From Candidatus Phyllobacterium onerii (GTDB taxonomy: Bacteria; Pseudomonadota; Alphaproteobacteria; Rhizobiales; Rhizobiaceae), in the NCBI RefSeq assembly GCF_028331445.1, contig NZ_JAQMHX010000005.1, forward strand, positions 248,001 through 312,000: a stretch of DNA of 64,000 nt, written 5' to 3'. The position numbers and the translations under genes are program-made. The notes under the pieces are model-generated. The model saw only the letters and a program-made list of their open reading frames with translations, was not told the DNA's origin and made no database searches. Of this stretch, positions 1-64,000 are shown in pieces (the first letter of the stretch is position 1; every line of letters begins with the position of its first letter).

Positions 1-248
1 ACGAAGGCGTTGAAGCTGTTGTTATTGACCAGAACGATTCTGATCGCGTTCCTGGAAAGACCAGCGGTTTTGATGATCGGGGTCGCATAGTCGGTGACCA
101 GCGCCTCGATTTCGGCATCCCGTACGATCGGCACCGATGAAGACTGGGCAGTCGCAATGGCGGTTTGTGCCAAGCACAGCGCGCTTGCGGCTCCTGCAAC
201 AATCGCGCCACGTACAAAATTTGCTATTGGTCGAAATAAACCAGTCAT
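1..248 (-). CDS. M48-family metalloprotease, N-terminal fragment
   Basis: Minus-strand frame open from 248 to the window edge, so only the first 82 or so residues are present and the zinc motif HExxH lies outside. The protein begins with a basic stretch and a hydrophobic segment (MTGLFRPIANFVRGAIVAGA...) ending near AQS, which looks like a signal peptide. It continues VPIVRDAEIEALVTDYATP, then TAGLSRNAIRIVLVNNNSFN. This is how periplasmic BepA/YfgC-like M48 proteases of Hyphomicrobiales start; they handle outer-membrane protein quality control and often lie beside rne. An in-frame ATG at 263 is an alternative start. The family call rests on the N-terminal pattern and synteny only. Confidence 0.7.
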   Translation of the reverse strand, partial: MTGLFRPIANFVRGAIVAGAASALCLAQTAIATAQSSSVPIVRDAEIEALVTDYATPIIKTAGLSRNAIRIVLVNNNSFNAF

Positions 249-364
249 TTGAAACGCTACCATATCGTATTCGTACCGAAATCGATGTTTGAAGGAAAGT
301 GAGCTTATTAGAACTCCTTGAATTGTGAAAAGCCAGTTGGCTGCCAACCATAAGCTCAACAAAG

Positions 365-390
365 AAAAACCGGCACGCGGGCCGGTTTTT
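365..390 (-). terminator. Rho-independent terminator of rne
   Basis: A perfect 10-bp inverted repeat (365-374 and 381-390) with a 6-nt loop. The arms carry A and T runs, so on the minus strand a GC-rich stem runs straight into U residues, about 30 nt past the rne stop codon. The structure is symmetric and could also act on the plus strand. Confidence 0.8.
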
Positions 391-419
391 CAAAATCACT
401 TTTTAAAGTTCAGCGCTTT

Positions 420-3335
420 TCAAAAGAAGCCTTTCTTCTGCCACCAGCCTTTTTTGGCCGGTTCGCTTTCGGATTTCTTTTCCTTGCCGGTCGAGGTGAC
501 GACAGGCGTGCTGACTTCAACCACTTTGGGTGCCGGTGCTGGTGTAGATTCTACTGCGGGCTCAACCTTTGCCTCTACCGGCTCAACAGTGGCGGCTGGC
601 TCGGAGGCCTCAGTTACAACGGGCGCATCAGCCTTTTTCGCCGATTTACGCGGGGCGCGTTTCGGCTTTACAGGGGCTTCGGGTTCCGCTTCGGCTAGAA
701 CTTCAGCAACGGCGATCTCGGCTGCTTCGATTGCTGCCTTGGAGCGCGATCTGCGTTTTGCCGGCTTCTTTGCAAGGATTTCTTCGATTGCCACAGGTTC
801 TTGGGCAGCAAGCACCTCAGCCGTCACTGGCACCGAAGCAGCTTCAGCCGCATCCGCGATCGCTTCAATCGTCTTCGGCTTGGAGAAGTCGGGCAATGGG
901 ATCGACACGAATACCGGCTCGGCATCCGGCACCGTCTTGGCGGTTACGCGATTTTCCGCATCGTCGCCATCATCGAAGCGCTTGTTCTTACGCCCGCCGC
1001 GACGTCCCCGGCGGCGCTTCTTGCGCCGCTCGTTTTCTTCTTCGCGTGCTTTGGCTGCAGCAGCATCTTCGCCTTCGACCGCTGGCTGGTCGGTGTCATC
1101 GTCATCGCTGATGACCTGCTGGCCATGCTCGGCACCTGCCGATTCCTGGCGATCGCGACCACCGCGCCGCCGCCGCTTGCGCTTGCGTTTGCGAGAAGCG
1201 TCATCATTGTCGGCGCTCCTTGCGGTTTCACCGGTCTGCACCTCGGCGGCGTCATCATCCGTATCTTCGATAACCGGATCGCTTTCGTCGAAATCATCGG
1301 CGATGCCTAGAGTTGGTGTCTCGGTCAACGGAACAATCGGGCCAAGGGCTATCGAGCCCTTGTCGATGGCGAAGTGCTGGGCGCCAACGCTATCATCGGC
1401 TTCAATGCTGATGGTCAGGCCAAAACGTGCTTCGAGATCGGCGAGATTCTGGCGCTTGTGGTTGAGGACATAGAGTGCGGTCGCGACAGTCGTGCGAACG
1501 ATGATGTTGTTCTGCGAATGACGTAGCAGATACTCCTCGATCGAGCGCATGACGTGCAACGCGACAGAGGAGGCGGAGCGTACGTGTCCCGTGCCACCGC
1601 AAACGGCGCAAACCTGGGTCGTTGATTCCAGAACGCTGGCGCGGATGCGCTGACGCGACATTTCAAGCAGGCCGAAATGGGAGATGCGGCCCACCTGGAT
1701 GCGGGCACGATCATCTTTCAGACAATCCTTCATCCGCTTTTCGACCGCCCGGTTGTTGCGGTTTTCTTCCATATCGATGAAGTCGATGACAATCAGGCCG
1801 GCAAGATCGCGCAGCCGCAGTTGACGCGCGATTTCATCCGCTGCTTCAAGATTTGTCTGTAACGCCGTGTCTTCAATGGAATGTTCGCGTGTCGAGCGTC
1901 CGGAGTTCACGTCTATCGCAACCAGCGCTTCGGTCTGGTTGATAATGATATAGCCCCCCGATTTCAACGTCACTTGCGGCTGCAGCATGCGATCGAGTTG
2001 TGCTTCGATGCCGTTGCGGGCGAAGATCGGCGTCGGTTCACGGTAGGGCTGAACGACTTTCGCGTGGCTCGGCATGAGCATGCGCATGAAGTCCTTGGCC
2101 TCGCGATAGCCTTCTTCACCGGCAACAGCGATCTCGGTGATGTCCTTGTTGTAAAGATCGCGGATCGAACGCTTGATCAGGCTGCCTTCCTCATAAACGA
2201 GAGTCGGTGCAGACGATGCAAGTGTCAGGCTGCGGACATTCTCCCACAGCCGCATCAGATATTCGTAGTCGCGCTTGACTTCCGGCTTGGTGCGCATGGC
2301 GCCAGCGGTGCGCAGGATCACGCCCATGCCTTTCGGCACTTCGAGATCCTTGACGATGTCCTTCAGGCGCTTGCGATCCTGGATGCTGGTGATCTTGCGC
2401 GAAATACCGCCACCACGTGCGGTGTTTGGCATCAAGACAGAGTACCGGCCGGCGAGCGAGAGATAGGTCGTGAGGGCTGCACCCTTGTTGCCGCGTTCTT
2501 CCTTGACGACCTGAACGAGCAGGATTTGCCGGCGCTTGATGACGTCCTGAATGTTGTACTGACGGCGCTGGAAGCGCTGATGCGTCGGAACTTCTTCCAT
2601 CGCATCTTCGGCGCCAACCGATTCGACTTCATCGAGTTCGTCGTGGACCTCGTCTTTGTCCTCGTTCGAGCGGTTGCGCGACCTTCTCGAATTGCTTTCG
2701 CCGACATCATCAGATGCCGGCCTTTCATCATCGCTTGCTGTAGCTTCGTCCGCAGAGCCAGTATTGACGGCTTCCGAGATCACATCTGCTTCAATGGCGG
2801 CGGCCATCGTCTGGCTGCCACCTTCCGGCGTGGAGTCGTCGCTTGATTCGTGCGAAGCGGCCTGTGCGGAGGCTTCGCCCTCGTCATCGGAAGTGGCGAC
2901 GTCTTCGTCGGAAGCGTCGAGCTTGGGTGCGTCGTCTTCCTGCCGTGGACCACGGCGCCCGCGACGGCGATTGCGTGTACCGCGATCGTTGCGATCACGG
3001 CTACGCTGTTCGCTGGCGTTCTCCTCGTGATCCTCGTCCTGGCTTGCGGCTTCCGCCTCGGCATCGATCAGAGCCTGCCGGTCGGCGACCGGGATCTGGT
3101 AGTAATCAGGATGAATTTCGCTGAAAGCGAGAAAGCCATGGCGATTACCGCCATACTCGACGAATGCAGCCTGAAGGGAAGGTTCTACACGCGTAACCCG
3201 CGCCAGATAGATATTGCCTTTGATTTGTTTCTTATGTTCAGATTCAAAGTCAAATTCTTCAATTCGATTGCCGCGAACCACGACAACCCGTGTTTCCTCC
3301 TGGTGGGAGGCGTCTATTAGCATTTTGTCCGACAT
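420..3335 (-). CDS. rne: Ribonuclease E
   Basis: Endoribonuclease for mRNA decay and rRNA/tRNA processing; scaffold of the degradosome. The start at 3335 (MSDKMLIDAS) is fixed by the ribosome site GGGGAGAAG just upstream; the frame extends 11 codons further but without one. Residues 1-90 begin the S1 domain. About 170 residues of acidic and arginine-rich low-complexity sequence interrupt it, and the S1 domain resumes at RRQYNIQDVIKRRQILLVQ. The catalytic core has DVNSGR and IDFIDM, which hold the two metal-binding aspartates, and the zinc-link CAVCGGTGH. The last 320 residues are disordered, with RKRKRKRRRRGG and RRKKRRRGRRGG blocks that probably bind RNA or partner proteins. At 971 residues it is a normal size for an alphaproteobacterium. 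The roughly 900-bp region upstream probably holds a long leader. Confidence 0.97.
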   Translation of the reverse strand: MSDKMLIDASHQEETRVVVVRGNRIEEFDFESEHKKQIKGNIYLARVTRVEPSLQAAFVEYGGNRHGFLAFSEIHPDYYQIPVADRQALIDAEAEAASQDEDHEENASEQRSRDRNDRGTRNRRRGRRGPRQEDDAPKLDASDEDVATSDDEGEASAQAASHESSDDSTPEGGSQTMAAAIEADVISEAVNTGSADEATASDDERPASDDVGESNSRRSRNRSNEDKDEVHDELDEVESVGAEDAMEEVPTHQRFQRRQYNIQDVIKRRQILLVQVVKEERGNKGAALTTYLSLAGRYSVLMPNTARGGGISRKITSIQDRKRLKDIVKDLEVPKGMGVILRTAGAMRTKPEVKRDYEYLMRLWENVRSLTLASSAPTLVYEEGSLIKRSIRDLYNKDITEIAVAGEEGYREAKDFMRMLMPSHAKVVQPYREPTPIFARNGIEAQLDRMLQPQVTLKSGGYIIINQTEALVAIDVNSGRSTREHSIEDTALQTNLEAADEIARQLRLRDLAGLIVIDFIDMEENRNNRAVEKRMKDCLKDDRARIQVGRISHFGLLEMSRQRIRASVLESTTQVCAVCGGTGHVRSASSVALHVMRSIEEYLLRHSQNNIIVRTTVATALYVLNHKRQNLADLEARFGLTISIEADDSVGAQHFAIDKGSIALGPIVPLTETPTLGIADDFDESDPVIEDTDDDAAEVQTGETARSADNDDASRKRKRKRRRRGGRDRQESAGAEHGQQVISDDDDTDQPAVEGEDAAAAKAREEENERRKKRRRGRRGGRKNKRFDDGDDAENRVTAKTVPDAEPVFVSIPLPDFSKPKTIEAIADAAEAASVPVTAEVLAAQEPVAIEEILAKKPAKRRSRSKAAIEAAEIAVAEVLAEAEPEAPVKPKRAPRKSAKKADAPVVTEASEPAATVEPVEAKVEPAVESTPAPAPKVVEVSTPVVTSTGKEKKSESEPAKKGWWQKKGFF

Positions 3336-4233
3336 TATACTTCTTCTCCCCGGCCGAAACGCTGCCAACGCGAGACAGCCAGGAAACCTTCAAGGTTTCT
3401 GGCGCCGCGTCTTCACGTTTGCCGGATATATTAAAGTTCGCAGAAACAGACAGACACGGCGACACGCGGAGTTGCCCTCGGGCAGCCGCGGCTTGCAAGC
3501 CGGTTATATTCACGTCTGTAACAAACATTCCTGTTCCTGACGAAACGACCTCTACGAATGGCACGCTTCTCAGCTGTGCCGACACTGTTAATACCCCCGA
3601 GAGGGCTGGCTCGATGCGCCTTGGCTGCGCGATCTGCCGTTCACAAAAAGCGTTGCCGACAATCCCTGTCGGCTCGCGCTAAATTCTTTTTTGGTTACCC
3701 ACAGCGAATTCGCCGATGCCGCTCCAAGCCCTGTCTTCATTGTCAGCCGGTCATTTACCGTGACATCAAAGAGCCCGATTCTGGACGGCAGAAAAGTAAC
3801 CCACCTTTGCTTTTAGGAGCTGCGCCGCGTTATGACAAGGCCTTCTTCATATTCGTGTCATCCGCGCATTACACACTAGAGCGAGATTCGACCATATTGA
3901 ACCCGTTCTGTTTCTCGGATGGCGAGACAGTCCACGCGGAAGGTGGCGAGGTCGATGCTCTTCCATCGTCCGACGCCGCCTGACAAAATGGCTGGCCGCC
4001 AGCCGGAAACCCGAAGGGCCGAGAGAATTCGGGCCAAATCCATCGGGCTTCGGCATCGTCCGATGGCAAGGCATCGGCCTCGCCAAACCCCTTGACCTTG
4101 AACCGAATTCTCTCCGGCAGAACGATTCAATATGGTCGAACCTCGCTCTAGGATTCCATAAGATAATATTAACCATGCTTCCCTACCTATTGCTTATATA
4201 TAGTGTGTTCTCGGCAGGGTTCCAATGTGAGCC
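3336..4233. other. Divergent rne/amiC intergenic region
   Basis: 898 bp between two divergent genes. The rne-proximal half (3336-3876) has no credible gene. It probably holds the rne promoter and a long 5' leader, since RNase E commonly autoregulates through its leader in other bacteria. The other half is occupied by the MITE-like element at 3879-4148. About 85 bp of AT-rich sequence (4149-4233) then remains for the amiC promoter. Short open frames here have no ribosome site and no recognisable product. Confidence 0.6.
3879..4148. mobile_element. MITE-like element with 23-bp terminal inverted repeats and TA flanks
   Basis: The left end (3879-3901, gagcgagattcgaccatatt...) and right end (4126-4148) are inverted repeats of 23 bp with one mismatch. 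Each is bordered by TA (3877-3878 and 4149-4150), the target duplication of the Tc1/mariner-IS630 group. The 270-bp element has no transposase and no credible gene. It looks non-autonomous, mobilised by an IS630-type transposase elsewhere. The interior is GC-rich compared with the flanks. Confidence 0.7.
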
Positions 4234-5517
4234 ATGTCTGATACAACGATGGAGAGGGGAAGCCTGTCCATCGGCGGGCCAAGCGAGATGAGCGTGATCT
4301 GTCGGATATTCATGGCTGCCGTATTTGGCCTTCTTGTCTTTGTGCAGGCGGGCAAACCCTCTCATGCAGCAGGTGAGTTGGCCGCACTGACTTATCAAGC
4401 CGCCGGCGATGAGCTCCGCACGCGTGTCGTCATCAATTTCGATCGCGAGCCTGATGTATCGACAATGCTGCTTGATCAGCCGAACCGGCTGGCGATCGAC
4501 ATTCCGAAAGCGGTTTTCGCCTTTGACAAGAAATCTGTGGAGCCGCGTGGCCTGATAACAGATGTACGCTACGGATTGATCGATGATCAGCGTTCGCGCC
4601 TTATCTTTACACTCAAGGGGCCATTTGTGGTCGAGCAGCTCAACGTCGTCAAGAATGACAATAGTCCTGGCTACCGGCTGGTGGCCGATTTCGTCGCCTC
4701 GTCGGACCGTGCATTTGCAGAAACATTGAAGACACAAAATGCAATCACTGCGTCGACGAATGCGGCTCCAAAGGGCGACCGGCTCGCAACCTCGGCGCCA
4801 GATGAGGCAAGCAAGGGGCCGAAACCATTTACTATCGTCATCGACCCTGGCCACGGCGGTATCGACAGTGGCGCGGAAAGTGCAAGCGGCATTATGGAAA
4901 AGAACGTTACCTTGATGTTTGCCCAGCAATTGCGCGATGAGCTTGCCAAGCTGCCGGGTCTGCGCGTGGAGATGACCCGCAGTGACGACACTTTCCTGCG
5001 GCTGACCGAACGGGTTCGTATCGCCCGCCAATATGAGGCAAACCTTTTCATTTCGATTCATGCGGATACGATCAATCGCGGCAGTATACGCGGCGCTACC
5101 GTCTATACTGTTTCGGACAAGGCGTCGGACGCGGAATCACGTGCCATGGCCGATCGTGAAAACCGTTCCGATGCGGTGGCGGGCATCGCCTACGATAACG
5201 AGACACCGGAAATCGCCGATATTCTCATGGACCTGACGCGGCGTGAAACCCACACGTTCTCCTTGAGCTTTGCCAAGACTGTGGTGAAGTCACTCAAGAA
5301 AGACGTCAACATGATCAACAACCCGCATCGTTTTGCAGGGTTTCAGGTGCTTCGTGCGCCGGATGTGCCGTCTGTTCTGGTCGAGATTGGCTATCTTTCC
5401 AACGCCGAAGACGAAAAGCTCATGCTTGATCCGGTGTGGCGAAGCCATGTAGCGGAAAGACTTGCCTCGGCTGTCGGCGAATTTGCCAACATGAAGACGG
5501 CCGGAGCACTGAACTAG
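4234..5517 (+). CDS. amiC: N-acetylmuramoyl-L-alanine amidase (AMIN + Amidase_3)
   Basis: Periplasmic zinc amidase that cuts the stem peptide from peptidoglycan during daughter-cell separation. 427 residues. A hydrophobic segment (VICRIFMAAVFGLLVFVQAG, ending HAA) is the signal peptide. An AMIN domain follows (about 45-150; septal or envelope targeting), then a linker and Amidase_3. The latter has IVIDPGHGGIDSGA (zinc His), a Glu in MEKNVTL, LFISIHADT (zinc His) and the catalytic Glu in VLVEIGYLSN. An in-frame ATG at 4288 (MSVICRIF) would give a tighter signal peptide and is a reasonable alternative start. In many relatives a penicillin-binding protein gene follows; here an alpha/beta hydrolase starts 16 bp downstream. 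Confidence 0.95.
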   Translation: MSDTTMERGSLSIGGPSEMSVICRIFMAAVFGLLVFVQAGKPSHAAGELAALTYQAAGDELRTRVVINFDREPDVSTMLLDQPNRLAIDIPKAVFAFDKKSVEPRGLITDVRYGLIDDQRSRLIFTLKGPFVVEQLNVVKNDNSPGYRLVADFVASSDRAFAETLKTQNAITASTNAAPKGDRLATSAPDEASKGPKPFTIVIDPGHGGIDSGAESASGIMEKNVTLMFAQQLRDELAKLPGLRVEMTRSDDTFLRLTERVRIARQYEANLFISIHADTINRGSIRGATVYTVSDKASDAESRAMADRENRSDAVAGIAYDNETPEIADILMDLTRRETHTFSLSFAKTVVKSLKKDVNMINNPHRFAGFQVLRAPDVPSVLVEIGYLSNAEDEKLMLDPVWRSHVAERLASAVGEFANMKTAGALN

Positions 5518-5533
5518 GGCGGGCTTTGTTTAA

Positions 5534-6340
5534 ATGCTGCCGAACGACGACGACCTCGAGAATTTCGAAGCGCATGGCGCCGCGCCCTTGCCGGTCACAA
5601 GCGATCAGGATTACGTGGATCACGATGGCGCGCGGATCTGGTTCGCCACATACGGCGCCGGTTCGCCCGTAATCCTGCTGCATGGGGGCCTCGGTCATAG
5701 CGGCAATTGGGGTTATCAGGTTCCAATGGTGGTCGGCTCGGGCCGTCGCGTTATCCTCATTGACAGCCGGGGTCATGGACGCAGCACGCGCGATTTGCGG
5801 CCGTTTACCTATGAGTTGATGGCGTCCGATGTTCTAGCCGTGATGGATGCACTGCACCTCGAAAAGGCTGCCGTCGTGGGCTGGAGCGACGGCGCGTGCA
5901 TAGCCCTCGTCCTCGCCATGCAAGCTCCTGCACGAATTGCCGGTGTATTCTTCTTTGGTTGCAACATGGATCCCAGCGGCACAAAGGAAATCATACCCAG
6001 CCCGGTCATCGACCGATGTTTCAGCCGTCACGCCAAGGACTACGCCGAGCTGTCGGCCACGCCGGATCAATTCATGGCGTTTGTCGATGCGGTTGGTCTG
6101 ATGATGAAAACCGAGCCCAACTATACTGCGCGCGATTTGGCCGGCATCCATACACCTGTTGCGATCGTACAAAGCGAGCATGATGAGTTTATCAAGCTCG
6201 AACACGCCAAATATCTCGCCGGGAGTATTCCGGCGGCGGAGCTGTTCATCCTGCCTGGTGTGAGCCATTTCGCACCGCTACAGAGATCAGAGCAATTCAA
6301 CAGCGTAATGCGGGCTTTCCTCGACAAGGTTCTGGCCTGA
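5534..6340 (+). CDS. Alpha/beta hydrolase
   Basis: 268-residue single-domain alpha/beta hydrolase without signal peptide. The oxyanion motif is ILLHGGLGHSGNW, the nucleophile elbow is GWSDG (Ser), and the catalytic His is in LPGVSHFAPLQ near the C-terminus. The family includes esterases and enol-lactonases such as PcaD; nothing here fixes the substrate. It starts 16 bp after amiC, is probably co-transcribed with it, and is followed by a clear terminator. Confidence 0.85.
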   Translation: MLPNDDDLENFEAHGAAPLPVTSDQDYVDHDGARIWFATYGAGSPVILLHGGLGHSGNWGYQVPMVVGSGRRVILIDSRGHGRSTRDLRPFTYELMASDVLAVMDALHLEKAAVVGWSDGACIALVLAMQAPARIAGVFFFGCNMDPSGTKEIIPSPVIDRCFSRHAKDYAELSATPDQFMAFVDAVGLMMKTEPNYTARDLAGIHTPVAIVQSEHDEFIKLEHAKYLAGSIPAAELFILPGVSHFAPLQRSEQFNSVMRAFLDKVLA

Positions 6341-6393
6341 AGAACGAGAATGCTCGCGTTATGGCTCAACCAGACCGTTGCAGTTAGTTGCCG

Positions 6394-6419
6394 TTTGCGT
6401 AATTTACGCAAAGTTTTTT
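6394..6419 (+). terminator. Rho-independent terminator after the amiC-hydrolase pair
   Basis: 7-bp stem TTTGCGT/ACGCAAA (6394-6400 and 6406-6412), loop AATTT, then six T residues at 6414-6419. It lies 54 nt past the hydrolase stop. The stretch from here to 6667 is AT-rich and I see no gene in it. Confidence 0.75.
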
Positions 6420-6667
6420 ACATACGGGAACATAAGTATTGCGCTGCAGCATGACGATTTGAAACGAATAGCTGTTTTATGCACTGGTGAAGGAACCTTT
6501 TATCAATCCATTGGTTTCATTCAAATAGAAGTCAAAATCCGATACAAATAGTGATTTGTTAAATCGGTTTAGTTCTCGTACATAGTGTGCAGTGCAACGG
6601 AATATAAATCCGGTTGCGGTAAGGATTGCTCGCGTAAAGAGCGGCTTTAATGGAGGGTGTTCGAAGA

Positions 6668-6847
6668 ATGATAACAATAACCAAAGACACATCATCATCA
6701 AATGAAACAAATGTATTGAAGATGGCACAAGTGGCCACTGTCAAGACGATCGTCAAGGCGACCAAGAAGTTAAGCGAGCCTTGCGACAAGCGCACGATTT
6801 CCCAGATTTTGCGGGAATCCAATGGTGGTTTCAGCTTCCGTCGCTGA
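6668..6847 (+). CDS. Small basic protein, unknown (59 aa)
   Basis: Candidate small gene in an AT-rich gap. GGAGGG at 6651-6656 lies about 10 nt before ATG 6668, which favours this start over the ATG at 6650. The product is lysine-rich (VKTIVKATKKLSEPCDKRTISQ) with one cysteine and ends GGFSFRR. I recognise no family. The stop codon lies inside a perfect stem-loop (6826-6852). It converges with pccB, 32 bp away. Support is the ribosome site and the frame being open; homologues would be needed for certainty. Confidence 0.4.
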   Translation: MITITKDTSSSNETNVLKMAQVATVKTIVKATKKLSEPCDKRTISQILRESNGGFSFRR

Positions 6848-6852
6848 AACCA
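6826..6852. terminator. Stem-loop at the end of the small ORF, opposite the pccB end
   Basis: Perfect 10-bp inverted repeat (6826-6835 and 6843-6852) with a 7-nt loop, lying between the convergent small ORF and pccB. There is no T-run on either side, so it may be a weak terminator or an mRNA 3'-end stabiliser. Confidence 0.5.
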
Positions 6853-6879
6853 TAGTCCAATTCAGATCATAACATACGT

Positions 6880-8412
6880 TCAGAGCGGAATATTATCGTG
6901 CTTCTTCCAAGGATTTTCGAGATCCTTGTTGCGTAACATGCGAAGTGCCCTTGATATCCGCTTGCGGGTTGAATGGGGCATGATAACTTCATCAACATAG
7001 CCCCGCTCCGCAGCGACAAATGGCGAAAGAAAACGATCCTCGTAGCGCTTCGTATGCGCTGCGATCTTTTCTGTGTCGCCAATATCCTTGCGATAAATGA
7101 TTTCGACCGCCCCCTTGGCGCCCATCACGGCGATTTGGGCCGATGGCCATGCGTAGTTGATATCGCCGCGCAAATGCTTTGACGCCATGACGTCATAGGC
7201 ACCGCCATAGGCTTTGCGGGTGATCAGAGTGATCTTCGGCACGGTCGCCTCGGCATATGCAAACAGCAGCTTGGCGCCGTGTTTGATCAAGCCGCCATAT
7301 TCCTGTGCTGTCCCCGGAAGAAAGCCTGGAACGTCGACAAAGGTCACGATCGGGATATTGAAACAATCGCAGAAGCGGACGAAGCGCGCTGCCTTGCGGG
7401 AGGCGTCACTGTCGAGAACGCCCGCAAGAACCATGGGCTGGTTGCCGACGATACCGACGGTGCTGCCTTCGATGCGGCCAAACCCGACAACGATGTTTCT
7501 TGCAAAATTCTCCTGGATCTCGAAGAAATCGGCCTCATCGACAGTTTTACGGATCAGCTCCTTGATATCGTAGGGCTTGTTGGCATTGTCCGGCACCAGC
7601 CGATCCAATGAGTAGTCCATTTCGCCAATCGACTGATAGCACTCGACCGAAGGAATTTCGGCCGTATTGGACGCAGGCAGGAAATCGATCAGCCGGCGCA
7701 TCTGCAGGAGTGCGGCGACATCGTTGTCATAGGCGCCATCGGCAATCGAGGATTTGGTCGTGTGGATCGATGCGCCTCCGAGCTGCTCCGCCGTTACCGT
7801 TTCATTGGTGACAGTCTTTACGACGTCGGGGCCGGTGACGAACATATAGGAGGTGTCGCGCACCATGAAGATGAAGTCGGTCATGGCAGGCGAGTAGACG
7901 TCGCCGCCAGCGCAAGGCCCCATGATGACAGAGATTTGTGGGATGACGCCGGAGGCGAGCACGTTGCGCTGGAAAATCTCCGCATAACCACCGAGAGCTG
8001 CCACGCCTTCCTGAATACGGGCGCCGCCGGCGTCATAGAGCCCTATGACCGGGGCACGATTGCGCAGCGCCATGTCCTGGATTTTTTGAACCTTCTCCGC
8101 ATGGGCTTCGGAAAGCGATCCGCCGAAAACCGTAAAATCCTTGGCAAAGACGAAGACCGTGCGGCCATTGATGGTGCCCCACCCGGTGACGACGCCATCG
8201 CCGGCGAATTTCGTATCTTCCATGCCGAAATCGGTCGAGCGGTGTTCGACGAACATGTCGAACTCCTCGAATGAACCTTCGTCGAGAAAAATGTCGATGC
8301 GTTCGCGTGCTGTGAGCTTGCCGCGCTTGTGCTGCGCCTCAATCCGCACCTTCCCGCCGCCTTCGCGCGCAATGTTCCTGCGGCGCTCAAGCTCGATCAG
8401 CACATCCTTCAT
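6880..8412 (-). CDS. pccB: Propionyl-CoA carboxylase beta (carboxyltransferase) subunit
   Basis: Carboxyltransferase subunit that moves CO2 from biotin to propionyl-CoA, giving methylmalonyl-CoA. 510 residues, the normal size. The start at 8412 ([11 protein letters not shown]) follows a strong GAGGAGG; 31 further in-frame codons upstream are leader. Visible motifs are [21 protein letters not shown], the acyl-CoA oxyanion region [15 protein letters not shown] and [16 protein letters not shown], and the C-terminal [13 protein letters not shown] with [10 protein letters not shown]. The biotin-carrying partner, pccA, is at 39966-41978 rather than next door. Other acyl-CoA carboxylase betas are similar, but the presence of pccA supports this name. 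Confidence 0.93.
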
Positions 8413-8541
8413 GGCGTCCTCCTCGTTTTGTCGTTTGATAACAGGAGAGCGCGGCGCGGGGAAGGAATTTGTCTTGGCGTACCCGAGCGTCGCAGAACGA
8501 TGCACGGGTACGCGTTTAAGTTGTATTCGTAAGCTAAGGTT

Positions 8542-8982
8542 TTACCAGGTGCCGGTGTTCGGCATCGACAGCCAAGGCTCCTGTTGCGGTAGCGCGGGGC
8601 CCTTCTGGATAAGCTCGATCGAGATTCCATCCGGCGAGCGGATGAACGCCATGTTGCCATCGCGTGGCGGCCGGTTGATCACGACGCCTTTGTCCGCCAG
8701 GTTTTGGCAAGTCTCATAGATATTGTCGACAACGTAGGCAAGGTGCCCGAAATTGCGCCCGCCGGTATATTCCTCCGGGTCCCAATTGTAGGTCAATTCG
8801 AGCTCAGGAGCCCGTTCCGCGGCCGATCTTGCCTTGTCTTCCGATGCCGCGAGAAAGATCAGGGTGAAGCGTCCCTTCTCATTTTCGGTGCGGCGAACCT
8901 CTTCCAAGCCAAATTTGTTGCAATAGAAATCCAGTGACTCATCGATGTCCCGGACACGGACCATTGTGTGAAGATAGCGCAT
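8542..8982 (-). CDS. gloA: Lactoylglutathione lyase (glyoxalase I)
   Basis: Converts the methylglyoxal-glutathione hemithioacetal to S-lactoylglutathione. 146 residues; start at [12 protein letters not shown], the classic N-terminus, so the 17 codons upstream in frame are not coding. The four metal ligands expected for the family are present: His5 (YLHTM), Glu in ELELTYNW, His in FGHLAYVVD and Glu in ISIELIQ. It lies about 130 bp downstream of pccB on the map, transcribed towards it. Confidence 0.95.
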
Positions 8983-9250
8983 CTTTTGCCTTTGATTTCT
9001 TTCATGGGGTTGAAAGTCGACGGCAGCCGGCAATGTTGCACGGATTGAACGCCGTCCAGTTTTCGTAACACTTCCTGTTTAGCTCCACAAACTTGTGATG
9101 TAGCCGAGAGCAACATCGTTGAGGATAAACACGCGTTTCGCGTGTGGTTTTCAACAAAACATGCAGATGATACTTGCTCTTCGACGTTGGACAGGTGTTA
9201 TTCTTCAAGCAGAGAATCAGTACCTCGCTGGAGAGGAGGGGCTTCGCTTC

Positions 9251-9832
9251 ATGTCTGACCGAACAGTATCAGCCCGGCCGTCCCCCGCCGACGAAGGCGT
9301 AAGCGACAGTTTGGACCTTATCGAAGTTTCGGGCGCAATAAAATGGTTTGACGTGGCCAAAGGATACGGGTTCATCGTTCCCGACAATTCTGATCTCCCT
9401 GACATTCTTCTCCATGTTACCTGCCTGCGCCGGGATGGCTTCCAGACCGCGCTAGAGGGAGCGCGTGTCGTTTGCGAAGTCAAGCAGGGCGAGCGCGGCA
9501 TGCAGTGCTTCCGCGTCAAATCCATGGACAACGCGACCGCTGTTCATCCGACCGAAATGCCACCCGTCCGCACGCATGTGACGGTCACACCGTCGAGCGG
9601 GCTTGAGCGTGTCCTGGTCAAGTGGTTCAATCGTACGAAGGGCTTCGGCTTCCTTACCCGCGGCGAGGGGACCGAGGATATTTTCATTCACATGGAAACG
9701 CTTCGGCATTTCGGTTTGACCGAACTGCGTCCGGGTCAGGTTGTCCTGATCCGCTTCGGCCATGGCGAGAAGGGCCTGATGGCCTCGGAAATTCATCCCG
9801 ACATTGGCACCCAGTTGCCGTCTTCCCACTAG
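9251..9832 (+). CDS. Double cold-shock-domain protein
   Basis: RNA/DNA-binding protein of 193 residues with two cold-shock domains. The first (about 30-95) has GAIKWFDVAKGYGFIVPD and DILLHVTCLRRDG. The second (about 118-185) has VLVKWFNRTKGFGFLTRGEG and DIFIHMETLRHFG. These are variants of the RNP1 (KGYGFI) and RNP2 (hFhH) motifs. GAGAGGAGGGG lies before ATG 9251, and the open frame back to 9119 is leader. Tandem-CSD proteins of this size are typical of Alphaproteobacteria. Palindromic repeat copy A begins 5 nt after the stop codon. Confidence 0.9.
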   Translation: MSDRTVSARPSPADEGVSDSLDLIEVSGAIKWFDVAKGYGFIVPDNSDLPDILLHVTCLRRDGFQTALEGARVVCEVKQGERGMQCFRVKSMDNATAVHPTEMPPVRTHVTVTPSSGLERVLVKWFNRTKGFGFLTRGEGTEDIFIHMETLRHFGLTELRPGQVVLIRFGHGEKGLMASEIHPDIGTQLPSSH

Positions 9833-9837
9833 CGTAT

Positions 9838-9968
9838 GTTGATATTCACGCCATGACAGTCTGCAAACGGCACTTTTCTGTGCTTCCGGTGCTCACGTAC
9901 TTCAAGTAGGCTCCGCTCCGGTTCTCGAAAATCGCCGTTTTCGCCTCGTCATGATCGCGAATCCTAAC
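9838..9968. repeat. Palindromic intergenic repeat, copy A
   Basis: 131-bp imperfect palindrome starting 5 nt after the cold-shock gene. The outer arms (near 9838-9880 and 9926-9968) pair over roughly 35 positions. The centre holds ggtgctcacgtac followed by a mirrored ctccgctccggttctcg. Same family as the copies at 29451, 39738 and 41978. Confidence 0.75.
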
Positions 9969-9985
9969 GCACCCTGGAGCAATTG

Positions 9986-10471
9986 ATGTATCGCCTGGAA
10001 TCAGTTTTCGCCGTCGTTGTTTTTCTGCTGTTTTCAGCGATTCCTGCTCTGGCGCTCGATCAGGCGCCTATGCATCTCCCCATCGACCACACGGCGCTGA
10101 CGATCAACAGCGCCAGGGGTGACATTCCGTTCCAGGTAGAAATTGCCGATACTGACGAAGAGCGCGAGCGCGGCCTGATGTTTCGCACTGATCTGAAAGA
10201 CAACAGCGCCATGCTGTTTGTTTTCGACGACACCCGTCTTGTCACCATGTGGATGGAGAACACGCCCTCCGCGCTCGACATGCTCTTTCTGGACGACAAT
10301 GGCCGTATTTCCGCTATTCGTGAAAATGCAGTGCCATTTTCCCGCTCAATCATTTCGTCGGGCGGCCCGGTGCGTTTCGTTGTCGAGGTCAAAGCCGGCA
10401 CCGCGAAGCGTCTCGGCTTGACAATTGGCGACAAGGTGCGGCATCCCGCTATAGAGGCGATTGCGCACTAA
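9986..10471 (+). CDS. DUF192 family exported protein
   Basis: 161 residues: an N-terminal signal peptide (VFAVVVFLLFSAIPALA) and then a DUF192 domain. Its hallmarks are EERERGLMFRTDL, MLFVFDDTRLVTMWMENT and LDMLFLDDNGRI. Function unknown; a secreted or periplasmic fold of about 110 residues. ATG 9986 has GGAG 7 nt upstream; the adjacent in-frame TTG is not needed. It ends 11 bp before the next hydrolase, so the two are probably one transcript. Pairing of these two genes is common in Hyphomicrobiales. Confidence 0.88.
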   Translation: MYRLESVFAVVVFLLFSAIPALALDQAPMHLPIDHTALTINSARGDIPFQVEIADTDEERERGLMFRTDLKDNSAMLFVFDDTRLVTMWMENTPSALDMLFLDDNGRISAIRENAVPFSRSIISSGGPVRFVVEVKAGTAKRLGLTIGDKVRHPAIEAIAH

Positions 10472-10482
10472 CGGATCCAACA

Positions 10483-11238
10483 ATGCAGTTTTTCGAAAAT
10501 GACGGACTGAAGCTTGCTTATCTGGATGAGGGTGAGGGCGAGCCAATCCTGCTCATCCATGGCTTTGCTTCGTCCTCGCTTTACAACTGGGTCCAACCCG
10601 GCTGGATGCAAACACTGACGTCTGCTGGGTACCGCGCCATCGCAATTGACAATCGCGGTCATGGCCAATCGGACAAGCCGCACGACAAGGCCTTCTATAC
10701 GCCGACGCTCATGGCGGGCGACGCAGCCGCGCTGCTCGATCATCTCGGCATTCCGACGGCGCATGTCATAGGTTATTCCATGGGCGCGCGCATCAGTGCG
10801 TTCCTTGCACTCGAACATCCCGCTCGCGTGCATGATCTTGTTTTTGGCGGTCTCGGCATTGGCATGGTCGAAGGTGCCGGAGATTGGTCGCCTATCGCTG
10901 AAGCGCTTATGTCGGCCGATCCGGAGGCGATCACGCATCCGCGCGGAAAAATGTTCCGGATGTTTGCCGACAAGACCAAGAGCGACAAAATCGCGTTGGC
11001 GGCCTGCGTTATCACCTCCAAGGAAGAAATCAGCGCAGAAAACATGGCCCGCATTACCCAGCCAACTCTCGTCGCCGTCGGCGGCAAAGACGATATTGGC
11101 GGAAATCCGCATGATCTTGCCGCGCTGATGCCGCATGGTGAGGCGATCGATATCCCAGGCCGGGACCATATGCTCGCGGTCGGTGACAAGGTGTTCAAGC
11201 AGGCCGTTCTGGACTTCCTCAAACGCCACAGCATTTAA
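10483..11238 (+). CDS. Alpha/beta hydrolase
   Basis: 251-residue cytoplasmic alpha/beta hydrolase. Oxyanion motif LLIHGFASSSLYNW; active-site DNRGHGQSDKP strand; nucleophile elbow GYSMGA; acid probably in VAVGGKDDIGG; catalytic His in IPGRDHMLAVGD. Close in pattern to many uncharacterised rhizobial esterases. Substrate unknown. Probably co-transcribed with the DUF192 gene upstream. Confidence 0.88.
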   Translation: MQFFENDGLKLAYLDEGEGEPILLIHGFASSSLYNWVQPGWMQTLTSAGYRAIAIDNRGHGQSDKPHDKAFYTPTLMAGDAAALLDHLGIPTAHVIGYSMGARISAFLALEHPARVHDLVFGGLGIGMVEGAGDWSPIAEALMSADPEAITHPRGKMFRMFADKTKSDKIALAACVITSKEEISAENMARITQPTLVAVGGKDDIGGNPHDLAALMPHGEAIDIPGRDHMLAVGDKVFKQAVLDFLKRHSI

Positions 11239-11450
11239 CGAAGCGCGAGCTTCCGGACGTTCGTTCCTTGCAGGACAATGCCGCATGAGCTATGGCAATC
11301 TTGAAATAACAGGGCCTGACATCAGCCAAATCAATCGCAGGTTCAAAATTTCTTGCGCGATCTATCTGGAAATCAACGTGTCAAGCAACCAATTTTGCCT
11401 TATGCTCGTTGTTTGAGAAAATATTATTGGCCGAATGCCTGGAGTAGGAA

Positions 11451-12275
11451 ATGTCCGCAAGCAGTCCGATAAAGATGACCGGATCGGTCAAGCAGATGGA
11501 CCCGATCTGGCTCGCAATCCGCGCCGAAGCCGAGGAGGCTGTCCGTAACGAACCGCTTTTGGCAACGTTCCTCTATACGACAATCCTCAACCATCAATCG
11601 CTTGAAGAAGCGGTCATTCATAGGATTTCGCAGCGACTTGATCATCCGGATGTGGAATCGGAATTGCTGCGCCAGACCTTTACGGCGATGGTGGAGGCAA
11701 CACCGTCCTGGTCACAGATACTGCGCGTCGATATCCAGGCCGTCTATGATCGCGATCCTGCTTGCGACCGTTTCATCGAACCCGTGCTTTATTTCAAGGG
11801 TTTCCAGGCAATCCAGACCCATCGGCTTGCCCATTGGCTATGGAAGGAAGGGCGCAGAGATTTTGCGCTCTACCTGCAAAGCCGTTCGTCTTCGGTTTTC
11901 CAGACCGATATCCACCCGCAGGTTCCCATGGGACAGGGAGTGTTCTTCGATCACGCGACTGGTATTGTCGTCGGTATGACCGCGGTCATCGAAGATAATG
12001 TCTCGATCCTTCAGGGCGTCACGCTTGGTGGTACGGGCAAGGAAACCGGCGATCGGCATCCAAAGATCCGTCATGGCGTTCTCATCGGCGCTGGCGCCAA
12101 TATTCTCGGTAACATTGAAATTGGTCATTGCTCGAAAGTAGCCTCAGGCTCCGTCGTGCTAAAACCTGTTCCGCATAATGTCACGGTTGCCGGCGTTCCT
12201 GCACGTATTGTTGGTGAGACGGGCTGTGCCGAGCCCTCGCGCGCCATGGACCAGTTGGTCACAAATTTCGATTGA
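11451..12275 (+). CDS. cysE: Serine O-acetyltransferase
   Basis: Makes O-acetylserine from serine and acetyl-CoA, the first step of cysteine synthesis. 274 residues. The helical N-terminal domain (MDPIWLAIRAEAEEAVRNEP) is followed by the left-handed beta-helix of hexapeptide repeats with DIHPQVPMGQGVFFDHATG and VTLGGTGKETGDRHPKI, ending VAGVPARIVGETG. ATG 11451 has GGAGTAGGAA directly upstream. The DUF3126 gene follows 108 bp later, an arrangement conserved in the order. Confidence 0.96.
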   Translation: MSASSPIKMTGSVKQMDPIWLAIRAEAEEAVRNEPLLATFLYTTILNHQSLEEAVIHRISQRLDHPDVESELLRQTFTAMVEATPSWSQILRVDIQAVYDRDPACDRFIEPVLYFKGFQAIQTHRLAHWLWKEGRRDFALYLQSRSSSVFQTDIHPQVPMGQGVFFDHATGIVVGMTAVIEDNVSILQGVTLGGTGKETGDRHPKIRHGVLIGAGANILGNIEIGHCSKVASGSVVLKPVPHNVTVAGVPARIVGETGCAEPSRAMDQLVTNFD

Positions 12276-12383
12276 GACTGAGGCTTCACGGCTCTCCACG
12301 TCGGACGCCATTTCAATCAAGCCTTTACAGGAATGAGTTTGACGTGCCAAAAGCGCGTCAAATTCATATGACAGGAGACCTCC

Positions 12384-12590
12384 GTGAAACCCGAAGAACT
12401 GAAGAAACTCGACAGCTATTTCAAGCGGACATTCAGAAATACGGAACTCACTGTAAAGGCTCGTCCACGCAAGGATGATTCCGCCGAACTCTATCTCGGC
12501 GACGAGTTTCTTGGTTTGATCTACAAGGATGAGGACGAGGGTGAACTCTCCTACAATTTCTCGATGGCGATCCTCGAGATGGATCTCTGA
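12384..12590 (+). CDS. DUF3126 family protein
   Basis: 68 residues, GTG start with GGAG upstream. The sequence MKPEELKKLDSYFKRTFRN followed by LYLGDEFLGLIYKDEDEGE matches DUF3126, a short alphaproteobacterial family of unknown function found after cysE. No signal peptide or membrane segment. Confidence 0.88.
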   Translation: MKPEELKKLDSYFKRTFRNTELTVKARPRKDDSAELYLGDEFLGLIYKDEDEGELSYNFSMAILEMDL

Positions 12591-12617
12591 GTCACTTGAG
12601 CGAGTGGCGCTCCAGCG

Positions 12618-13376
12618 TCACTTCCGCCCTTTGAGATGCGCTTCGGCAAATGTTCGTATTTGCTGATCCAGCTTTTGCCAGTCTCCAAGCATTTCCCTCG
12701 GAAAGCGGTAGGTTAGCTGCAAATCCTCACCAAGAAATATATCCCGCTGGCACGCTGCAAGGTTGGTTTTCGAGGTTTCCTCGTCAAGACAGCGGGCAAC
12801 GAATGGCATGTGTCCTGCCTGTTCCGTCGAAACCATCAGCTCCTCATTCACAAAGCCACTATCGGCGCGAAACTTCTGTATCGTTGATCCAGCCGAACCC
12901 TTCGAGCCGGGACCCTCGGTCAGTGTGCTATAGATCTGACCGTACCGCCCGGACATATCCTGCGTGGTAGCGCGGGGCTCGAAGGTCAGGAATAGTAGCC
13001 GCTTTTCCGGCCCCGCTCCGTTGAAATCCGACAGGAATGCCGGCTGGTAACCCAGCATATCCGGCCAATGCAGATATAGATCGACGCGTTCGGTATCTCC
13101 GTTTCGTCGCTGCCTGTCGAAGCGGATCGTGTTTGCCGGAAGCTCAAGCACATTGTTGCCAATGACGATCTCCCGAGGCGTCGCGTCTTCCGTATGCCCG
13201 CCAAGCGAGATCGTGTGGCCGAGATAGTGAGCGGCGACGGCCAAAAACAGCGATAGGATCGCCAGCGTTGCGATGGGGTAAAAGACGCGTCGCAGCAGTG
13301 GGGTGCCAAGAATAGGCTCTATTCTCTGTGCTCGATACTGCATGACTTTCGGACCAACCGTGTTGAGTGCACTCAA
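12618..13376 (-). CDS. Conserved membrane-anchored protein, unknown
   Basis: 252 residues with one hydrophobic segment near the N-terminus (VFYPIATLAILSLFLAVAAH, about residues 31-50). The rest is a soluble, probably periplasmic, domain containing REIVIGNNVLELPANTIRF, LYLHWPDMLGY and FVARCLDEE. I recognise similar uncharacterised proteins in rhizobia but no named domain. It faces the DUF3126 gene (28 bp between stops) and is divergent from the gamma-carbonic anhydrase gene. An in-frame ATG at residue 12 (MQYRAQRI) is an alternative start. Confidence 0.75.
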   Translation of the reverse strand: MSALNTVGPKVMQYRAQRIEPILGTPLLRRVFYPIATLAILSLFLAVAAHYLGHTISLGGHTEDATPREIVIGNNVLELPANTIRFDRQRRNGDTERVDLYLHWPDMLGYQPAFLSDFNGAGPEKRLLFLTFEPRATTQDMSGRYGQIYSTLTEGPGSKGSAGSTIQKFRADSGFVNEELMVSTEQAGHMPFVARCLDEETSKTNLAACQRDIFLGEDLQLTYRFPREMLGDWQKLDQQIRTFAEAHLKGRK

Positions 13377-13479
13377 CTTAACGCGACAAGTGCTGATTTA
13401 TGGTTAATCGAAAGTGAAGGTGGCCTCGCCAAGCCTCCCGCCCTTCGCTAAGCTCGCCATGCGAATCCAAGGAGAAGTT

Positions 13480-14007
13480 ATGCCGATTTTCATACTTGAC
13501 GGGCACTCACCGGAATTTGAGCATCGGGCGTCCAATTGGATTGCGCCGGACGCTACAATTGTCGGCAAGGTGTTCCTGGGTGAAAACGCCAATATCTGGT
13601 TTGGCGTGGTACTGCGCGGCGACAACGAGCTGATTCGCATCGGTCGCGACACCAATGTTCAGGAACATACAGCCATGCACACGGATATGGGCTATCCGCT
13701 GACAGTTGGCGAGGGCTGCACGATTGGACATCGCGCCATGCTGCATGGTTGTACCATCGGCGATAATTCGCTGGTCGGCATTGGCGCCATCGTCCTGAAC
13801 GGCGCAAGAATTGGCAAGAATTCCTTTGTCGGCGCAGGCGCACTTGTGACCGAGCGCAAGGAGTTTCCGGACAATTCATTGATCGTCGGTTCGCCGGCAA
13901 GGGTCATAAGGACGTTAGACGAGACGGCGATCGAAGGCCTCAGGCTTTCGGCCGCACATTATGTCGAGAATGGCAGACGCTTCATGCGGGGCCTGGAGAT
14001 AGATTGA
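13480..14007 (+). CDS. Gamma-class carbonic anhydrase family protein
   Basis: 175-residue left-handed beta-helix protein of the YrdA/CaiE type. Start chosen at 13480 because GGAGAAGTT lies immediately before ATG, while the frame runs 22 codons further upstream. The hexapeptide-repeat region holds [40 protein letters not shown] and [16 protein letters not shown]. The histidines in QEH, IGH and MLHG are the usual zinc ligands. Carbonic anhydrase activity is known for some members only. Ends at a bidirectional terminator. Confidence 0.92.
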
Positions 14008-14013
14008 CAGCAA

Positions 14014-14041
14014 AAAGCCGGCCCCGATCTGGGCCGGCTTT
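14014..14041. terminator. Bidirectional Rho-independent terminator
   Basis: 11-bp perfect stem (14014-14024 and 14031-14041, AAAGCCGGCCC type) with a 6-nt loop, between the convergent carbonic anhydrase and transglutaminase-like genes. A and T runs on both sides suit termination in either direction. Confidence 0.85.
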
Positions 14042-14055
14042 GAATGTCGAAATCC

Positions 14056-14652
14056 CTATTTGATACTGCCGACCAGCAGCTGGCGCTCGTCATTGATCGA
14101 GACCCATGCGCCGGTATTGTTCGCCGCCTGACGCTTCAGATAGTCGTAGCTGGTTTCGTTCCATGGCTTTATGCTTAGTTCAAGATTGTCGAGAACGTAA
14201 TCGCCACGATCCGTACGAACGGTGAGAACCGCATGGCCTTCGCCGTTCATCTGGCGAACGACAGTGATCAGGAGATCGCTGATCGGCACGCCGCTCTGAT
14301 TGAGCAGCTTCCGCTTCAGAAGGACGTAGTCTTCGCAATCGCCAACGGTCGTCGGATATGACCAAACTTCCGCCTTGCCCCAGATGTCCATATCTGTCGC
14401 GGGCTGGATCTGTGCATTCACCTGGCTGTTGATTTGAACCATGAGATTCCAGATCTTCGGCGTTAAATGCGCAGGGCTGTCATCGCTGCTCTTTATGTTG
14501 CATTCGTTTCGGTAGGCTTGGCAAAATTCGTAATGTCCGATCGGCTGAGACGTACGCCCGCCTGTCTTCATGAATGCCATGCTCGAATCGGCTTGTGCGG
14601 TCATGCACATCAAAAAGAACGCCGCGCCAAGCAAGATTGTATTTTTTATCAT
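14056..14652 (-). CDS. Transglutaminase-like cysteine peptidase (BTLCP/DUF920)
   Basis: 198 residues from ATG 14652 (MIKNTILLG), which has GGAGACGACGGGAA upstream; the open frame continues 10 codons further. A signal peptide (ILLGAAFFLMCMTAQA) is followed by a bacterial transglutaminase-like peptidase domain. The catalytic triad is visible: Cys in VGDCEDYVLLKR, His in GEGHAVLTVRT and Asp in YVLDNLE. In Pseudomonas the relative LapG cleaves a surface adhesin under c-di-GMP control. No LapD partner is adjacent, but a PilZ protein gene lies just upstream on the same strand. Confidence 0.88.
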   Translation of the reverse strand: MIKNTILLGAAFFLMCMTAQADSSMAFMKTGGRTSQPIGHYEFCQAYRNECNIKSSDDSPAHLTPKIWNLMVQINSQVNAQIQPATDMDIWGKAEVWSYPTTVGDCEDYVLLKRKLLNQSGVPISDLLITVVRQMNGEGHAVLTVRTDRGDYVLDNLELSIKPWNETSYDYLKRQAANNTGAWVSINDERQLLVGSIK

Positions 14653-15023
14653 TTCCCGTCGTCTCCCCGGTTGAGGTGACAATGGCAGAGAGAGTTTGAC
14701 CGAGCGGAAATGTCGATGAGTAAATATGAATCAAGTTAGTAGCAAAAAATAAACTAATTGGACTATAACTAAGTATTAATATACATTACTATTTTATTTA
14801 AATACGACATATATTGTATTTCTACAAGTCAAATACCATTAAGCATTCATTGATGTGACTATTCATTGCTTTACGATCGTTTAATGCCCGATTGCGGATA
14901 GGCGATACCTTGCCGAAGTTTGGCGGCAATTTGTCAAACAAATATCCGGCATATGAAAAAAATAACAACGGAATGCAGCCGATTGCATCGGGTTGAACGA
15001 ATTGATCGTAGGAACAGAGGGTT
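14653..15023. other. AT-rich intergenic region
   Basis: 371 bp upstream of the transglutaminase-like gene. Positions about 14705-14870 are strikingly AT-rich (runs such as tattttatttaaatac) compared with the GC-rich surroundings. I see no gene. It may be promoter or curved DNA. Confidence 0.5.
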
Positions 15024-15632
15024 TTACCCTTCGAAGGCAATATCGATCGCTTCGCGGCTTTGCACGGTTGCGAATTCGATTGCGATGCCTTCTTCGAAAT
15101 GACGCACGACGCGGCCACGCATGGAACCGAGGATAACCTGGCTGTTCAGGGCAGGGCGCATGCGCAATTCAACGGCTGCTCCCGATATGGAAAGATCGAG
15201 GATGCGGCAAGGATATTGCCTGCCATCGGCCATCGATAGTGTCGTGATGGGATTGCGCGGCGCAACGCGTTGGTGACGCCGGTCCTCCGGCATGTCCAGC
15301 TCATGTTTATTGGCGAGCCACGTCAGTTGCGCAGCAATCTTGTTCTTCTTGCGATCCGACGCTGTCAGCGAAACTTGAAACCCGCCGTTGACCATGCGCT
15401 CGATCGTACCTTCGACGCGGCCGATATGGTCAATGTAGGCAACAACCCGCTCGCCATTATTCGCCATCACATCCGTGGTGATGATGACATCGCCGGGCGA
15501 CATTTCATCGATCTGGCAGACGTGCTCGGTACGATCCTCCAGCATGAAGCGACCATATAGTTGCACTTTCACGCTATAGTACTTGCCCGCGGCGGCAAGA
15601 TTGGGGCTCGAAACGTCACGGTACAATTGCAT
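15024..15632 (-). CDS. PilZ domain protein
   Basis: 202 residues, cytoplasmic. The C-terminal half (about 115-200) is a PilZ domain with EDRRHQRVAPRNP (the RxxxR c-di-GMP motif) and DLSISGAAVELR (D/NxSxxG). The N-terminal half resembles a second, divergent PilZ-like barrel (YGRFMLEDRTEHVCQIDEMSPGD). The likely role is c-di-GMP-dependent control of surface or motility functions. Architecture is common in Hyphomicrobiales. It is probably monocistronic. Confidence 0.88.
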   Translation of the reverse strand: MQLYRDVSSPNLAAAGKYYSVKVQLYGRFMLEDRTEHVCQIDEMSPGDVIITTDVMANNGERVVAYIDHIGRVEGTIERMVNGGFQVSLTASDRKKNKIAAQLTWLANKHELDMPEDRRHQRVAPRNPITTLSMADGRQYPCRILDLSISGAAVELRMRPALNSQVILGSMRGRVVRHFEEGIAIEFATVQSREAIDIAFEG

Positions 15633-15738
15633 GAAGGCTGTCCAGATATGGGAATCGACAGTGTCTGATGCTGAAAGATTACGTCACAAGTCTTAACGCG
15701 AAGGTAACGATGCTGGCTGTTGCTTAGAAATTGCTAAC

Positions 15739-16380
15739 CTAACTGCTGATTTTTCCGCCGTCGAAGACGACCAGATGCCTGACCTTGCGGCTGATGATCG
15801 TCCGCGTGGCGGGCAGGGTTGTGGATGCCGTATTCTCCGGAGCTGTAAAAATGGAGTCACCGGCCAAACTGCGCGCCGGGTAACGCGGGTCGATAATTGA
15901 AATCGATTGGAGGCGGTTTTCGACGATAGGATCGGATTCGAGCCAGAAGGGCCTGCCGAGGGAGATGATCATCCCCATGAGATGCCGTTCATTGGCCTCG
16001 CTGGCGAGTGGCAACAGAATCAATTCGAACAAGGCTCGGCGGCCACGAGTACTCTTACCTTCGTACGTCAGCTGAACGACGGACTTGTTCGTCATGCTGT
16101 TCTTGATGAGGCGTACGATATTGCTTCGGTCCTTTATCTGCCAGAGTGAGCCAAACGACGCGCCCCTCAATTCCCGGCCATAGACCGAACATATGCGGGT
16201 TCCGGCGAGGCGGAAGCGCGGCTCGCCAGATCCGATTGCCTGGACGATAAAGGTATCGGCGAGATATTTCCTGATCGAAGCGGGTGCAATCTCCCGGCGC
16301 TCCGGCGCGGCGCGGGTGCCGCGCAGCCTGTTCCAATAGGCAAAAAGCTCGCTTGTTCCATCATGCCGCATAGGGTTCAT
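15739..16380 (-). CDS. PAS-domain (PAS_5 type) protein
   Basis: 213 residues. The start has the pattern ELFAYWNRLRGTRAAPERREI, typical of the alphaproteobacterial PAS_5 family, followed by RFRLAGTRICSVYGRELRG and LFELILLPLA. The last 60 residues are low in conservation signals. Function unknown; small sensory or regulatory proteins without an obvious output domain. Reads away from the rhomboid gene. Confidence 0.8.
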   Translation of the reverse strand: MNPMRHDGTSELFAYWNRLRGTRAAPERREIAPASIRKYLADTFIVQAIGSGEPRFRLAGTRICSVYGRELRGASFGSLWQIKDRSNIVRLIKNSMTNKSVVQLTYEGKSTRGRRALFELILLPLASEANERHLMGMIISLGRPFWLESDPIVENRLQSISIIDPRYPARSLAGDSIFTAPENTASTTLPATRTIISRKVRHLVVFDGGKISS

Positions 16381-16575
16381 CTGCTTTCGGCGCTCAACGC
16401 GATTCTTCCTGACATCGGGACTCTGTCACTGACAATCTGCTGGCGCCACCAAAGAAGGCGTAGTCTCCACCGCGGCAGCCGATTAAGGTTAACAAGTGGT
16501 TTCGATTGAGCCGCGAGCCGCGCTGTGAGACAGTGTCTACACTAGAGTTTGCATGATCAACTATCCTGAAATTCG

Positions 16576-16607
16576 AGGCCGCCCAGACCCACTGAGCGGC
16601 CTTTTTT
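16576..16607 (+). terminator. Orphan Rho-independent terminator, possible small RNA end
   Basis: 7-bp stem AGGCCGC/GCGGCCT (16576-16582 and 16596-16602) followed by six T. It points along the plus strand, but there is no plus-strand gene upstream: the neighbour is the divergent PAS gene starting at 16380. This suggests a short untranslated transcript from roughly 16480-16550 ending here, or a leader attenuator for the rhomboid gene. The rest of 16381-16681 shows no gene. Confidence 0.5.
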
Positions 16608-16681
16608 CTGTTCATGGGGCTTTGCACCCGAGACCCGAACCAGATAGCGTTCGTCATTAGCAACAAAGGTCATGAACAAGA

Positions 16682-17416
16682 ATGAACGATCCATCCGATA
16701 TCCGGAACCGGTCCACAAGGGGCGAGCCGATCTTCAATATTCCGGGTGTCATATTGGCCATCATGGGCCTATGCGGCATCGTCTTCGTTCTGGAAACCTA
16801 TGTCCTGAGCGATGAGCAGAACAATGAATTTCTTTTGAACTTTGCTTTCATTCCAGCCCGTTTTTCAGAGTATGGCGGGTTCACGTCACTAGCCGCCTGG
16901 CTGACAACCGTGACCTACTCACTGATGCATGGGAGCGTCGCCCATATAGCGCTTAATATGATCTGGCTGGCTGCCTTCGGGTCACCGTTGGCGGCCCGGA
17001 TTGGTCCGTTGCGGACGACCCTGTTCTGGATCGTAACGTCGATCGCCGCCGTGATGACGCATTTTGCTGTCTATCCAGACAGTATTGCACCTTTGGTGGG
17101 GGCGTCCGGCGCGATTTCTGGCATGATGGGTGCGGCGGCGCGCTTCGGTTTCCGCCGCTCCCCCTTGCGCAATTCGGCGGCCTTCGTCGGCGATATCCTG
17201 CCTATCGGGGTGGCGCTTCGGATGCGAACCGTCCTAACCTTTCTCGGTGTGTGGTTTGTCACCAATATTCTGACCGGAATGCTTTCCGTCGGCGTCGATA
17301 GTTCTGCGACAATCGCCTGGGAAGCCCATATTGGCGGCTTCCTTGTCGGCTTCCTGGGCATTTCCTTGTTCGACAGGCGTGACAATGGTCGAATGGATCC
17401 GGAATTGATGGTATAA
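16682..17416 (+). CDS. Rhomboid family intramembrane serine protease
   Basis: 244 residues with six or so hydrophobic segments. Rhomboid hallmarks are LMHGSVAHIALNMIWL (HxxxN), the catalytic Ser in VGASGAISGMMGAAARF, and the catalytic His in AWEAHIGGFLVGFLG in the last membrane segment. It cleaves membrane proteins within the lipid bilayer; the substrate is not predictable. Start at 16682 lacks a strong ribosome site. Confidence 0.92.
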   Translation: MNDPSDIRNRSTRGEPIFNIPGVILAIMGLCGIVFVLETYVLSDEQNNEFLLNFAFIPARFSEYGGFTSLAAWLTTVTYSLMHGSVAHIALNMIWLAAFGSPLAARIGPLRTTLFWIVTSIAAVMTHFAVYPDSIAPLVGASGAISGMMGAAARFGFRRSPLRNSAAFVGDILPIGVALRMRTVLTFLGVWFVTNILTGMLSVGVDSSATIAWEAHIGGFLVGFLGISLFDRRDNGRMDPELMV

Positions 17417-17526
17417 TTGCAAAATAGTTGCAATAGGCAGCGCATACGCGCACCATAAATTAGATCATCGGATGTATCCGGGGGATGATACGGTGATCGA
17501 GAAGCCAATGTGCAAGGAGGATGTAC

Positions 17527-17958
17527 ATGACTGTAAAACTGATTCTCGAACGAAAAGGCTATGACGTATTCAGCACGCCGCCGGAGACGACGCTCGGCGA
17601 TGCAATTACGATCCTCGCCAAGCACAAGATCGGTGCAATTGTCGTTTGTGACGGGAACAATGCCATCAAGGGCATTTTGTCCGAGCGCGACGTTGTCAGG
17701 CAAATTGCCGCCCAGGGCGCCGATGCCTTATGGAAGCCGATTTCGGAAAGCATGACCATGAAGGTCAAGGTCTGCAGTGAGAAGCACACGATTAATCAGG
17801 TCATGGAAATCATGACGCAAGGCCGGTTTCGCCACCTTCCCGTGGAAAAGGACGGGCATTTGCACGGAATTGTCTCGATCGGTGACGTCGTCAAACTTCG
17901 TATCGAGGAAGTGGAGCGCGAGTCGGAAGAAATTCGCAGCTATATCGCCACTGCCTGA
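17527..17958 (+). CDS. Tandem CBS domain protein
   Basis: 143 residues made of two CBS motifs (TLGDAITILAKHKIGAIVV with GILSERDVVRQIA, and TINQVMEIMTQGRFRHLPV with GIVSIGDVVKLRI). Such proteins bind adenosine nucleotides and are often regulatory. AGGAGG at 17515-17520 sits 6 nt before ATG 17527; the ATG at 17521 touches the ribosome site and is unlikely. Ends 6 bp from the convergent patatin gene. Confidence 0.92.
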   Translation: MTVKLILERKGYDVFSTPPETTLGDAITILAKHKIGAIVVCDGNNAIKGILSERDVVRQIAAQGADALWKPISESMTMKVKVCSEKHTINQVMEIMTQGRFRHLPVEKDGHLHGIVSIGDVVKLRIEEVERESEEIRSYIATA

Positions 17959-17964
17959 AACGGT

Positions 17965-18933
17965 TCAAAAAACGAGTTTTTGCATGCGCTCCAGTTCGCC
18001 GACGCGCGCCATGGTTTCTTCATAACCGAGTTTGATCGCCTCGTCGGCACGATGGAATTCAGCGAGACCAACATGACCGATCTTCGGCATCAGCATGATG
18101 TCAGGCGGATCGCCTGCCATACGTGCACGTGAAATCCGGTCCTGGATTATGTTGAACGATTCCATCATGACACCGGTGATGCCCAGCCGCTTGGAATAGG
18201 AAGGGTGGGCACGAACTGCTTCGCCATCGCCTGAGCCAGGATTGGGAGCTTCCGCTGCATGCTTGATGACAGCGGCACGGCCAAACTGGTCATAGTGCAG
18301 GTTGACGGCGACAACCAGCGGATGCTCGTAAGACCGGCAGACCGCAACGGGAACCGGGTTTACCAGCGCGCCATCGACAAGTGTCCTGCCGTTGCATTCT
18401 ACGGGTTCGAATACGCCGGGCAGGGCATAGGAAGCGCGCATCGCGGTTATCAGGCTGCCTCGTGTCAACCAGATTTCATGACCGGTATTGATCTCGGTGC
18501 ATACGGCAATAAAGCGCTTTGGCAGATCTTCAATAGCCAGTTCTTCAAGGTGTTCGCGCAGGCGGCGATCGAGTTTCATGCCGCCGAAAAGGCCGTTGCC
18601 CCGAAAACGCAGATCGAGCAGGCTGAAAAGGCCTCGCTTGGTCAGGCTGCGGGCAAAATCCTCAAGCTGATCAAGCTTGCCGCCCAGATAGCAACCGCCA
18701 ACAAGGGCGCCGATCGATGTTCCGGCAATCATGGAAATTTCTATGCCAGCCTCATCAAGGGCACGCAGTACGCCGATATGCGCCCAACCGCGGGCAGCGC
18801 CGCCACCAAGCGCAAGCGCAATGGGGGTCTTGCGGTCGCGAGGCACTTCCGGCGTGATTACTGGCACGTCCGGAGTGTTATCGATACCGATCGGTTCTGC
18901 CGCGCGCATGCGGCGCGATGCCCATTCGAGCAT
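17965..18933 (-). CDS. Patatin-like phospholipase (RssA type)
   Basis: 322 residues, cytoplasmic. The domain (about 38-215) has the oxyanion loop ALGGGAARGWAHIGVL, nucleophile GTSIGALVGG and catalytic Asp in LVDGALVNPVP, giving the Ser-Asp dyad of patatins. The C-terminal 100 residues include MMESFNIIQDRISR. Probably hydrolyses phospholipid or lysophospholipid; cellular role unknown. Confidence 0.92.
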   Translation of the reverse strand: MLEWASRRMRAAEPIGIDNTPDVPVITPEVPRDRKTPIALALGGGAARGWAHIGVLRALDEAGIEISMIAGTSIGALVGGCYLGGKLDQLEDFARSLTKRGLFSLLDLRFRGNGLFGGMKLDRRLREHLEELAIEDLPKRFIAVCTEINTGHEIWLTRGSLITAMRASYALPGVFEPVECNGRTLVDGALVNPVPVAVCRSYEHPLVVAVNLHYDQFGRAAVIKHAAEAPNPGSGDGEAVRAHPSYSKRLGITGVMMESFNIIQDRISRARMAGDPPDIMLMPKIGHVGLAEFHRADEAIKLGYEETMARVGELERMQKLVF

Positions 18934-19258
18934 GACATATACTCCTGAAACACTGCTCTTTCATATTCCTTTGTATTGGTATCCAAAGGATGAATATTGC
19001 GGATTTGTGACCCATTAGCCAACCAATGAAATGGGATTACAAAAGACGATGATGGCGGTTGCGAGGCATAGAGGTTTTCCTGACCATTATTGTCCGTATG
19101 GCTAGGTCGTGAACTCAATATGGGGTCGAAATGGTGTGAGGCCATCTTTTGGGATAGAAGGAGTTGAGGCGATGAAATCCATTTCACGTCCTCGCACCTT
19201 CTTACCATTCCAGGCGCCATTATCGATCCTGTAGTGGTTTCATGGCCCAGGAAGGCCT
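18934..19258. other. Intergenic region between hisI and the patatin gene
   Basis: 325 bp. On the minus strand a frame (about 19100-19225) stays open for some 40 codons (…KVRGREMDFIASTPSIPKDG…) but begins after a stop and has no good start. It may be a decayed gene fragment. Nothing else recognised; the patatin promoter should lie next to 18934. Confidence 0.35.
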
Positions 19259-19681
19259 CTATTTTGTCTCTAACTGCATTACCAATGATGATGTTCCATT
19301 CGTCGTCACGATCTGACGATAAAAGCAAGAGCGGCGTCCGGTGTGGCAGGTCGGACCATCCCCGGCGACAGTTACTTTCAGCCACAAGGCATCCTGATCG
19401 CAGTCGGTGCGCATTTCGACTACCGTCTGCAAATTTCCGGATGTTTCGCCCTTTTTCCAGAGGGATTTGCGCGAGCGCGACCAATAATGCGCGATGCCAG
19501 TTTCCAGCGTCAATTTCAGCGCATCGGCATTCATATGCGCGACCATCAGCAGTTGGCCGTCACGGGCATCTGTAACGACCGTCGTGACCAATCCGGACGC
19601 ATCGAAGCGCGGTGCAAACACCGCGCCTTCTTCATTGTCATGTTTGTCGCTCAGGGAAGCGGAGAACAAATCGTTCGGCAT
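19259..19681 (-). CDS. hisI: Phosphoribosyl-AMP cyclohydrolase
   Basis: Third step of histidine synthesis, opening the purine ring of phosphoribosyl-AMP. 140 residues, the size of the single-function enzyme without a HisE fusion. Motifs: [33 protein letters not shown] and [13 protein letters not shown], whose Asp and Cys bind metal. The zinc-binding [11 protein letters not shown] follows. The stop lies 17 bp after folE on the same strand, so the two are probably co-transcribed. The other his genes are not here. Confidence 0.96.
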
Positions 19682-19698
19682 AATACCAATTCTGGAAA

Positions 19699-20325
19699 CT
19701 ACCGGCCCCTGACGAGTGTCATGAACCGTACCTGCTCGTTGATTTCAGTCTTGAACGATCCGGTAAAGGTTGTCGTGGTCGTCGTCGAACCGGCTTTACG
19801 GATGCCGCGCATAGCCATGCACATGTGTTCTGCCTCGATCATGACCGCAACGCCGCGCGGGCGCAGCGACTCCTGGATAGCATTGGCAATCTGCGCCGTC
19901 ATGCTCTCCTGCGTCTGCAGGCGATGCGCAAACATGTCGACTACGCGGGCGATTTTCGACAAGCCAACGACCTTCTCGCCATCGGGCAGGTATGCCACAT
20001 GCGCCTTGCCGATGATCGGCACCATATGATGTTCGCAGTGCGAGAAGAACGGAATATCCTGAATGAGGATCATGTCCTCGTATCCGGCGACTTCCTCGAA
20101 GGTACGGCCAAGCACATCGGCCGGGTCCTGCGCATAACCGGAGAACAATTCCTTGTATGTGTTGGCCACTCGTTGCGGCGTATCCAACAGACCCTCGCGG
20201 TCCGGATTGTCGCCAGCCCAAAGCAATAGCGTGCGAACGGCTGCTTCGGCTTCTTCCTGGGTGGGGCGTCGATTATTGTCCTGCTTGGCGGCTGCCGATT
20301 GCAGGACCTTGATTATAGCATCCAT
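19699..20325 (-). CDS. folE: GTP cyclohydrolase I
   Basis: Makes 7,8-dihydroneopterin triphosphate from GTP for folate (and queuosine) synthesis. 208 residues. Catalytic features: [37 protein letters not shown] (zinc Cys/His), [25 protein letters not shown] and [12 protein letters not shown] with the second zinc Cys. First gene of a likely folE-hisI transcript. The 270 bp upstream to the divergent Fe-S scaffold gene hold its promoter. Confidence 0.97.
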
Positions 20326-20594
20326 CGCGATCTCCCGTAGCCGCCCTCAAAGGAGCGACGAGTTAAACGGCAATACACGATAGTCGCTCCATCGGAACGG
20401 ACGGTGTATTGAAGGCAGACTGGAAGACGTTTCCAGCCCCGACCAACACAATAGCGCATCGCGAAAATTTAATACATGCGACTTTGTGCTGGTACGCTCG
20501 AATACTATATAGAGATTGAAATCGGAATTCATAGGGTCAAAGCGATGCACAATGACGCGTTTGCGGTGAACACTGTGTCGAAAAACGGGCATTC

Positions 20595-21044
20595 ATGATG
20601 ATCAATGACGTCTACAACACGCGCATCCTGGAATTTGCCGGAAACATCCAGCGGCTCGGGCGCCTTGAGCAGCCGGATGCATCGGCCACCGCCCATTCAA
20701 AACTTTGTGGCTCGACTGTTACCGTCGACCTAAAGGTGGAGGATGGCGTCGTTTCAGATTTTGCCCATGATGTGAAGGCTTGCGCGTTGGGGCAAGCTTC
20801 GTCGTCGATCATGGCGCGGCATGTCATAGGCGCGACGGCACAGGAACTGCGCGACGTCAGGGACAGAATGTTCAAAATGCTGAAGGAAAACGGTACGCCG
20901 CCGGACGGCAGGTTCGAAGATCTGAAGTTTCTTGAGCCGGTGCGCGACTACAAAGCGCGCCATAATTCCACGATGCTGACCTTTGACGCGGTGGTGGATT
21001 GCCTTGACCAGATCGAGAAGAAAAACGCCGAAGCCGCAGCCTGA
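20595..21044 (+). CDS. Iron-sulfur cluster scaffold (NifU/IscU N-terminal type)
   Basis: 149 residues. Three cysteines sit where NifU_N scaffolds bind a cluster: SKLCGSTVTVDL, VKACALGQASS and VVDCLDQIE. It is the Hyphomicrobiales stand-alone form located before yidD and thrS. It is expected to assemble or carry Fe-S clusters; the exact partner is unknown. Start has two ATGs (20595 and 20598). yidD starts 5 bp after the stop. Confidence 0.88.
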   Translation: MMINDVYNTRILEFAGNIQRLGRLEQPDASATAHSKLCGSTVTVDLKVEDGVVSDFAHDVKACALGQASSSIMARHVIGATAQELRDVRDRMFKMLKENGTPPDGRFEDLKFLEPVRDYKARHNSTMLTFDAVVDCLDQIEKKNAEAAA

Positions 21045-21049
21045 AACCA

Positions 21050-21415
21050 ATGTGTGAAAAACCGGCACATGATCATATGCCGAAGGTTGCCAGCAAATAT
21101 TCGCGTAACTGGCAAGGATCATGGCGGAAAACGCCAGGACGCTTGTTGGGAACAGGGCTGATCAGGCTCTACCAGCTCACCTTGTCCGGATTTATTGGAA
21201 ATTCCTGCCGCCACATTCCCACCTGCTCGGAATATACTTACGAATCCGTCGCCCGCTATGGCCTGTGGACCGGAGGCTGGATGGGTCTCTTCCGGTTTGT
21301 CCGCTGTGGGCCGGGCGGCACACATGGGCTCGATCCGGTCCCGACCGCACTGGACGGGCGTTTCGTATGGTATATGCCCTGGCGCTTTTGGAGCCTTCAT
21401 CGCCCTAGGTCTTGA
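21050..21415 (+). CDS. yidD: Membrane protein insertion efficiency factor YidD
   Basis: 121 residues with the YidD signature LIRLYQLTLSGFIGNSCRHIP..CSEY, GLWTGGWMGLFRFVRC and GGTHGLDPVP. Peripheral inner-membrane protein that helps YidC insert proteins. In many bacteria it lies between rnpA and yidC. Here it follows the Fe-S scaffold gene and precedes thrS, as usual in this order. The N-terminus is about 25 residues longer than the shortest homologues. Confidence 0.93.
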   Translation: MCEKPAHDHMPKVASKYSRNWQGSWRKTPGRLLGTGLIRLYQLTLSGFIGNSCRHIPTCSEYTYESVARYGLWTGGWMGLFRFVRCGPGGTHGLDPVPTALDGRFVWYMPWRFWSLHRPRS

Positions 21416-21552
21416 ATGATCACGTGATTGGCGTTGTGCTTTAAGTACTTTACGCCGGACAAAACAGCATTTAGAAGTGCGCCCGCCGGAGCGGTTTCCG
21501 GCAAGCTGGATACCACCCGCAATCGTTGGCGGGACTGGATAGGAGAAAATCG
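21416..21552 (+). promoter_or_regulatory. thrS leader with two small stem-loops
   Basis: 137 bp between yidD and thrS. Two GC stems occur: GCCGGA/TCCGGC (21485-21490, 21497-21502) and CCCGC/GCGGG (21516-21520, 21529-21533), the second about 8 nt before the AGGAG ribosome site. E. coli ThrS represses its own mRNA through a leader structure; whether these stems do so is inference. No T-box was seen. Confidence 0.3.
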
Positions 21553-23541
21553 ATGTCACAAACAGTTGCCAAAACTGTATCCATGCAATTCCCCGATGGC
21601 TCGAAGCGCGAATATGACGCTGCCATGACCGGTGCGGAACTTGCTGAATCCATTTCCAAATCACTTGCCAAGAAAGCTGTCGCCTATGCGGTGGATGGCA
21701 CTGTGCGCGATCTGTCCGATCCGTTGCAGGGTTCAGGCGCGATCGAAATCCTGACGCGGGAAGACCCGCGCGCGCTGGAGTTGATCCGGCATGATTGTGC
21801 CCACGTCCTCGCCGAGGCGGTGCAGGAGTTGTTTCCCGGAACGCAGGTCACCATTGGACCGGTGATCGAGAATGGCTTCTACTACGATTTCGCCAAGAAC
21901 GAACCATTCACGCCAGATGACCTGCCGGTGATCGAGAAGAAGATGCGGGAGATCATTGCCCGTAACAAGCTGTTCACAAAGGAAATCTGGTCGCGCGAAA
22001 AAGCGCGCAAGGTTTTCGCCGAAAAAGGCGAAGCCTATAAGGTGGAGCTCGTCGATGCCATTCCCGAAGGCCAGGACCTGAGGATCTATCGCCAAGGCGA
22101 TTGGTACGATCTTTGCCGCGGCCCGCACATGGTCTCGACTGGCCAGATTGGCAATTCCTTCAAGTTGATGAAGGTTGCGGGAGCCTATTGGCGCGGTGAC
22201 AGCAACAATCCGATGCTGAGCCGTATCTATGGAACGGCTTTCAACAATGATGCCGATCTCAACTCCTATCTGCATATGCTGGAGGAGGCCGAAAAGCGCG
22301 ATCACCGCCGTCTCGGCCGCGAAATGGATCTGTTCCACTTCCAGGAAGAGGGGCCGGGCGTTGTATTCTGGCATCCGAAGGGCTGGAAGATGTTCCAGAG
22401 CCTCGTCAGCTACATGCGGCGGCGGCTGGATAGCCATGGTTATAGTGAAGTCAATGCACCGCAGGTGCTCGACAAATCGTTGTGGGAGACTTCCGGACAT
22501 TGGGGCTGGTACCGGGACAATATGTTCAAGGTCACGGTCGCCGGTGACGAGACCGATGACGAGAGAGTGTTCGCGCTGAAGCCGATGAACTGCCCGGGCC
22601 ATGTCATGATCTTCAAGCATGGCCTAAAGTCATACCGCGATCTGCCGGTAAAACTTGCGGAATTCGGCAACGTGCATCGCTATGAGCCTTCGGGCGCGTT
22701 GCATGGCCTGATGCGCGTGCGTGGCTTCACGCAGGACGATGCGCATATTTTCTGCACCGACGAGCAGATGGCGGCGGAGTGCCTGCGCATCAACGATCTG
22801 ATCCTCACGACCTATGCCGATTTCGGATTCGAAGGCATCACGGTGAAACTATCGACGCGTCCCGACAAGCGCGTCGGTTCGGATGAACTATGGGACCGCG
22901 CTGAAGAGGTGATGAGCCAGGTGCTCAAGACGATCGAGGAACAGTCTGGCGGCAAGATCAAGACATCGATCAATCCGGGCGAGGGTGCTTTCTACGGTCC
23001 CAAGTTCGAATATGTGCTGCGGGATGCTATCGGGCGTGATTGGCAATGCGGCACGACGCAGGTGGATTTCAACCTGCCGGAACGTTTTGGCGCTTTCTAC
23101 ATCGACTCCACGTCGGAGAAGAAGCAGCCGGTGATGATCCATCGCGCCATTTGCGGCTCCATGGAACGCTTTCTCGGCATCCTGATCGAGAACTATGCGG
23201 GTCACATGCCGCTATGGTTTGCGCCGGTGCAGGTCGTCGTTGCAACGATCACCTCCGAGGCCGACGAATATGGCAAGCAGGTCGCCAAGGAGCTGAAGGC
23301 CGCCGGGCTGCAAGTCATCACCGACTTCCGCAACGAGAAGATCAACTACAAGGTGCGCGAGCATTCCTTGCAGAAGGTGCCGGTCATACTTGTTTGCGGG
23401 ATGCGCGAAGCCGAAGAGCGTTCGGTCAATATGCGCCGCCTCGGTTCGCAGAACCAGACCTCGTTGAAGCTGGATGATGCGATCCAGCAGCTTAGGAGCG
23501 AAGCGACACCTCCGGACCTGTTGCGCGCGGCGGCCGAGTAA
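21553..23541 (+). CDS. thrS: Threonine-tRNA ligase
   Basis: Charges tRNA-Thr. 662 residues, full length. ATG 21553 (MSQTVAKTV) has AGGAG 7 nt upstream; the in-frame TTG nine codons earlier is leader. Domains: TGS (about 5-65), editing/SAD domain with [20 protein letters not shown], and the class II core. The core has motif 2 ([20 protein letters not shown]), zinc ligands in [18 protein letters not shown] and [12 protein letters not shown]. The anticodon-binding domain is at the C-terminus ([20 protein letters not shown]). Confidence 0.98.
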
Positions 23542-23558
23542 TCTAAGCGAGCATGAAA

Positions 23559-23592
23559 TATGACAGCGTGATGGCTTCATCACGCTGTCATA
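23559..23592 (+). terminator. Stem-loop after thrS
   Basis: Perfect 15-bp inverted repeat (23559-23573 and 23578-23592) with a 4-nt loop, 17 nt past the thrS stop. There is no T-run, so it may end transcription only weakly or protect the mRNA 3' end. Confidence 0.6.
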
Positions 23593-23638
23593 CAGTGTTG
23601 AGAAAATTCAGGCCGTTTCAATATTCTGCGGAGTCCAC

Positions 23639-24457
23639 GTGCAGTTTCCAGAGCTTTCTTATGCCAACGACACGCAGACCCGCCTGACCCAATGGCTCAT
23701 TCGGGCCATCGAAGGCCTTTCCGGTCGCAACTATTATGCCGGGCTCTATAATACATGGCGGAGCGACATCGTCCCCGCAGGTATCGATGTTTTCTGTCGC
23801 ATGATGGATCTGATCAACATCCGTCTCGATGTTCAGGACCAGTGGCCACCGCAAAATCTGCCCGATACGCCATTGGTGATCATCGCCAACCATCCTTTTG
23901 GCATCGGCGACGGCATTGCTTCTTTGGCATTGGCCGAGCAGCTCGGTCGGCCGTTCCGCGTTCTCATCAACAATGATCTGATGAAGGTGCCGGAAATTCG
24001 CCCCTATGCGCTTCCTGTCTGTTTCGACGAAACGAAGGAAGCCGTGACGATGAATATGGCGACCCGTCACGAGGCCGTGCGGCTTTTGAAGCAAGGCGTG
24101 ACGATCGTTGTCTTTCCGGCCGGTGGGGTTGCAACGGCGCCCAAGGGCTTTGGCCGGGCAGAGGATCTGCCGTGGAAGATCTTTCCGGCAAAGCTCGTGC
24201 AGCAAGCCAAGGCCTCGGTGATCCCGGTCTATTTCGGCGGACAGAACGGGCGCTTCTTCCATCTCGCGAGCAAAGTTTCGATGACTTTGCGCATTTCGCT
24301 GCTGATACGCGAATTTCGCAGATTGTCCGGTAAGGCAATCAATGTGCGGATCGGCCAGGTTATCGCCTGGGACGAATTGAAGCCGCTGGAAGACCGCAAG
24401 CTACTGCTCGAACATCTTTACAATGCGGTTTTTTCGCTGGAGCACAGAGCCTATTAA
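23639..24457 (+). CDS. 1-acyl-glycerol-phosphate/lysophospholipid acyltransferase family protein
   Basis: 272 residues, GTG start with GCGGAG 6 nt upstream. The acyltransferase block NHPFGIGDG (HX4D variant) lies near residue 84, followed by LINNDLMKVPEIRPYALPV and the second block VVFPAGGVATAPKGFG. No long membrane span is evident. Probably transfers an acyl chain to a lysolipid at the inner membrane; some rhizobial relatives act in ornithine-lipid synthesis, but that cannot be assigned here. Its stop abuts the stop of the convergent gene. Confidence 0.85.
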   Translation: MQFPELSYANDTQTRLTQWLIRAIEGLSGRNYYAGLYNTWRSDIVPAGIDVFCRMMDLINIRLDVQDQWPPQNLPDTPLVIIANHPFGIGDGIASLALAEQLGRPFRVLINNDLMKVPEIRPYALPVCFDETKEAVTMNMATRHEAVRLLKQGVTIVVFPAGGVATAPKGFGRAEDLPWKIFPAKLVQQAKASVIPVYFGGQNGRFFHLASKVSMTLRISLLIREFRRLSGKAINVRIGQVIAWDELKPLEDRKLLLEHLYNAVFSLEHRAY

Positions 24458-25486
24458 TCAATCAAGCGGCTCTTCGCCCTCGGCCGGTTGGTTCGTCGTT
24501 GCTGGTGAGCTCGCAGCTTCGGATGCGATCACTTCGACATCCTGATTGCGGCCGGCGACGACCTTGTAATCGCGCTGGTAGATGCGGTCCTTGTTCTTGG
24601 CGATGATGACATACTCGCCTTCCGCCAGGACAATGGAAGCAAAGGCGCCGACGCTTTCCCGCACGATGTCGCCGGACGTCGTCAGGACGGACCAGGCAGT
24701 ATCGGCCAGCGCCTCACCGCCAGCCTCGCGCACGAGCTTCATCGTCAGCAATGCGGCGCGGTGTTCCACGTTGGCTTCGGTGATCTTGCCGGCCTCGACA
24801 CGGATATCCGAGCGGATCACAGCATTCGCGGTGCCGTAGTTGGAGACGATCTGGTAGGTGCCGGTATTGAGGCGCACCACGCTATCGGGTTTGACGTCCG
24901 GGATGATCAGCGCACGTTCGCCGCTCTGGTCGGCGTGATCTTCATAGATGGAAAACCGCAGCTGATCCGGCGGTATGCGCCCGCCGCCTGAAAGCGTCGC
25001 ATTGAGTTTCACCCCGCCGGCATCGAGGATCATCGTTTCCGTACGCTTGGCGCGGGTCATGGTAATGCGCTTCGTCGCGCCTGCACGTCCGAAAGCTACA
25101 TGTACCAAATAGCTGCCGGGAGCAAGGTTGAACGAGGTCGTTCCGCCCTTGGCAGTCGCCAGCAATGCCAGCTTGCCGTCGCCGCCTGGCTCCGGTGAGA
25201 ATACACGCCAGACGAGACCGCGCGGGATTGCTTGACCATTATCGGAAAGTTTGGCTGACAGCACGAGTTCCGGTTCGTTGGCAAACGGGTTGTTCTCGGA
25301 AGCCTTCGGGTTGGCGTACCCTTTAAGATTGGGGATGTTGGGAATATCGAGCGCCGGGACATCAGGAAAATCCGGCGCAAGTGCCTGCGCGGATGCGCAG
25401 GAGATGCCGGTGAACGCCATGGTTACAAGCAGCAACGCATATTTTAGGGACTTGCCGCCCGTTGAAATAAATTGGAATACACCCAT
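24458..25486 (-). CDS. Exported protein of unknown function
   Basis: 342 residues from MGVFQFISTGGKSLKY. The hydrophobic segment ALLLVTMAFTGISCASAQA is a probable signal peptide. A proline-rich stretch (PDFPDVPALDIPNIPNLKGY) follows, then three or four repeated beta-rich units each with a phrase like LAPGSYLVHVAFGRAG, LNTGTYQIVSNYGTA and LAEGEYVIIAKNKDR. These look like carboxypeptidase-regulatory/Ig-like beta sandwiches. The frame is open back to 25585, but the extra residues look non-coding. Conserved in rhizobia without a known role. Confidence 0.75.
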   Translation of the reverse strand: MGVFQFISTGGKSLKYALLLVTMAFTGISCASAQALAPDFPDVPALDIPNIPNLKGYANPKASENNPFANEPELVLSAKLSDNGQAIPRGLVWRVFSPEPGGDGKLALLATAKGGTTSFNLAPGSYLVHVAFGRAGATKRITMTRAKRTETMILDAGGVKLNATLSGGGRIPPDQLRFSIYEDHADQSGERALIIPDVKPDSVVRLNTGTYQIVSNYGTANAVIRSDIRVEAGKITEANVEHRAALLTMKLVREAGGEALADTAWSVLTTSGDIVRESVGAFASIVLAEGEYVIIAKNKDRIYQRDYKVVAGRNQDVEVIASEAASSPATTNQPAEGEEPLD

Positions 25487-25620
25487 GAAACGGTTTGATC
25501 CGAAGCCGATGGCAATTTCAAGGCTTTTTCTTAGCGTGCTACCTTTACTTGACCGATGAAACCACCACATTGTCCGCGCAAACAAGTATACGACTTAAAT
25601 CAGGACCGCCGTTTTAAAAC

Positions 25621-26214
25621 ATGGATACATCCACTCCCAATTCGATCATAGAATTCCTGTCAACCCGCAGTTCGACGCCGATCTCGGCCATTGGACTTCC
25701 GGCGCCTTCGGACGATGAAATCCAAACGATGATTCGTATCGCGTCGCGGGTGCCTGATCATGGCCGCCTCACTCCTTGGCGCTTCATCCTCTACCGGGGA
25801 GAAGCGCGTGTTCAGATCGGCAAATATCTCGCCGCTCTTGCCGAAGAGCGTGAAGGTCCGCTGACCGAGCAGCGCCGCGATCAGGAACTCAAGCGGTTTG
25901 CCCGCGCGCCATTGGTGATTGGCGTGGTTTTCTCGCCAGTCGAGCATCATATTCCGGAATGGGAGCAGTTCCTGTCTTCCGGCGCCGCGGCGATGAAGCT
26001 TTCTCTTGCGGCCAACGCGCTTGGCTATGCCACCAACTGGATCAGCAACTGGTACGCTTCCGATGAAAAGGGCCGCACACTGCTTGGTCTGGCGCCGCAT
26101 GAGCGCGTAACCGGCTTCGTTCATATAGGTACTTGCGCCCAGAAGGTGCCGGAACGTCCGCGACCCGAGATCAAGGATATACTGTCTGAGTATTCGGGCC
26201 CGTGGGAAGGCTAG
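25621..26214 (+). CDS. Nitroreductase family protein (YdjA-like)
   Basis: 197 residues, an FMN-dependent oxidoreductase of the short nitroreductase class. FMN-binding features are STRSSTPISAIGLPAPS near the N-terminus, RVPDHGRLTPWRFILY, SSGAAAMKLSLAANALGYATNWIS, and LGLAPHERVTGFVHIG near the C-terminus. The physiological substrate is unknown. The next gene, a flavin reductase, starts 8 bp later, so the two probably form an operon of flavin enzymes. Confidence 0.9.
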   Translation: MDTSTPNSIIEFLSTRSSTPISAIGLPAPSDDEIQTMIRIASRVPDHGRLTPWRFILYRGEARVQIGKYLAALAEEREGPLTEQRRDQELKRFARAPLVIGVVFSPVEHHIPEWEQFLSSGAAAMKLSLAANALGYATNWISNWYASDEKGRTLLGLAPHERVTGFVHIGTCAQKVPERPRPEIKDILSEYSGPWEG

Positions 26215-26222
26215 GACCCTAG

Positions 26223-26837
26223 ATGTTCTACAAATACGAGGATGGCCACGGCCTGCCGCATGATCCGTTGAAGGCTATTGTTGCGCCGCGACCAATCGGA
26301 TGGATTTCCAGCCGCTCGAAGGACGGCAAGGTCAATCTCGCGCCATACTCCTTTTTCAACATGATCAGCACCAAGCCCTGTCTCATCATGTTTTGTTCCG
26401 AAGGCTACAAGGACAGCGTCTCCTTTATCGAAGAGACGGGTGAGTTCGCCGCTAATCTGGTCAGCGCAAACCTTTCCGTTGCCATGAACGCAACGTCGGT
26501 GAATGCACCGCGGGGCGTCAGCGAGTTCGAGTACTCCGGACTGACCCCGGTCGAATGTACGATGATCAATGCGCCGCGTGTGGCTGAAGCCTTTTCAACG
26601 CTGGAATGCGTCGTGACTGAAATCCGCAATCCGAAAGATCGCCACGGTAACCCGGTGGCTTCGATCATGGTCATCGGCGAAGTGGTTGGCGTGCACATCA
26701 GCGAGGAAATCCTGACCAACGGCCTCGTGGACATGACGAAAGCCCAGCCGGTTTCACGCCTCGGCTATATGGATTTCGCCTCTGTTTCCGACACCTTCCA
26801 GATGTTTCGCCCAAGGTGGGATGAATCATCGGGTTGA
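26223..26837 (+). CDS. Flavin reductase-like domain protein
   Basis: 204 residues with the FMN-binding split-barrel fold. VAPRPIGWISSRSKDGKVNLAPYSFFNMIS is the hallmark region (about residues 20-50), and EFAANLVSANLS and LVDMTKAQPVSRLGYMD follow. Probably supplies or binds reduced flavin. Its 3' end overlaps the convergent CoA-ester lyase gene by 12 bp. Confidence 0.9.
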   Translation: MFYKYEDGHGLPHDPLKAIVAPRPIGWISSRSKDGKVNLAPYSFFNMISTKPCLIMFCSEGYKDSVSFIEETGEFAANLVSANLSVAMNATSVNAPRGVSEFEYSGLTPVECTMINAPRVAEAFSTLECVVTEIRNPKDRHGNPVASIMVIGEVVGVHISEEILTNGLVDMTKAQPVSRLGYMDFASVSDTFQMFRPRWDESSG

Positions 26838-27692
26838 GCGTGCAATAAGCCGCTCCGCCCGTCGCAGATGCGGACGGTCGACCATCTCGCCATCGATACC
26901 GATCACACCGGCAACCGGATCAGCGGCAAACGCGTCGATTATCCTTCGGGCATGCGCCACGGACTCCGGCGACGGTGTAAACGCGTGATTGATGATCGGT
27001 ACCTGCGCCGGATGAATGGCCAGCTTGGCGGTAAACCCGTCGCGTTCAGCCTCAGTGCATTCGCGCGTGAGCCCTTCGTCATCGCGATAGTTGATATAGA
27101 CCGTGTCAATCGAGGCAACATCTGCCGCCGATGCGCCTAGGATCGTCACTGCCCGAGCCAGCCGGAAGATATCCGTATAACGCCCGGACTCGTCGCGGGC
27201 GATGCGAGTGCCGATTGCGGCGGACAGGTCTTCAGCGCCCCAACTCAAGCCAATCAGACGGGTTGATGCGCCTGGATAACTTGCCGCCGAGAGTGTCCCG
27301 ATCGCAGTTTCGGTGATGATGGCGATGATTTGTGTCGAGCCTTCCTCAACGCCTGCACGGGCTTCGTGAACGTTGAGCTTGGCCGAAAGCCGCGTCACAT
27401 CCTTGCCGCTGTTGGATTTTGGCAAGAGGATGCCAAAGGGCAGGGATGGCATGATGGCGGCAAGATCGTCATCGGCGAGACCGCTGGCAAGATCATTGAT
27501 GCGAACAAACAGGCGCGGCGAGGGCCTGCCTCGGCTTGCTGTGAGAAATTCGGCGGCGATTTCTCGTGCCGCTTGCTTGCGCTCGACACTCACCGAATCC
27601 TCAAGGTCGATCAGCAGCACGTCGGCCCCACTGGTCAGGCCCTTCTCCAGCTTCTTTTCCGAATCGCCCGGAACGAACAAGAGCGAGCGCAT
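26826..27692 (-). CDS. HpcH/HpaI aldolase / CoA ester lyase (CitE-like)
   Basis: 288 residues. Start set at MRSLLFVPGDSEKKLEK because ATG 27692 shares its A with the stop of the MaoC gene; this implies translational coupling, and the frame upstream lies inside maoC. CitE-type motifs: ADVLLIDLEDSVSVERKQAAR (metal Asp/Glu), RINDLASG, IIAIITETAIG, LSWGAEDLSAAIG and KLAIHPAQVPIIN. Members cleave or make malyl-CoA, citramalyl-CoA and similar esters. With MaoC it may handle a C4-C5 dicarboxyl-CoA, but the substrate is not determined. Confidence 0.88.
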   Translation of the reverse strand: MRSLLFVPGDSEKKLEKGLTSGADVLLIDLEDSVSVERKQAAREIAAEFLTASRGRPSPRLFVRINDLASGLADDDLAAIMPSLPFGILLPKSNSGKDVTRLSAKLNVHEARAGVEEGSTQIIAIITETAIGTLSAASYPGASTRLIGLSWGAEDLSAAIGTRIARDESGRYTDIFRLARAVTILGASAADVASIDTVYINYRDDEGLTRECTEAERDGFTAKLAIHPAQVPIINHAFTPSPESVAHARRIIDAFAADPVAGVIGIDGEMVDRPHLRRAERLIARSTR

Positions 27693-28147
27693 CAGGCGAC
27701 GGCCTTCGATTTCATCATGGCTTGCCGTGTGCATTTCGCGACAAGTACACCGAATTGATTGAAAGCCCTGTGCTCGAATTCGACGATGCCACGATCCGGT
27801 TTTGATTTGGATTTCCGCGCCGAGATCACCTGCGTTTCGACCCGCACGGTATCGCCATGAAACAGCGGGGCGGGGAACGTCACGTCGGACATACCAAGAT
27901 TGGCAATCGTAGTGCCAACAGTTGTGTCATTGACCGAAATGCCGATCATCAGGCCGAGTGTAAACAACGAATTCACCAGCGGCTTGCCCCACTCTGTCTT
28001 GCTGGCATATTCGAAATCGATGTGCAGCGGCTGCGGATTGAGGGTCATGACCGAAAACAGCATGTTGTCGCTCTCGGTGACAGTCTTGCGCAGCGGGTGC
28101 TGGAATACATGTCCGATTTCAAAGTCTTCCAGAAATAGCCCTGCCAT
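27692..28147 (-). CDS. MaoC family dehydratase
   Basis: 151 residues, hot-dog fold. LFLEDFEIGHVFQHPLRKTV begins it, then FSVMTLNPQPLHIDFEYA, where the family's catalytic Asp-to-Asn/His pair sits (here N..P..H), and GMSDVTFPAPLFHGDTVRVET. Hydrates or dehydrates an enoyl-CoA. It is the first gene of a two-gene unit with the CoA-ester lyase (1-nt overlap). Such pairs occur next to mesaconyl-CoA/malyl-CoA chemistry in Alphaproteobacteria; that role is inference. Confidence 0.88.
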   Translation of the reverse strand: MAGLFLEDFEIGHVFQHPLRKTVTESDNMLFSVMTLNPQPLHIDFEYASKTEWGKPLVNSLFTLGLMIGISVNDTTVGTTIANLGMSDVTFPAPLFHGDTVRVETQVISARKSKSKPDRGIVEFEHRAFNQFGVLVAKCTRQAMMKSKAVA

Positions 28148-28308
28148 GATTTCTCGCGTCTCCTCTTTTGCAGGAGTCTAGGTCGGCTTTACCGGGATCG
28201 CAACACGTGCGTGCTGCCGCCGTGTTATGGTTAATCGATATGGTGAACCGTTCGTAAACCTTTTGCTACTAAAGTCTATTGTAGCAAAGACTGTGGGGCG
28301 CAAGATAA

Positions 28309-29451
28309 ATGTCGGTACAGCACTATCTGAAAATGATCGATAATGTTTCGGTTACGCAGCGTTGCCATGCAGCGGCTGCGTTGGCTCATATTTACCTGCA
28401 TTCCGACCTCGATTTCGACGAACGTTGTGCCACAGAGACCGTATTGACGCTGCTCCTGGACGATCCTTCGCCAAAAGTGCGATTGGCGCTTGCCGACGTG
28501 TTCTCTACAAGCGCGCATGCCCCAATTCACATCGTCGCCGGTCTTGCTCGCGATCAAATTGAGATCGCCACCTATATGCTGGCGCGATCCGTGCTTCTCA
28601 GCGACGCCGATCTGATCGATTGTGTTGCGGGCGGAAGCGGCGACGCACAGAAAGTCATAGCGGCGAGGCCCAAGGTGTCAATTGCGGTCAGCGCTGCAAT
28701 CATTGAAATCGGCGAGACGATTGCTGTGCTGGAGCTTCTGGCCAACACCCAAGCGCAGATAGCTCACATCAGCTTTCGCCGCTTGATCGAGCGCCTGGGT
28801 CATGTGGCTGAAATTCGCGCGCTCCTGGTAGAAGATGAGCGATTGCCTGCCGATTGCCGCCATGCATTGGCAATCTGCATTGCTGAGGCGCTGTGTCAGA
28901 TGGATATTGTCGTGGCATTGATGGGCGAGCGCCGGGCCAGGCGCGTTACGCAGGAAGCTTGCGTCAAGGCCTCGATCAGCCTTGTGGCGGAGACCTCCGC
29001 TGAGGAATACCCGGCGCTGATCGAGCACCTGCAGTTGCGCGGTGACCTCACAACTGCATTCGTCATCCGGATCGTTGCGTGCGGAAAGATCGATTTCTTC
29101 GGTGCGATTCTTGTTATGCTCTCGGGCTACAGCCTGGCGCGCGTGCGTAGCCTTCTGATCGATGGCCGGGCAACGGTGTTGTGCGCATTGTTCAATGCTG
29201 CGGGGCTTCCCGCGAGCACGCATCAGCCGCTGCGCGTGGCGCTTAACAGTTGGCACGGCGTTGCCAATGGCAAACTGGTCATCAATTCCCAGGAAATCGT
29301 GCGCAGAATGATCGAGCACGTCGCGCCGGCTACCAATGGTGCTGTTCCTGCGGCTGCCAATGACGACATGCTATCGCTGCTCAAGAGGATATATCTCGAG
29401 GCAATTCGGGAAGATGCGCGCGATCATGCAACGGCAATTGCCGCTGCGTAA
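28309..29451 (+). CDS. DUF2336 family protein
   Basis: 380 residues, almost all helical and alanine/leucine-rich, with HEAT-like repeats (LLLDDPSPKVRLALADVFSTS, LARDQIEIATYMLARSVLLSD). This is the DUF2336 pattern of Alphaproteobacteria, function unknown. A short linker (VAPATNGAVPAAANDD) and a C-terminal helix end the protein. The stop codon TAA merges directly into palindromic repeat copy B. Confidence 0.82.
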   Translation: MSVQHYLKMIDNVSVTQRCHAAAALAHIYLHSDLDFDERCATETVLTLLLDDPSPKVRLALADVFSTSAHAPIHIVAGLARDQIEIATYMLARSVLLSDADLIDCVAGGSGDAQKVIAARPKVSIAVSAAIIEIGETIAVLELLANTQAQIAHISFRRLIERLGHVAEIRALLVEDERLPADCRHALAICIAEALCQMDIVVALMGERRARRVTQEACVKASISLVAETSAEEYPALIEHLQLRGDLTTAFVIRIVACGKIDFFGAILVMLSGYSLARVRSLLIDGRATVLCALFNAAGLPASTHQPLRVALNSWHGVANGKLVINSQEIVRRMIEHVAPATNGAVPAAANDDMLSLLKRIYLEAIREDARDHATAIAAA

Positions 29452-29593
29452 GAGCCTGAACGTAAATTCGCCAAGGCGGGCTGCAAATGGCGCTTTTCTG
29501 CGCTCCGATGCTCACGTACCCAACGTACGCTCCGCTTCGGTGCTCGGAAAGCATCATTTTCGCCACCCCCTGTCGAATTTTCGGTCAGGCTCT
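29451..29593. repeat. Palindromic intergenic repeat, copy B
   Basis: 143-bp imperfect palindrome whose first base is the last base of the DUF2336 stop codon. Outer arms agagcctgaacgtaaattcg and its near-complement at 29570-29593 pair well; the centre carries gctccgatgctcacgtac and gtacgctccgcttcggtgct. The remainder of the 423-bp gap (29594-29874) holds the probable bkd promoter and a weak hairpin near 29652-29690; no gene seen. Confidence 0.8.
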
Positions 29594-29715
29594 GGCCCTT
29601 CCGCCGAACATTTCATTACAAAATCCATTCAGGCTTTGATCGCATAAATGCGCGCGCTGCCGGTGAAGTGGCGAAAAATTGCTTTTTTGCCGGGCTCGAT
29701 TTCACCCGCCCATAA

Positions 29716-31125
<1,410 letters not shown>

Positions 31126-31128
31126 TAG

Positions 31129-32142
31129 ATGCCGCGTAAAACTATGATCGAGGCCATTCGCGACGCGATGGATATCATGATGGAACGCGACGACAATGTT
31201 GTCGTGTTCGGTGAAGATGTGGGTTTTTTCGGTGGCGTGTTCCGCTGTACCCAGGGACTGCAGGCAAAATATGGCAAGACGCGATGCTTCGATGCGCCGA
31301 TCAGCGAAGCGGGCATTGTCGGCGCGGCAATCGGCATGGCAGCCTATGGGTTGAAGCCCTGCATCGAGATCCAGTTCGCAGATTATGTCTATCCGGCCTA
31401 TGATCAGATCGTCTCGGAGGCGGCACGCCTGCGCTACAGGTCCAATGGCGACTTTACCTGCCCGATCGTCGTGCGAATGCCGGTTGGCGGTGGTATTTTT
31501 GGTGGTCAGACCCACAGTCAGAGCCCTGAGGCACTGTTTACGCACGTTTCCGGGCTGAAAGTGGTCGTTCCCTCCAATCCGCATGACGCCAAGGGCTTGC
31601 TGATTTCGGCGATCGAAGATCCCGACCCGGTGATCTTCCTCGAACCCAAGCGCCTCTATAACGGGCCATTCGACGGTCACTATGACAGGCCGGTAACGCC
31701 TTGGTCGAAGCACGATCTCGGCGAAGTTCCGGACGGTCACTATACGGTACCGCTTGGCAAGGCGATCAAGCGCCGCGAAGGTTCGAAGCTCACGATTCTT
31801 GCTTATGGCACAATGGTTTACGTGGCCGAAGCCGCTGCAGAGGAACACGGCATAGACGCGGAAATCATCGATCTACGCACGCTTTTGCCACTCGATCTCG
31901 AAACCATTGTTGAATCCGTTTCGAAGACTGGCCGCTGCGTCGTGGTGCACGAAGCAACGTTAACCTCGGGTTTTGGTGCAGAACTCGCGGCATTGGTCCA
32001 GGAACATTGTTTCTACAAGCTCGAAGCGCCGGTCGTGCGGGTGACCGGGTGGGATACGCCTTATCCGCACGCGCAGGAATGGGATTATTTCCCCGGACCC
32101 GTGCGCCTCGGACGCGCGCTTGTCGAAACGCTGGAGGGATAG
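31129..32142 (+). CDS. bkdA2: Branched-chain 2-oxoacid dehydrogenase E1 beta
   Basis: 337 residues; forms the E1 heterotetramer with the previous gene, 3 bp upstream. AGGAG within the end of bkdA1 serves as ribosome site. Transketolase-type motifs: VVVFGEDVGFFGGVFRCTQGL, DAPISEAGIVGAAIGMAAYG, EIQFADYVYPAYDQIVSEAA, RMPVGGGIFGGQTHSQSPEA, and the C-terminal VTGWDTPYPHAQEWDYFPG. Confidence 0.95.
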   Translation: MPRKTMIEAIRDAMDIMMERDDNVVVFGEDVGFFGGVFRCTQGLQAKYGKTRCFDAPISEAGIVGAAIGMAAYGLKPCIEIQFADYVYPAYDQIVSEAARLRYRSNGDFTCPIVVRMPVGGGIFGGQTHSQSPEALFTHVSGLKVVVPSNPHDAKGLLISAIEDPDPVIFLEPKRLYNGPFDGHYDRPVTPWSKHDLGEVPDGHYTVPLGKAIKRREGSKLTILAYGTMVYVAEAAAEEHGIDAEIIDLRTLLPLDLETIVESVSKTGRCVVVHEATLTSGFGAELAALVQEHCFYKLEAPVVRVTGWDTPYPHAQEWDYFPGPVRLGRALVETLEG

Positions 32143-32146
32143 CGCT

Positions 32147-33448
32147 ATGGGTGAGTATATCATCAAGCTGCCGGATGTCGGTGAAGGCGTTGCGGAAGCC
32201 GAACTCGTTGAATGGAATGTCAAAATTGGGGATCTGGTGCGCGAGGACACCGTGCTTGCCGCTGTGATGACGGACAAGGCTACGGTCGAGATTCCGTCGC
32301 CAGTGGACGGCGAAATCATCTGGCTCGGGGGCGAAATCGGTCAGATCCTTGCCATCGGATCGCCGCTGGTCCGCTTGAAGATTGAAGGCGAAGGCCACGT
32401 GGTCGAGGCCACGCCAGCCAAACCGGTGAAGGCCGAGGCGCCGGCACCAGAGGCGGAGAAAAAGGCCGAAGCGCCGAAAGCTCCAGCCGAAAAACCAAAG
32501 CCGATAACGCCTCCCGCTGCGCAAAAAACGTCGGTTGCAACAAGTCGTTTTAGCGCCAATGCGCCGCGCGATGAAGGCGAGAAGCCGCTCGCGTCTCCAG
32601 CTGTTCGGTTGCGGGCAAAAGAGGCCGGCGTGGACCTTCGTCAAGTCAGCGGCACGGGGCCGGCGGGGCGCATCAGCCATGAGGATCTCGAGGCCTTCTT
32701 CGCGCGGGGATCGCAAAAGCCCGGTGTCACGGCACTTTCTCCCGACAATTCCGTCAAGGAAATCAAGGTAGTAGGTCTGCGCCGCAAGATTGCGGAGAAA
32801 ATGGCGATTGCCAAATCGCACATTCCGCACATCACCTATGTCGAAGAAATCGATGTCTCATCGCTGGAGGAACTGCGCGCGACACTCAATGCCAACAAGC
32901 GCGCCGAGCAATCGAAATTGACCATTTTGCCGTTTCTGATGCGGGCGATGGTGCGGGCAATTGCCGATCAGCCGCAGCTCAACGCGCTTTACGACGACGA
33001 AGCCAATGTTATCCACCAGCATGGCGGTGTTCACATCGGCATAGCGGCGCAGACGCCGAACGGCTTGGTGGTTCCGGTGGTCAAGCATGCCGAGGCGCGC
33101 ACGCTGTGGGATTGCGCCGCCGAGGTCAATTTGCTGGCAGATGCGGCCAAAACCGGTACGGCGACGCGCGAGCAACTGAGCGGATCGACGATCACGATCA
33201 CGTCGCTCGGCAGCATGGGCGGGGTGGTGACGACGCCGGTGATCAATTACCCGGAGGTGGCGATCATTGGCGTCAACAAGATCATGACACGGCCGATGTG
33301 GGACGGAACGAACTTTATCCCCCGCAAGATGATGAACCTGTCGTCGAGTTTCGACCATCGCGTTATCGACGGCTGGGATGCTGCTGTTTTCATTCAGCGA
33401 ATCAAGACGCTGCTTGAAACACCAGCGCTGATTTTTGTGGAAGGTTGA
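32147..33448 (+). CDS. bkdB: Branched-chain 2-oxoacid dehydrogenase E2 (lipoamide acyltransferase)
   Basis: 433 residues; ATG 32147 (MGEYIIKLPDVGEG) follows GGAGGG. One lipoyl domain (1-80) with the lipoylated Lys44 in VMTDKATVEIPS. An Ala/Pro/Lys-rich linker follows (85-135). The peripheral subunit-binding domain is SPAVRLRAKEAGVDLRQVSG..GRI. The acyltransferase core has SSFDHRVIDGWDAA, which contains the catalytic His and Asp. Lipoate would come via LipB, encoded at 42091-42828. Confidence 0.95.
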   Translation: MGEYIIKLPDVGEGVAEAELVEWNVKIGDLVREDTVLAAVMTDKATVEIPSPVDGEIIWLGGEIGQILAIGSPLVRLKIEGEGHVVEATPAKPVKAEAPAPEAEKKAEAPKAPAEKPKPITPPAAQKTSVATSRFSANAPRDEGEKPLASPAVRLRAKEAGVDLRQVSGTGPAGRISHEDLEAFFARGSQKPGVTALSPDNSVKEIKVVGLRRKIAEKMAIAKSHIPHITYVEEIDVSSLEELRATLNANKRAEQSKLTILPFLMRAMVRAIADQPQLNALYDDEANVIHQHGGVHIGIAAQTPNGLVVPVVKHAEARTLWDCAAEVNLLADAAKTGTATREQLSGSTITITSLGSMGGVVTTPVINYPEVAIIGVNKIMTRPMWDGTNFIPRKMMNLSSSFDHRVIDGWDAAVFIQRIKTLLETPALIFVEG

Positions 33449-33451
33449 GCG

Positions 33452-34849
33452 ATGAAGGATATTTCCTGCAAATTGCTGGTCATTGGCGCGGGTCCCGGCG
33501 GCTATATCTGCGCCATTCGGGCGGGTCAGCTGAATGTCGATACGGTCATCGTCGAAGCGGCGAAGGTTGGCGGTACCTGCCTGATGGTCGGGTGCATACC
33601 TTCCAAAGCGCTGATCCACGCCGCGCAAGAGTTTGAAAAGGTTGCGCATTTCGCCGCCAATCATACGCCTCTCGGTATTTCCGTAAGTGAGCCGGCGATC
33701 GACTTTTCGAAGACCATCGCCTGGAAAGACGGGATTGTCAGCCGCCTGAACAACGGCGTCGCCGGGTTGCTCAAGAAGGCCAATGTCAAGATCGTCACCG
33801 GCAAAGCCAGGTTCCGCGACGGCAAGACCGTGGAGGTCGAAACGCTGACGGGCCAGCAGATCATCAGGGCAGAAAACGTAGTGATTGCAACGGGTTCCGC
33901 GCCTGTCGAGATTCCGTCGCTGCCGTTTGGCGGCGATGTCATTTCCTCGACAGAGGCGCTGGCTCTACAGAAAATCCCTGAGAAGCTGGTCGTGGTCGGC
34001 GGCGGCTATATCGGTCTCGAACTCGGGACCGCCTTTGCCAAACTGGGCTCCAAGGTGACGGTTGTCGAGGCATTGCCCAAGATCCTGCCGCAATACGATG
34101 CGGAGCTGACCCGGCCAATCGTCAAGCATATCAATGAGTTAGGCATGACGATACTGACCGGGGCCAAAGCCAAGGGCATGAGCACCAAGGGTGATGCGCT
34201 GTTGATCGAAACCGCTGACGGCAAGGACGAGAGAATCCCGGCTGACAAGGTGCTGGTGACCGTCGGCCGCAAGCCGGTGACGACCGGCTGGGGTCTTGAG
34301 GAAATCGACCTCGATATGGACGGAAAGTTCGTCAGAATCGATGATAAGTGCCGCACCTCGATGCGCGGCGTTTATGCCATAGGCGACGTGACCGGCGAAC
34401 CCATGCTCGCACACCGGGCCATGGCGCAGGGCGAAATGGTGGCGGAAATCATTGCCGGCGAAAACCGCAGCTGGGACAAACGCGCCATCGCCGCGGTGTG
34501 TTTTACCGATCCGGAGATTGTTTCTGTTGGCTTTTCTCCCGAGGAGGCGAAGCAAGCCGGACACGAAATCAAGATCGGCTTGTTTCCCTTCGCCGCCAAT
34601 GGCCGCGCCATGACACAGGAAGGCGAGGAGGGTTTCGTCCGTGTCGTCGCTGCTGCCGGCAACCATCTTATCCTCGGAATCCAGGCGGTCGGGCAAGGTG
34701 TATCCGAGCTCTCGGCGTCGTTTGCCCTTGCCGTGGAGATGGGCGCGCGACTGGAAGATATCGCCGGAACGATCCACGCCCACCCGACGCAGAGCGAAGG
34801 TTTTCAGGAAGCCGCCCTCAAAGCGCTCGGACACGCGCTGCATATCTGA
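33452..34849 (+). CDS. lpd: Dihydrolipoyl dehydrogenase (E3)
   Basis: 465-residue FAD/NAD disulfide oxidoreductase that re-oxidises the E2 lipoyl group. FAD site [18 protein letters not shown]; redox pair [15 protein letters not shown], in which the usual CLNVGC Asn is Met; NAD site [20 protein letters not shown]; second FAD motif [20 protein letters not shown]; catalytic His-Glu in [14 protein letters not shown]. Starts 3 bp after bkdB, with GGAAGG upstream. Dedicated E3 of the bkd operon. Confidence 0.95.
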
Positions 34850-35036
34850 CGCAACTGAGCGCAATCAAATTGAAGCCGGCGGTTGAAAATCTTGCGCCGG
34901 TTTCGGGGATTCTTGCATAGGAATCGGGATTCCTTGCGCAGGTATTGCTCGGACTTGCACCAAAAAAGTTTTGAAATAGCGGTTCATAGGGATCAAATGC
35001 CAAAAAACCGCCAGGACAAACGCGTATCGCCGGAGA

Positions 35037-35062
35037 ATTAATTGAACGAGCGTTCGATTAAT
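35037..35062. promoter_or_regulatory. 26-bp palindrome, operator-like
   Basis: 22 of 26 positions are symmetric (attaattgaacg-ag-cgttcgattaat), centred in the lpd-ridA gap. The shape resembles TetR-family operators. A T-run follows on the plus strand, so it could also be an inefficient terminator for bkd, but the 2-nt centre is too tight for a full hairpin. No TetR gene is adjacent. The rest of 34850-35223 has no credible gene. Confidence 0.4.
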
Positions 35063-35085
35063 TTTTTTCCAGAGCTTTTCGGCTT

Positions 35086-35112
35086 AAAAAATAGCCGGAC
35101 TTGCGTCCGGCT
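35086..35112 (-). terminator. Rho-independent terminator of ridA
   Basis: 8-bp perfect stem AGCCGGAC/GTCCGGCT (35093-35100 and 35105-35112), loop TTGC. Read on the minus strand it is followed by a run of T (35086-35091). It lies about 110 nt beyond the ridA stop. Confidence 0.75.
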
Positions 35113-35223
35113 CAATGGGGGGAACCAGGCGCGCGCCAAAAGCAGGGAGGAGGAGCCGCGCCTAGTCTTTATGATGTACTCCTGTTCGGGGCATACTTCA
35201 AGGACTAATACTTTTGATGTATA

Positions 35224-35619
35224 TCACTCTAATACCGCCACTGCATCGACTTCCAGAAGGTAATCGGGGTTGGTCAGCGCAGCGACACCGACCAGAGTGT
35301 CGGTTGGCTTGTGATCTTTGAACAACACAACCCGTCCTTCTTCGATCATGGCCAGGTGCTCGCGCTGGTAATTGGCGACGAAGATTGTCAGCTTCGTAAC
35401 CTGTCGAGGTTCGGCGCCGGCGGCGGCAAGCGCCCGCCCGATATTTGCAAAGACCTGACGGGCCTGCGCCACCATATCACCGCGACCAACAAGGTTGCCC
35501 TGGCTGTCTTCCGCCACCTGTCCGGCGATGAAAACCATTCGGCTGCCTGTGGCAACGATGACATGACTGTAGGTCTGTGGGGTCGAGATGCCGTCAGGAT
35601 TGATACTTTTCAATGCCAT
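35224..35619 (-). CDS. RidA (YjgF/YER057c/UK114) family protein
   Basis: 131 residues; ATG 35619 (MALKSINPDGIS) has GGAGG 6 nt upstream. Family motifs: YSHVIVATGSRMVFIAGQVAED, QARQVFANIGRALAAAGAEP and the end NPDYLLEVDAVAV. True RidA deaminates reactive enamines and carries an Arg in a C-terminal block. That block here reads ALTNPDYLLEVDAVAV without the canonical RVEVEAVA arginine, so deaminase activity is uncertain. Its terminator is at 35086-35112. Confidence 0.88.
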   Translation of the reverse strand: MALKSINPDGISTPQTYSHVIVATGSRMVFIAGQVAEDSQGNLVGRGDMVAQARQVFANIGRALAAAGAEPRQVTKLTIFVANYQREHLAMIEEGRVVLFKDHKPTDTLVGVAALTNPDYLLEVDAVAVLE

Positions 35620-35691
35620 TGGATTGCCTCCGTTCACGGCGACGAGGATCCAAATTCAATTGAGCAATGGAATCGGGCGGGTTGGCCCTGC

Positions 35692-36072
35692 CTAAGTCGC
35701 AAGTTGGAACAGCCTTCGGATACCATAAAGCATGCACCCAAGGCAGTGGCCCAAGAAACAGATTGTCAAGATAACGTAGCCACACATGACCAGCAGCAGC
35801 GTACGGGCGGTGGGCTCCAATCCCGCTACGGGCACAAGGTCATAAAACAAACTTATAAGCCAACCGAATTTCACGCTCCATTGACAGCCGACGTCAGAAC
35901 AACTTGATTGAATGCTAGGTATCGTGACTGCGAACCATGCGAGAGAGAGTAAACCGAAGTTTCTCCATGAGTAGTCTCCGGCGATGAGGCTTTTTTGGAC
36001 TTGAACGACCATTCGTACGATCGCGATTAGTCCCGCAACAAGTATCACAAGTGTCAAAAACCAAATAGTCAT
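35692..36072 (-). CDS. Small membrane protein, unknown
   Basis: 126 residues, ATG 36072 with GAGGG just upstream. Three or four hydrophobic segments: FLTLVILVAGLIAIV (3-20), FGLLSLAWFAVTIPS (39-53), FGWLISLFYDLVPVAG, and LLLVMCGYVILTICFLGHCL. Cysteine-rich in the loop SSCSDVGCQW. No family recognised. Lies 160 bp after parE on the same strand. Confidence 0.6.
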   Translation of the reverse strand: MTIWFLTLVILVAGLIAIVRMVVQVQKSLIAGDYSWRNFGLLSLAWFAVTIPSIQSSCSDVGCQWSVKFGWLISLFYDLVPVAGLEPTARTLLLVMCGYVILTICFLGHCLGCMLYGIRRLFQLAT

Positions 36073-36231
36073 GGGAACCCTCTTGGTTATATCGAGGGGC
36101 TTGTTGTAGCGCGGGATCGGTTGCTGTCCCGTTCATTTGATTGCTAAACGTTTATCAATAGGACTTCTGTACCAACGCTGTCACGCAGAAGGTGTGAAGG
36201 AAGATCTTCATCAAGGCCTATCGCCGAAGCG

Positions 36232-38307
36232 TTAAATATCCAGTTCCTCAACAAAGGCGGCGCGGTCCTGGATGAAGCGGAAGCGTGCGTCGGGGCGGGT
36301 GCCCATCAGATCGTCCACGGCGAGCTTGGTTTCGTTGGCCCATTCCTCGTCGATCTGGACACGGAGCAGGGTGCGCTTCTTGCGGTCCATCGTCGTTTCC
36401 TTGAGCTGGTCGGCGCGCATTTCGCCAAGGCCCTTGAATCGGCCGATCTCGACCTTGCCCTTGCCGGTGAACATCGTTCGCATGAGTTCGTCCTTATGCG
36501 CATCGTCGCGGGCATAGGCGACCTTGCCGCCCTGCGCGAGACGGTAGAGCGGAGGAACCCCGAGGAAGAGGTGGCCGTTGCGGATCAGCTCCGGCATTTC
36601 CTGATAGAAGAAGGTGATCAGCAGTGAAGCGATATGCGCGCCATCGACGTCAGCGTCGGTCATGATGATGATGCGGTCGTAGCGCAGATCTTCATCGCGA
36701 TATTTGGAGCGCGTGCCGCAACCGAGCGCCAGGATGAGGTCGCCGATCTGCTGATTGGCTGTCATCTTCTCGCGGCCGGCACTGACCACATTCAAAATCT
36801 TGCCGCGGAGTGGCAGCACGGCCTGCGTGGCGCGATCGCGCGCCTGCTTGGCGGAACCGCCAGCGCTGTCGCCCTCGACGATGAAGAGCTCGGCGCCCAG
36901 CGCCCCGGTCTGGCTGCAATCGGCAAGTTTGCCCGGCAGGCGCAGCTTCTTGACGGCTGATTTGCGATTGACCTCTTTTTCCTGGCGGCGTTTGACGCGC
37001 TCTTCAGCCCGGTCCACCACCCAGTCGAGCAGCTTCGATGCTTCCTGCGGCGAGGCGGCAAGCCAATGATCGAACGGATCGCGAATGACATTTTCAACGA
37101 TGCGCTGCGCTTCGACGGTCGCCAGCTTGTCCTTGGTCTGGCCAACGAATTCCGGCTCGCGGATGAACACCGAGAGCATCGCGGCAGCCGAGATCATCAC
37201 ATCATCGGTGGTGATGATCGAGGCGCGCTTGTTGCCGGTGAGTTCCGCATAGGCCTTGAGGCCGCGGGTGAGGGCGATACGCAGCCCTGCTTCATGGGTG
37301 CCGCCTTCGCCGGTCGGAATGGTATTGCAATAGGAATTGACGAAACCATCGCCGCCATACCAGGCGACAGCCCACTCCATGGCGCCATGGCCGCTGGTTT
37401 TTTCCGTCTTACCGGCGAACATCTCGCGCGTGATCTGAAAATCCTTGCCGAGCGAGGCGCCAAGATAATCCTTGAGACCGCCCGGGAAATGGAAGACGGC
37501 TTTGTCCGGCGTCGGATCCTTCGGATCGAGCAGTGACGGCGCGCAATTCCACCTGATCTCTACGCCGCCGAAGAGATAGGCTTTCGAGCGCGCCATCTTG
37601 TAAAGCCGCGCTGGATCGAACTTGGCGCCCTGACCGAAAATCTCGGCATCTGGATGGAAGGTCACACGCGTCCCGCGACGGTTCTGCACTTCGCCGACTT
37701 CTTCAAGCGGTCCAAGCGCCTTGCCGCGCGAAAAGCGCTGGCGATAAAGGCGGCGGTTGCGCGCGACCTCGACCTCGACGTGGTCCGAGAGTGCGTTGAC
37801 CACCGAAACGCCGACGCCATGCAGACCGCCCGAGGTTTCGTAGACCTTGGAGTCGAACTTGCCGCCGGCGTGCAGCATCGTCATGATGACTTCGAGGGCG
37901 GATTTGTCCTTGAATTTCGGATGCGGATCGACCGGCATGCCGCGACCATTATCCGTGACCGACAGATAGCCGTTTTCGTCGAGATCGATATCGATGAAAT
38001 TGGCGTGACCGGCAACAGCCTCGTCCATGGAATTATCGATGACTTCGGCGAACAGATGATGCAGCGCGCGCTCGTCGGTGCCGCCGATATACATGCCCGG
38101 ACGGCGGCGAACCGGCTCTAGCCCTTCCAGCACCTCGATGTCGGCGGCATTGTAATTGCCGCTGGCTTCAGGCGTCGTGCGTGCGGATTTGACAGGTGCG
38201 GCAGGGGCAGGCTTGGCAACTTGATCAGAACGTGCGGGTTCACTCGCCGCCTGCCGTTCGCGGGCGGTTTTTACGATCGCTGAAAAGAGGTCGTTATTGT
38301 CATCCAT
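36232..38307 (-). CDS. parE: DNA topoisomerase IV subunit B
   Basis: ATPase subunit of the type II topoisomerase that separates daughter chromosomes. 691 residues. GHKL ATPase: EVIDNSMDEAVAGHA, VTDNGRGMPVDPHP, TSGGLHGVGVSVVNALS. Transducer domain next, then Toprim with ELFIVEGDSAGGSAKQARDR and MTDADVDGAHIASLLITFFYQ. The end has GRFKGLGEMRADQLKETTM. The N-terminal 50 residues are an Ala/Pro-rich extension. The form and length (below GyrB's 800) support ParE. Confidence 0.95.
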   Translation of the reverse strand: MDDNNDLFSAIVKTARERQAASEPARSDQVAKPAPAAPVKSARTTPEASGNYNAADIEVLEGLEPVRRRPGMYIGGTDERALHHLFAEVIDNSMDEAVAGHANFIDIDLDENGYLSVTDNGRGMPVDPHPKFKDKSALEVIMTMLHAGGKFDSKVYETSGGLHGVGVSVVNALSDHVEVEVARNRRLYRQRFSRGKALGPLEEVGEVQNRRGTRVTFHPDAEIFGQGAKFDPARLYKMARSKAYLFGGVEIRWNCAPSLLDPKDPTPDKAVFHFPGGLKDYLGASLGKDFQITREMFAGKTEKTSGHGAMEWAVAWYGGDGFVNSYCNTIPTGEGGTHEAGLRIALTRGLKAYAELTGNKRASIITTDDVMISAAAMLSVFIREPEFVGQTKDKLATVEAQRIVENVIRDPFDHWLAASPQEASKLLDWVVDRAEERVKRRQEKEVNRKSAVKKLRLPGKLADCSQTGALGAELFIVEGDSAGGSAKQARDRATQAVLPLRGKILNVVSAGREKMTANQQIGDLILALGCGTRSKYRDEDLRYDRIIIMTDADVDGAHIASLLITFFYQEMPELIRNGHLFLGVPPLYRLAQGGKVAYARDDAHKDELMRTMFTGKGKVEIGRFKGLGEMRADQLKETTMDRKKRTLLRVQIDEEWANETKLAVDDLMGTRPDARFRFIQDRAAFVEELDI

Positions 38308-38537
38308 GGTCTTGTTCGGCCAACTTCATAGAGATTCGAATCACCCTTGATATTTGCACGCTTCATGGCGAAACGCGATGGGAGTTCGCTGTCTGTTCCG
38401 GTATTCACCCACAGAACTATACGCCCGAGCGCTTACATTCAAGTGCGGCTGAAAAACTGACCGAGCGGGTTGGCGGTGTATTGTCATCCTTTCGATGAGA
38501 GTGACGTGCTCAACAAAACGTTTTCCACGTAGCACCT

Positions 38538-38734
38538 CCTTCTCCGTCATCCTCGGGCTTGACCCGAGGACCCACGACAAGGAAGCACCGAGCGATTTAT
38601 CCTGGCTCTACGGATTCCAGTAAGTTTTTTGCTGGTGACATTAGCTTCAACCCTACTGGAATATGTTGCGCGGGGGTGGACGTATGCTCCTCAGCCGAGA
38701 GTCCTCGGGTCAAGCCCGAGGATGACGGAGAAGG
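38538..38734. repeat. 197-bp element with perfect 34-bp terminal inverted repeats
   Basis: Left arm 38538-38571 and right arm 38701-38734 are exact reverse complements over 34 bp. Each arm contains its own palindrome CCTCGGG-CTTGA-CCCGAGG. The sequence cgtcatcctcgggcttgacc is one I associate with dispersed alphaproteobacterial repeats. No coding sequence inside and no clear target duplication. It fills most of the 38308-38825 gap between parE and the DMT transporter; the rest has no recognised gene. Confidence 0.75.
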
Positions 38735-38825
38735 TGGAGGGACCCATGCACCCACGATCACGATTGCTTTTTTTGGCAGAGGCGATATCCCAGCAAGCCA
38801 TGCCGCCGCGGCGTCCAGGGGAATG

Positions 38826-39746
38826 ATGAACATGGAAAATACAACCTCACAACAGGTGCAGGGTGTGTCGATGATGGCGGCGGCCATGTTCTTCCTGCCC
38901 GTGATGGATGCCATTGCCAAATGGCTTTCGACGGTGGACAGCGTCTCGCCGGCAACCGTAACGCTGTTCCGTTTTGCATTTCAGGCCATGCTTGCGGCGA
39001 TGATTATTATTGCCATGACCGGGGTCAAATCCTTAAGGCCCGTCAAGCTTTGGGGTAATCTGTTTCGCGGCGTTCTCATGGGTGTCGGCGGGCTTTGCTT
39101 CTATGCGGCGATCAAATACATGCCGCTGGCAGACGCCATAGCGGTGTTCTTCGTTGAACCGCTGATGCTGACGACTCTTTCGGCAATCCTGCTGAAGGAA
39201 CATGTCGGCTGGCGCAGGTGGACGGCCGTCGCTGTCGGTTTCATCGGCACGCTGATCGTTATTCAGCCCAGTTGGGAACTCTTCGGCTGGGTTTCGCTTT
39301 TGCCGCTCGGCACGGCAGCGTCGTTTGCCTTCTATCTTATCCTGAACCGACGTTATGGCACTGCCGACACAACGCTCGTCATGCAGTTATATGCGGGGGT
39401 AGGCGGTACGCTGACGACTCTCGTCGCGCTGTTCTTCGGCGCTGCCTTTGAAATCAGCGATATGACATTCGGCCTTCCTGCCAATGCCCTGTCATGGTCT
39501 TTGCTGTTCGCGATGGGTGTTATTGCGACAACGGGACACCAGCTGATCACCACCGCCTCTCGGCTTGCCCCCGCCTCGCTGCTGGCGCCGTTTCAATACC
39601 TCGAAATCGTCATGGCAGTGCTCATCGGGCTCTTTGTCTTCAGGGAATTTCCCACCGCATCGAAGTGGCTGGGGATCGCCATCATCGTTGCTTCCGGCGC
39701 CTATCTGATCTGGCGCGAAGGGAAAAAGCGCGAAGCGAGAGCCTGA
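38826..39746 (+). CDS. DMT-superfamily transporter (two EamA domains)
   Basis: 306 residues, ten hydrophobic segments in two EamA repeats. The first includes MMAAAMFFLPVMDAIAKWLS and LFRGVLMGVGGLCFYAAIKY; the second FAFYLILNRRYGTADTTLVM and LEIVMAVLIGLFVFREFPTA. Probable metabolite exporter, substrate unknown. In-frame ATGs at 38823, 38826 and 38832 cannot be separated; the open frame reaches 38559, but that part overlaps the inverted-repeat element and is not coding. Stop codon TGA lies within the first bases of repeat copy C. Confidence 0.88.
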   Translation: MNMENTTSQQVQGVSMMAAAMFFLPVMDAIAKWLSTVDSVSPATVTLFRFAFQAMLAAMIIIAMTGVKSLRPVKLWGNLFRGVLMGVGGLCFYAAIKYMPLADAIAVFFVEPLMLTTLSAILLKEHVGWRRWTAVAVGFIGTLIVIQPSWELFGWVSLLPLGTAASFAFYLILNRRYGTADTTLVMQLYAGVGGTLTTLVALFFGAAFEISDMTFGLPANALSWSLLFAMGVIATTGHQLITTASRLAPASLLAPFQYLEIVMAVLIGLFVFREFPTASKWLGIAIIVASGAYLIWREGKKREARA

Positions 39747-39881
39747 ACGAAAATTCGCCATGGAGGACTGCAAATGGCGTTTTTCTGCGCTCCGATGCTC
39801 ACGTACCAAAACGTACGCTGCGCTTCGGTGCTCGAAAACCACCATTTTCGCCACCCCCTGGCGGATTTTGGTTCGGGCTCT
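39738..39881. repeat. Palindromic intergenic repeat, copy C
   Basis: 144-bp imperfect palindrome overlapping the last 9 bp of the DMT transporter gene. Arms agagcctgaacgaaaattcg and the complement at 39862-39881 pair almost fully; the middle holds gctcacgtac and gtacgctgcgcttcggtgct. Very close to copy B in length and sequence. Confidence 0.8.
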
Positions 39882-39965
39882 AGCGAGCCTGCGCATAACT
39901 GACAAGAAGCAGTTGAGTAGAACGAAGTTTGGCAATAGAAACAAAGACCTGTTGGGAGGTTCGTT

Positions 39966-41978
39966 TTGTTCAAAAAGATACTGATTGCCAACCGCGGCGA
40001 GATTGCCTGCCGCGTCATTAAAACTGCATGCAAGATGGGGATTGCCACGGTTGCGGTTTATTCCGATGCGGATCGCGATGCGGTGCATGTGGAGATGGCC
40101 GACGAGGCCGTGCATATCGGGCCGGCTGCTGCTGCCGAAAGCTATCTCGTGGCGGACAAGATCATCGCAGCATGCAAGGAGACCGGTGCGGAAGCCGTTC
40201 ACCCCGGCTACGGGTTTCTCTCCGAGCGGGCTTCCTTTTGCGAGGCACTGGAAAAGCAGGGGATCATCTTCATCGGGCCAAAACCCAAGGCGATCATCGC
40301 CATGGGCGACAAGATCGAGTCGAAAAAATTCGCCAACGCAGCCAAGGTGAGCACGGTTCCAGGCTTTCTTGACGTCATCACCGACCCGGCCCATGCGGAG
40401 CGGATTGCGGGGGAGATCGGCTACCCGGTGATGATCAAGGCCTCGGCAGGCGGCGGCGGCAAGGGCATGCGCATCGCCTGGAGCAAATCGGAAGTGCGCG
40501 ACGGTTTCGAACGCGCGACCTCCGAGGCGCGCAATTCCTTCGGCGATGAGCGGGTCTTCATCGAGAAGTTCATCGTCGATCCGCGTCACATCGAAATCCA
40601 GTTGCTGGCTGATGCTTTCGGCAACTCCATCTATCTTGGCGAGCGCGAATGTTCGGTGCAGCGCCGCAACCAGAAGGTGGTGGAGGAAGCGCCGTCACCC
40701 TTTCTGGATGAGGCGACGCGCAAGGCGATGGGCGAGCAGGCGGTGGCGCTGGCCAAGGCGGTGGACTACCAGAGTGCCGGAACGGTCGAGTTCATCGTCG
40801 ACAAGGACCGCAATTTCTATTTCCTCGAAATGAACACGCGCCTGCAGGTGGAACACCCGGTGACCGAACTGATCACCGGGATCGATCTGGTCGAACAGAT
40901 GATCCGCATTGCGGCCGGTGAAAAGCTCGCGATCAGACAGGCGGATGTGAAGCTAAACGGCTGGGCTGTCGAAAGCCGGCTCTACGCGGAAGATCCGTAT
41001 CGCAATTTCCTGCCATCGATCGGGCGGCTGACCCGCTATCGCCCGCCGGCGGAGGGGCCGGTAGGCAAGGCGATCATCCGCAACGACACCGGCGTGACCG
41101 AGGGCTCGGAAATCTCGATGTTCTACGATCCGATGGTCGCCAAGCTCTGCACCTGGGCACCTACACGGCTCGAGGCCATCGATGCGATGGCGGATGCGCT
41201 GGATACATTCGTTGTCGATGGCATCGCGCACAACATCCCGTTTCTCGCTGCGCTGATGCAGCACCCGCGCTGGCGCGAGGGACGGCTTTCGACCGCCTTC
41301 ATCGCAGAGGAATTTCCGGATGGATTCAAGCCGATTTCGCCGTCACCGGAGGATCTCGATATATTGGCAGCGATCGCGCTGGCTGTCGAACTCGTGCGCA
41401 AGGAGCGGCTGGATCGATTGTCGGATCGTTTGCGGCCGCACACGGGCAAGATGCGCACGGAATGGGAGGTGCGGATCAAGGACGATTATGTGCCGATCAC
41501 GATCGCAAATTGTGCGGCCAAACCGCCTTCGAAGATCGAACTTTCAATTCGTGACGGCGATGTCGTTACCATTCGCAGCGACTGGCAGCCCGGCGACGCC
41601 GTATGGAGCGGTTATATCGACAAGCGCGCGGTGAAGGCGCAATTGCGCCCGGTGCTCAATGGCATGCGCATCGATTGGAGAGGCATGTCGATCATCGCGC
41701 ACGCCATGCAGAAGCACGTGGCGGCGCTGGAAAAGCTGATGCCGGTGAAGATACCGCCGGATACGTCCAAACTCTTGCTCTGCCCGATGCCCGGGCTGAT
41801 CGTCTCGATCAATGTGACGAAGGGTCAGGAGGTCAAGGCGGGCGAAACGCTGGCCATCGTCGAGGCGATGAAGATGGAGAACGTCTTGCGTGCCGACCGC
41901 GATCTGACAGTGTCGGTGATCAACGCCAAGCAGGGCGACAGCCTGGCGGTGGATGCGGTGATCATGGAATTCATCTAG
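39966..41978 (+). CDS. pccA: Propionyl-CoA carboxylase alpha (biotin carboxylase + biotin carrier)
   Basis: 670 residues. TTG start: GGGAGG lies 7 nt before TTG 39966, which encodes the first residue of [14 protein letters not shown]. Biotin carboxylase (1-450) has ATP-binding [32 protein letters not shown] and [17 protein letters not shown] PccA-type middle domain (about 470-590) follows. The carrier domain ends the protein, with the biotinylated Lys636 in [10 protein letters not shown]. Works with PccB (6880-8412) to make methylmalonyl-CoA; the bkd operon upstream would supply propionyl-CoA from valine and isoleucine. Confidence 0.95.
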
Positions 41979-42119
41979 AGACCTTTACCAATCCACCCCG
42001 ACGGCCATCTGATGCGACTTTCTGCGCTTCCGGTGCTCACGGACCAATAAGTCCGCTGCGCTCCGGTTCTCGGGAATCACACCAGCTGACTCATAGGGCT
42101 GAATTCTCAAAAGGTCTCT
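41978..42119. repeat. Palindromic intergenic repeat, copy D
   Basis: 142 bp between convergent pccA and lipB. Outer arms agagaccttt (41978-41987) and aaaggtctct (42110-42119) are exact complements. The left arm starts at the pccA stop codon and the right arm lies in the last codons of lipB. The centre has ggtgctcacggacc and ggtccgctgcgctcc-type halves, diverged from copies B and C. Confidence 0.65.
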
Positions 42120-42828
42120 GCGCCGCGCCAAACACATCCTCGAACGCGTCGTACAGCGCCCGGTCGAGGTCGTGCATTTCCACCGGCAATCCGAGATCGA
42201 CAAGGCTGGTGACGCCGTGCCCGCGAACGCCGCACGGCACGATGCCGTCGAAATGCGCAAGCTCCGGTTCGACGTTGATCGAGATGCCATGGAAGCTGAC
42301 CCATTTGCGCAGGCGGATGCCGATGGCGGCGATCTTGTCCTCGGCCGGTGAGCCATCGGACAGGGCAGGCCGCTCCGGCCGCATCACCCAGACGCCGACG
42401 CGATCCTCGCGCCGCTCGCCCCTGACGTTGAACGCGGCGAGGGTGGCGATGATCCATTGTTCGAGCGCGGTGACGAAGGCACGGATATCCTCACGCCGCC
42501 GCTTCAGATCGAGCATGACATAGGCAACGCGCTGGCCCGGACCATGATAGGTGTATTCGCCGCCGCGGCCTGTGGCGTAAACGGGAAATCTGTCGGAGAC
42601 GAGGAGATCACCCGCCTTGGCGCTGGTGCCTGCCGTATAGAGCGGCGGGTGCTCGACGAGCCAGACGAGCTCGCGCGCCGTGCCGTCCCTGATCGCCGCA
42701 ACGCGGCTCTCCATGAAGGCAAGTGCCGCATCATAATCTGTGAGGCCATCGGTGATCAGCCATTCGACGGGGGGCGACAAGTCCCGGGCGAGGAATGCGG
42801 GGGCGAGATCGTCGCGGTTGGTCTTCAT
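42091..42828 (-). CDS. lipB: Lipoyl(octanoyl) transferase
   Basis: Transfers octanoate from ACP to lipoyl domains, needed by the bkd E2 and similar enzymes. 245 residues from ATG 42828 ([12 protein letters not shown]), chosen by family length; the ribosome site is weak and the frame extends to 42960. Motifs: [20 protein letters not shown], the catalytic Lys in [18 protein letters not shown] and the catalytic Cys in [17 protein letters not shown]. Converges on pccA; the end overlaps repeat copy D. Confidence 0.94.
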
Positions 42829-43057
42829 GATGCGAATTTCATATCCGGTTATGGTTGCCTGCGCCGAACGTTTGACGATGTTCAGAATGGGTGCGCCGGA
42901 TATGGACCTTTTCGCAGCGGATTTCCAGTCGAATGCAGCTTGGGCGTGTTTCGCCCGCATTGATGAAAAACAATTGCGATAGTCGACGATAGGGCTTGTT
43001 TAGCTGAAACCTATTTGCTACTAGCGCCAAGCCGACATGTTCGGCTTCTACCACAGT

Positions 43058-43142
43058 GCGGTCGTGGCGGAATTGGTAGACGCGCAGCGTTGAGGTCGCT
43101 GTGTCGCAAGACGTGGAAGTTCGAGTCTTCTCGACCGCACCA
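43058..43142 (+). tRNA. tRNA-Leu (anticodon GAG)
   Basis: 85 nt including an encoded CCA. Acceptor stem GCGGTCG/CGACCGC, D-arm with GGCGGAATTGGTAGACGC, anticodon stem CAGCG/CGCTG around the loop TTGAGGT (GAG at 43092-43094). A long variable arm (TGTCGCAAGACGT) marks class II, and the T-arm contains GTTCGAGTC. Followed by a strong terminator. Confidence 0.97.
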
Positions 43143-43170
43143 TTTCACTTTCATCAAGTGATGATTGTAT

Positions 43171-43204
43171 TGCAAAAATGGCGGCTTCGTGCCGCCATTT
43201 TGCA
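43171..43204 (+). terminator. Terminator of tRNA-Leu
   Basis: Stem AAAATGGCGGC/GCCGCCATTTT (43175-43185 and 43191-43201) around TTCGT, extending with TGCA at both ends, then a T-containing tail. About 30 nt after the tRNA. Confidence 0.8.
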
Positions 43205-43271
43205 TTTTGGCCCCCATTCACCCGCGGGTATGGCAGACCCTCCGTGCGGGAGCTCAGCCTTCTGCAGACGT

Positions 43272-43290
43272 TGTTACCGTAACGTACTTG
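43272..43290 (+). promoter_or_regulatory. Shared 19-bp element, SulP side
   Basis: TGTTACCGTAACGTACTTG, containing the 11-bp palindrome GTTAC-C-GTAAC, about 150 bp before the SulP start. The same 19 bp occurs in reverse orientation at 48927-48945, upstream of the sulfatase gene. Flanking sequence is unrelated, so this looks like a conserved protein-binding site and not a duplicated segment. Confidence 0.6.
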
Positions 43291-43439
43291 CGCCTCCGGT
43301 AAACATGAATGAGGCTACGGGAACGCCAGATCTCCCGCAGACTATAGCTGCGTCGTTGAAACTGCGAATGAGCAGTCGGATCGGAAGCGTTTCCTGGAGC
43401 ATTGACAATGATAGTTGCCGCAAGCCAGAGGTCCAGGCC

Positions 43440-45185
43440 ATGACCTTGTCCATCCCCGTTTTCAGGAGCCTGAGGGGATATCGAGCCAGTTGGCTGCCGA
43501 GTGACATATCGGCCGGGCTCGCGGTCGCCGCAGTTGGCTTGCCAAGTGCCATTGCCTACCCGGCGATCGTCGGCTTGCCTCTGGAAACGGGGCTCTATGC
43601 AAGCATAGCGGCTCCGATAGGCTACGCGTTGTTCGGTCCTTCCAGGATACTGATTGTCGGGCCAGACGCGGCTACCATGACCGTGCTGGCAGCGGCCGTA
43701 ACATCGATCGTCGTCTCCCTGCCGGCGGACGCATCGGTAGATCGTGCCATGGTTGCATCGCTGATCGCCCTCGTTGTGGGAGTGATATGCTTGGCAGCTC
43801 GTCTTTTGCGTCTCGGCGTTGTGGCAACGTTTCTCTCGCGCCCGATCCTCGTCGGGTTCTTCGCCGGCATTTCCGTATCGATCATCGTTGGACAGATCGG
43901 CCGCCTGACTGGGCTGTCGATTCAATCGGACGGGCTCATAGCGCCATTCGTTGAACTCATCAACGAGAGCGCCGCCATAAATTGGCCATCGCTTCTGCTC
44001 GGATTGTCCATGTTCATTCTTTTGCAGGTGGTCAGGGTTTCCCGCCTGCCCGTACCGGGCCCGGTCATTGTCGTCGTGGTTTCGGCCATCCTGTCGGTAC
44101 TTTTCAATTTCCAACAGATGGGCATTGCCGTTATCGGCGACATCCCCTTTGCGCTGCCATCCATCTCGATACCTTCTGTAGCTGCTCTTCCACTGGATCG
44201 AATTGTGCTGGGTGCGGCCGCTGTTTTTCTGGTGAGCTTTGGATCGGGCATTGTTGCGGCCCGCAGTTTCGCAGGGCGCTCCGGTGAACATGTCGACGCC
44301 AATCAGGAACTGATCGGGCTGGGCGCGGGCAACATTGCCGCTGGCCTCTTCGGGGCATTTCCAATCAGCGTCTCGGACTCCCGGACGGCGATCTGTTTTT
44401 CGACAGGTGGAAAATCTCAGGTGGCGGGGCTCGTCTCGGCTGCAGCGCTGATAGCGACGCTACTCTATTTCAGCGATGCGATGCGGATTCTCCCCATCCC
44501 CGCACTCGGTGCCATTCTGGTAGCCGCTGCTCTCAGCCTGATCGATATCGCAGAGTTGAGACACATCTGGCGTATCAGCCGCGCCGAGTTCGTTTTTGCG
44601 CTTATCACAATGTGGGGCGCCATAAGCTTCGGTGTACTGGCCGGGGTGGTGATCGCTATCGCCGCAACGCTTGTTCACCTCGTGCGTCAGATGATGTTTC
44701 CGCGGGACGCTCTACTCGGCCGTCTCGGCAGTCGTGAAGGCCTCTACAAGCTGCACCGCTTCCCTCAGGCTCGCCCGATCCCAGGTCTGGCCCTCTATAT
44801 AATCCAGGGCAGCCTGTTGTTTTTCAATGCCGACTACGTTCGGGAGCGCATCAGAACCATTGCCTCCGGTTTACCTGCCGGGACCCGCTGGTTCGTTATC
44901 GACGCCAGTGCAATTGCCCAGATCGACAGCACCGCCCTTGCCATGCTCGATGACATCAGAGGCGATCTGGCAGCGGATGGAATGACACTGGGCATCGCCG
45001 AGTTGCACGCCGAGGTGAAGAAGATGCTGGAACGGAGCGGTCTGCTAGAGAGTATCGGGCCCCAGTATGTTTTCGAGGATGTGGAGGATGCAATACGCGG
45101 CTTCAATGCCAGGCAGAACGGACTTTCCGAGCGGCCGGTTGCAGCTTCAACAGGACTTCAAGTGCAGACACCAGAGGGAGGATAA
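43440..45185 (+). CDS. SulP family anion transporter with STAS domain
   Basis: 581 residues. Inner-membrane SLC26/SulP carrier, which takes up sulfate, bicarbonate or other anions. The N-terminal signature LPSDISAGLAVAAVGLPSAIAYPAIVGLP is followed by ten or more membrane segments. A C-terminal STAS domain (about 450-560) has WFVIDASAIAQIDSTALAMLDDI. ATG 43440 (MTLSIPVFRSLRGY) is the natural N-terminus. The frame runs back into the tRNA gene at 43101 and has an ATG at 43305, but the shared promoter element at 43272 argues against these. First gene of an operon with PPK2. Confidence 0.92.
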   Translation: MTLSIPVFRSLRGYRASWLPSDISAGLAVAAVGLPSAIAYPAIVGLPLETGLYASIAAPIGYALFGPSRILIVGPDAATMTVLAAAVTSIVVSLPADASVDRAMVASLIALVVGVICLAARLLRLGVVATFLSRPILVGFFAGISVSIIVGQIGRLTGLSIQSDGLIAPFVELINESAAINWPSLLLGLSMFILLQVVRVSRLPVPGPVIVVVVSAILSVLFNFQQMGIAVIGDIPFALPSISIPSVAALPLDRIVLGAAAVFLVSFGSGIVAARSFAGRSGEHVDANQELIGLGAGNIAAGLFGAFPISVSDSRTAICFSTGGKSQVAGLVSAAALIATLLYFSDAMRILPIPALGAILVAAALSLIDIAELRHIWRISRAEFVFALITMWGAISFGVLAGVVIAIAATLVHLVRQMMFPRDALLGRLGSREGLYKLHRFPQARPIPGLALYIIQGSLLFFNADYVRERIRTIASGLPAGTRWFVIDASAIAQIDSTALAMLDDIRGDLAADGMTLGIAELHAEVKKMLERSGLLESIGPQYVFEDVEDAIRGFNARQNGLSERPVAASTGLQVQTPEGG

Positions 45186-45189
45186 TGTG

Positions 45190-46014
45190 ATGAACAAACA
45201 CGACAACACATTGCGGGAAGAGGAGCATGTCGAACACAAGAAGCTCGGCAAGGACCGCTACGAAAAGCAAATGAAAAAGCTTCAGATCGAGCTCGCGCAT
45301 TTGCAGGCATGGGTGAAGAAATCCGGCGCCCGCGTTATAATCCTGTTCGAAGGCCGCGATGCAGCCGGGAAAGGCGGCATGATCAAGCGGATCACGGAAC
45401 GGGTCAGCCCGCGCGTGTTTCGCGTCATTGCGCTTCCGTCGCCAAGCGACCGGGAGAAATCGCAGATCTTCATGCAGCGCTACCTTCAACATTTTCCCGC
45501 GGCGGGAGAGATCATCATCTTCGACAGAAGCTGGTACAACCGCGCGGGCGTCGAGCGGGTCATGGGATTTACTTCCGAAAAGACAGTGCGGCGCTTTCTC
45601 GAACTTGTCCCGCAGTATGAAGCCACGATCGTTGAAAGCGGCATCATATTGCTCAAATATTTCCTGACCGTCGGCGAAGAAGAGCAGGAGCGCCGGTTCC
45701 GCCGTCGCATCGACGATCCCTTGCGCCAATGGAAACTCAGTCCGATGGATGTCACGTCGTATCAACGCTGGTGGGACTATTCCCGCGCTTACGACGAAAT
45801 GCTGAGGATGACGGACGGCCGCGATGCTCCGTGGTGGCTTGTGCCATCCGACGACAAGGAGCGCGCGCGCATCAACTGCATTTCGCACATCCTCAAGTCG
45901 ATCCCTTACGAACGGGTCAAGTTTGACGCGCCGAATCTCGGCAAGCGGCAAAAGCGGCCCAACGACTATATCGCGCCAGAGGCTACCCCCGCCGTGGTCC
46001 CCGACGTGCTTTGA
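45190..46014 (+). CDS. ppk2: Polyphosphate kinase 2
   Basis: 274 residues, single PPK2 domain. Uses polyphosphate to phosphorylate nucleotides (class I, nucleoside diphosphates, by domain form; the exact class is uncertain). Walker A FEGRDAAGKGG (about 54-64), Walker B IIIFDRSWYNRAGVERVMG, and lid RRIDDPLRQWKLSPMD. A lysine/glutamate-rich N-terminal helix precedes. ATG 45190 has GGAGG 8 nt upstream and lies 4 bp after SulP, so the two are translated together. Pairing with an anion carrier and a sulfatase is unusual. Confidence 0.93.
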   Translation: MNKHDNTLREEEHVEHKKLGKDRYEKQMKKLQIELAHLQAWVKKSGARVIILFEGRDAAGKGGMIKRITERVSPRVFRVIALPSPSDREKSQIFMQRYLQHFPAAGEIIIFDRSWYNRAGVERVMGFTSEKTVRRFLELVPQYEATIVESGIILLKYFLTVGEEEQERRFRRRIDDPLRQWKLSPMDVTSYQRWWDYSRAYDEMLRMTDGRDAPWWLVPSDDKERARINCISHILKSIPYERVKFDAPNLGKRQKRPNDYIAPEATPAVVPDVL

Positions 46015-46059
46015 AGACGGTATCCGTCGAGCAACTTCGTCAACGAAAGGATCAAGCAG

Positions 46060-46533
46060 ATGCCAGAGAAAAAAGAACATCTAGATATGAACGCGATGCC
46101 CCCAAGCGCGGAGGAAATTCGCAAGGAAGTCATACGGCGTGCAAGGGAGGAAGACGAAAAACAGGCGAAAGCAAAGGCAGTACAGGAGAAGAAGGCTACC
46201 GACTTCGCTGAAGATTTCCTCAAGAACCACGTCAGCGAAGCAGACGTTCTCGCGGTTCGCCGGCTTGTGGCAAATGCTGTCCAGGCGGGAAAATTCGAGG
46301 CTATGGTCTATAGCTTTTCATCGGATCTTTGTTCGGACAGCGGTCGCGCAATAAACAGCGGCGACAAAGACTGGCCGGAAACGCTGCAAGGCAAGGCAAA
46401 GGAGTTTTATGAACGCTATCAGCAATTTGCCAAGCCGCAGGGTTTCAAGCTCAAGGCAATGGTCATCAGCTTCCCCAACGGAATGCCCGGCGATGTCGGC
46501 TTCTTCCTGAACTGGGGTTCAGATCGCGTTTAA
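46060..46533 (+). CDS. Hypothetical cytoplasmic protein
   Basis: 157 residues, ATG 46060 with AAAGGA upstream, 45 bp after ppk2. A charged coiled-coil-like start (SAEEIRKEVIRRAREEDEKQ) is followed by a compact domain, from VLAVRRLVANAVQAGKFEAM to ISFPNGMPGDVGFFLNWGSD. No signal peptide or membrane span. I recognise no named family. Probably the third gene of the SulP-PPK2 transcript. Confidence 0.7.
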   Translation: MPEKKEHLDMNAMPPSAEEIRKEVIRRAREEDEKQAKAKAVQEKKATDFAEDFLKNHVSEADVLAVRRLVANAVQAGKFEAMVYSFSSDLCSDSGRAINSGDKDWPETLQGKAKEFYERYQQFAKPQGFKLKAMVISFPNGMPGDVGFFLNWGSDRV

Positions 46534-46616
46534 GGCGGCTTTGTTGATATCGCCGATCCATAAGATGACCGCTGCAGGCGGTAAACGATATTTGCCCAGA
46601 AGCCGGGAGGTGGAAA

Positions 46617-47018
46617 ATGCCGTCTGTAGTCCACGATGCCGAGAAGGTCGGTAAGAGAGAAAGCGCGAGCACAAGGGTCAGTCGGATCATTGCTATGACG
46701 ATTGCCCTGACCCTCGTGCTTGGCGCGAGCTTCGGTAACCCTGCACTCGCGGACGAGCCGACCTTCGCCAAACTTCAGGCAATGTGCAGAGACAGGAAAG
46801 ATGAGCTGAGACACGGTTTTTGTATCGGGTTCCTTGAAGCTATCGCCCTGCGTGTTGCAAAGGAAAACAAACATTGCGCACTGCTTCAAAGATATATCGA
46901 CAGTCCCAACGCAAATCTCGCGTTCTCCGATTTGATAGCCGATCTGGATCCAATGGAGTATTCAGGCAGCGCTCTCAAATCGGTGGAAAAGTTCTTTCTC
47001 AACAGGGGCTGCAACTGA
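46617..47018 (+). CDS. Small exported protein, Rap1a/Tai-like
   Basis: 133 residues, ATG 46617 with GGGAGG 6 nt upstream. A signal peptide (IIAMTIALTLVLGASFGNPALA) precedes a short domain with LQAMCRDRKDELRHGFCIGFLEAIA and a terminal cysteine (NRGCN). The C-x(n)-CxGF(L/Y) pattern resembles the Rap1a/Tai family, whose founding members protect against type VI amidase effectors. No effector or T6SS gene is visible, so an immunity role is not supported here. Family call tentative. Confidence 0.6.
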   Translation: MPSVVHDAEKVGKRESASTRVSRIIAMTIALTLVLGASFGNPALADEPTFAKLQAMCRDRKDELRHGFCIGFLEAIALRVAKENKHCALLQRYIDSPNANLAFSDLIADLDPMEYSGSALKSVEKFFLNRGCN

Positions 47019-47089
47019 CTGAGGGAGATTCTCGGTGGGGACGATTGAAGCTGAACGGCCCACCGACCGTCCAGCAATTATAAAGAAGT

Positions 47090-48745
47090 TTACTGCCCGG
47101 CCTGTTTCCTCATGGCCTCTGCAATCTGCGCCTTGACGGCACTGAGCCCGAAGCTGGCGCCAGTCTGCATCGGTGGGAAGTCGATGGCGGTCTTCGCCAG
47201 CTCCTCCACCTTCTGCTGAACAAGAACGAAACGCCAGAACTCGAATTTGTACCATTCCATGTATTCGAGCGAGCCGTTATTCCCGCCCTTGAAGAATGCC
47301 GTGCGCTCGAACGGATCCAGGCGCAGGTTGACGACGGTCGGTGCACCCAAGGTCACCGTGTCACCTAGCCAGCCGCCCGGCTGTTCCTTGAACGTGTATT
47401 TATAATCGTCGATGCGGGCTGCCCCGAGTGTGCTTTCGGCGAAATACCAGATCTCGTGGCGGTTGGATTTACCCGATCCGGTGATCATGCTGGTCTGGTC
47501 ATAGCCGTCGAGATGAACCTTGTAGTTCTGGCCATTGAGTTCCTTGCCAGCCTTCAACTCGACGATGATGTTTGGATCGCCAGCGGCAGCGACGAGGGTT
47601 GGAAACCAGTCGAGGCCGGAGAACAAGCCATTTGCGATCGAGCCTGCCGGAACGTGACCGGGCCAACGGATCATGGCCGGTGCGCGGAAGCCGCCTTCAA
47701 AGGTCGTGCCCTTGCCACCGTAAAACGGGGTCTGTCCACCATCCGGCCAAGTGAAGTTTTCGGTGCCATTGTCGGTGGTGAATATGACGATGGTGTTATC
47801 ATCGTCGCCCATATCCTTGATCTTTTGCATGGTGGCACCGACGATGTCGTCGAGTTGTGCCATCCCAGCTTCGTGGATGGTCCAGCCGTTCTCGGAATTG
47901 CGCATGCTCTCGTATTTTTCCGAAAGATGGGTGACGATATGCATGCGCGTCGGGTTGAGCCAGAGGAAGAACGGGTTGCCGTCGGACTTGGCCTTGTCGA
48001 TGAACTTGAACGAAAGGTCCCGAATTTCGTCGTCAACAGTCTTCATCCGCTCTGGATACAGCGTCCCGGCATCCTCGATCTTCTGTTTCCCGACTTTGCC
48101 CCAGCGCGGCATTTCCGTCGGATCGTCCACATCCGTAGCCCAGGAGTGGACCATGTTGCGAGGGCCGACGACGTTCAGCAGTTCCTGCGGATATCCGGGG
48201 TGAGCGGGGTCTTCCATGGCGTCAAGATGATAGAGGTAGCCGAAGAACTCGTCGAAGCCGTGCACGGTCGGCAAGAACTTATTGAGATCGCCGAGATGGT
48301 TCTTGCCGAATTGCCCTGTAGCGTAGCCCATGGACTTCAGCACAGTCGCAATGGTCGGTGCCTCGGCTGGTATACCTATGGGCGAGCCAGCCTGTCCGAC
48401 GGTGGTCATGCCGGTACGGACCGGCAGTTCGCCGGTGATGAAGTTTGCGCGGCCTGCCGTGCAGCTCGCTTCGGCATAATAGTCGGTGAAGAGCATCCCT
48501 TCAGCGGCGAGCTTGTCGAGATTGGGTGTACGTCCGGCCATCATGCCGCGGTTGTAGGCACCGATATTCCAGATGCCGATATCGTCAGCCATGATGACGA
48601 CGATGTTGGGTTTCTTGGCTGATCCTTGCGCATTGGCGATCTTGCCGACTGCCGTATTCGCGACAGCGCCGATTGCCGACATGGCGAATAGCGATCCGCC
48701 TGTCAGCAGGATATCGCGCCTGCTTGGGTTGTCCTTGTCTGCCAT
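47090..48745 (-). CDS. Tat-exported arylsulfatase
   Basis: 551 residues. A twin-arginine signal (SRRDILLTGGSLFAMSAIGA) predicts periplasmic export in a folded state. The alkaline-phosphatase-like sulfatase domain has IVVIMADDIGIWN (metal Asp pair near 54-55) and the modifiable Cys95 in SCTAGRANF. This is a C-x-A-x-R variant of the C-x-P-x-R motif turned to formylglycine. GKNHLGDLNKFLPT and IVIFTTDNGTEN follow. It releases sulfate from organic esters. ATG 48745 has GGGGAGAG upstream. No formylglycine-generating enzyme gene is in the window. It converges on the SulP operon. Confidence 0.93.
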   Translation of the reverse strand: MADKDNPSRRDILLTGGSLFAMSAIGAVANTAVGKIANAQGSAKKPNIVVIMADDIGIWNIGAYNRGMMAGRTPNLDKLAAEGMLFTDYYAEASCTAGRANFITGELPVRTGMTTVGQAGSPIGIPAEAPTIATVLKSMGYATGQFGKNHLGDLNKFLPTVHGFDEFFGYLYHLDAMEDPAHPGYPQELLNVVGPRNMVHSWATDVDDPTEMPRWGKVGKQKIEDAGTLYPERMKTVDDEIRDLSFKFIDKAKSDGNPFFLWLNPTRMHIVTHLSEKYESMRNSENGWTIHEAGMAQLDDIVGATMQKIKDMGDDDNTIVIFTTDNGTENFTWPDGGQTPFYGGKGTTFEGGFRAPAMIRWPGHVPAGSIANGLFSGLDWFPTLVAAAGDPNIIVELKAGKELNGQNYKVHLDGYDQTSMITGSGKSNRHEIWYFAESTLGAARIDDYKYTFKEQPGGWLGDTVTLGAPTVVNLRLDPFERTAFFKGGNNGSLEYMEWYKFEFWRFVLVQQKVEELAKTAIDFPPMQTGASFGLSAVKAQIAEAMRKQAGQ

Positions 48746-48926
48746 TGTGATCTCTCCCCGTGATCAGGCAAAAGCAAAACGACGTATTGCGGTTTGTTAT
48801 AAAATTGGTAGAGCCGCGGCGCGTATGCTCTGTGATCCAGCCGTGCGAAGACGCATGCTGCGTTGACATTAACGAGCTTGGCGGCTGGCCTGATGGATTA
48901 TTCTTCGTTGGGGATTGTCAAAGGAT

Positions 48927-48945
48927 CAAGTACGTTACGGTAACA
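48927..48945 (-). promoter_or_regulatory. Shared 19-bp element, sulfatase side
   Basis: On the minus strand it reads TGTTACCGTAACGTACTTG, identical to 43272-43290, and lies about 180 bp before the sulfatase ATG. Position relative to the gene start is similar to that at SulP. The likely reading is an operator or activator site shared by both ends of the cluster. Confidence 0.6.
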
Positions 48946-48995
48946 TCAGGGGCGTTAGGAGTCCGTCGAACTCGACGCCCGTCCAGGGGCACTCG

Positions 48996-49232
48996 TCACA
49001 TCAATAATATTTGCGGGGCGGCACCGACGATAGTTCCGAGAATAAGACCAAGAAGGCTCGTCCCAACAGCACCAAACCACCCATAGGTTTCGTAGCCGTA
49101 CAGTGCTCCAACTGTGGTCGCAACTACCACGCAAATCAGAAACCACGATATGCGCATGCTGATCCAAATCTTGGTTAGCTTGGGACTACGGCGCCATTCC
49201 GCATTTTTACCAGGATCAGGCGTTTCAGACAT
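48996..49232 (-). CDS. Small membrane protein, unknown (78 aa)
   Basis: Two hydrophobic segments, ISWFLICVVVATTVGAL (about 29-45) and GAVGTSLLGLILGTIVGAAP (about 54-73), after a charged N-terminus. No family recognised; the ribosome site is weak (AGAAG). It lies upstream of the sulfatase on the same strand, but 180 bp and the shared element separate them. Confidence 0.5.
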   Translation of the reverse strand: MSETPDPGKNAEWRRSPKLTKIWISMRISWFLICVVVATTVGALYGYETYGWFGAVGTSLLGLILGTIVGAAPQILLM

Positions 49233-49380
49233 CTTTTCTTCTCGTCAATGTGCGTTCTTTGATGTTGACAGAAGTTTCGCCCGCTTCAACATAATCATTC
49301 GTTTACTGTCACGAGAAGTTCGAGTTGTGAGACGCGCCTAAAACAAGCACCATGCCGGGACGGCTGATAGGACTGGTAAG

Positions 49381-49632
49381 TTGCACAAAACTCCGCTTAA
49401 AAATGACTTGCTTTGGTATGTATCGCTTCTGGCCGTAATAGCAATTGTTTGTCCCATACTCGCGGGCTTGGGTGTGCCGCAGGTTCTGTGGCTTAGTTTG
49501 ATGATGGCTGCCGGCGCGGGAGGGGCGTACCGCATGTACCGTATTGGAGAATATCACGTCATCCCATGGATGCTCCGGATGGCTACGAAGGCTGCAGAAG
49601 CAGTTGGCAGGCGGTGGGCGCGTAGTCAATAG
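49381..49632 (+). CDS. Small membrane protein, unknown (83 aa)
   Basis: TTG start with AGGA 8 nt upstream. Two hydrophobic segments (LLWYVSLLAVIAIVCPILAG and PQVLWLSLMMAAGAGGAY), then a basic amphipathic tail (MLRMATKAAEAVGRRWARSQ). No recognised family. Divergent from the small membrane gene at 48996-49232. The gap 49633-49827 holds no gene. Confidence 0.4.
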   Translation: MHKTPLKNDLLWYVSLLAVIAIVCPILAGLGVPQVLWLSLMMAAGAGGAYRMYRIGEYHVIPWMLRMATKAAEAVGRRWARSQ

Positions 49633-49827
49633 CCCAACACATTTAGATGAGCGACGCGCTTTTCAACATGCCAGTCAAGTTAACTATTCTTCCTCGCTCG
49701 CTGCAATGGCGATATATCAGGTGACGGCCCCGTACCAGAACACGTCGCGGGAGAGAAACTGAACACGCGGCGACAAGGTTAGGATCATTCCAGACAGAGG
49801 GAATCTGGACAAAGGGAATCTGGTTCA

Positions 49828-51870
49828 TTGCCATCACATGACGATCCGCTGCTGCAACCCTATCAGCTCAAACATCTGCGGCTCAAAAACCGCATCATGT
49901 CGACCAGTCACGAGCCTGCCTATTCCGAAGACGGCATGCCGAAGGAGCGCTACCGGCTCTATCACACCGAGAAGGCCAGGGGCGGTATCGCGCTGACGAT
50001 GACGGCGGGGTCTGCGGTCGTCTCGCGCGAGTCGCCGCCTGCTTTCGGCAATCTCCATGCCTACAAGGATGAGATCGTGCCTTGGCTGCGCGAACTCAGC
50101 GATGATTGCCATGAGCACGGCGCTGCCGTGATGATCCAGCTGACGCATCTTGGCCGCCGCACAAGCTGGAACAAGGCGGACTGGCTGCCTGTGGTTTCGG
50201 CTTCCCCGATACGGGAGTCTGCGCACCGCGCGTTCCCGAAGGAAGCGGAGGAGTGGGATATCGAGCGGATCATCGGCGATTATGCCTCTGCTGCGCAGCG
50301 TATGCAGGCGGCGGGGCTCGATGGCATCGAGTTCGAGGCCTATGGGCATCTGATGGACGGTTTTTGGTCGCCAGCCACCAATCTTCGCGACGATGAGTAT
50401 GGCGGTTCGCTGGACAACCGGCTGCGCTTCACCTGGGCGGTGATCGATGCGGTGCGCAAATCGGTCGGCCCGGATTTCATCGTCGGCATTCGCATGGTGG
50501 CGGACGAGGATTGGGAGCAGGGACTTTCCAAGGAAGAGGGCGTCGAGATCGCCCGGCGCATCGCAGCATCCGGCAAGTTCGACTTTTTGAACATCATTCG
50601 CGGCCATATCGATACGGACGCGGCGCTGAACGAGGTTATCCCGATCCAGGGCATGCGGTCCGCGCCGCATCTCGATTTTGCCGGTGAAATTCGCCAGCAG
50701 ACGAAATTCCCCACCTTTCACGCGGCGCGTATCGCCGATGTGGCGACGGCGCGCCATGCGGTGGCCGAGGGCAAGCTCGACATGGTCGGGATGACGCGGG
50801 CGCATCTCGCCGATCCGCATATCGTGCGCAAGATCATGGCGGGCGATGAACATCGCATCCGACCCTGCGTCGGCGCCACCTATTGCCTCGACCGGATCTA
50901 TGAGGGCGGCGAGGCGCTCTGCGTGCACAATGCGGCGACCGGGCGCGAGCAGACCATGCCGCATGTTATTGCGAAAGCGCAGACGCCGCGCAATGTGGTG
51001 GTCGTGGGTGCCGGTCCGGCAGGGCTCGAGGCGGCGCGCGTTGCCGCCGAGGGCGGTCACCGGGTCTCGGTATTGGAGGCATCGGATCAGGCGGGCGGTC
51101 AGGTGCGGCTTGCATCACAAAATCCGCGGCGCAAGGAGATGATCGGCATCGTCGATTGGCGCCTTGACGAACTCGAGCGGCTCGGTGTTTCGCTGCGCTA
51201 CAATGTCTGGGCCGAAGCCGGCGACGTGCTTGGGCTCGAGCCAGATGTGGTGGTGATTGCGACAGGCGGCCTGCCGCAAAACCCGCCATTGACGGCGGGC
51301 GACGACCTGGTGGTCTCGAGCTGGGATATTCTGGCCGGAGCCGTCAAGCCGGGCGAAAATGTGCTGCTCTATGACGACAATGGCGGGCACCAGGGCATGA
51401 GCGCGGCGGAAATGATCGCGCGTGCTGGGTCAAAGCTCGAACTTGTCAGTCCCGAGCGGTTTTTCGCGCCGGAGATGGGCGGCATGAACCACGTGCCCTA
51501 TATGCGCGCTTTCCAGGAAAAGGGCGTGCGCGTGACGATCAACACGCGGCTTGTCAGCGTCACGCGCAACGGTAACCAGCTTGTCGCGACGCTCGGCTCG
51601 GATTTTGCGCCGGAGTATCGCGAGGAACGTCTGGTCGATCAGGTGGTTGTCGAGCATGGGACCTTGCCGATCGACGATCTCTACCGCGAGTTGAAGCCAT
51701 TGTCGCGCAATGGCGGCGCCGTGGATTATGACCGGCTGGTCAATGGCGGCGCGATCTTTCCCACGCGGGGAGAGGGCACGTTCGATCTGTTGCGGATCGG
51801 CGATGCCGTCCACGCCCGCAACATCCACGCGGCGATCTATGACGGGCTGAGATACGCGACACGATTTTAG
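49828..51870 (+). CDS. Flavin oxidoreductase of the trimethylamine dehydrogenase / N-methylproline demethylase group
   Basis: 680 residues, probably TTG start with AAGGGAA upstream. An N-terminal old-yellow-enzyme barrel (1-335; NRIMSTSHEPAYSEDGMPKE, GIEFEAYGHLMDGFWSP) is followed by a cysteine motif (347-365) and an FAD/NAD-binding half (VVVVGAGPAGLEAARVAAEGGH). The architecture is that of trimethylamine dehydrogenase and of enzymes demethylating dimethylglycine or N-methylproline. The cysteine motif is C347-VG-A-TY-C353-x11-C365, so the second of four cluster cysteines is Ala350. A betaine-type binding protein gene faces it, which fits an N-methylated substrate. Exact substrate unknown. Confidence 0.85.
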   Translation: MPSHDDPLLQPYQLKHLRLKNRIMSTSHEPAYSEDGMPKERYRLYHTEKARGGIALTMTAGSAVVSRESPPAFGNLHAYKDEIVPWLRELSDDCHEHGAAVMIQLTHLGRRTSWNKADWLPVVSASPIRESAHRAFPKEAEEWDIERIIGDYASAAQRMQAAGLDGIEFEAYGHLMDGFWSPATNLRDDEYGGSLDNRLRFTWAVIDAVRKSVGPDFIVGIRMVADEDWEQGLSKEEGVEIARRIAASGKFDFLNIIRGHIDTDAALNEVIPIQGMRSAPHLDFAGEIRQQTKFPTFHAARIADVATARHAVAEGKLDMVGMTRAHLADPHIVRKIMAGDEHRIRPCVGATYCLDRIYEGGEALCVHNAATGREQTMPHVIAKAQTPRNVVVVGAGPAGLEAARVAAEGGHRVSVLEASDQAGGQVRLASQNPRRKEMIGIVDWRLDELERLGVSLRYNVWAEAGDVLGLEPDVVVIATGGLPQNPPLTAGDDLVVSSWDILAGAVKPGENVLLYDDNGGHQGMSAAEMIARAGSKLELVSPERFFAPEMGGMNHVPYMRAFQEKGVRVTINTRLVSVTRNGNQLVATLGSDFAPEYREERLVDQVVVEHGTLPIDDLYRELKPLSRNGGAVDYDRLVNGGAIFPTRGEGTFDLLRIGDAVHARNIHAAIYDGLRYATRF

Positions 51871-51878
51871 CAGGGCTT

Positions 51879-51899
51879 TCTCTCCCACAAGGGGAGAGA
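51879..51899. terminator. Hairpin between convergent flavoenzyme and binding-protein genes
   Basis: 8-bp perfect stem TCTCTCCC/GGGAGAGA (51879-51886 and 51892-51899), 5-nt loop, in the 50-bp gap between stop codons. No T-run; probable weak bidirectional terminator. Confidence 0.5.
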
Positions 51900-51920
51900 T
51901 GGTCGGCATCGGCTGTCCGC

Positions 51921-52922
51921 TTACTTGATTGCTGCCTTGATCTTTTCGGCAGCGTCTTCGCTAACCCATTTTGTCCAGACAGGCTCATTGTTCTTGAGGA
52001 AGTATTTCGCGCCGTCTTCACCGGTCGCCTGATTGTCGGTCATCCAGGCCAGAAGCGTGTTGACGGTCTTGTTGTCCCACGAGCGGGCCTTGAGATAATC
52101 CATCGCGGGGCCGGACGTTTCGCTGAATTTCTTGGTAACGACCGTATCGACTTCGGCGATTTCCCAATCGTTCTTCTTCGGGTCCGGGCAATCGGCAACC
52201 GTGTTGCAGCGCTTCCATTCGGCGGCATCGAATTTCGCGCCGTGGTCGAGCTTCACCATCGGATATTTGCCAAGGAGCGCAGTCGGTTCCCAATAGTAGC
52301 CGATCCAGCCTTCCTTGCGCTCGTAGGCTTTTGCCAGCGCGCCATCGAGGCCGGCGGCGGAACCCGTATCGACGAGCGTGAAGCCCTTCTTTTCGGCGTC
52401 ATAGGCCTTGAAGAACTGTGTGGTTGCGACAGTGCCGCCCCAGCCGGCAGGCCCGTTGAACACGGCGCCCTTGGAGGGATCCTCAGGCGCGGGGAAAAGT
52501 TCCGGATGCTTCAGCGCGTCGTCGATGGTCTTGATGTCGGGGTGGGCGTCGGCGAGATATTTCGGGATCCACCAGCCCTGGACACCGCCGTCGGAGAGCG
52601 ACTTGGAGGCGTAGACGAGCTTGCCGTCGGCAACCGCCTTGTCCATGATATCGCGCATGAAATCGACCCAGCCTTCAGGGGCAATGTCGGGCTGGCCCTT
52701 TTCCGTCATGGAGGTCAGGGTAGGGATCGTGTCGCCCTGAATGATTTCGGCCTGGCAGCCATAGCCGGATTCGAGAATGATCTTGTCGAGATTGGCGAGA
52801 ACTTCCGCCGACTGCCAGTTCATGCTGGCGATCGTGACGTTGCCGCACTCGGCAGCCGATGCACCGCCTGCGGCGCCGAGCAACGCGAACGCCATGACGC
52901 CGCTCATCAATAATGCTTTCAT
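51921..52922 (-). CDS. Glycine betaine/proline betaine-type ABC substrate-binding protein
   Basis: 333 residues from ATG 52922 (MKALLMSGVMAFALLG), which has AGGGAA upstream; the frame runs 38 codons further back but without a ribosome site. Signal peptide ends GGASA. The OpuAC-type domain has NVTIASMNWQSAEVLANLDKII, GDTIPTLTSMTEKGQPDIAPE, GWWIPKYLAD and GWIGYYWEPTALLGKYPMVK. The aromatic residues are those that usually cage a quaternary amine. No permease or ATPase gene lies beside it in this window. Confidence 0.9.
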   Translation of the reverse strand: MKALLMSGVMAFALLGAAGGASAAECGNVTIASMNWQSAEVLANLDKIILESGYGCQAEIIQGDTIPTLTSMTEKGQPDIAPEGWVDFMRDIMDKAVADGKLVYASKSLSDGGVQGWWIPKYLADAHPDIKTIDDALKHPELFPAPEDPSKGAVFNGPAGWGGTVATTQFFKAYDAEKKGFTLVDTGSAAGLDGALAKAYERKEGWIGYYWEPTALLGKYPMVKLDHGAKFDAAEWKRCNTVADCPDPKKNDWEIAEVDTVVTKKFSETSGPAMDYLKARSWDNKTVNTLLAWMTDNQATGEDGAKYFLKNNEPVWTKWVSEDAAEKIKAAIK

Positions 52923-53063
52923 CAGAGTTCCCTTGTTTTTGTTGGTGTGAAAAGCTTGTTCAACGATAGTCTCGCACTCGAGTGGCAAGAAGCTCGGATG
53001 CGGCAAAGGCTTGGTCTTTTGCGACGCCGCCATCAATTCTTGGGTAAGTTCTCGGGCACTGGG

Positions 53064-54650
53064 CTAATCAAACAGTTTCTCATCGATTTCAATGAGATAT
53101 GGCGCTCCGCTCGCCTTGGCTTCGAGCAAGGCGGCAGGCAGTTTTTCGAGACTGTCCAGACGCTTTGACGGGACGCCGTATGCCTCGGCGATTTTCAGAT
53201 AGTCCGGTGCCGATGGACGCACGCCAACCGGGTCGATATCGACCTCGATCATGGCGCGTTCGATTTCCTGATAGCCCTGATTGTTCCAGACAATGAAGAT
53301 GACGGGCACACGCTCATCGACCGCCGCGCCGAGTTCGCCGAGGACGAACTGGAAGCCGCCATCGCCGACGATGCAGATCGTCGATGTTTCCGGCTGTCCC
53401 AGCGATGCGCCAATGGCGGCCGGCGGGCCAAAGCCAAGCGCTCCGAACCCGGTCGCCGCGTTGAAATAACCGCCAACGCGGTCGTGATCGTAGTACAGAT
53501 TGCCCGCATAAATGGCCTGCGTGGAATCGCCGACGATGAGCGAACCCGGCAAAGTATCACGCAAGGTATCGAGGAAACGGACCATGCCCTGGTAGCGCGG
53601 GCCGATATGAGCCCAGGCTGCATCGCGCGTCTGCCGTGCGCGCTCTACGCCGGAATGGGAATTGCGACGCTCGGGCAGGGCGGCCGCAAGTACCTCGACC
53701 GTTTCCTTTGCCGATGCCTCGATCGGCATGAAGGCCGGATGGCGGTCGAGTTGTCCCGCGTCGATATCGATGCGCACGAGCCGTTTCAGCTCAGGAAAAC
53801 CACCATCGCCGTACATGTCATAATCCGTCGGGCCCATTTCCGTGCCAATCGCGATGACGAGATCGCTGTTGGCAAGCAAGGCACGGCACGGCTTCAGACT
53901 GGGACCGGCCGGTATGAGCAGGGGGTGCGCATGCATGATGCCGCGTGCGTTGGTCGTCGCGATGACAGGCGCATCGAGCTTCTCCGCCAGGGCCTGCAGG
54001 GCGCTGGCAGCAGCCTTGGCGCCGCCGCCGATCAGGATCACCGGCCGTTCGGCGCCGAGGCAAAGGCGCGTCAGTTCCGCCATGGTCTCGGCCGAAGCGT
54101 GCGGGATCGGTGCATCGGAGGACAGGCGTTCCGCGTCATCCAGTGGCAGCGCCATCACATCCAGCGGAATCTCGATATGGACGGGACCGGGACGGCGCGA
54201 GGCAAACAGGGCAAAGGCTCTGGCGAGCACGATGGCCAGCTCGTCGGGCTTCTCGATGCGATGGGAGAACATCGCGACAGTCTGCAACATGGCGCGCTGA
54301 TTGGGCAGTTCGTGCAGGAAACCCATGCCCTTGCCCAGCGAATCGCGCTGGTTGACGCCGGAGATGACCAGCATCGGGATCGAGTCGGCACGGGCCTGAC
54401 CCATGGCGGTTATCGTATTGGTGATGCCTGGACCGGTGATGACGAAAGCAACGCCAGGCTTGCCGGTGGCTCGCGCATAGCCATCGGCCATGAAGCCCGC
54501 GCCCTGTTCATGGCGCGGCGTGATGTGGCGGATCTTCGAGCCGGCGAGGCCGCGGTAGAGCTCGATGGTGTGGACGCCGGGAATGCCGAAAACCGTATCG
54601 ACATCATAGGTTTCGAGCAGGTGGACGAGGGCTTCACCGACAGTGGTCAT
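53064..54650 (-). CDS. aruI: Thiamine-diphosphate decarboxylase, AruI type (5-guanidino-2-oxopentanoate decarboxylase)
   Basis: 528 residues from ATG 54650 (MTTVGEALVHLLETYDVDT); this ATG overlaps the stop of the transaminase gene by 4 nt (ATGA). The open frame upstream lies inside that gene and is spurious. Family features: catalytic Glu in TPRHEQGAGFMADGYAR, ITGPGITNTITAMGQA, GVNQRDSLGKGMGFLHELP, and ThDP/Mg site GDGGFQFVLGELGAAVDE..WNN. AruI decarboxylates 2-ketoarginine to 4-guanidinobutyraldehyde in the arginine transaminase pathway. Coupling with an AruH-like transaminase supports that role; acetolactate-synthase-like alternatives are less likely. Confidence 0.85.
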   Translation of the reverse strand: MTTVGEALVHLLETYDVDTVFGIPGVHTIELYRGLAGSKIRHITPRHEQGAGFMADGYARATGKPGVAFVITGPGITNTITAMGQARADSIPMLVISGVNQRDSLGKGMGFLHELPNQRAMLQTVAMFSHRIEKPDELAIVLARAFALFASRRPGPVHIEIPLDVMALPLDDAERLSSDAPIPHASAETMAELTRLCLGAERPVILIGGGAKAAASALQALAEKLDAPVIATTNARGIMHAHPLLIPAGPSLKPCRALLANSDLVIAIGTEMGPTDYDMYGDGGFPELKRLVRIDIDAGQLDRHPAFMPIEASAKETVEVLAAALPERRNSHSGVERARQTRDAAWAHIGPRYQGMVRFLDTLRDTLPGSLIVGDSTQAIYAGNLYYDHDRVGGYFNAATGFGALGFGPPAAIGASLGQPETSTICIVGDGGFQFVLGELGAAVDERVPVIFIVWNNQGYQEIERAMIEVDIDPVGVRPSAPDYLKIAEAYGVPSKRLDSLEKLPAALLEAKASGAPYLIEIDEKLFD

Positions 54651-55837
54651 GCGGATTTCCGTTGTTGCAGCCGCGATGCGAGGCGGACGATACCGGCGCA
54701 GGCTGCGTCGATCTTGTCGTCGGCAATGCTGAGGCTCATGCGAAGATAGCCGGCAAGGTTGTCGCCGAAGGACTCGCCCGGCATGACCGCGACGAGCTCC
54801 TCTTCGAGAAGGCGCATGGCGAACTCCTGGCCAGACAGCCCGGTGGCGCGAATATCGGCAAGAATGAACATGCCGGCTTGCGGGATTTTGGCAACGATGC
54901 CCGCCTTGCCATCCAGACGTTCCGAAATGTGCTGGGCGCGGCGCAGAAAGCTCTCGCGCATCGTGGCCGCCGCGGTGGATGGGCGGCTGAGAGCATAGGC
55001 CGTCATGTCGGCGATGAAGGGCTGTCCGCCGAAGAGCATGGATTCGGACAGTGGCAGCAGACGCTCCGTAAATTCGTTGGGGGCGATGCACCAGCCGCTG
55101 CGGAAACCCGGCGCGGCATGGGATTTGGAGATGGAGGCCACGGCAATGGTGCGATCGGCAAGTTCCGCCCGGTCCAGCGGCGACGCGAACGTGCCGTTGT
55201 AGATCATCAGTTCATAAACTTCATCGGACACGATCCAGAGATTGTGCCTGATGCAGACTTCGCCGATTTCGGCTATCTCCGTGGCGCTCAGCACGGCGCC
55301 TGTCGGATTGTGCGGCGTGTTGAGCAGGAGAACCTTCGACCGCGGCGTGATGACTTTTTCAAGGTCTGCGGCCTGCATGCGGAAACCTTTTTCGGGCCGC
55401 AGCGGGACGGAAACACGCGTCGCGCCGGTTGCCCGGACAACGCCGTCATAGGTCGCATAGAGCGGATCGCCGGTGATGATCTCGTCGCCTTCCTCGGCAA
55501 GTCCCATCATGACCATCGACAGGGCAGTTTGCGTGCCGGAGAAACACATGATGTTTTCCGGACCAATCTGGCGTCCCGTGCGCGCGGTGTATTTCGCCGA
55601 AAGCGCGGCAAGCAAAGCCGGCTCGCCGCGACCGCTGGAATAGCCGGTGCGGCCAGCACGCATCGCCCGTTCGGCGACGTCTATCATGTCGGTTGGCGTC
55701 GGAATATCAGGCTCGCCGATCGTCAATTCGATGATGTCGTGTCCCGCCTGCTTCATTTGGCGGGCGCGGAAATGGACAGCCCATTTGTCGGATCCAAGTC
55801 CGGCCAGACGGTCGGTGACAGACGCATAGCGCATCAT
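54647..55837 (-). CDS. aruH: PLP aminotransferase, AruH type (arginine-pyruvate transaminase)
   Basis: 396 residues, class I/II fold. Start MMRYASVTDRLAGLGSDKW at 55837, with AGGAGG 6 nt upstream and overlapping the TetR stop (ATGA). Motifs: ELTIGEPDIPTPTDM, NTPHNPTGAVLS, DEVYELMIYNG and the PLP Lys in ASISKSHAAPGFRSGW. AruH converts L-arginine to 2-ketoarginine, which AruI then decarboxylates. Specificity is inferred from the partner; the family also includes aspartate and aromatic transaminases. Confidence 0.82.
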   Translation of the reverse strand: MMRYASVTDRLAGLGSDKWAVHFRARQMKQAGHDIIELTIGEPDIPTPTDMIDVAERAMRAGRTGYSSGRGEPALLAALSAKYTARTGRQIGPENIMCFSGTQTALSMVMMGLAEEGDEIITGDPLYATYDGVVRATGATRVSVPLRPEKGFRMQAADLEKVITPRSKVLLLNTPHNPTGAVLSATEIAEIGEVCIRHNLWIVSDEVYELMIYNGTFASPLDRAELADRTIAVASISKSHAAPGFRSGWCIAPNEFTERLLPLSESMLFGGQPFIADMTAYALSRPSTAAATMRESFLRRAQHISERLDGKAGIVAKIPQAGMFILADIRATGLSGQEFAMRLLEEELVAVMPGESFGDNLAGYLRMSLSIADDKIDAACAGIVRLASRLQQRKSA

Positions 55838-56496
55838 ATCGCGCCTCCTTTTTCAGGATTGAGAGAAATTGCAAGAACGGCTTCGATAGCGGCTATACCG
55901 GTCTCGGCCAACTCTCCTTCAGCAAAAATATCACCCGCAAGACAACCTTCAAGCCATAGCCCGTCGATAATCGCGTTGACGGCGATGGCGTGGCGGCGGG
56001 TATGAATTGGCTCAGCCGGCTTGCCGGCGGCCAGCAACGCTTCGCGGATGAGCGCTTCCAGCTCGTCGCGGAAACCAAGGTATCCGTCGCGGTGCGCCAA
56101 AGCCATGGCGGGATCAGCGTGAACCATGCCGATGAATCCCGCCCACAGGGAAAGATTGTTGGGGTCCATGATCGGTTGGCCGAGGTTGGCCTTCACGAAA
56201 GCATTGAGACGGTCACGCGGATCATCGGCGGCACTCTTCAATGCATCGCTTGCCTGAACCGTCATGCGGTTCATGACGGCGCGATAGGCAGCGCCGATAA
56301 GATCGTCCTTGGCCGGAAAGTAATAGCGGATGAGACCAGCGGTCACATCGGCGCGCAGAGCGATCTCGCGCACAGTCGCTCCTGCAAGACCGCGCTCAGC
56401 CACACATTCAAGGGTCGCCGCGATCAGATCCTCGCGGCGTTTGTCTTCGCCCTCGCGGCGGAAGCTCTTGCGTGTGGTAGAGCGGGATTCCGTCAT
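55834..56496 (-). CDS. TetR/AcrR family transcriptional regulator
   Basis: 220 residues from ATG 56496 (MTESRSTTRKSFRREGED), overlapping the upstream hydrolase stop by 4 nt. The N-terminal helix-turn-helix (about 23-70) has LIAATLECVAERGLAGATVREIALRADVTAGLIRYYFPAKDDLI. The ligand domain is of the BetI-like length and style (LSLWAGFIGMVHADPAMALA). It probably represses the operon it lies in and perhaps the divergent transporter; the inverted repeat at 57402-57417 is a candidate site. Confidence 0.9.
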   Translation of the reverse strand: MTESRSTTRKSFRREGEDKRREDLIAATLECVAERGLAGATVREIALRADVTAGLIRYYFPAKDDLIGAAYRAVMNRMTVQASDALKSAADDPRDRLNAFVKANLGQPIMDPNNLSLWAGFIGMVHADPAMALAHRDGYLGFRDELEALIREALLAAGKPAEPIHTRRHAIAVNAIIDGLWLEGCLAGDIFAEGELAETGIAAIEAVLAISLNPEKGGAI

Positions 56497-57362
56497 TGGC
56501 GCCAGACGGGGCGGGTCAGGCAGGTGGGGCCGCCTTCGCAGGCGATGCACAGGGCATCGGCTTCGAATGTGGTGACCGTGCAACCCGCAGCTTCCATGGC
56601 AGCTTTGGTCTTTTCAAAACCGGCGACGGCGATCACCTCGTAGGGTGCGGTCGGCAACACATTCAGATTAAGCCCGTTGCTCGCGGCGAACTCTTCTTCC
56701 GGTGCCACGACGAGGCGGATGCCGCGCTCCTTCAGGAGCTGGTAGAAGGCGGCAGGCAGCAGTGGTAGGTGCACCAGCGCCAGATCCTCGGCCAATGGGG
56801 AAATGATCGACATCAGATGCAGGCAGGCTTCTTCGCCATGCCAGAGCGGCAGATCGAAGCCAAGGACAGTGATGCCGAGAGGTTTCAGGATGGCTGAAAG
56901 CTGTTCGATGCCGGACTGGTTGGTGCGGACACCGCGCCCGACGGCCAAGGTCTTGCTGTCGACCCAGACGCAATCGCCGCCTTCGACGGTGCCCGGCGCT
57001 TCGATGCGGCCGAGAACAGGGACATCCATCTCGCGGTAGGTCGCGTGATGCAGATCGGGTTCATCGAGGCGCAGCTTCTTGCCCATGCGCAGGAGCACCG
57101 CGCCTTTATCGGTGACGAGCGAAGGATCATGGGTGAATATCGAATCCGAGAGCGCGTCGTTGCCGTCGCGTATCCAGGTGATGTCGGCACCGGACCGGGC
57201 GATAAGATCGGCGAAGACCTTGTGTTGTTCGGACGCACGGCGCGGATCGAACTGCGGCCCGTAGTGCCAGACGTCACGTTCGGCGCCGGCCATGACCCTG
57301 TCCGGCATGCGCATTATGACGCGTTTCAAGGGAAGGGCCATGGACTGCGAACCGAATGTCAT
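56493..57362 (-). CDS. Arginine deiminase/dimethylargininase family hydrolase
   Basis: 289 residues with the amidinotransferase (pentein) fold. Catalytic residues are in place: EGGD near 127 (VEGGDCVWVDSKTLAVG), His near 176 (PLWHGEEACLHLM) and the nucleophile Cys near 281 (GGPTCLTRP). Members hydrolyse arginine, dimethylarginine or related guanidines to citrulline plus an amine or ammonia. The length is nearer dimethylargininase (about 255-290) than arginine deiminase (about 410). ATG 57341 (MALPLKRV) is an alternative start. First gene of a four-gene operon whose members all overlap by ATGA. Confidence 0.82.
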   Translation of the reverse strand: MTFGSQSMALPLKRVIMRMPDRVMAGAERDVWHYGPQFDPRRASEQHKVFADLIARSGADITWIRDGNDALSDSIFTHDPSLVTDKGAVLLRMGKKLRLDEPDLHHATYREMDVPVLGRIEAPGTVEGGDCVWVDSKTLAVGRGVRTNQSGIEQLSAILKPLGITVLGFDLPLWHGEEACLHLMSIISPLAEDLALVHLPLLPAAFYQLLKERGIRLVVAPEEEFAASNGLNLNVLPTAPYEVIAVAGFEKTKAAMEAAGCTVTTFEADALCIACEGGPTCLTRPVWRQ

Positions 57363-57401
57363 CTTTTGGGGGTGCTCTCGAAAAATTGCTGGTCGGTGTA
57401 T

Positions 57402-57417
57402 TTATACGCTTGCATAA
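57402..57417. promoter_or_regulatory. Inverted repeat, possible TetR operator
   Basis: TTATAC-GCTT-GCATAA, two 6-bp half-sites (TTATRC) in inverted orientation, in the gap between the divergent hydrolase operon and the transporter operon. It lies 40 bp before the hydrolase start. It might equally be part of an AT-rich promoter. Tentative. Confidence 0.35.
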
Positions 57418-57536
57418 TTAGAGCGCAAGTGGTGTGATGGGCTAAATTCGGGCAATCAAGACCCATGCTGACAAAAGAGGCGGATCGAATAACTGATGAT
57501 TGAGCAAGCACGACAGCTATGCGCGGGAATCCCGGA

Positions 57537-58355
57537 ATGACGGCGAATGTAGCCGTTGCGGCGGATCCTCTCCAACCCGGCGCGGCTGAACAGGCTGAAG
57601 CTATCCACATCGAGAACCTGCACAAGCGGTTCGGCGCGCTTGAAGTGCTCAAAGGCGTTTCCATGTCCGCCAAGGACGGCGATGTCGTCGCCATGATCGG
57701 CGGCAGTGGCTCGGGTAAGTCGACATTCCTGCGCTGCATAAATTTCCTTGAAAATCCCACCAGCGGCGTCATTCGCATCAATGGCGAAGATGTCAAAATG
57801 GTCAGTGACGGCCATGGCGGCCAGGTGCCGGCCAATCGCCGCCAGATCGAGCGCATTCGGAGCCGGCTCGGCATGGTGTTCCAGAATTTCAATCTCTGGC
57901 AGCACATGACGCTGATCCAGAATGTCATCGAAGTGCCGGTGCATGTGCTTGGCATGAGGCGCGACGAGGCGATGGCCATTGGCGAGCAGCTTCTCGAGCG
58001 CGTCGGTCTTTCTGCCAAGCGCGATGTCTATCCCGCCTATATGTCCGGTGGACAGCAGCAGCGCGGCGCAATCGCGCGGGCGCTGGCCATTCAGCCGCGT
58101 GTGATGCTGTTCGACGAGCCGACATCGGCGCTCGACCCCGAGCTTGTCGGCGAGGTCCTGAAGGTTATAGCCGACCTCGCGAAAGAGGGCCGGACGATGT
58201 TGCTGGTCACCCACGAGATGAAGTTCGCCCGCGAAGTGGCGAGCCATGTGATGTACCTGCACAATGGAATCGTCGAGGAGGAAGGGCCTCCGGAACAACT
58301 ATTCGGATCGCCGAAATCTGAACGTTTGAAGCAGTTTATCCGAACTGTTTCATAA
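57537..58355 (+). CDS. Polar amino acid ABC transporter ATPase (HisP/ArtP type)
   Basis: 272 residues from ATG 57537 (MTANVAVAADP); ATG 57519 is possible but lacks a ribosome site. Walker A GGSGSGKST, Q-loop GMVFQNFNLWQHMT, signature MSGGQQQRGAIARAL, Walker B VMLFDEPTSALDPE and the H-loop THEMKFAREV, which is typical of the polar amino acid class. First gene of the transporter operon, divergent from the arginine catabolic genes. Confidence 0.94.
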   Translation: MTANVAVAADPLQPGAAEQAEAIHIENLHKRFGALEVLKGVSMSAKDGDVVAMIGGSGSGKSTFLRCINFLENPTSGVIRINGEDVKMVSDGHGGQVPANRRQIERIRSRLGMVFQNFNLWQHMTLIQNVIEVPVHVLGMRRDEAMAIGEQLLERVGLSAKRDVYPAYMSGGQQQRGAIARALAIQPRVMLFDEPTSALDPELVGEVLKVIADLAKEGRTMLLVTHEMKFAREVASHVMYLHNGIVEEEGPPEQLFGSPKSERLKQFIRTVS

Positions 58356-58414
58356 GTGACTAAAAGCAATACAGGGAGCAACCCTGGGGAACAGTTGAAC
58401 CAATGGAGATGAGA

Positions 58415-59197
58415 ATGAAGTCTTTTCTGAAAACAACGGCAGCAGCCGTTGTGCTTGTGGTTGCCGGCCTTGGCGCAGCCAATGCCGAGCAGGTCAAGGT
58501 TGGCATCGCCGCCGAACCCTATCCGCCTTTCGCGGCGCCCGATGCATCCGGCAAATGGCAGGGCTGGGAAATCGACATCGCCATGGCAATGTGCGAGGCG
58601 GCCAAGCTTGATTGCGTCATCACGCCGGTTTCGTGGGACGGTATCATTCCGGCGCTGACGACGAAGAAGATCGACATCATCGCAGCTTCGATGTCGATCA
58701 CCGCGGAACGCGAGAAGACGATCGATTTTTCGGACAAGTACTACAATACCCCGACGTTGATTCTCGGCTCCAAGGACGAGAAGATGGACGCGACACCCGA
58801 AGGTCTGAAGGGCAAGATCCTTGGCGTGCAGGTTTCGACCGTGCACCAGGCCTATGCGAAGAAGCATTTCGCTGACACTGGCGCCGAGATCAAGGAATAT
58901 CAGACGCAGGATGAGGCCAACCAGGATCTGGCAGCCGGACGTATCGACGCCACCCAGGCCGATGGACTGGCGCTGCAAACCTTTGCTGACACGCCTGAAG
59001 GCAAGGCTTGCTGCGACATCAAGGGCAAGGTCGCCGATGATCTGGATATCCTTGGACCTGGCGTTGGCGTTGGCCTGCGCAAGGGCGACACTGCGATGAA
59101 GGAAAAGTTCAACGCGGCGATCAAAGAAATCAGGGCCAACGGGAAGTATGACGAAATCTCGAAGAAGTACTTCACCATCGACATGTATGGCGGCTGA
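58415..59197 (+). CDS. Polar amino acid ABC substrate-binding protein (ArgT/HisJ type)
   Basis: 260 residues; ATG 58415 with GGAGATGAGA upstream. Signal peptide TAAAVVLVVAGLGAANA. The SBP family 3 domain has VGIAAEPYPPFAAPDASGKWQG, GWEIDIAMAMCEAAKL, DIIAASMSITAEREKTIDFSDKYY, and GRIDATQADGLAL. Ligands are basic or polar amino acids; the neighbouring genes suggest arginine or a derivative. A strong hairpin follows its stop, probably lowering expression of the permeases relative to this protein. Confidence 0.92.
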   Translation: MKSFLKTTAAAVVLVVAGLGAANAEQVKVGIAAEPYPPFAAPDASGKWQGWEIDIAMAMCEAAKLDCVITPVSWDGIIPALTTKKIDIIAASMSITAEREKTIDFSDKYYNTPTLILGSKDEKMDATPEGLKGKILGVQVSTVHQAYAKKHFADTGAEIKEYQTQDEANQDLAAGRIDATQADGLALQTFADTPEGKACCDIKGKVADDLDILGPGVGVGLRKGDTAMKEKFNAAIKEIRANGKYDEISKKYFTIDMYGG

Positions 59198-59206
59198 TTG
59201 AGTTTG

Positions 59207-59239
59207 GGCCGGCGTTGGGTTTCCAACTCCGGCCTTTTT
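59207..59239 (+). terminator. Intra-operon terminator/attenuator after the binding-protein gene
   Basis: Outer stem GGCCGG/CCGGCC (59207-59212 and 59229-59234) and inner stem GTTGG/CCAAC (59214-59218 and 59223-59227), then TTTTT. It lies between the binding protein and the first permease gene, 9 nt past the stop. Confidence 0.8.
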
Positions 59240-59279
59240 ATTGTTCGAAACCCGCATTTGACGCTGAATCGAGGACGGC

Positions 59280-60032
59280 TTGGCCGACGCATCGATTATC
59301 CCCGCCGGAATTACCGGCATGTTCGATCTTCTATCTCCTGTTGCGCCAGGGTGGGGTGCCAATCTCTTGCGCGGGCTGGTGCGGTCGCTGCAGATCGCGT
59401 TCGGCGCGTTCGGCATGGGCCTGATTATCGGAACATTCGGCTCATACGCGAAACTATATGGCGGTCCGATCGCACGCGACCTGGCGGCAGTCTACACGAC
59501 GCTGGTACGGGCAATTCCCGAACTGGTGATGATTATCCTGCTCTATTACGCGGGAACGGACCTGATCAATCGTATCCTTGAGGGATTGGGGTATCAGCGC
59601 GTCGATATCAGTGGTCTCGTCGCCGGTATCGTCGTGCTCGGCTTTGTGCAGGGCGCGTATGCGACGGAAGTGCTGCGCGGCGCAATCAAAGCCATCCCGC
59701 AAGGCGAGATCGAGGCGGCGAGGGCCTACGGCATGTCGCCTGTGCTGATGATGCGCCGCGTCACGCTGCCGGCCATGCTGCCGCACGCGTTGCCCGGACT
59801 TGCCAATCTCTGGCTCATTTCGACGAAGGATACAGCGCTGCTTGCAGTGGTTGGCTTCAGCGAACTGACACTGGAAACACGGCAGGCTGCCGGGACGACG
59901 AAAGCCTACATGACGTTCTACCTCGCCGCCGGTGCGCTCTATCTGTTCATTACGCTGTTCTCCAGTGTCATCCTGGAATGGGTTGAGAAACGTGCGCGGC
60001 GCGGCATGCCTTCCGTGAAGGAGGCGCGCTGA
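59280..60032 (+). CDS. Polar amino acid ABC permease (HisQ type)
   Basis: 250 residues, TTG start with GAGG 5-6 nt upstream. Five or so membrane segments; the inner-membrane motif is EAARAYGMSPVLMMRRVTLPAML (EAA loop), and LVRAIPELVMIILLYYAG is typical of the family. A 1-nt overlap (TGATG) joins it to the second permease gene. Confidence 0.93.
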   Translation: MADASIIPAGITGMFDLLSPVAPGWGANLLRGLVRSLQIAFGAFGMGLIIGTFGSYAKLYGGPIARDLAAVYTTLVRAIPELVMIILLYYAGTDLINRILEGLGYQRVDISGLVAGIVVLGFVQGAYATEVLRGAIKAIPQGEIEAARAYGMSPVLMMRRVTLPAMLPHALPGLANLWLISTKDTALLAVVGFSELTLETRQAAGTTKAYMTFYLAAGALYLFITLFSSVILEWVEKRARRGMPSVKEAR

Positions 60033-60883
60033 TGTCCAATGCGCTTGGCGAAACCGAAATCGAAGTCCCGATCGAGACCTTTCCGATTCACAAGGAAAAG
60101 GACGCAAGCAGTCTGGCAAGTAAGCTGCCGCCGCATCGCATCGTGCTTATTCTGATCGGGTTGGCGCTTGTGGCTTCGGCGGCGTTGTTCATGCGTTGGG
60201 ACTGGCTGCCGCAATATGGCGGTCTGATCTTGCAGGGTCTGTGGCGGACGATCTGGATACTGGTCGTGACGGTCGTCCTTGGTTTCCTGCTGGCGGTTCC
60301 CCTGGGATTGGCGCAGGCATCCGGCCCGGCGTTCCTAGCTATTCCGGCGCGTGCGTTCTGCACTGTCATTCGCGGTACGCCGCTGCTCGTCCAGCTTTGG
60401 CTGCTCTATTACGGCCTCGGGTCGCTGTTCCCGCAATATCCCTGGATCCGGGGATCCGAGCTCTGGCCTTACCTGCGGCAGGCGTGGCCCTATGCGGTCC
60501 TTGCCCTGACGCTGTCCTACGCCGGTTATGAGGGCGAAGTGATGCGGGGTGCCTTTGCGGGTGTTCCCAAGGGGCAGCTGGAGTCCGCGCGCGCTTTCGG
60601 CATGCCGCGCTTTACCATCTTCCGCCGTATCTGGCTGCCGCAAGCCATTCACAGGGCGCTGCCGACACTGGCAGGCGAAGCCGTGCTGCAGCTGAAATCC
60701 ACACCGTTGGTCGCGACGATTACCGTTGTCGATCTATACTCGGTTGCATCGCGCGTCAGGCAGGACACGTTTCTTACCTACGAACCGCTGCTTTTGCTGG
60801 CGGCGGGCTATCTCGTGATCACGGGCATCATCGTCATGCTATTCCGGCGCGTGGAAAGATTGATACCGTCGAAGCTTGGTTGA
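60032..60883 (+). CDS. Polar amino acid ABC permease (HisM type)
   Basis: 283 residues. A cytoplasmic N-terminal extension of about 35 residues is followed by five or six membrane segments. TVIRGTPLLVQLWLLYYGLG and the EAA loop ESARAFGMPRFTIFRRIWLP identify the family. Last gene of the four-gene transporter operon (ATPase, binding protein, two permeases). Confidence 0.93.
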   Translation: MSNALGETEIEVPIETFPIHKEKDASSLASKLPPHRIVLILIGLALVASAALFMRWDWLPQYGGLILQGLWRTIWILVVTVVLGFLLAVPLGLAQASGPAFLAIPARAFCTVIRGTPLLVQLWLLYYGLGSLFPQYPWIRGSELWPYLRQAWPYAVLALTLSYAGYEGEVMRGAFAGVPKGQLESARAFGMPRFTIFRRIWLPQAIHRALPTLAGEAVLQLKSTPLVATITVVDLYSVASRVRQDTFLTYEPLLLLAAGYLVITGIIVMLFRRVERLIPSKLG

Positions 60884-61075
60884 GCGTTTTCTGGTGGTGG
60901 CGCAAATGACGGGACTTATGTCGCAAGTGTTGGAGGCGTGTCGCTGAGCAGATGCGCATAGTGTGGGCAAAAGGAACACCTCGCAAAAGACGAGAAAATG
61001 GGACGCGTATCACCGGCGGTGCAAAGCCGGTGAGCATTCGCCATTTTCGACTCTTTGACGAGGCGAAGGGTGATA

Positions 61076-63079
61076 ATGCGGACAGTCGAGACTTTTCAGC
61101 ATAATATCCACGAGCACGCCGATATGGGCATCATCCTGCCTGACGGCTGCCGACTTTCGGCGAGAGTCTGGATGCCAGACGGTGCCGAGCAGACCCCGGT
61201 TCCTGCAATTCTCGAATTTCTCCCTTATCGCAAACGCGATGGCACCACCGCCCGGGACAACCTCACGCATCCATATTTCGCTGGCCACGGGTACGCCTGC
61301 CTGCGCATCGACATGCGCGGCAATGGCGATTCCGAAGGGCTGATGGAGGACGAGTATTCCGAGCAGGAACTGGCCGACGCCTGCGAGGTGATCAAGTGGA
61401 TAGCAGCGCAGTCCTGGTCGACCGGCAAGGTCGGCATGATGGGCATATCCTGGGGCGGCTTCAATTCGCTGCAGGTGGCGGCGCTGCAGCCGGAAGCGTT
61501 GAAGGCGATCATCACGCTTTGCTCGACCGATGACCGTTATGCCGACGATATTCACTATAAGGGCGGCCTGCTGCTGAACGAAAATCTCGGCTGGGGCGCA
61601 ACGATGCTTGCCTACTCGTCGCGCGCACCAGACCCGGCGCTCGCTGGCGAGAAATGGCGCGATATGTGGCTCGACCGGCTCGACAACGAGCCTTTCCTGC
61701 CGACCGTCTGGCTGAACCATCAGACGCGCGACGCCTATTGGCAGCGCGGTTCGGTCTGCGAGGACTTTTCGGCGATCAAGGCGGCGACACTGGCCGTGGG
61801 CGGTTGGGGCGATGCGTACAAGAATGCCGTGCCGCGGCTGATGGCGGGCATAACCGCGCCGGTCAAGGGCATCATCGGGCCCTGGGTGCACAAATATCCG
61901 CACTTTGCCGTGCCGGAACCGCGCATCGGCTTCCTGCAGGAGGCGCTGCGCTGGTGGGATCGCTGGCTCAAGGATATCGATACCGGCGTCGAGAACGATC
62001 CGGCCTATCGTGGTTATCTGATGGATTCGGTGCGCCCAAGGAGTTGGTACACGGAACGTCCGGGTCGCTGGATTGCCGAACAGGAATGGCCATCGAAGGC
62101 GATTGCTCCCGAAGTGCTGCATCTGCAAGCCGACAAATCCCTTGCCGCCGAGGTATCTGACGGCTTTTCCCATCTCGTGGCGTCGCCGCAGGATTGCGGC
62201 ATGATGGGCGGCGAATATTGCGCGATCTGGCTCGGACCGGAAATGCCCGGCGACCAGCGCCGCGACGATGCGCTGTCGGTTTGCTATGGCACGGTTCTGG
62301 ACAAGCCCATCGATATTGTCGGCGCGCCGGAGATCAAATTGACGCTGTCGAGCGACAAGCCGGTTGCTATGGTCGCGGTGCGGCTTTGCGATGTGCATCC
62401 GGATGGTGCGTCGACCCGCATCACCTATGGCGTATTCAATCTGTGCCATCGCAGCGGGCACGACAAGCCGGAGCCGCTTGTGCCGGGAGAAGCGATCGAC
62501 ATCCGCTTCAAGCTTGACGATATTGCCTATCGCATACCGGCCGGGCACATATTGCGGGTGGCCGTCTCGTCGTCCTATTGGCCGATGGTCTGGCCCTCAC
62601 CGGAAAGTGTAAGCCTCACGATAGAGGGTGGGCAGATCAGCGTTCCTTCGCGGGAGCTGGCGACAGGCGACGAATGGACCTTTCCGGAGCCGGAAGCCGC
62701 GTCGCCGTGGCAGCTTGAAACCTTGCGCACCGGCGGCAACAGCCGGTCGATCGAACATGATCAGGTCACAGGCAAGATCAGTCTGGTGATTGAAGACGAT
62801 TTCGGCGAAGCGCGAGACAAGGATCATGGACTGATCCATGGCGGCGTTGCGCGCGAGCGCTGGGAAATCAACGCCGACGATCCACTTTCCGCCTATGGCG
62901 AAACTCATTGGACCGAGATTTCAGGGCGCGACAACTGGCGCATCCGCACCGAGACTTTCACGACGATGCGGTCTGACAAGCACAATTTCTATCTGACTGG
63001 GCGCATCGAAGCATACGAAAACGACAATGCGGTGTTCGAGCGCGATTTTACCGAGACGATTGCACGCAATCACATCTGA
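61076..63079 (+). CDS. CocE/NonD family hydrolase (X-Pro dipeptidyl-peptidase S15 type)
   Basis: 667 residues; ATG 61076 (MRTVETFQHN) with GAAGGG upstream. The catalytic alpha/beta domain (about 20-330) has VPAILEFLPYRKRDGT, IDMRGNGDSEGLM and nucleophile GISWGGFNSLQ; the His is probably in GPWVHKYPHF. A C-terminal jelly-roll domain (about 370-540) has APEIKLTLSSDKPVAMVAVRL. The family hydrolyses esters or amides such as N-acyl and prolyl bonds. Here it sits beside a peptide transporter, so a peptide or amide substrate is plausible. Confidence 0.9.
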   Translation: MRTVETFQHNIHEHADMGIILPDGCRLSARVWMPDGAEQTPVPAILEFLPYRKRDGTTARDNLTHPYFAGHGYACLRIDMRGNGDSEGLMEDEYSEQELADACEVIKWIAAQSWSTGKVGMMGISWGGFNSLQVAALQPEALKAIITLCSTDDRYADDIHYKGGLLLNENLGWGATMLAYSSRAPDPALAGEKWRDMWLDRLDNEPFLPTVWLNHQTRDAYWQRGSVCEDFSAIKAATLAVGGWGDAYKNAVPRLMAGITAPVKGIIGPWVHKYPHFAVPEPRIGFLQEALRWWDRWLKDIDTGVENDPAYRGYLMDSVRPRSWYTERPGRWIAEQEWPSKAIAPEVLHLQADKSLAAEVSDGFSHLVASPQDCGMMGGEYCAIWLGPEMPGDQRRDDALSVCYGTVLDKPIDIVGAPEIKLTLSSDKPVAMVAVRLCDVHPDGASTRITYGVFNLCHRSGHDKPEPLVPGEAIDIRFKLDDIAYRIPAGHILRVAVSSSYWPMVWPSPESVSLTIEGGQISVPSRELATGDEWTFPEPEAASPWQLETLRTGGNSRSIEHDQVTGKISLVIEDDFGEARDKDHGLIHGGVARERWEINADDPLSAYGETHWTEISGRDNWRIRTETFTTMRSDKHNFYLTGRIEAYENDNAVFERDFTETIARNHI

Positions 63080-63214
63080 CTTTGAACGCTGTATCTGCAG
63101 CGTTGTCTTAAATACCAAACTTAAAGGGTTGAAATTTACGGATATCAGGTCGCATAATTCACAAAAACCAGAATTGGGACGCCGGGCGTCGCAAGCAGAA
63201 GAAGGGGAATAGAT

Positions 63215-64000
63215 ATGTCAAACGAACTCGATTATCTCAGCCGCAGGGTTGCACTTGGCAAGCTTTCGCGCCGCGACTTTCTCGGCCGCGCCGCGGCACT
63301 TGGTGTCACCACCGTCTTCGCCAACTCCCTGCTTTCAAGTGCCGCGCTTGCCGAAGGTCCGGTCAAGGGCGGAACGTTGAAAGCCGGCATGCAGGGCGGC
63401 GCTTCCACTGACAGTCTTGATCCTGCGACGTGGCAGAGCCAGGTCCCCTACAAGTTCGGCCGCCAGTGGGGCGAACAGCTCGTGGAAATCCAACCCGACG
63501 GCAAGCTCAATCCGAAGCTCGCAACGGAATGGGGTTCTTCGGACGATGCCAAGGTCTGGACCTTCAAGATCCGCAAGGGTGTGCAGTTCCATGACGGCAA
63601 GGAGATGACGCCGGACGATGTCGTCGCCACGATGGAACGTCACTCGGATGCCAATTCGAAATCCGGCGCCCTCGGCATCATGGGCGGCATCGAAAGCGTG
63701 AAGAAAGACGGCGATACTGTTGTTTTCACACTGAAAGAAGCAAATGCCGATCTACCGTTCCTGATGGACGACTACCATCTTATGATCCAGCCGGGCGGCG
63801 GTAAGGACAAGCCGACTGCAGGTATCGGTACGGGACCATACAAGGTGGTGACCGATGAGCCGGGCGTTCGTCATATCGGGACGAAATTCCCGAACTACTG
63901 GGACGGCGACAAGCGTGGCCACGCCGAGCAGATCGAAATCATCGTCATCAACGACGCGACTGCCCGCACCGCGGCTCTGCAGTCCGGCCAGGTACACATG
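63215..64000 (+). CDS. Tat-exported peptide-type ABC substrate-binding protein, 5' part
   Basis: 262 residues before the window ends; full length would be about 520. ATG 63215 with AAGGGG upstream. A twin-arginine signal (LSRRDFLGRAAALGVTTVFA, ending ALA) is followed by the SBP family 5 start GGTLKAGMQGGASTDSLDPAT, VWTFKIRKGVQFHDGKEMTPDDVVATMERH and GIGTGPYKVVTDEPG. Binds oligopeptides, nickel chelates or opine-like compounds. Probably the first gene of a Dpp/Opp-type operon continuing past the edge and linked to the CocE/NonD hydrolase. Confidence 0.9.
   Translation, partial: MSNELDYLSRRVALGKLSRRDFLGRAAALGVTTVFANSLLSSAALAEGPVKGGTLKAGMQGGASTDSLDPATWQSQVPYKFGRQWGEQLVEIQPDGKLNPKLATEWGSSDDAKVWTFKIRKGVQFHDGKEMTPDDVVATMERHSDANSKSGALGIMGGIESVKKDGDTVVFTLKEANADLPFLMDDYHLMIQPGGGKDKPTAGIGTGPYKVVTDEPGVRHIGTKFPNYWDGDKRGHAEQIEIIVINDATARTAALQSGQVHM

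Follow-up and report, generated by a model that had tools for sequence, protein, structure and literature searches.

A conserved, probable arginine-family uptake and catabolic module with an accessory pentein hydrolase in Candidatus Phyllobacterium onerii and its relatives

Described systems closest to the locus

The AspC and IlvB1 enzymes of S. meliloti are reported to be promiscuous and to operate within an arginine transamination network. In the sections of that paper drawn on here, AspC is stated to have 40% sequence homology to AruH, IlvB1 decarboxylates 5-amino-2-oxopentanoate seven-fold better than 2-ketoarginine, and citrulline is part of the transaminase assay mixture yet is not named among the AspC substrates (PMC7268258). 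The locus examined here lies in a window of 64,000 nucleotides from Candidatus Phyllobacterium onerii, and a module in S. meliloti Ak57 shares with it syntenic ABC, TetR, aminotransferase and decarboxylase genes (proteins 44-72% identical) but has an M20 amidohydrolase and no pentein hydrolase. Because gene order and homology agree, this hydrolase-less module appears to be the aspC-ilvB1 locus (SMc02262-SMc02263), an identification made by those two features and not by locus tag. The aruH-aruI pair of P. aeruginosa, which we take to stand without a hydrolase, also combines an aminotransferase with a decarboxylase of the AruI model, a likeness drawn here from that model.

Other described systems resemble the locus in their hydrolase. 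That of P. aeruginosa ddaH-ddaR shares catalytic and head-group residues with the hydrolase of the window (28.6% identity); however, its neighbours are DdaR and a basic amino acid/polyamine antiporter, whereas those in the window are a TetR, an ABC importer and AruH/AruI. Mycobacterium tuberculosis Rv2323c is likewise a hydrolase annotated as dimethylargininase (DDAH) within an arginine-induced cluster, but its neighbours are rocDE, and the available text describes it as required for growth on arginine itself (PMC4569260). CtlX, a putative citrullinase, is a further pentein serving amino acid catabolism; in the source consulted it carries Asn at the guanidine-Asp positions (FPNN, HTN; PMC9007349). 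The hydrolase of the window has FTHD and HLM there, and with Asp and not Asn at residue 79 it falls outside the CtlX group.

Gene layout, conservation and a candidate operator

An earlier note on this DNA had described four genes coupled by ATGA overlaps and divergent from a complete polar amino acid ABC system, and both halves of that description are borne out (Table 1). By ORF coordinates, hydrolase, TetR, aminotransferase and TPP decarboxylase follow one another on the minus strand, and the three junctions, read directly, are ATGA overlaps. The aminotransferase has two successive ATGs, and three relatives (L158, L160, L176) start at the second (MRYAS/MRFAS); that start would shrink its overlap to 1 nt. 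Pfam and NCBIfam confirm the gene classes (ADI/pentein, TetR, class I/II aminotransferase, SBP_bac_3, two BPD_transp_1 and a HisP-like ATPase), and all parts of a HisJ/LAO-type importer are recognised: an SBP_bac_3 protein with alpha-amino acid residues, two HEQRo-type permeases and an ATPase. The decarboxylase, 56% identical to its S. meliloti homologue, passes NF005712 (5-guanidino-2-oxopentanoate decarboxylase) with 755.5 bits against a cut-off of 500. For the aminotransferase none of the 25 NCBIfam models listed (of 88) was above its cut-off, the best being GntC with 245.6 of 415 bits, and the name AruH-like reflects clustering and homology to the S. meliloti protein.

Table 1. Features of the module and their coordinates in the window
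Feature	Coordinates	Strand	Remarks
TPP-dependent 2-oxo acid decarboxylase, AruI/IlvB1-like	53064..54650	-	528 aa; NF005712
Class I/II aminotransferase, AruH/AspC-like	54647..55837	-	396 aa; alternative start 55834 possible
TetR regulator	55834..56496	-	220 aa; C-terminal domain of BetI type; probably regulates both operons
Pentein hydrolase	56493..57362	-	289 aa; DDAH-like clade A1; guanidino-group-modifying class
42-bp block within divergent intergenic region	57398..57439		shared letter for letter with five Phyllobacterium loci
Candidate TetR operator CTTG-N13-CAAG, CTTGCATAATTAGAGCGCAAG	57409..57429		49/70 loci
ABC ATP-binding protein, HisP-like, polar amino acid type	57519..58355	+	Pfam, NCBIfam
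Periplasmic binding protein, LAO/HisJ class	58403..59197	+	SBP_bac_3; pocket residues
ABC permease, HisQ-like	59280..60032	+	BPD_transp_1
ABC permease, HisM-like	60032..60883	+	BPD_transp_1

The eight genes are a conserved module and not chance neighbours, because the ABC genes, AruI and the orientation recur at named loci. Loci were gathered through the hydrolase, as the best 80 of at least 579 relatives, so that the counts are conditional on it; gene presence was scored, at identity thresholds of our choosing, in the 68 named loci where the hydrolase has 7 kb or more of flank on each side, 12 of the 80 being too short. At least three ABC genes accompany the hydrolase in 66 of these 68 and AruI in 60; the catabolic genes lie downstream of it on the same strand in 65 of 66 loci, and the ABC genes diverge from it in 66 of 67. 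The pairing of hydrolase and transaminase route, which the earlier note had called unusual, is common in Rhizobiaceae/Phyllobacteriaceae; the open-licence literature, judged by titles and abstract openings, yielded no recognisable description of it. In a Mesorhizobium-type module AruH is replaced by an Ldh2-type enzyme (closest PDB entry DpkA, 155.6 bits; next 108.9). The Ldh2-type enzyme is present in 26 and AruH in 36 of the 68 loci and both together in none, a mutual exclusion that may go back to one event within a single lineage. Three further genes were rejected as module members at a 60% identity threshold: the OpuAC binding protein (51921-52922) and a 680-aa flavin oxidoreductase (49828-51870) each lie near the hydrolase in just 2 of the 80 loci, and a CocE-like hydrolase (61055-63079) in just 5.

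Alignment of intergenic regions yielded the candidate operator, which was then scored in the 70 of the 80 loci whose intergenic region was read. The CTTG-N13-CAAG palindrome lies between the two operon halves in 49 of the 70 (0.28 expected), and among the 68 that extend far enough to score tetR it is found in 47 of 56 loci with the gene, being absent from the other 9, and in 0 of 12 without it; the Fisher and hypergeometric tests applied to these counts and to the genome counts below allow for kinship by genus collapse alone. Because the palindrome tracks tetR, one TetR probably governs both operons. The form CTTGC-N11-GCAAG occurs 29 times genome-wide against 9 for the reversed control and has one exact site in the window, at 57409 (8 sites with at most one mismatch, 3.26 expected); with the pattern so frequent, support for the operator comes from its position and its linkage to tetR, not from rarity. 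A search of this part of the window for exact inverted repeats found nothing beyond a 6-bp palindrome, and the pattern is absent from the three roseobacter and two hydrolase-less modules checked.

A divergent hydrolase with a patchy distribution

The hydrolase has a predicted Cys281-His182-Glu127 triad, with Asp73, Arg98 and Arg146 for the alpha-amino acid head and Asp79 for the guanidine; these residues, the catalytic, head-group and guanidine-Asp set of DDAH, are invariant in 48 of 48 sequences of clade A1. Where arginine deiminase (ADI) has two guanidine-binding Asp (FTRD, HLD), the second is replaced here by Met184, a position occupied in the clade by Met (46/48) or Leu (2/48) and never by Asp. 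According to the source consulted, the ADIs compared have Asp at this position and the DDAHs have Lys, which accommodates the dimethylamino group (PMC11659421). Glu65 and Lys164 of DDAH are replaced by His and Met in the window and by His/Gln (one Phe) and Met/Leu across the clade, so that the pocket differs from that of DDAH. The protein scores under every NCBIfam DDAH cut-off (86.6/340, 78.3/450 and 19.7/300 bits), as do two roseobacter DDAH-type proteins (206-208 of 450), and under the ADI cut-offs (56-57.5 bits versus 414-489). Its length of 289 aa compares with about 400 for ADI, and its C-terminal GGPxC...P...R motif is ADI-like. Foldseek ranks DDAH first, whereas the aligner VIA places ADIs (Z 30.1-32.1) above P. 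aeruginosa DDAH (29.8), and for arginine dihydrolase (ArgZ), another activity considered, structures are similar at Z of about 28. A PF02274 search of the genome matched this hydrolase and one second pentein, and found no ArcA-type protein elsewhere.

The hydrolase is accessory to the module, because the transporter tree has several places where it is missing and in roseobacters a canonical-type DDAH stands in the operon instead. The module occurs without it in S. meliloti Ak57 and in genomes G361, G365, G107, G028 and G138; of the five G genomes, all except G361 encode a canonical-type DDAH elsewhere. Presence and absence of a hydrolase require 5 changes on the transporter tree, a quick tree of 50 rows left after A1 near-copies were dropped from the 84 of 97 loci having all four genes, and one of these changes is weak because the long branches L147 and L163 meet. 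Sulfitobacter sp. W027, Phaeobacter inhibens P92 and Ruegeria pomeroyi DSS-3 possess ABC, TetR, aminotransferase and AruI genes syntenic with those of the window (44-74% identical), but their hydrolase is a canonical-type DDAH placed at the opposite end of the operon. Named in the records dimethylarginine dimethylaminohydrolase or arginine deiminase family protein, it shares 37-39% identity with P. aeruginosa DdaH, shows 27-30% local identity to the hydrolase of the window and has Lys at the second-Asp position of ADI. As a side observation, Phaeobacter copies made up 59 of the 105 records in a plasmid search for AruI.

Across 397 genomes, a set whose sharing between searches rests on matching handles and counts, the A1, A2 and canonical types occur in 17, 22 and 55 genomes and never together at the thresholds used, the A1 and A2 boundaries being our own cut at a gap in scores. 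One of the three is present in 29 of the 37 genomes with an AruH-type enzyme versus 65 of the 360 others (per genus, 12 of 14 versus 30 of 128). The A2 relatives do not adjoin AruH/AruI, and in 3 of the 17 A1 genomes (G024, G036, G113) the A1 gene lies outside the module.

Proposed function and its alternatives

Conservation and the S. meliloti aspC-ilvB1 locus, as described in the text consulted (PMC7268258), support the original proposal of a catabolic module for the arginine family, served by a dedicated importer. We give an even chance to the fuller reading that all eight genes belong to a single uptake and catabolic module under TetR control, with a hydrolase that acts on Nω-substituted arginine. 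The importer, whose binding protein retains the alpha-amino acid residues and has a side-chain pocket containing Trp and Glu, would serve for basic alpha-amino acids, with arginine and its Nω-methylated forms as the probable ligands. The hydrolase would use Cys281, His182 and Glu127 to attack an L-arginine substituted at Nω, most likely the monomethyl or asymmetric dimethyl form, at its guanidine carbon and so yield citrulline and (di)methylamine, the citrulline presumably returning to arginine by ordinary biosynthesis. With pyruvate the aminotransferase would convert arginine and/or ornithine to a 2-oxo acid, the TPP enzyme would decarboxylate this to an aldehyde, and an aldehyde dehydrogenase encoded outside the module would produce guanidinobutanoate or GABA; TetR would presumably act as a ligand-controlled repressor. 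The hydrolase would thus be an accessory entry onto an existing transaminase route and not a competing fate of arginine.

Two downstream enzymes named in the earlier note have candidates in the genome: for 4-guanidinobutyraldehyde dehydrogenase, a protein 64% identical to an aldehyde dehydrogenase found in or beside relatives' modules; for guanidinobutyrase, an arginase, a pair of agmatinase-family ureohydrolases and a fourth, weak match to PF00491. By sequence none can be given either name. No methylamine-utilisation cluster was recognised there, a PF11927 match lying among unrelated-looking ORFs and glutamine-synthetase-like matches falling below cut-off.

The suggestion that the hydrolase acts on methylarginine, and the other pair on arginine or its keto acid, is partly supported, with substrates that are predicted. 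The methylarginine reading is favoured by the residues, the roseobacter DDAH and the exclusive distribution, and weakened by the scores far below DDAH cut-offs, the lead of ADI in VIA, the ADI-like motif, the replaced Glu65 and Lys164, the missing methylamine cluster and the A2 and A1 genes away from AruH/AruI or the module. Within the sources as consulted, it is further weakened because citrulline is not among the AspC substrates (PMC7268258) and Rv2323c is needed on arginine itself (PMC4569260). A wider proposal, which we judge somewhat more apt to fail than to hold, is that clade A1, outside the curated DDAH and ADI models, does the dimethylargininase job across Alphaproteobacteria, that one TetR operator wires it to importer and transaminase route, and that the roseobacter DDAH represents a non-orthologous exchange. 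For the AruI-like enzyme, action on 2-ketoarginine agrees with NF005712, but the seven-fold preference of the S. meliloti homologue (PMC7268258) touches the possibility, raised at the outset, that another 2-oxo acid is preferred.

Ornithine may instead be the hub, an unlikely alternative in which AruH/AruI act on ornithine and 5-amino-2-oxopentanoate, while citrulline from the hydrolase is made into ornithine elsewhere. The Mesorhizobium-type Ldh2 enzyme would suit it, being nearest in the PDB to the delta1-piperideine-2-carboxylate reductase DpkA, which usually accepts, among other substrates, 5-amino-2-oxopentanoate in its cyclic form. The IlvB1 preference (PMC7268258) points the same way; however, AruI falls within the 5-guanidino-2-oxopentanoate decarboxylase model, and a single CtlX query, run without a positive control, found no match in the genome, so that citrulline has no identified route to ornithine here.

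It is improbable that the hydrolase is a divergent ADI converting arginine to citrulline in parallel to the AruH/AruI branch. The C-terminal motif, the VIA scores, the lack of another ArcA-type protein and the precedent of Rv2323c (PMC4569260) would fit, but the second guanidine Asp is Met or Leu throughout the clade, its counterpart in the modules of the three roseobacters, a canonical-type DDAH, has Lys at that position, and the ADI models score far below cut-off. We attach a similarly low probability to a hydrolase acting mainly on a different guanidino or amidino amino acid with an Nω substituent, such as a plant- or microbe-derived arginine analogue. Canavanine, in view of legume hosts, would be a further conceivable substrate. 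The altered pocket agrees with this, as do the hosts of the best-listed relatives, many of which belong to genera that we take to be plant-associated, but three marine roseobacters have a canonical-type DDAH within this operon, which favours a common substrate class. That the hydrolase and the transaminase route have nothing to do with each other beyond a common transporter and regulator is very improbable, for although the hydrolase is repeatedly absent from otherwise intact modules, two dissimilar hydrolases hold the operon in different lineages and AruH-type genomes carry a DDAH-type hydrolase far more often than others.

Eukaryotic protein turnover releases free methylated arginines. If the methylarginine reading is correct, the cell may be able to live on modified arginine in addition to the plain form; a DDAH-type step joined to import and to a 2-oxo acid route would make up a complete methylarginine path for rhizobia and marine roseobacters, and a pentein clade labelled merely 'arginine deiminase family protein' (records H2, H3) would gain a function; the open-licence literature searched, in the portions consulted, gave no description of bacterial catabolism of free methylarginines past the DDAH step. 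Modules with A1, with a canonical-type DDAH and with neither constitute a natural experiment, throughout which the binding-protein pocket is the same, being unchanged over 84 modules with or without the hydrolase.

A conserved divergent module and its probable regulation

The pentein hydrolase, TetR regulator, aminotransferase (AruH-like) and TPP-dependent decarboxylase (AruI-like), together with the importer, make up a real, conserved arginine-family module built of known parts; no description of this gene combination was found among the titles and abstract openings listed by searches of open-licence literature. The gene classes proposed in the earlier note are borne out by domain calls, and its ATGA coupling of the four minus-strand genes is seen at all three junctions, although the aminotransferase start may lie one codon later. 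The genome is 6.0 Mb in size, and in the genome-collection scan its hydrolase shows 99% identity to the Phyllobacterium bourgognense protein.

Features of the module in window coordinates
Feature	Position	Strand or placement	Basis
Two divergent operons, face to face	53064-60883	both strands	ORF calls
Pentein hydrolase, TetR, aminotransferase, TPP decarboxylase	within 53064-60883	minus	ORF order
ATPase, binding protein, permease, permease	within 53064-60883	plus	ORF order
Identical 42-bp block	57398-57439	divergent region	alignment of window and five Phyllobacterium loci
CTTG-N13-CAAG, candidate TetR operator	57409-57429	inside 42-bp block	alignment

The genome collection, described as covering 84,980 species, was scanned with a family alignment; this gave 579 confirmed stretches, of which the best 80 are the loci considered here. 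Most of their hosts belong to Phyllobacterium, Mesorhizobium, Rhizobium, Shinella, Hoeflea and Ancylobacter; Rhodobacteraceae account for some of the others, and the labels Oceanospirillaceae and Gemmatimonadetes appear on one MAG each. Among the 68 loci of these 80 with at least 7 kb on either side, with presence called by set identity thresholds, 66 have at least three ABC genes, 60 have AruI, 55 TetR and 36 AruH; 26 have an Ldh2-type dehydrogenase, 23 an SDR and 19 an M20 amidohydrolase. AruH and Ldh2 never share a locus (0 of 68); M20 is restricted to loci with AruH, and SDR to loci with Ldh2. The Ldh2-type enzyme, whose nearest solved relative is DpkA, marks the Mesorhizobium/Pseudaminobacter version of the module. 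In Mesorhizobium-type modules the DpkA-like dehydrogenase and the SDR replace the aminotransferase (for example L042:14200-15201 and L042:6498-7205), and no AruH-type gene was found at E 1e-100 in the eight order-sample genomes of genus g3, taken as Mesorhizobium. Beside the window's module, at 49828-52922, an OpuAC-type binding protein and a 680-aa NADH:flavin oxidoreductase-like protein are encoded face to face; of the best 80 loci, only L078 and L079, the nearest two from Phyllobacterium, have these genes close to the hydrolase.

The CTTG-N13-CAAG pattern occurs in 49 of the 70 readable intergenic regions from these best 80 loci, with 0.28 expected from shuffles. More specifically, 47 of the 56 loci with tetR have it, against 0 of the 12 loci lacking tetR, and this association makes it likely that a single TetR controls both operons, presumably by repression. 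Four hydrolase-less modules, that of S. meliloti among them, also have the pattern; it was not found in two further hydrolase-less modules or in any of the three roseobacter modules.

The hydrolase as an accessory part

The hydrolase is accessory to the module. The ABC, TetR, AruH and AruI genes occur without it in five sampled genomes (G361, G365, G107, G028, G138) and in S. meliloti Ak57; these modules are scattered in a tree of four transporter proteins, where presence and absence require 5 changes and G361 groups with a hydrolase-bearing relative. A canonical-type DDAH is encoded elsewhere in four of the five sampled genomes, and none was found by genome search in G361. The last gene of the module operon in Sulfitobacter sp. 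W027, Phaeobacter inhibens and Ruegeria pomeroyi encodes a DDAH-type protein. It has the canonical FVED, H-F-K and GGMSC motifs and shares 37-39% identity with P. aeruginosa DdaH (L179) and 27-30% local identity with the window hydrolase.

Across 397 genomes of the order, at the thresholds used, the window hydrolase's clade (A1) is found in 17, its sister clade (A2) in 22 and canonical-type DDAH in 55, and no genome has two types. Exactly one type is present in 29 of 37 genomes with an AruH-type enzyme (8 have none) versus 65 of 360 others, or 12 of 14 versus 30 of 128 when collapsed by genus, values inflated by relatedness of the genomes. Because A2 genes do not adjoin AruH/AruI in this sample, their link to AruH is one of genome-level co-occurrence only. 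AruI lies within the fetched surroundings of the hydrolase in 14 of the 17 A1 genomes and is absent from that stretch in the other three (G024, G036, G113). A1-type hydrolases outside the standard module were seen in L146 (Paracoccus sp. IB05), near an FMN alpha-hydroxy acid oxidase-like gene, in L152, with an aldehyde dehydrogenase upstream and one ORF between, and in L154 and L157.

Putative substrate of the hydrolase

The window hydrolase is confidently modelled (mean pLDDT 90.9). Foldseek ranks P. aeruginosa DDAH first, and VIA gives Z scores of 30.1-32.1 for ADIs (276-285 residues) versus 29.8 for DDAH (248 residues), placing ADI ahead by that measure. Curated models assign the protein to neither; the NCBIfam DDAH cut-off is strict, since the two roseobacter proteins scanned, canonical motifs included, also fall below it (206-208 of 450 bits). 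Alignment to DdaH shows no variation among all 48 clade members in the triad (E127, H182, C281), in one guanidine Asp (D79) or in any residue assigned to the alpha-amino acid head (D73, R98, R146). At one further position ADIs are reported to have Asp and DDAHs Lys, the latter accommodating the dimethylamino group (PMC11659421); the A1 clade has Met here in 46 of 48 members and Leu in 2. CtlX citrullinases are described as having Asn at both Asp positions (PMC9007349), a feature that the window hydrolase lacks. Taken together, these residues suggest that a substituted guanidino L-amino acid would fit best, with methylarginine the obvious candidate, and the idea of the earlier note that the hydrolase acts on methylated arginine is the best supported option for its putative activity. 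Citrulline so released would probably return via arginine synthesis.

Amino acid supply and downstream steps

The window decarboxylase clearly passes the AruI model. The S. meliloti aspC-ilvB1 locus appears to be syntenic with the window module; with pyruvate as partner, AspC is reported to transaminate arginine, agmatine, ornithine and putrescine, and in decarboxylation IlvB1 is reported to favour 5-amino-2-oxopentanoate sevenfold over the guanidino acid. Citrulline was part of the assay mix yet is absent from the substrates that the paper lists (PMC7268258). By analogy with these substrate ranges, the window pair may use arginine, ornithine or both. In S. meliloti Ak57 (L181, CP090106.1) the module aminotransferase and M20 genes are each in two pieces with no annotated CDS, which may reflect sequencing error or decay.

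Across 84 modules (75 A1 loci, matched out of 79, along with six lacking the hydrolase and three with canonical-type DDAH), the importer's binding protein shows no variation at the positions of LAO Ser70, Arg77 and Asp161 or at the side-chain-pocket Trp and Glu, and the Ser72 equivalent is kept in 83; these residues are taken to have the pocket roles of their LAO counterparts. The pocket does not follow the presence of the hydrolase.

PF02274 yields only the window hydrolase and one second pentein in the genome, and thus no ArcA-type deiminase was found by this search. PF00491 identifies an arginase and two proteins of the agmatinase family, with a fourth match that is weak. Next to the arginase, about 20 kb beyond the window, lies an aminotransferase judged RocD-like on inspection, and an aldehyde dehydrogenase (64% homologue of the enzyme of related modules) lies 3 kb beyond that pair. 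The search for guanidinobutyrase and guanidinobutyraldehyde dehydrogenase that the earlier note suggested returns ureohydrolases and a dehydrogenase homologue, none of which proves either activity.

The second pentein (G000:C12:2267-4803, locus L186; also L082:14318-18608) keeps both guanidine Asp residues (YSRD, HID) and adjoins an M20/AbgB-like amidohydrolase gene; in P. myrsinacearum this pair and an aldehyde dehydrogenase lie immediately past the module's decarboxylase. On a Phyllobacterium zundukense plasmid (NZ_CP017943.1; L185 4898-7777), ornithine cyclodeaminase, CtlX and canonical-type DDAH stand in a row and together would convert methylarginine to citrulline, ornithine and proline. 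In other Rhizobiales, AruI-type genes lie near the second pentein family in L167 (adjacent), L170 and L174 and near agmatinase-family ureohydrolases in L174, L175 and L177; AruI is thus recurrently found near some guanidine-cleaving enzyme.
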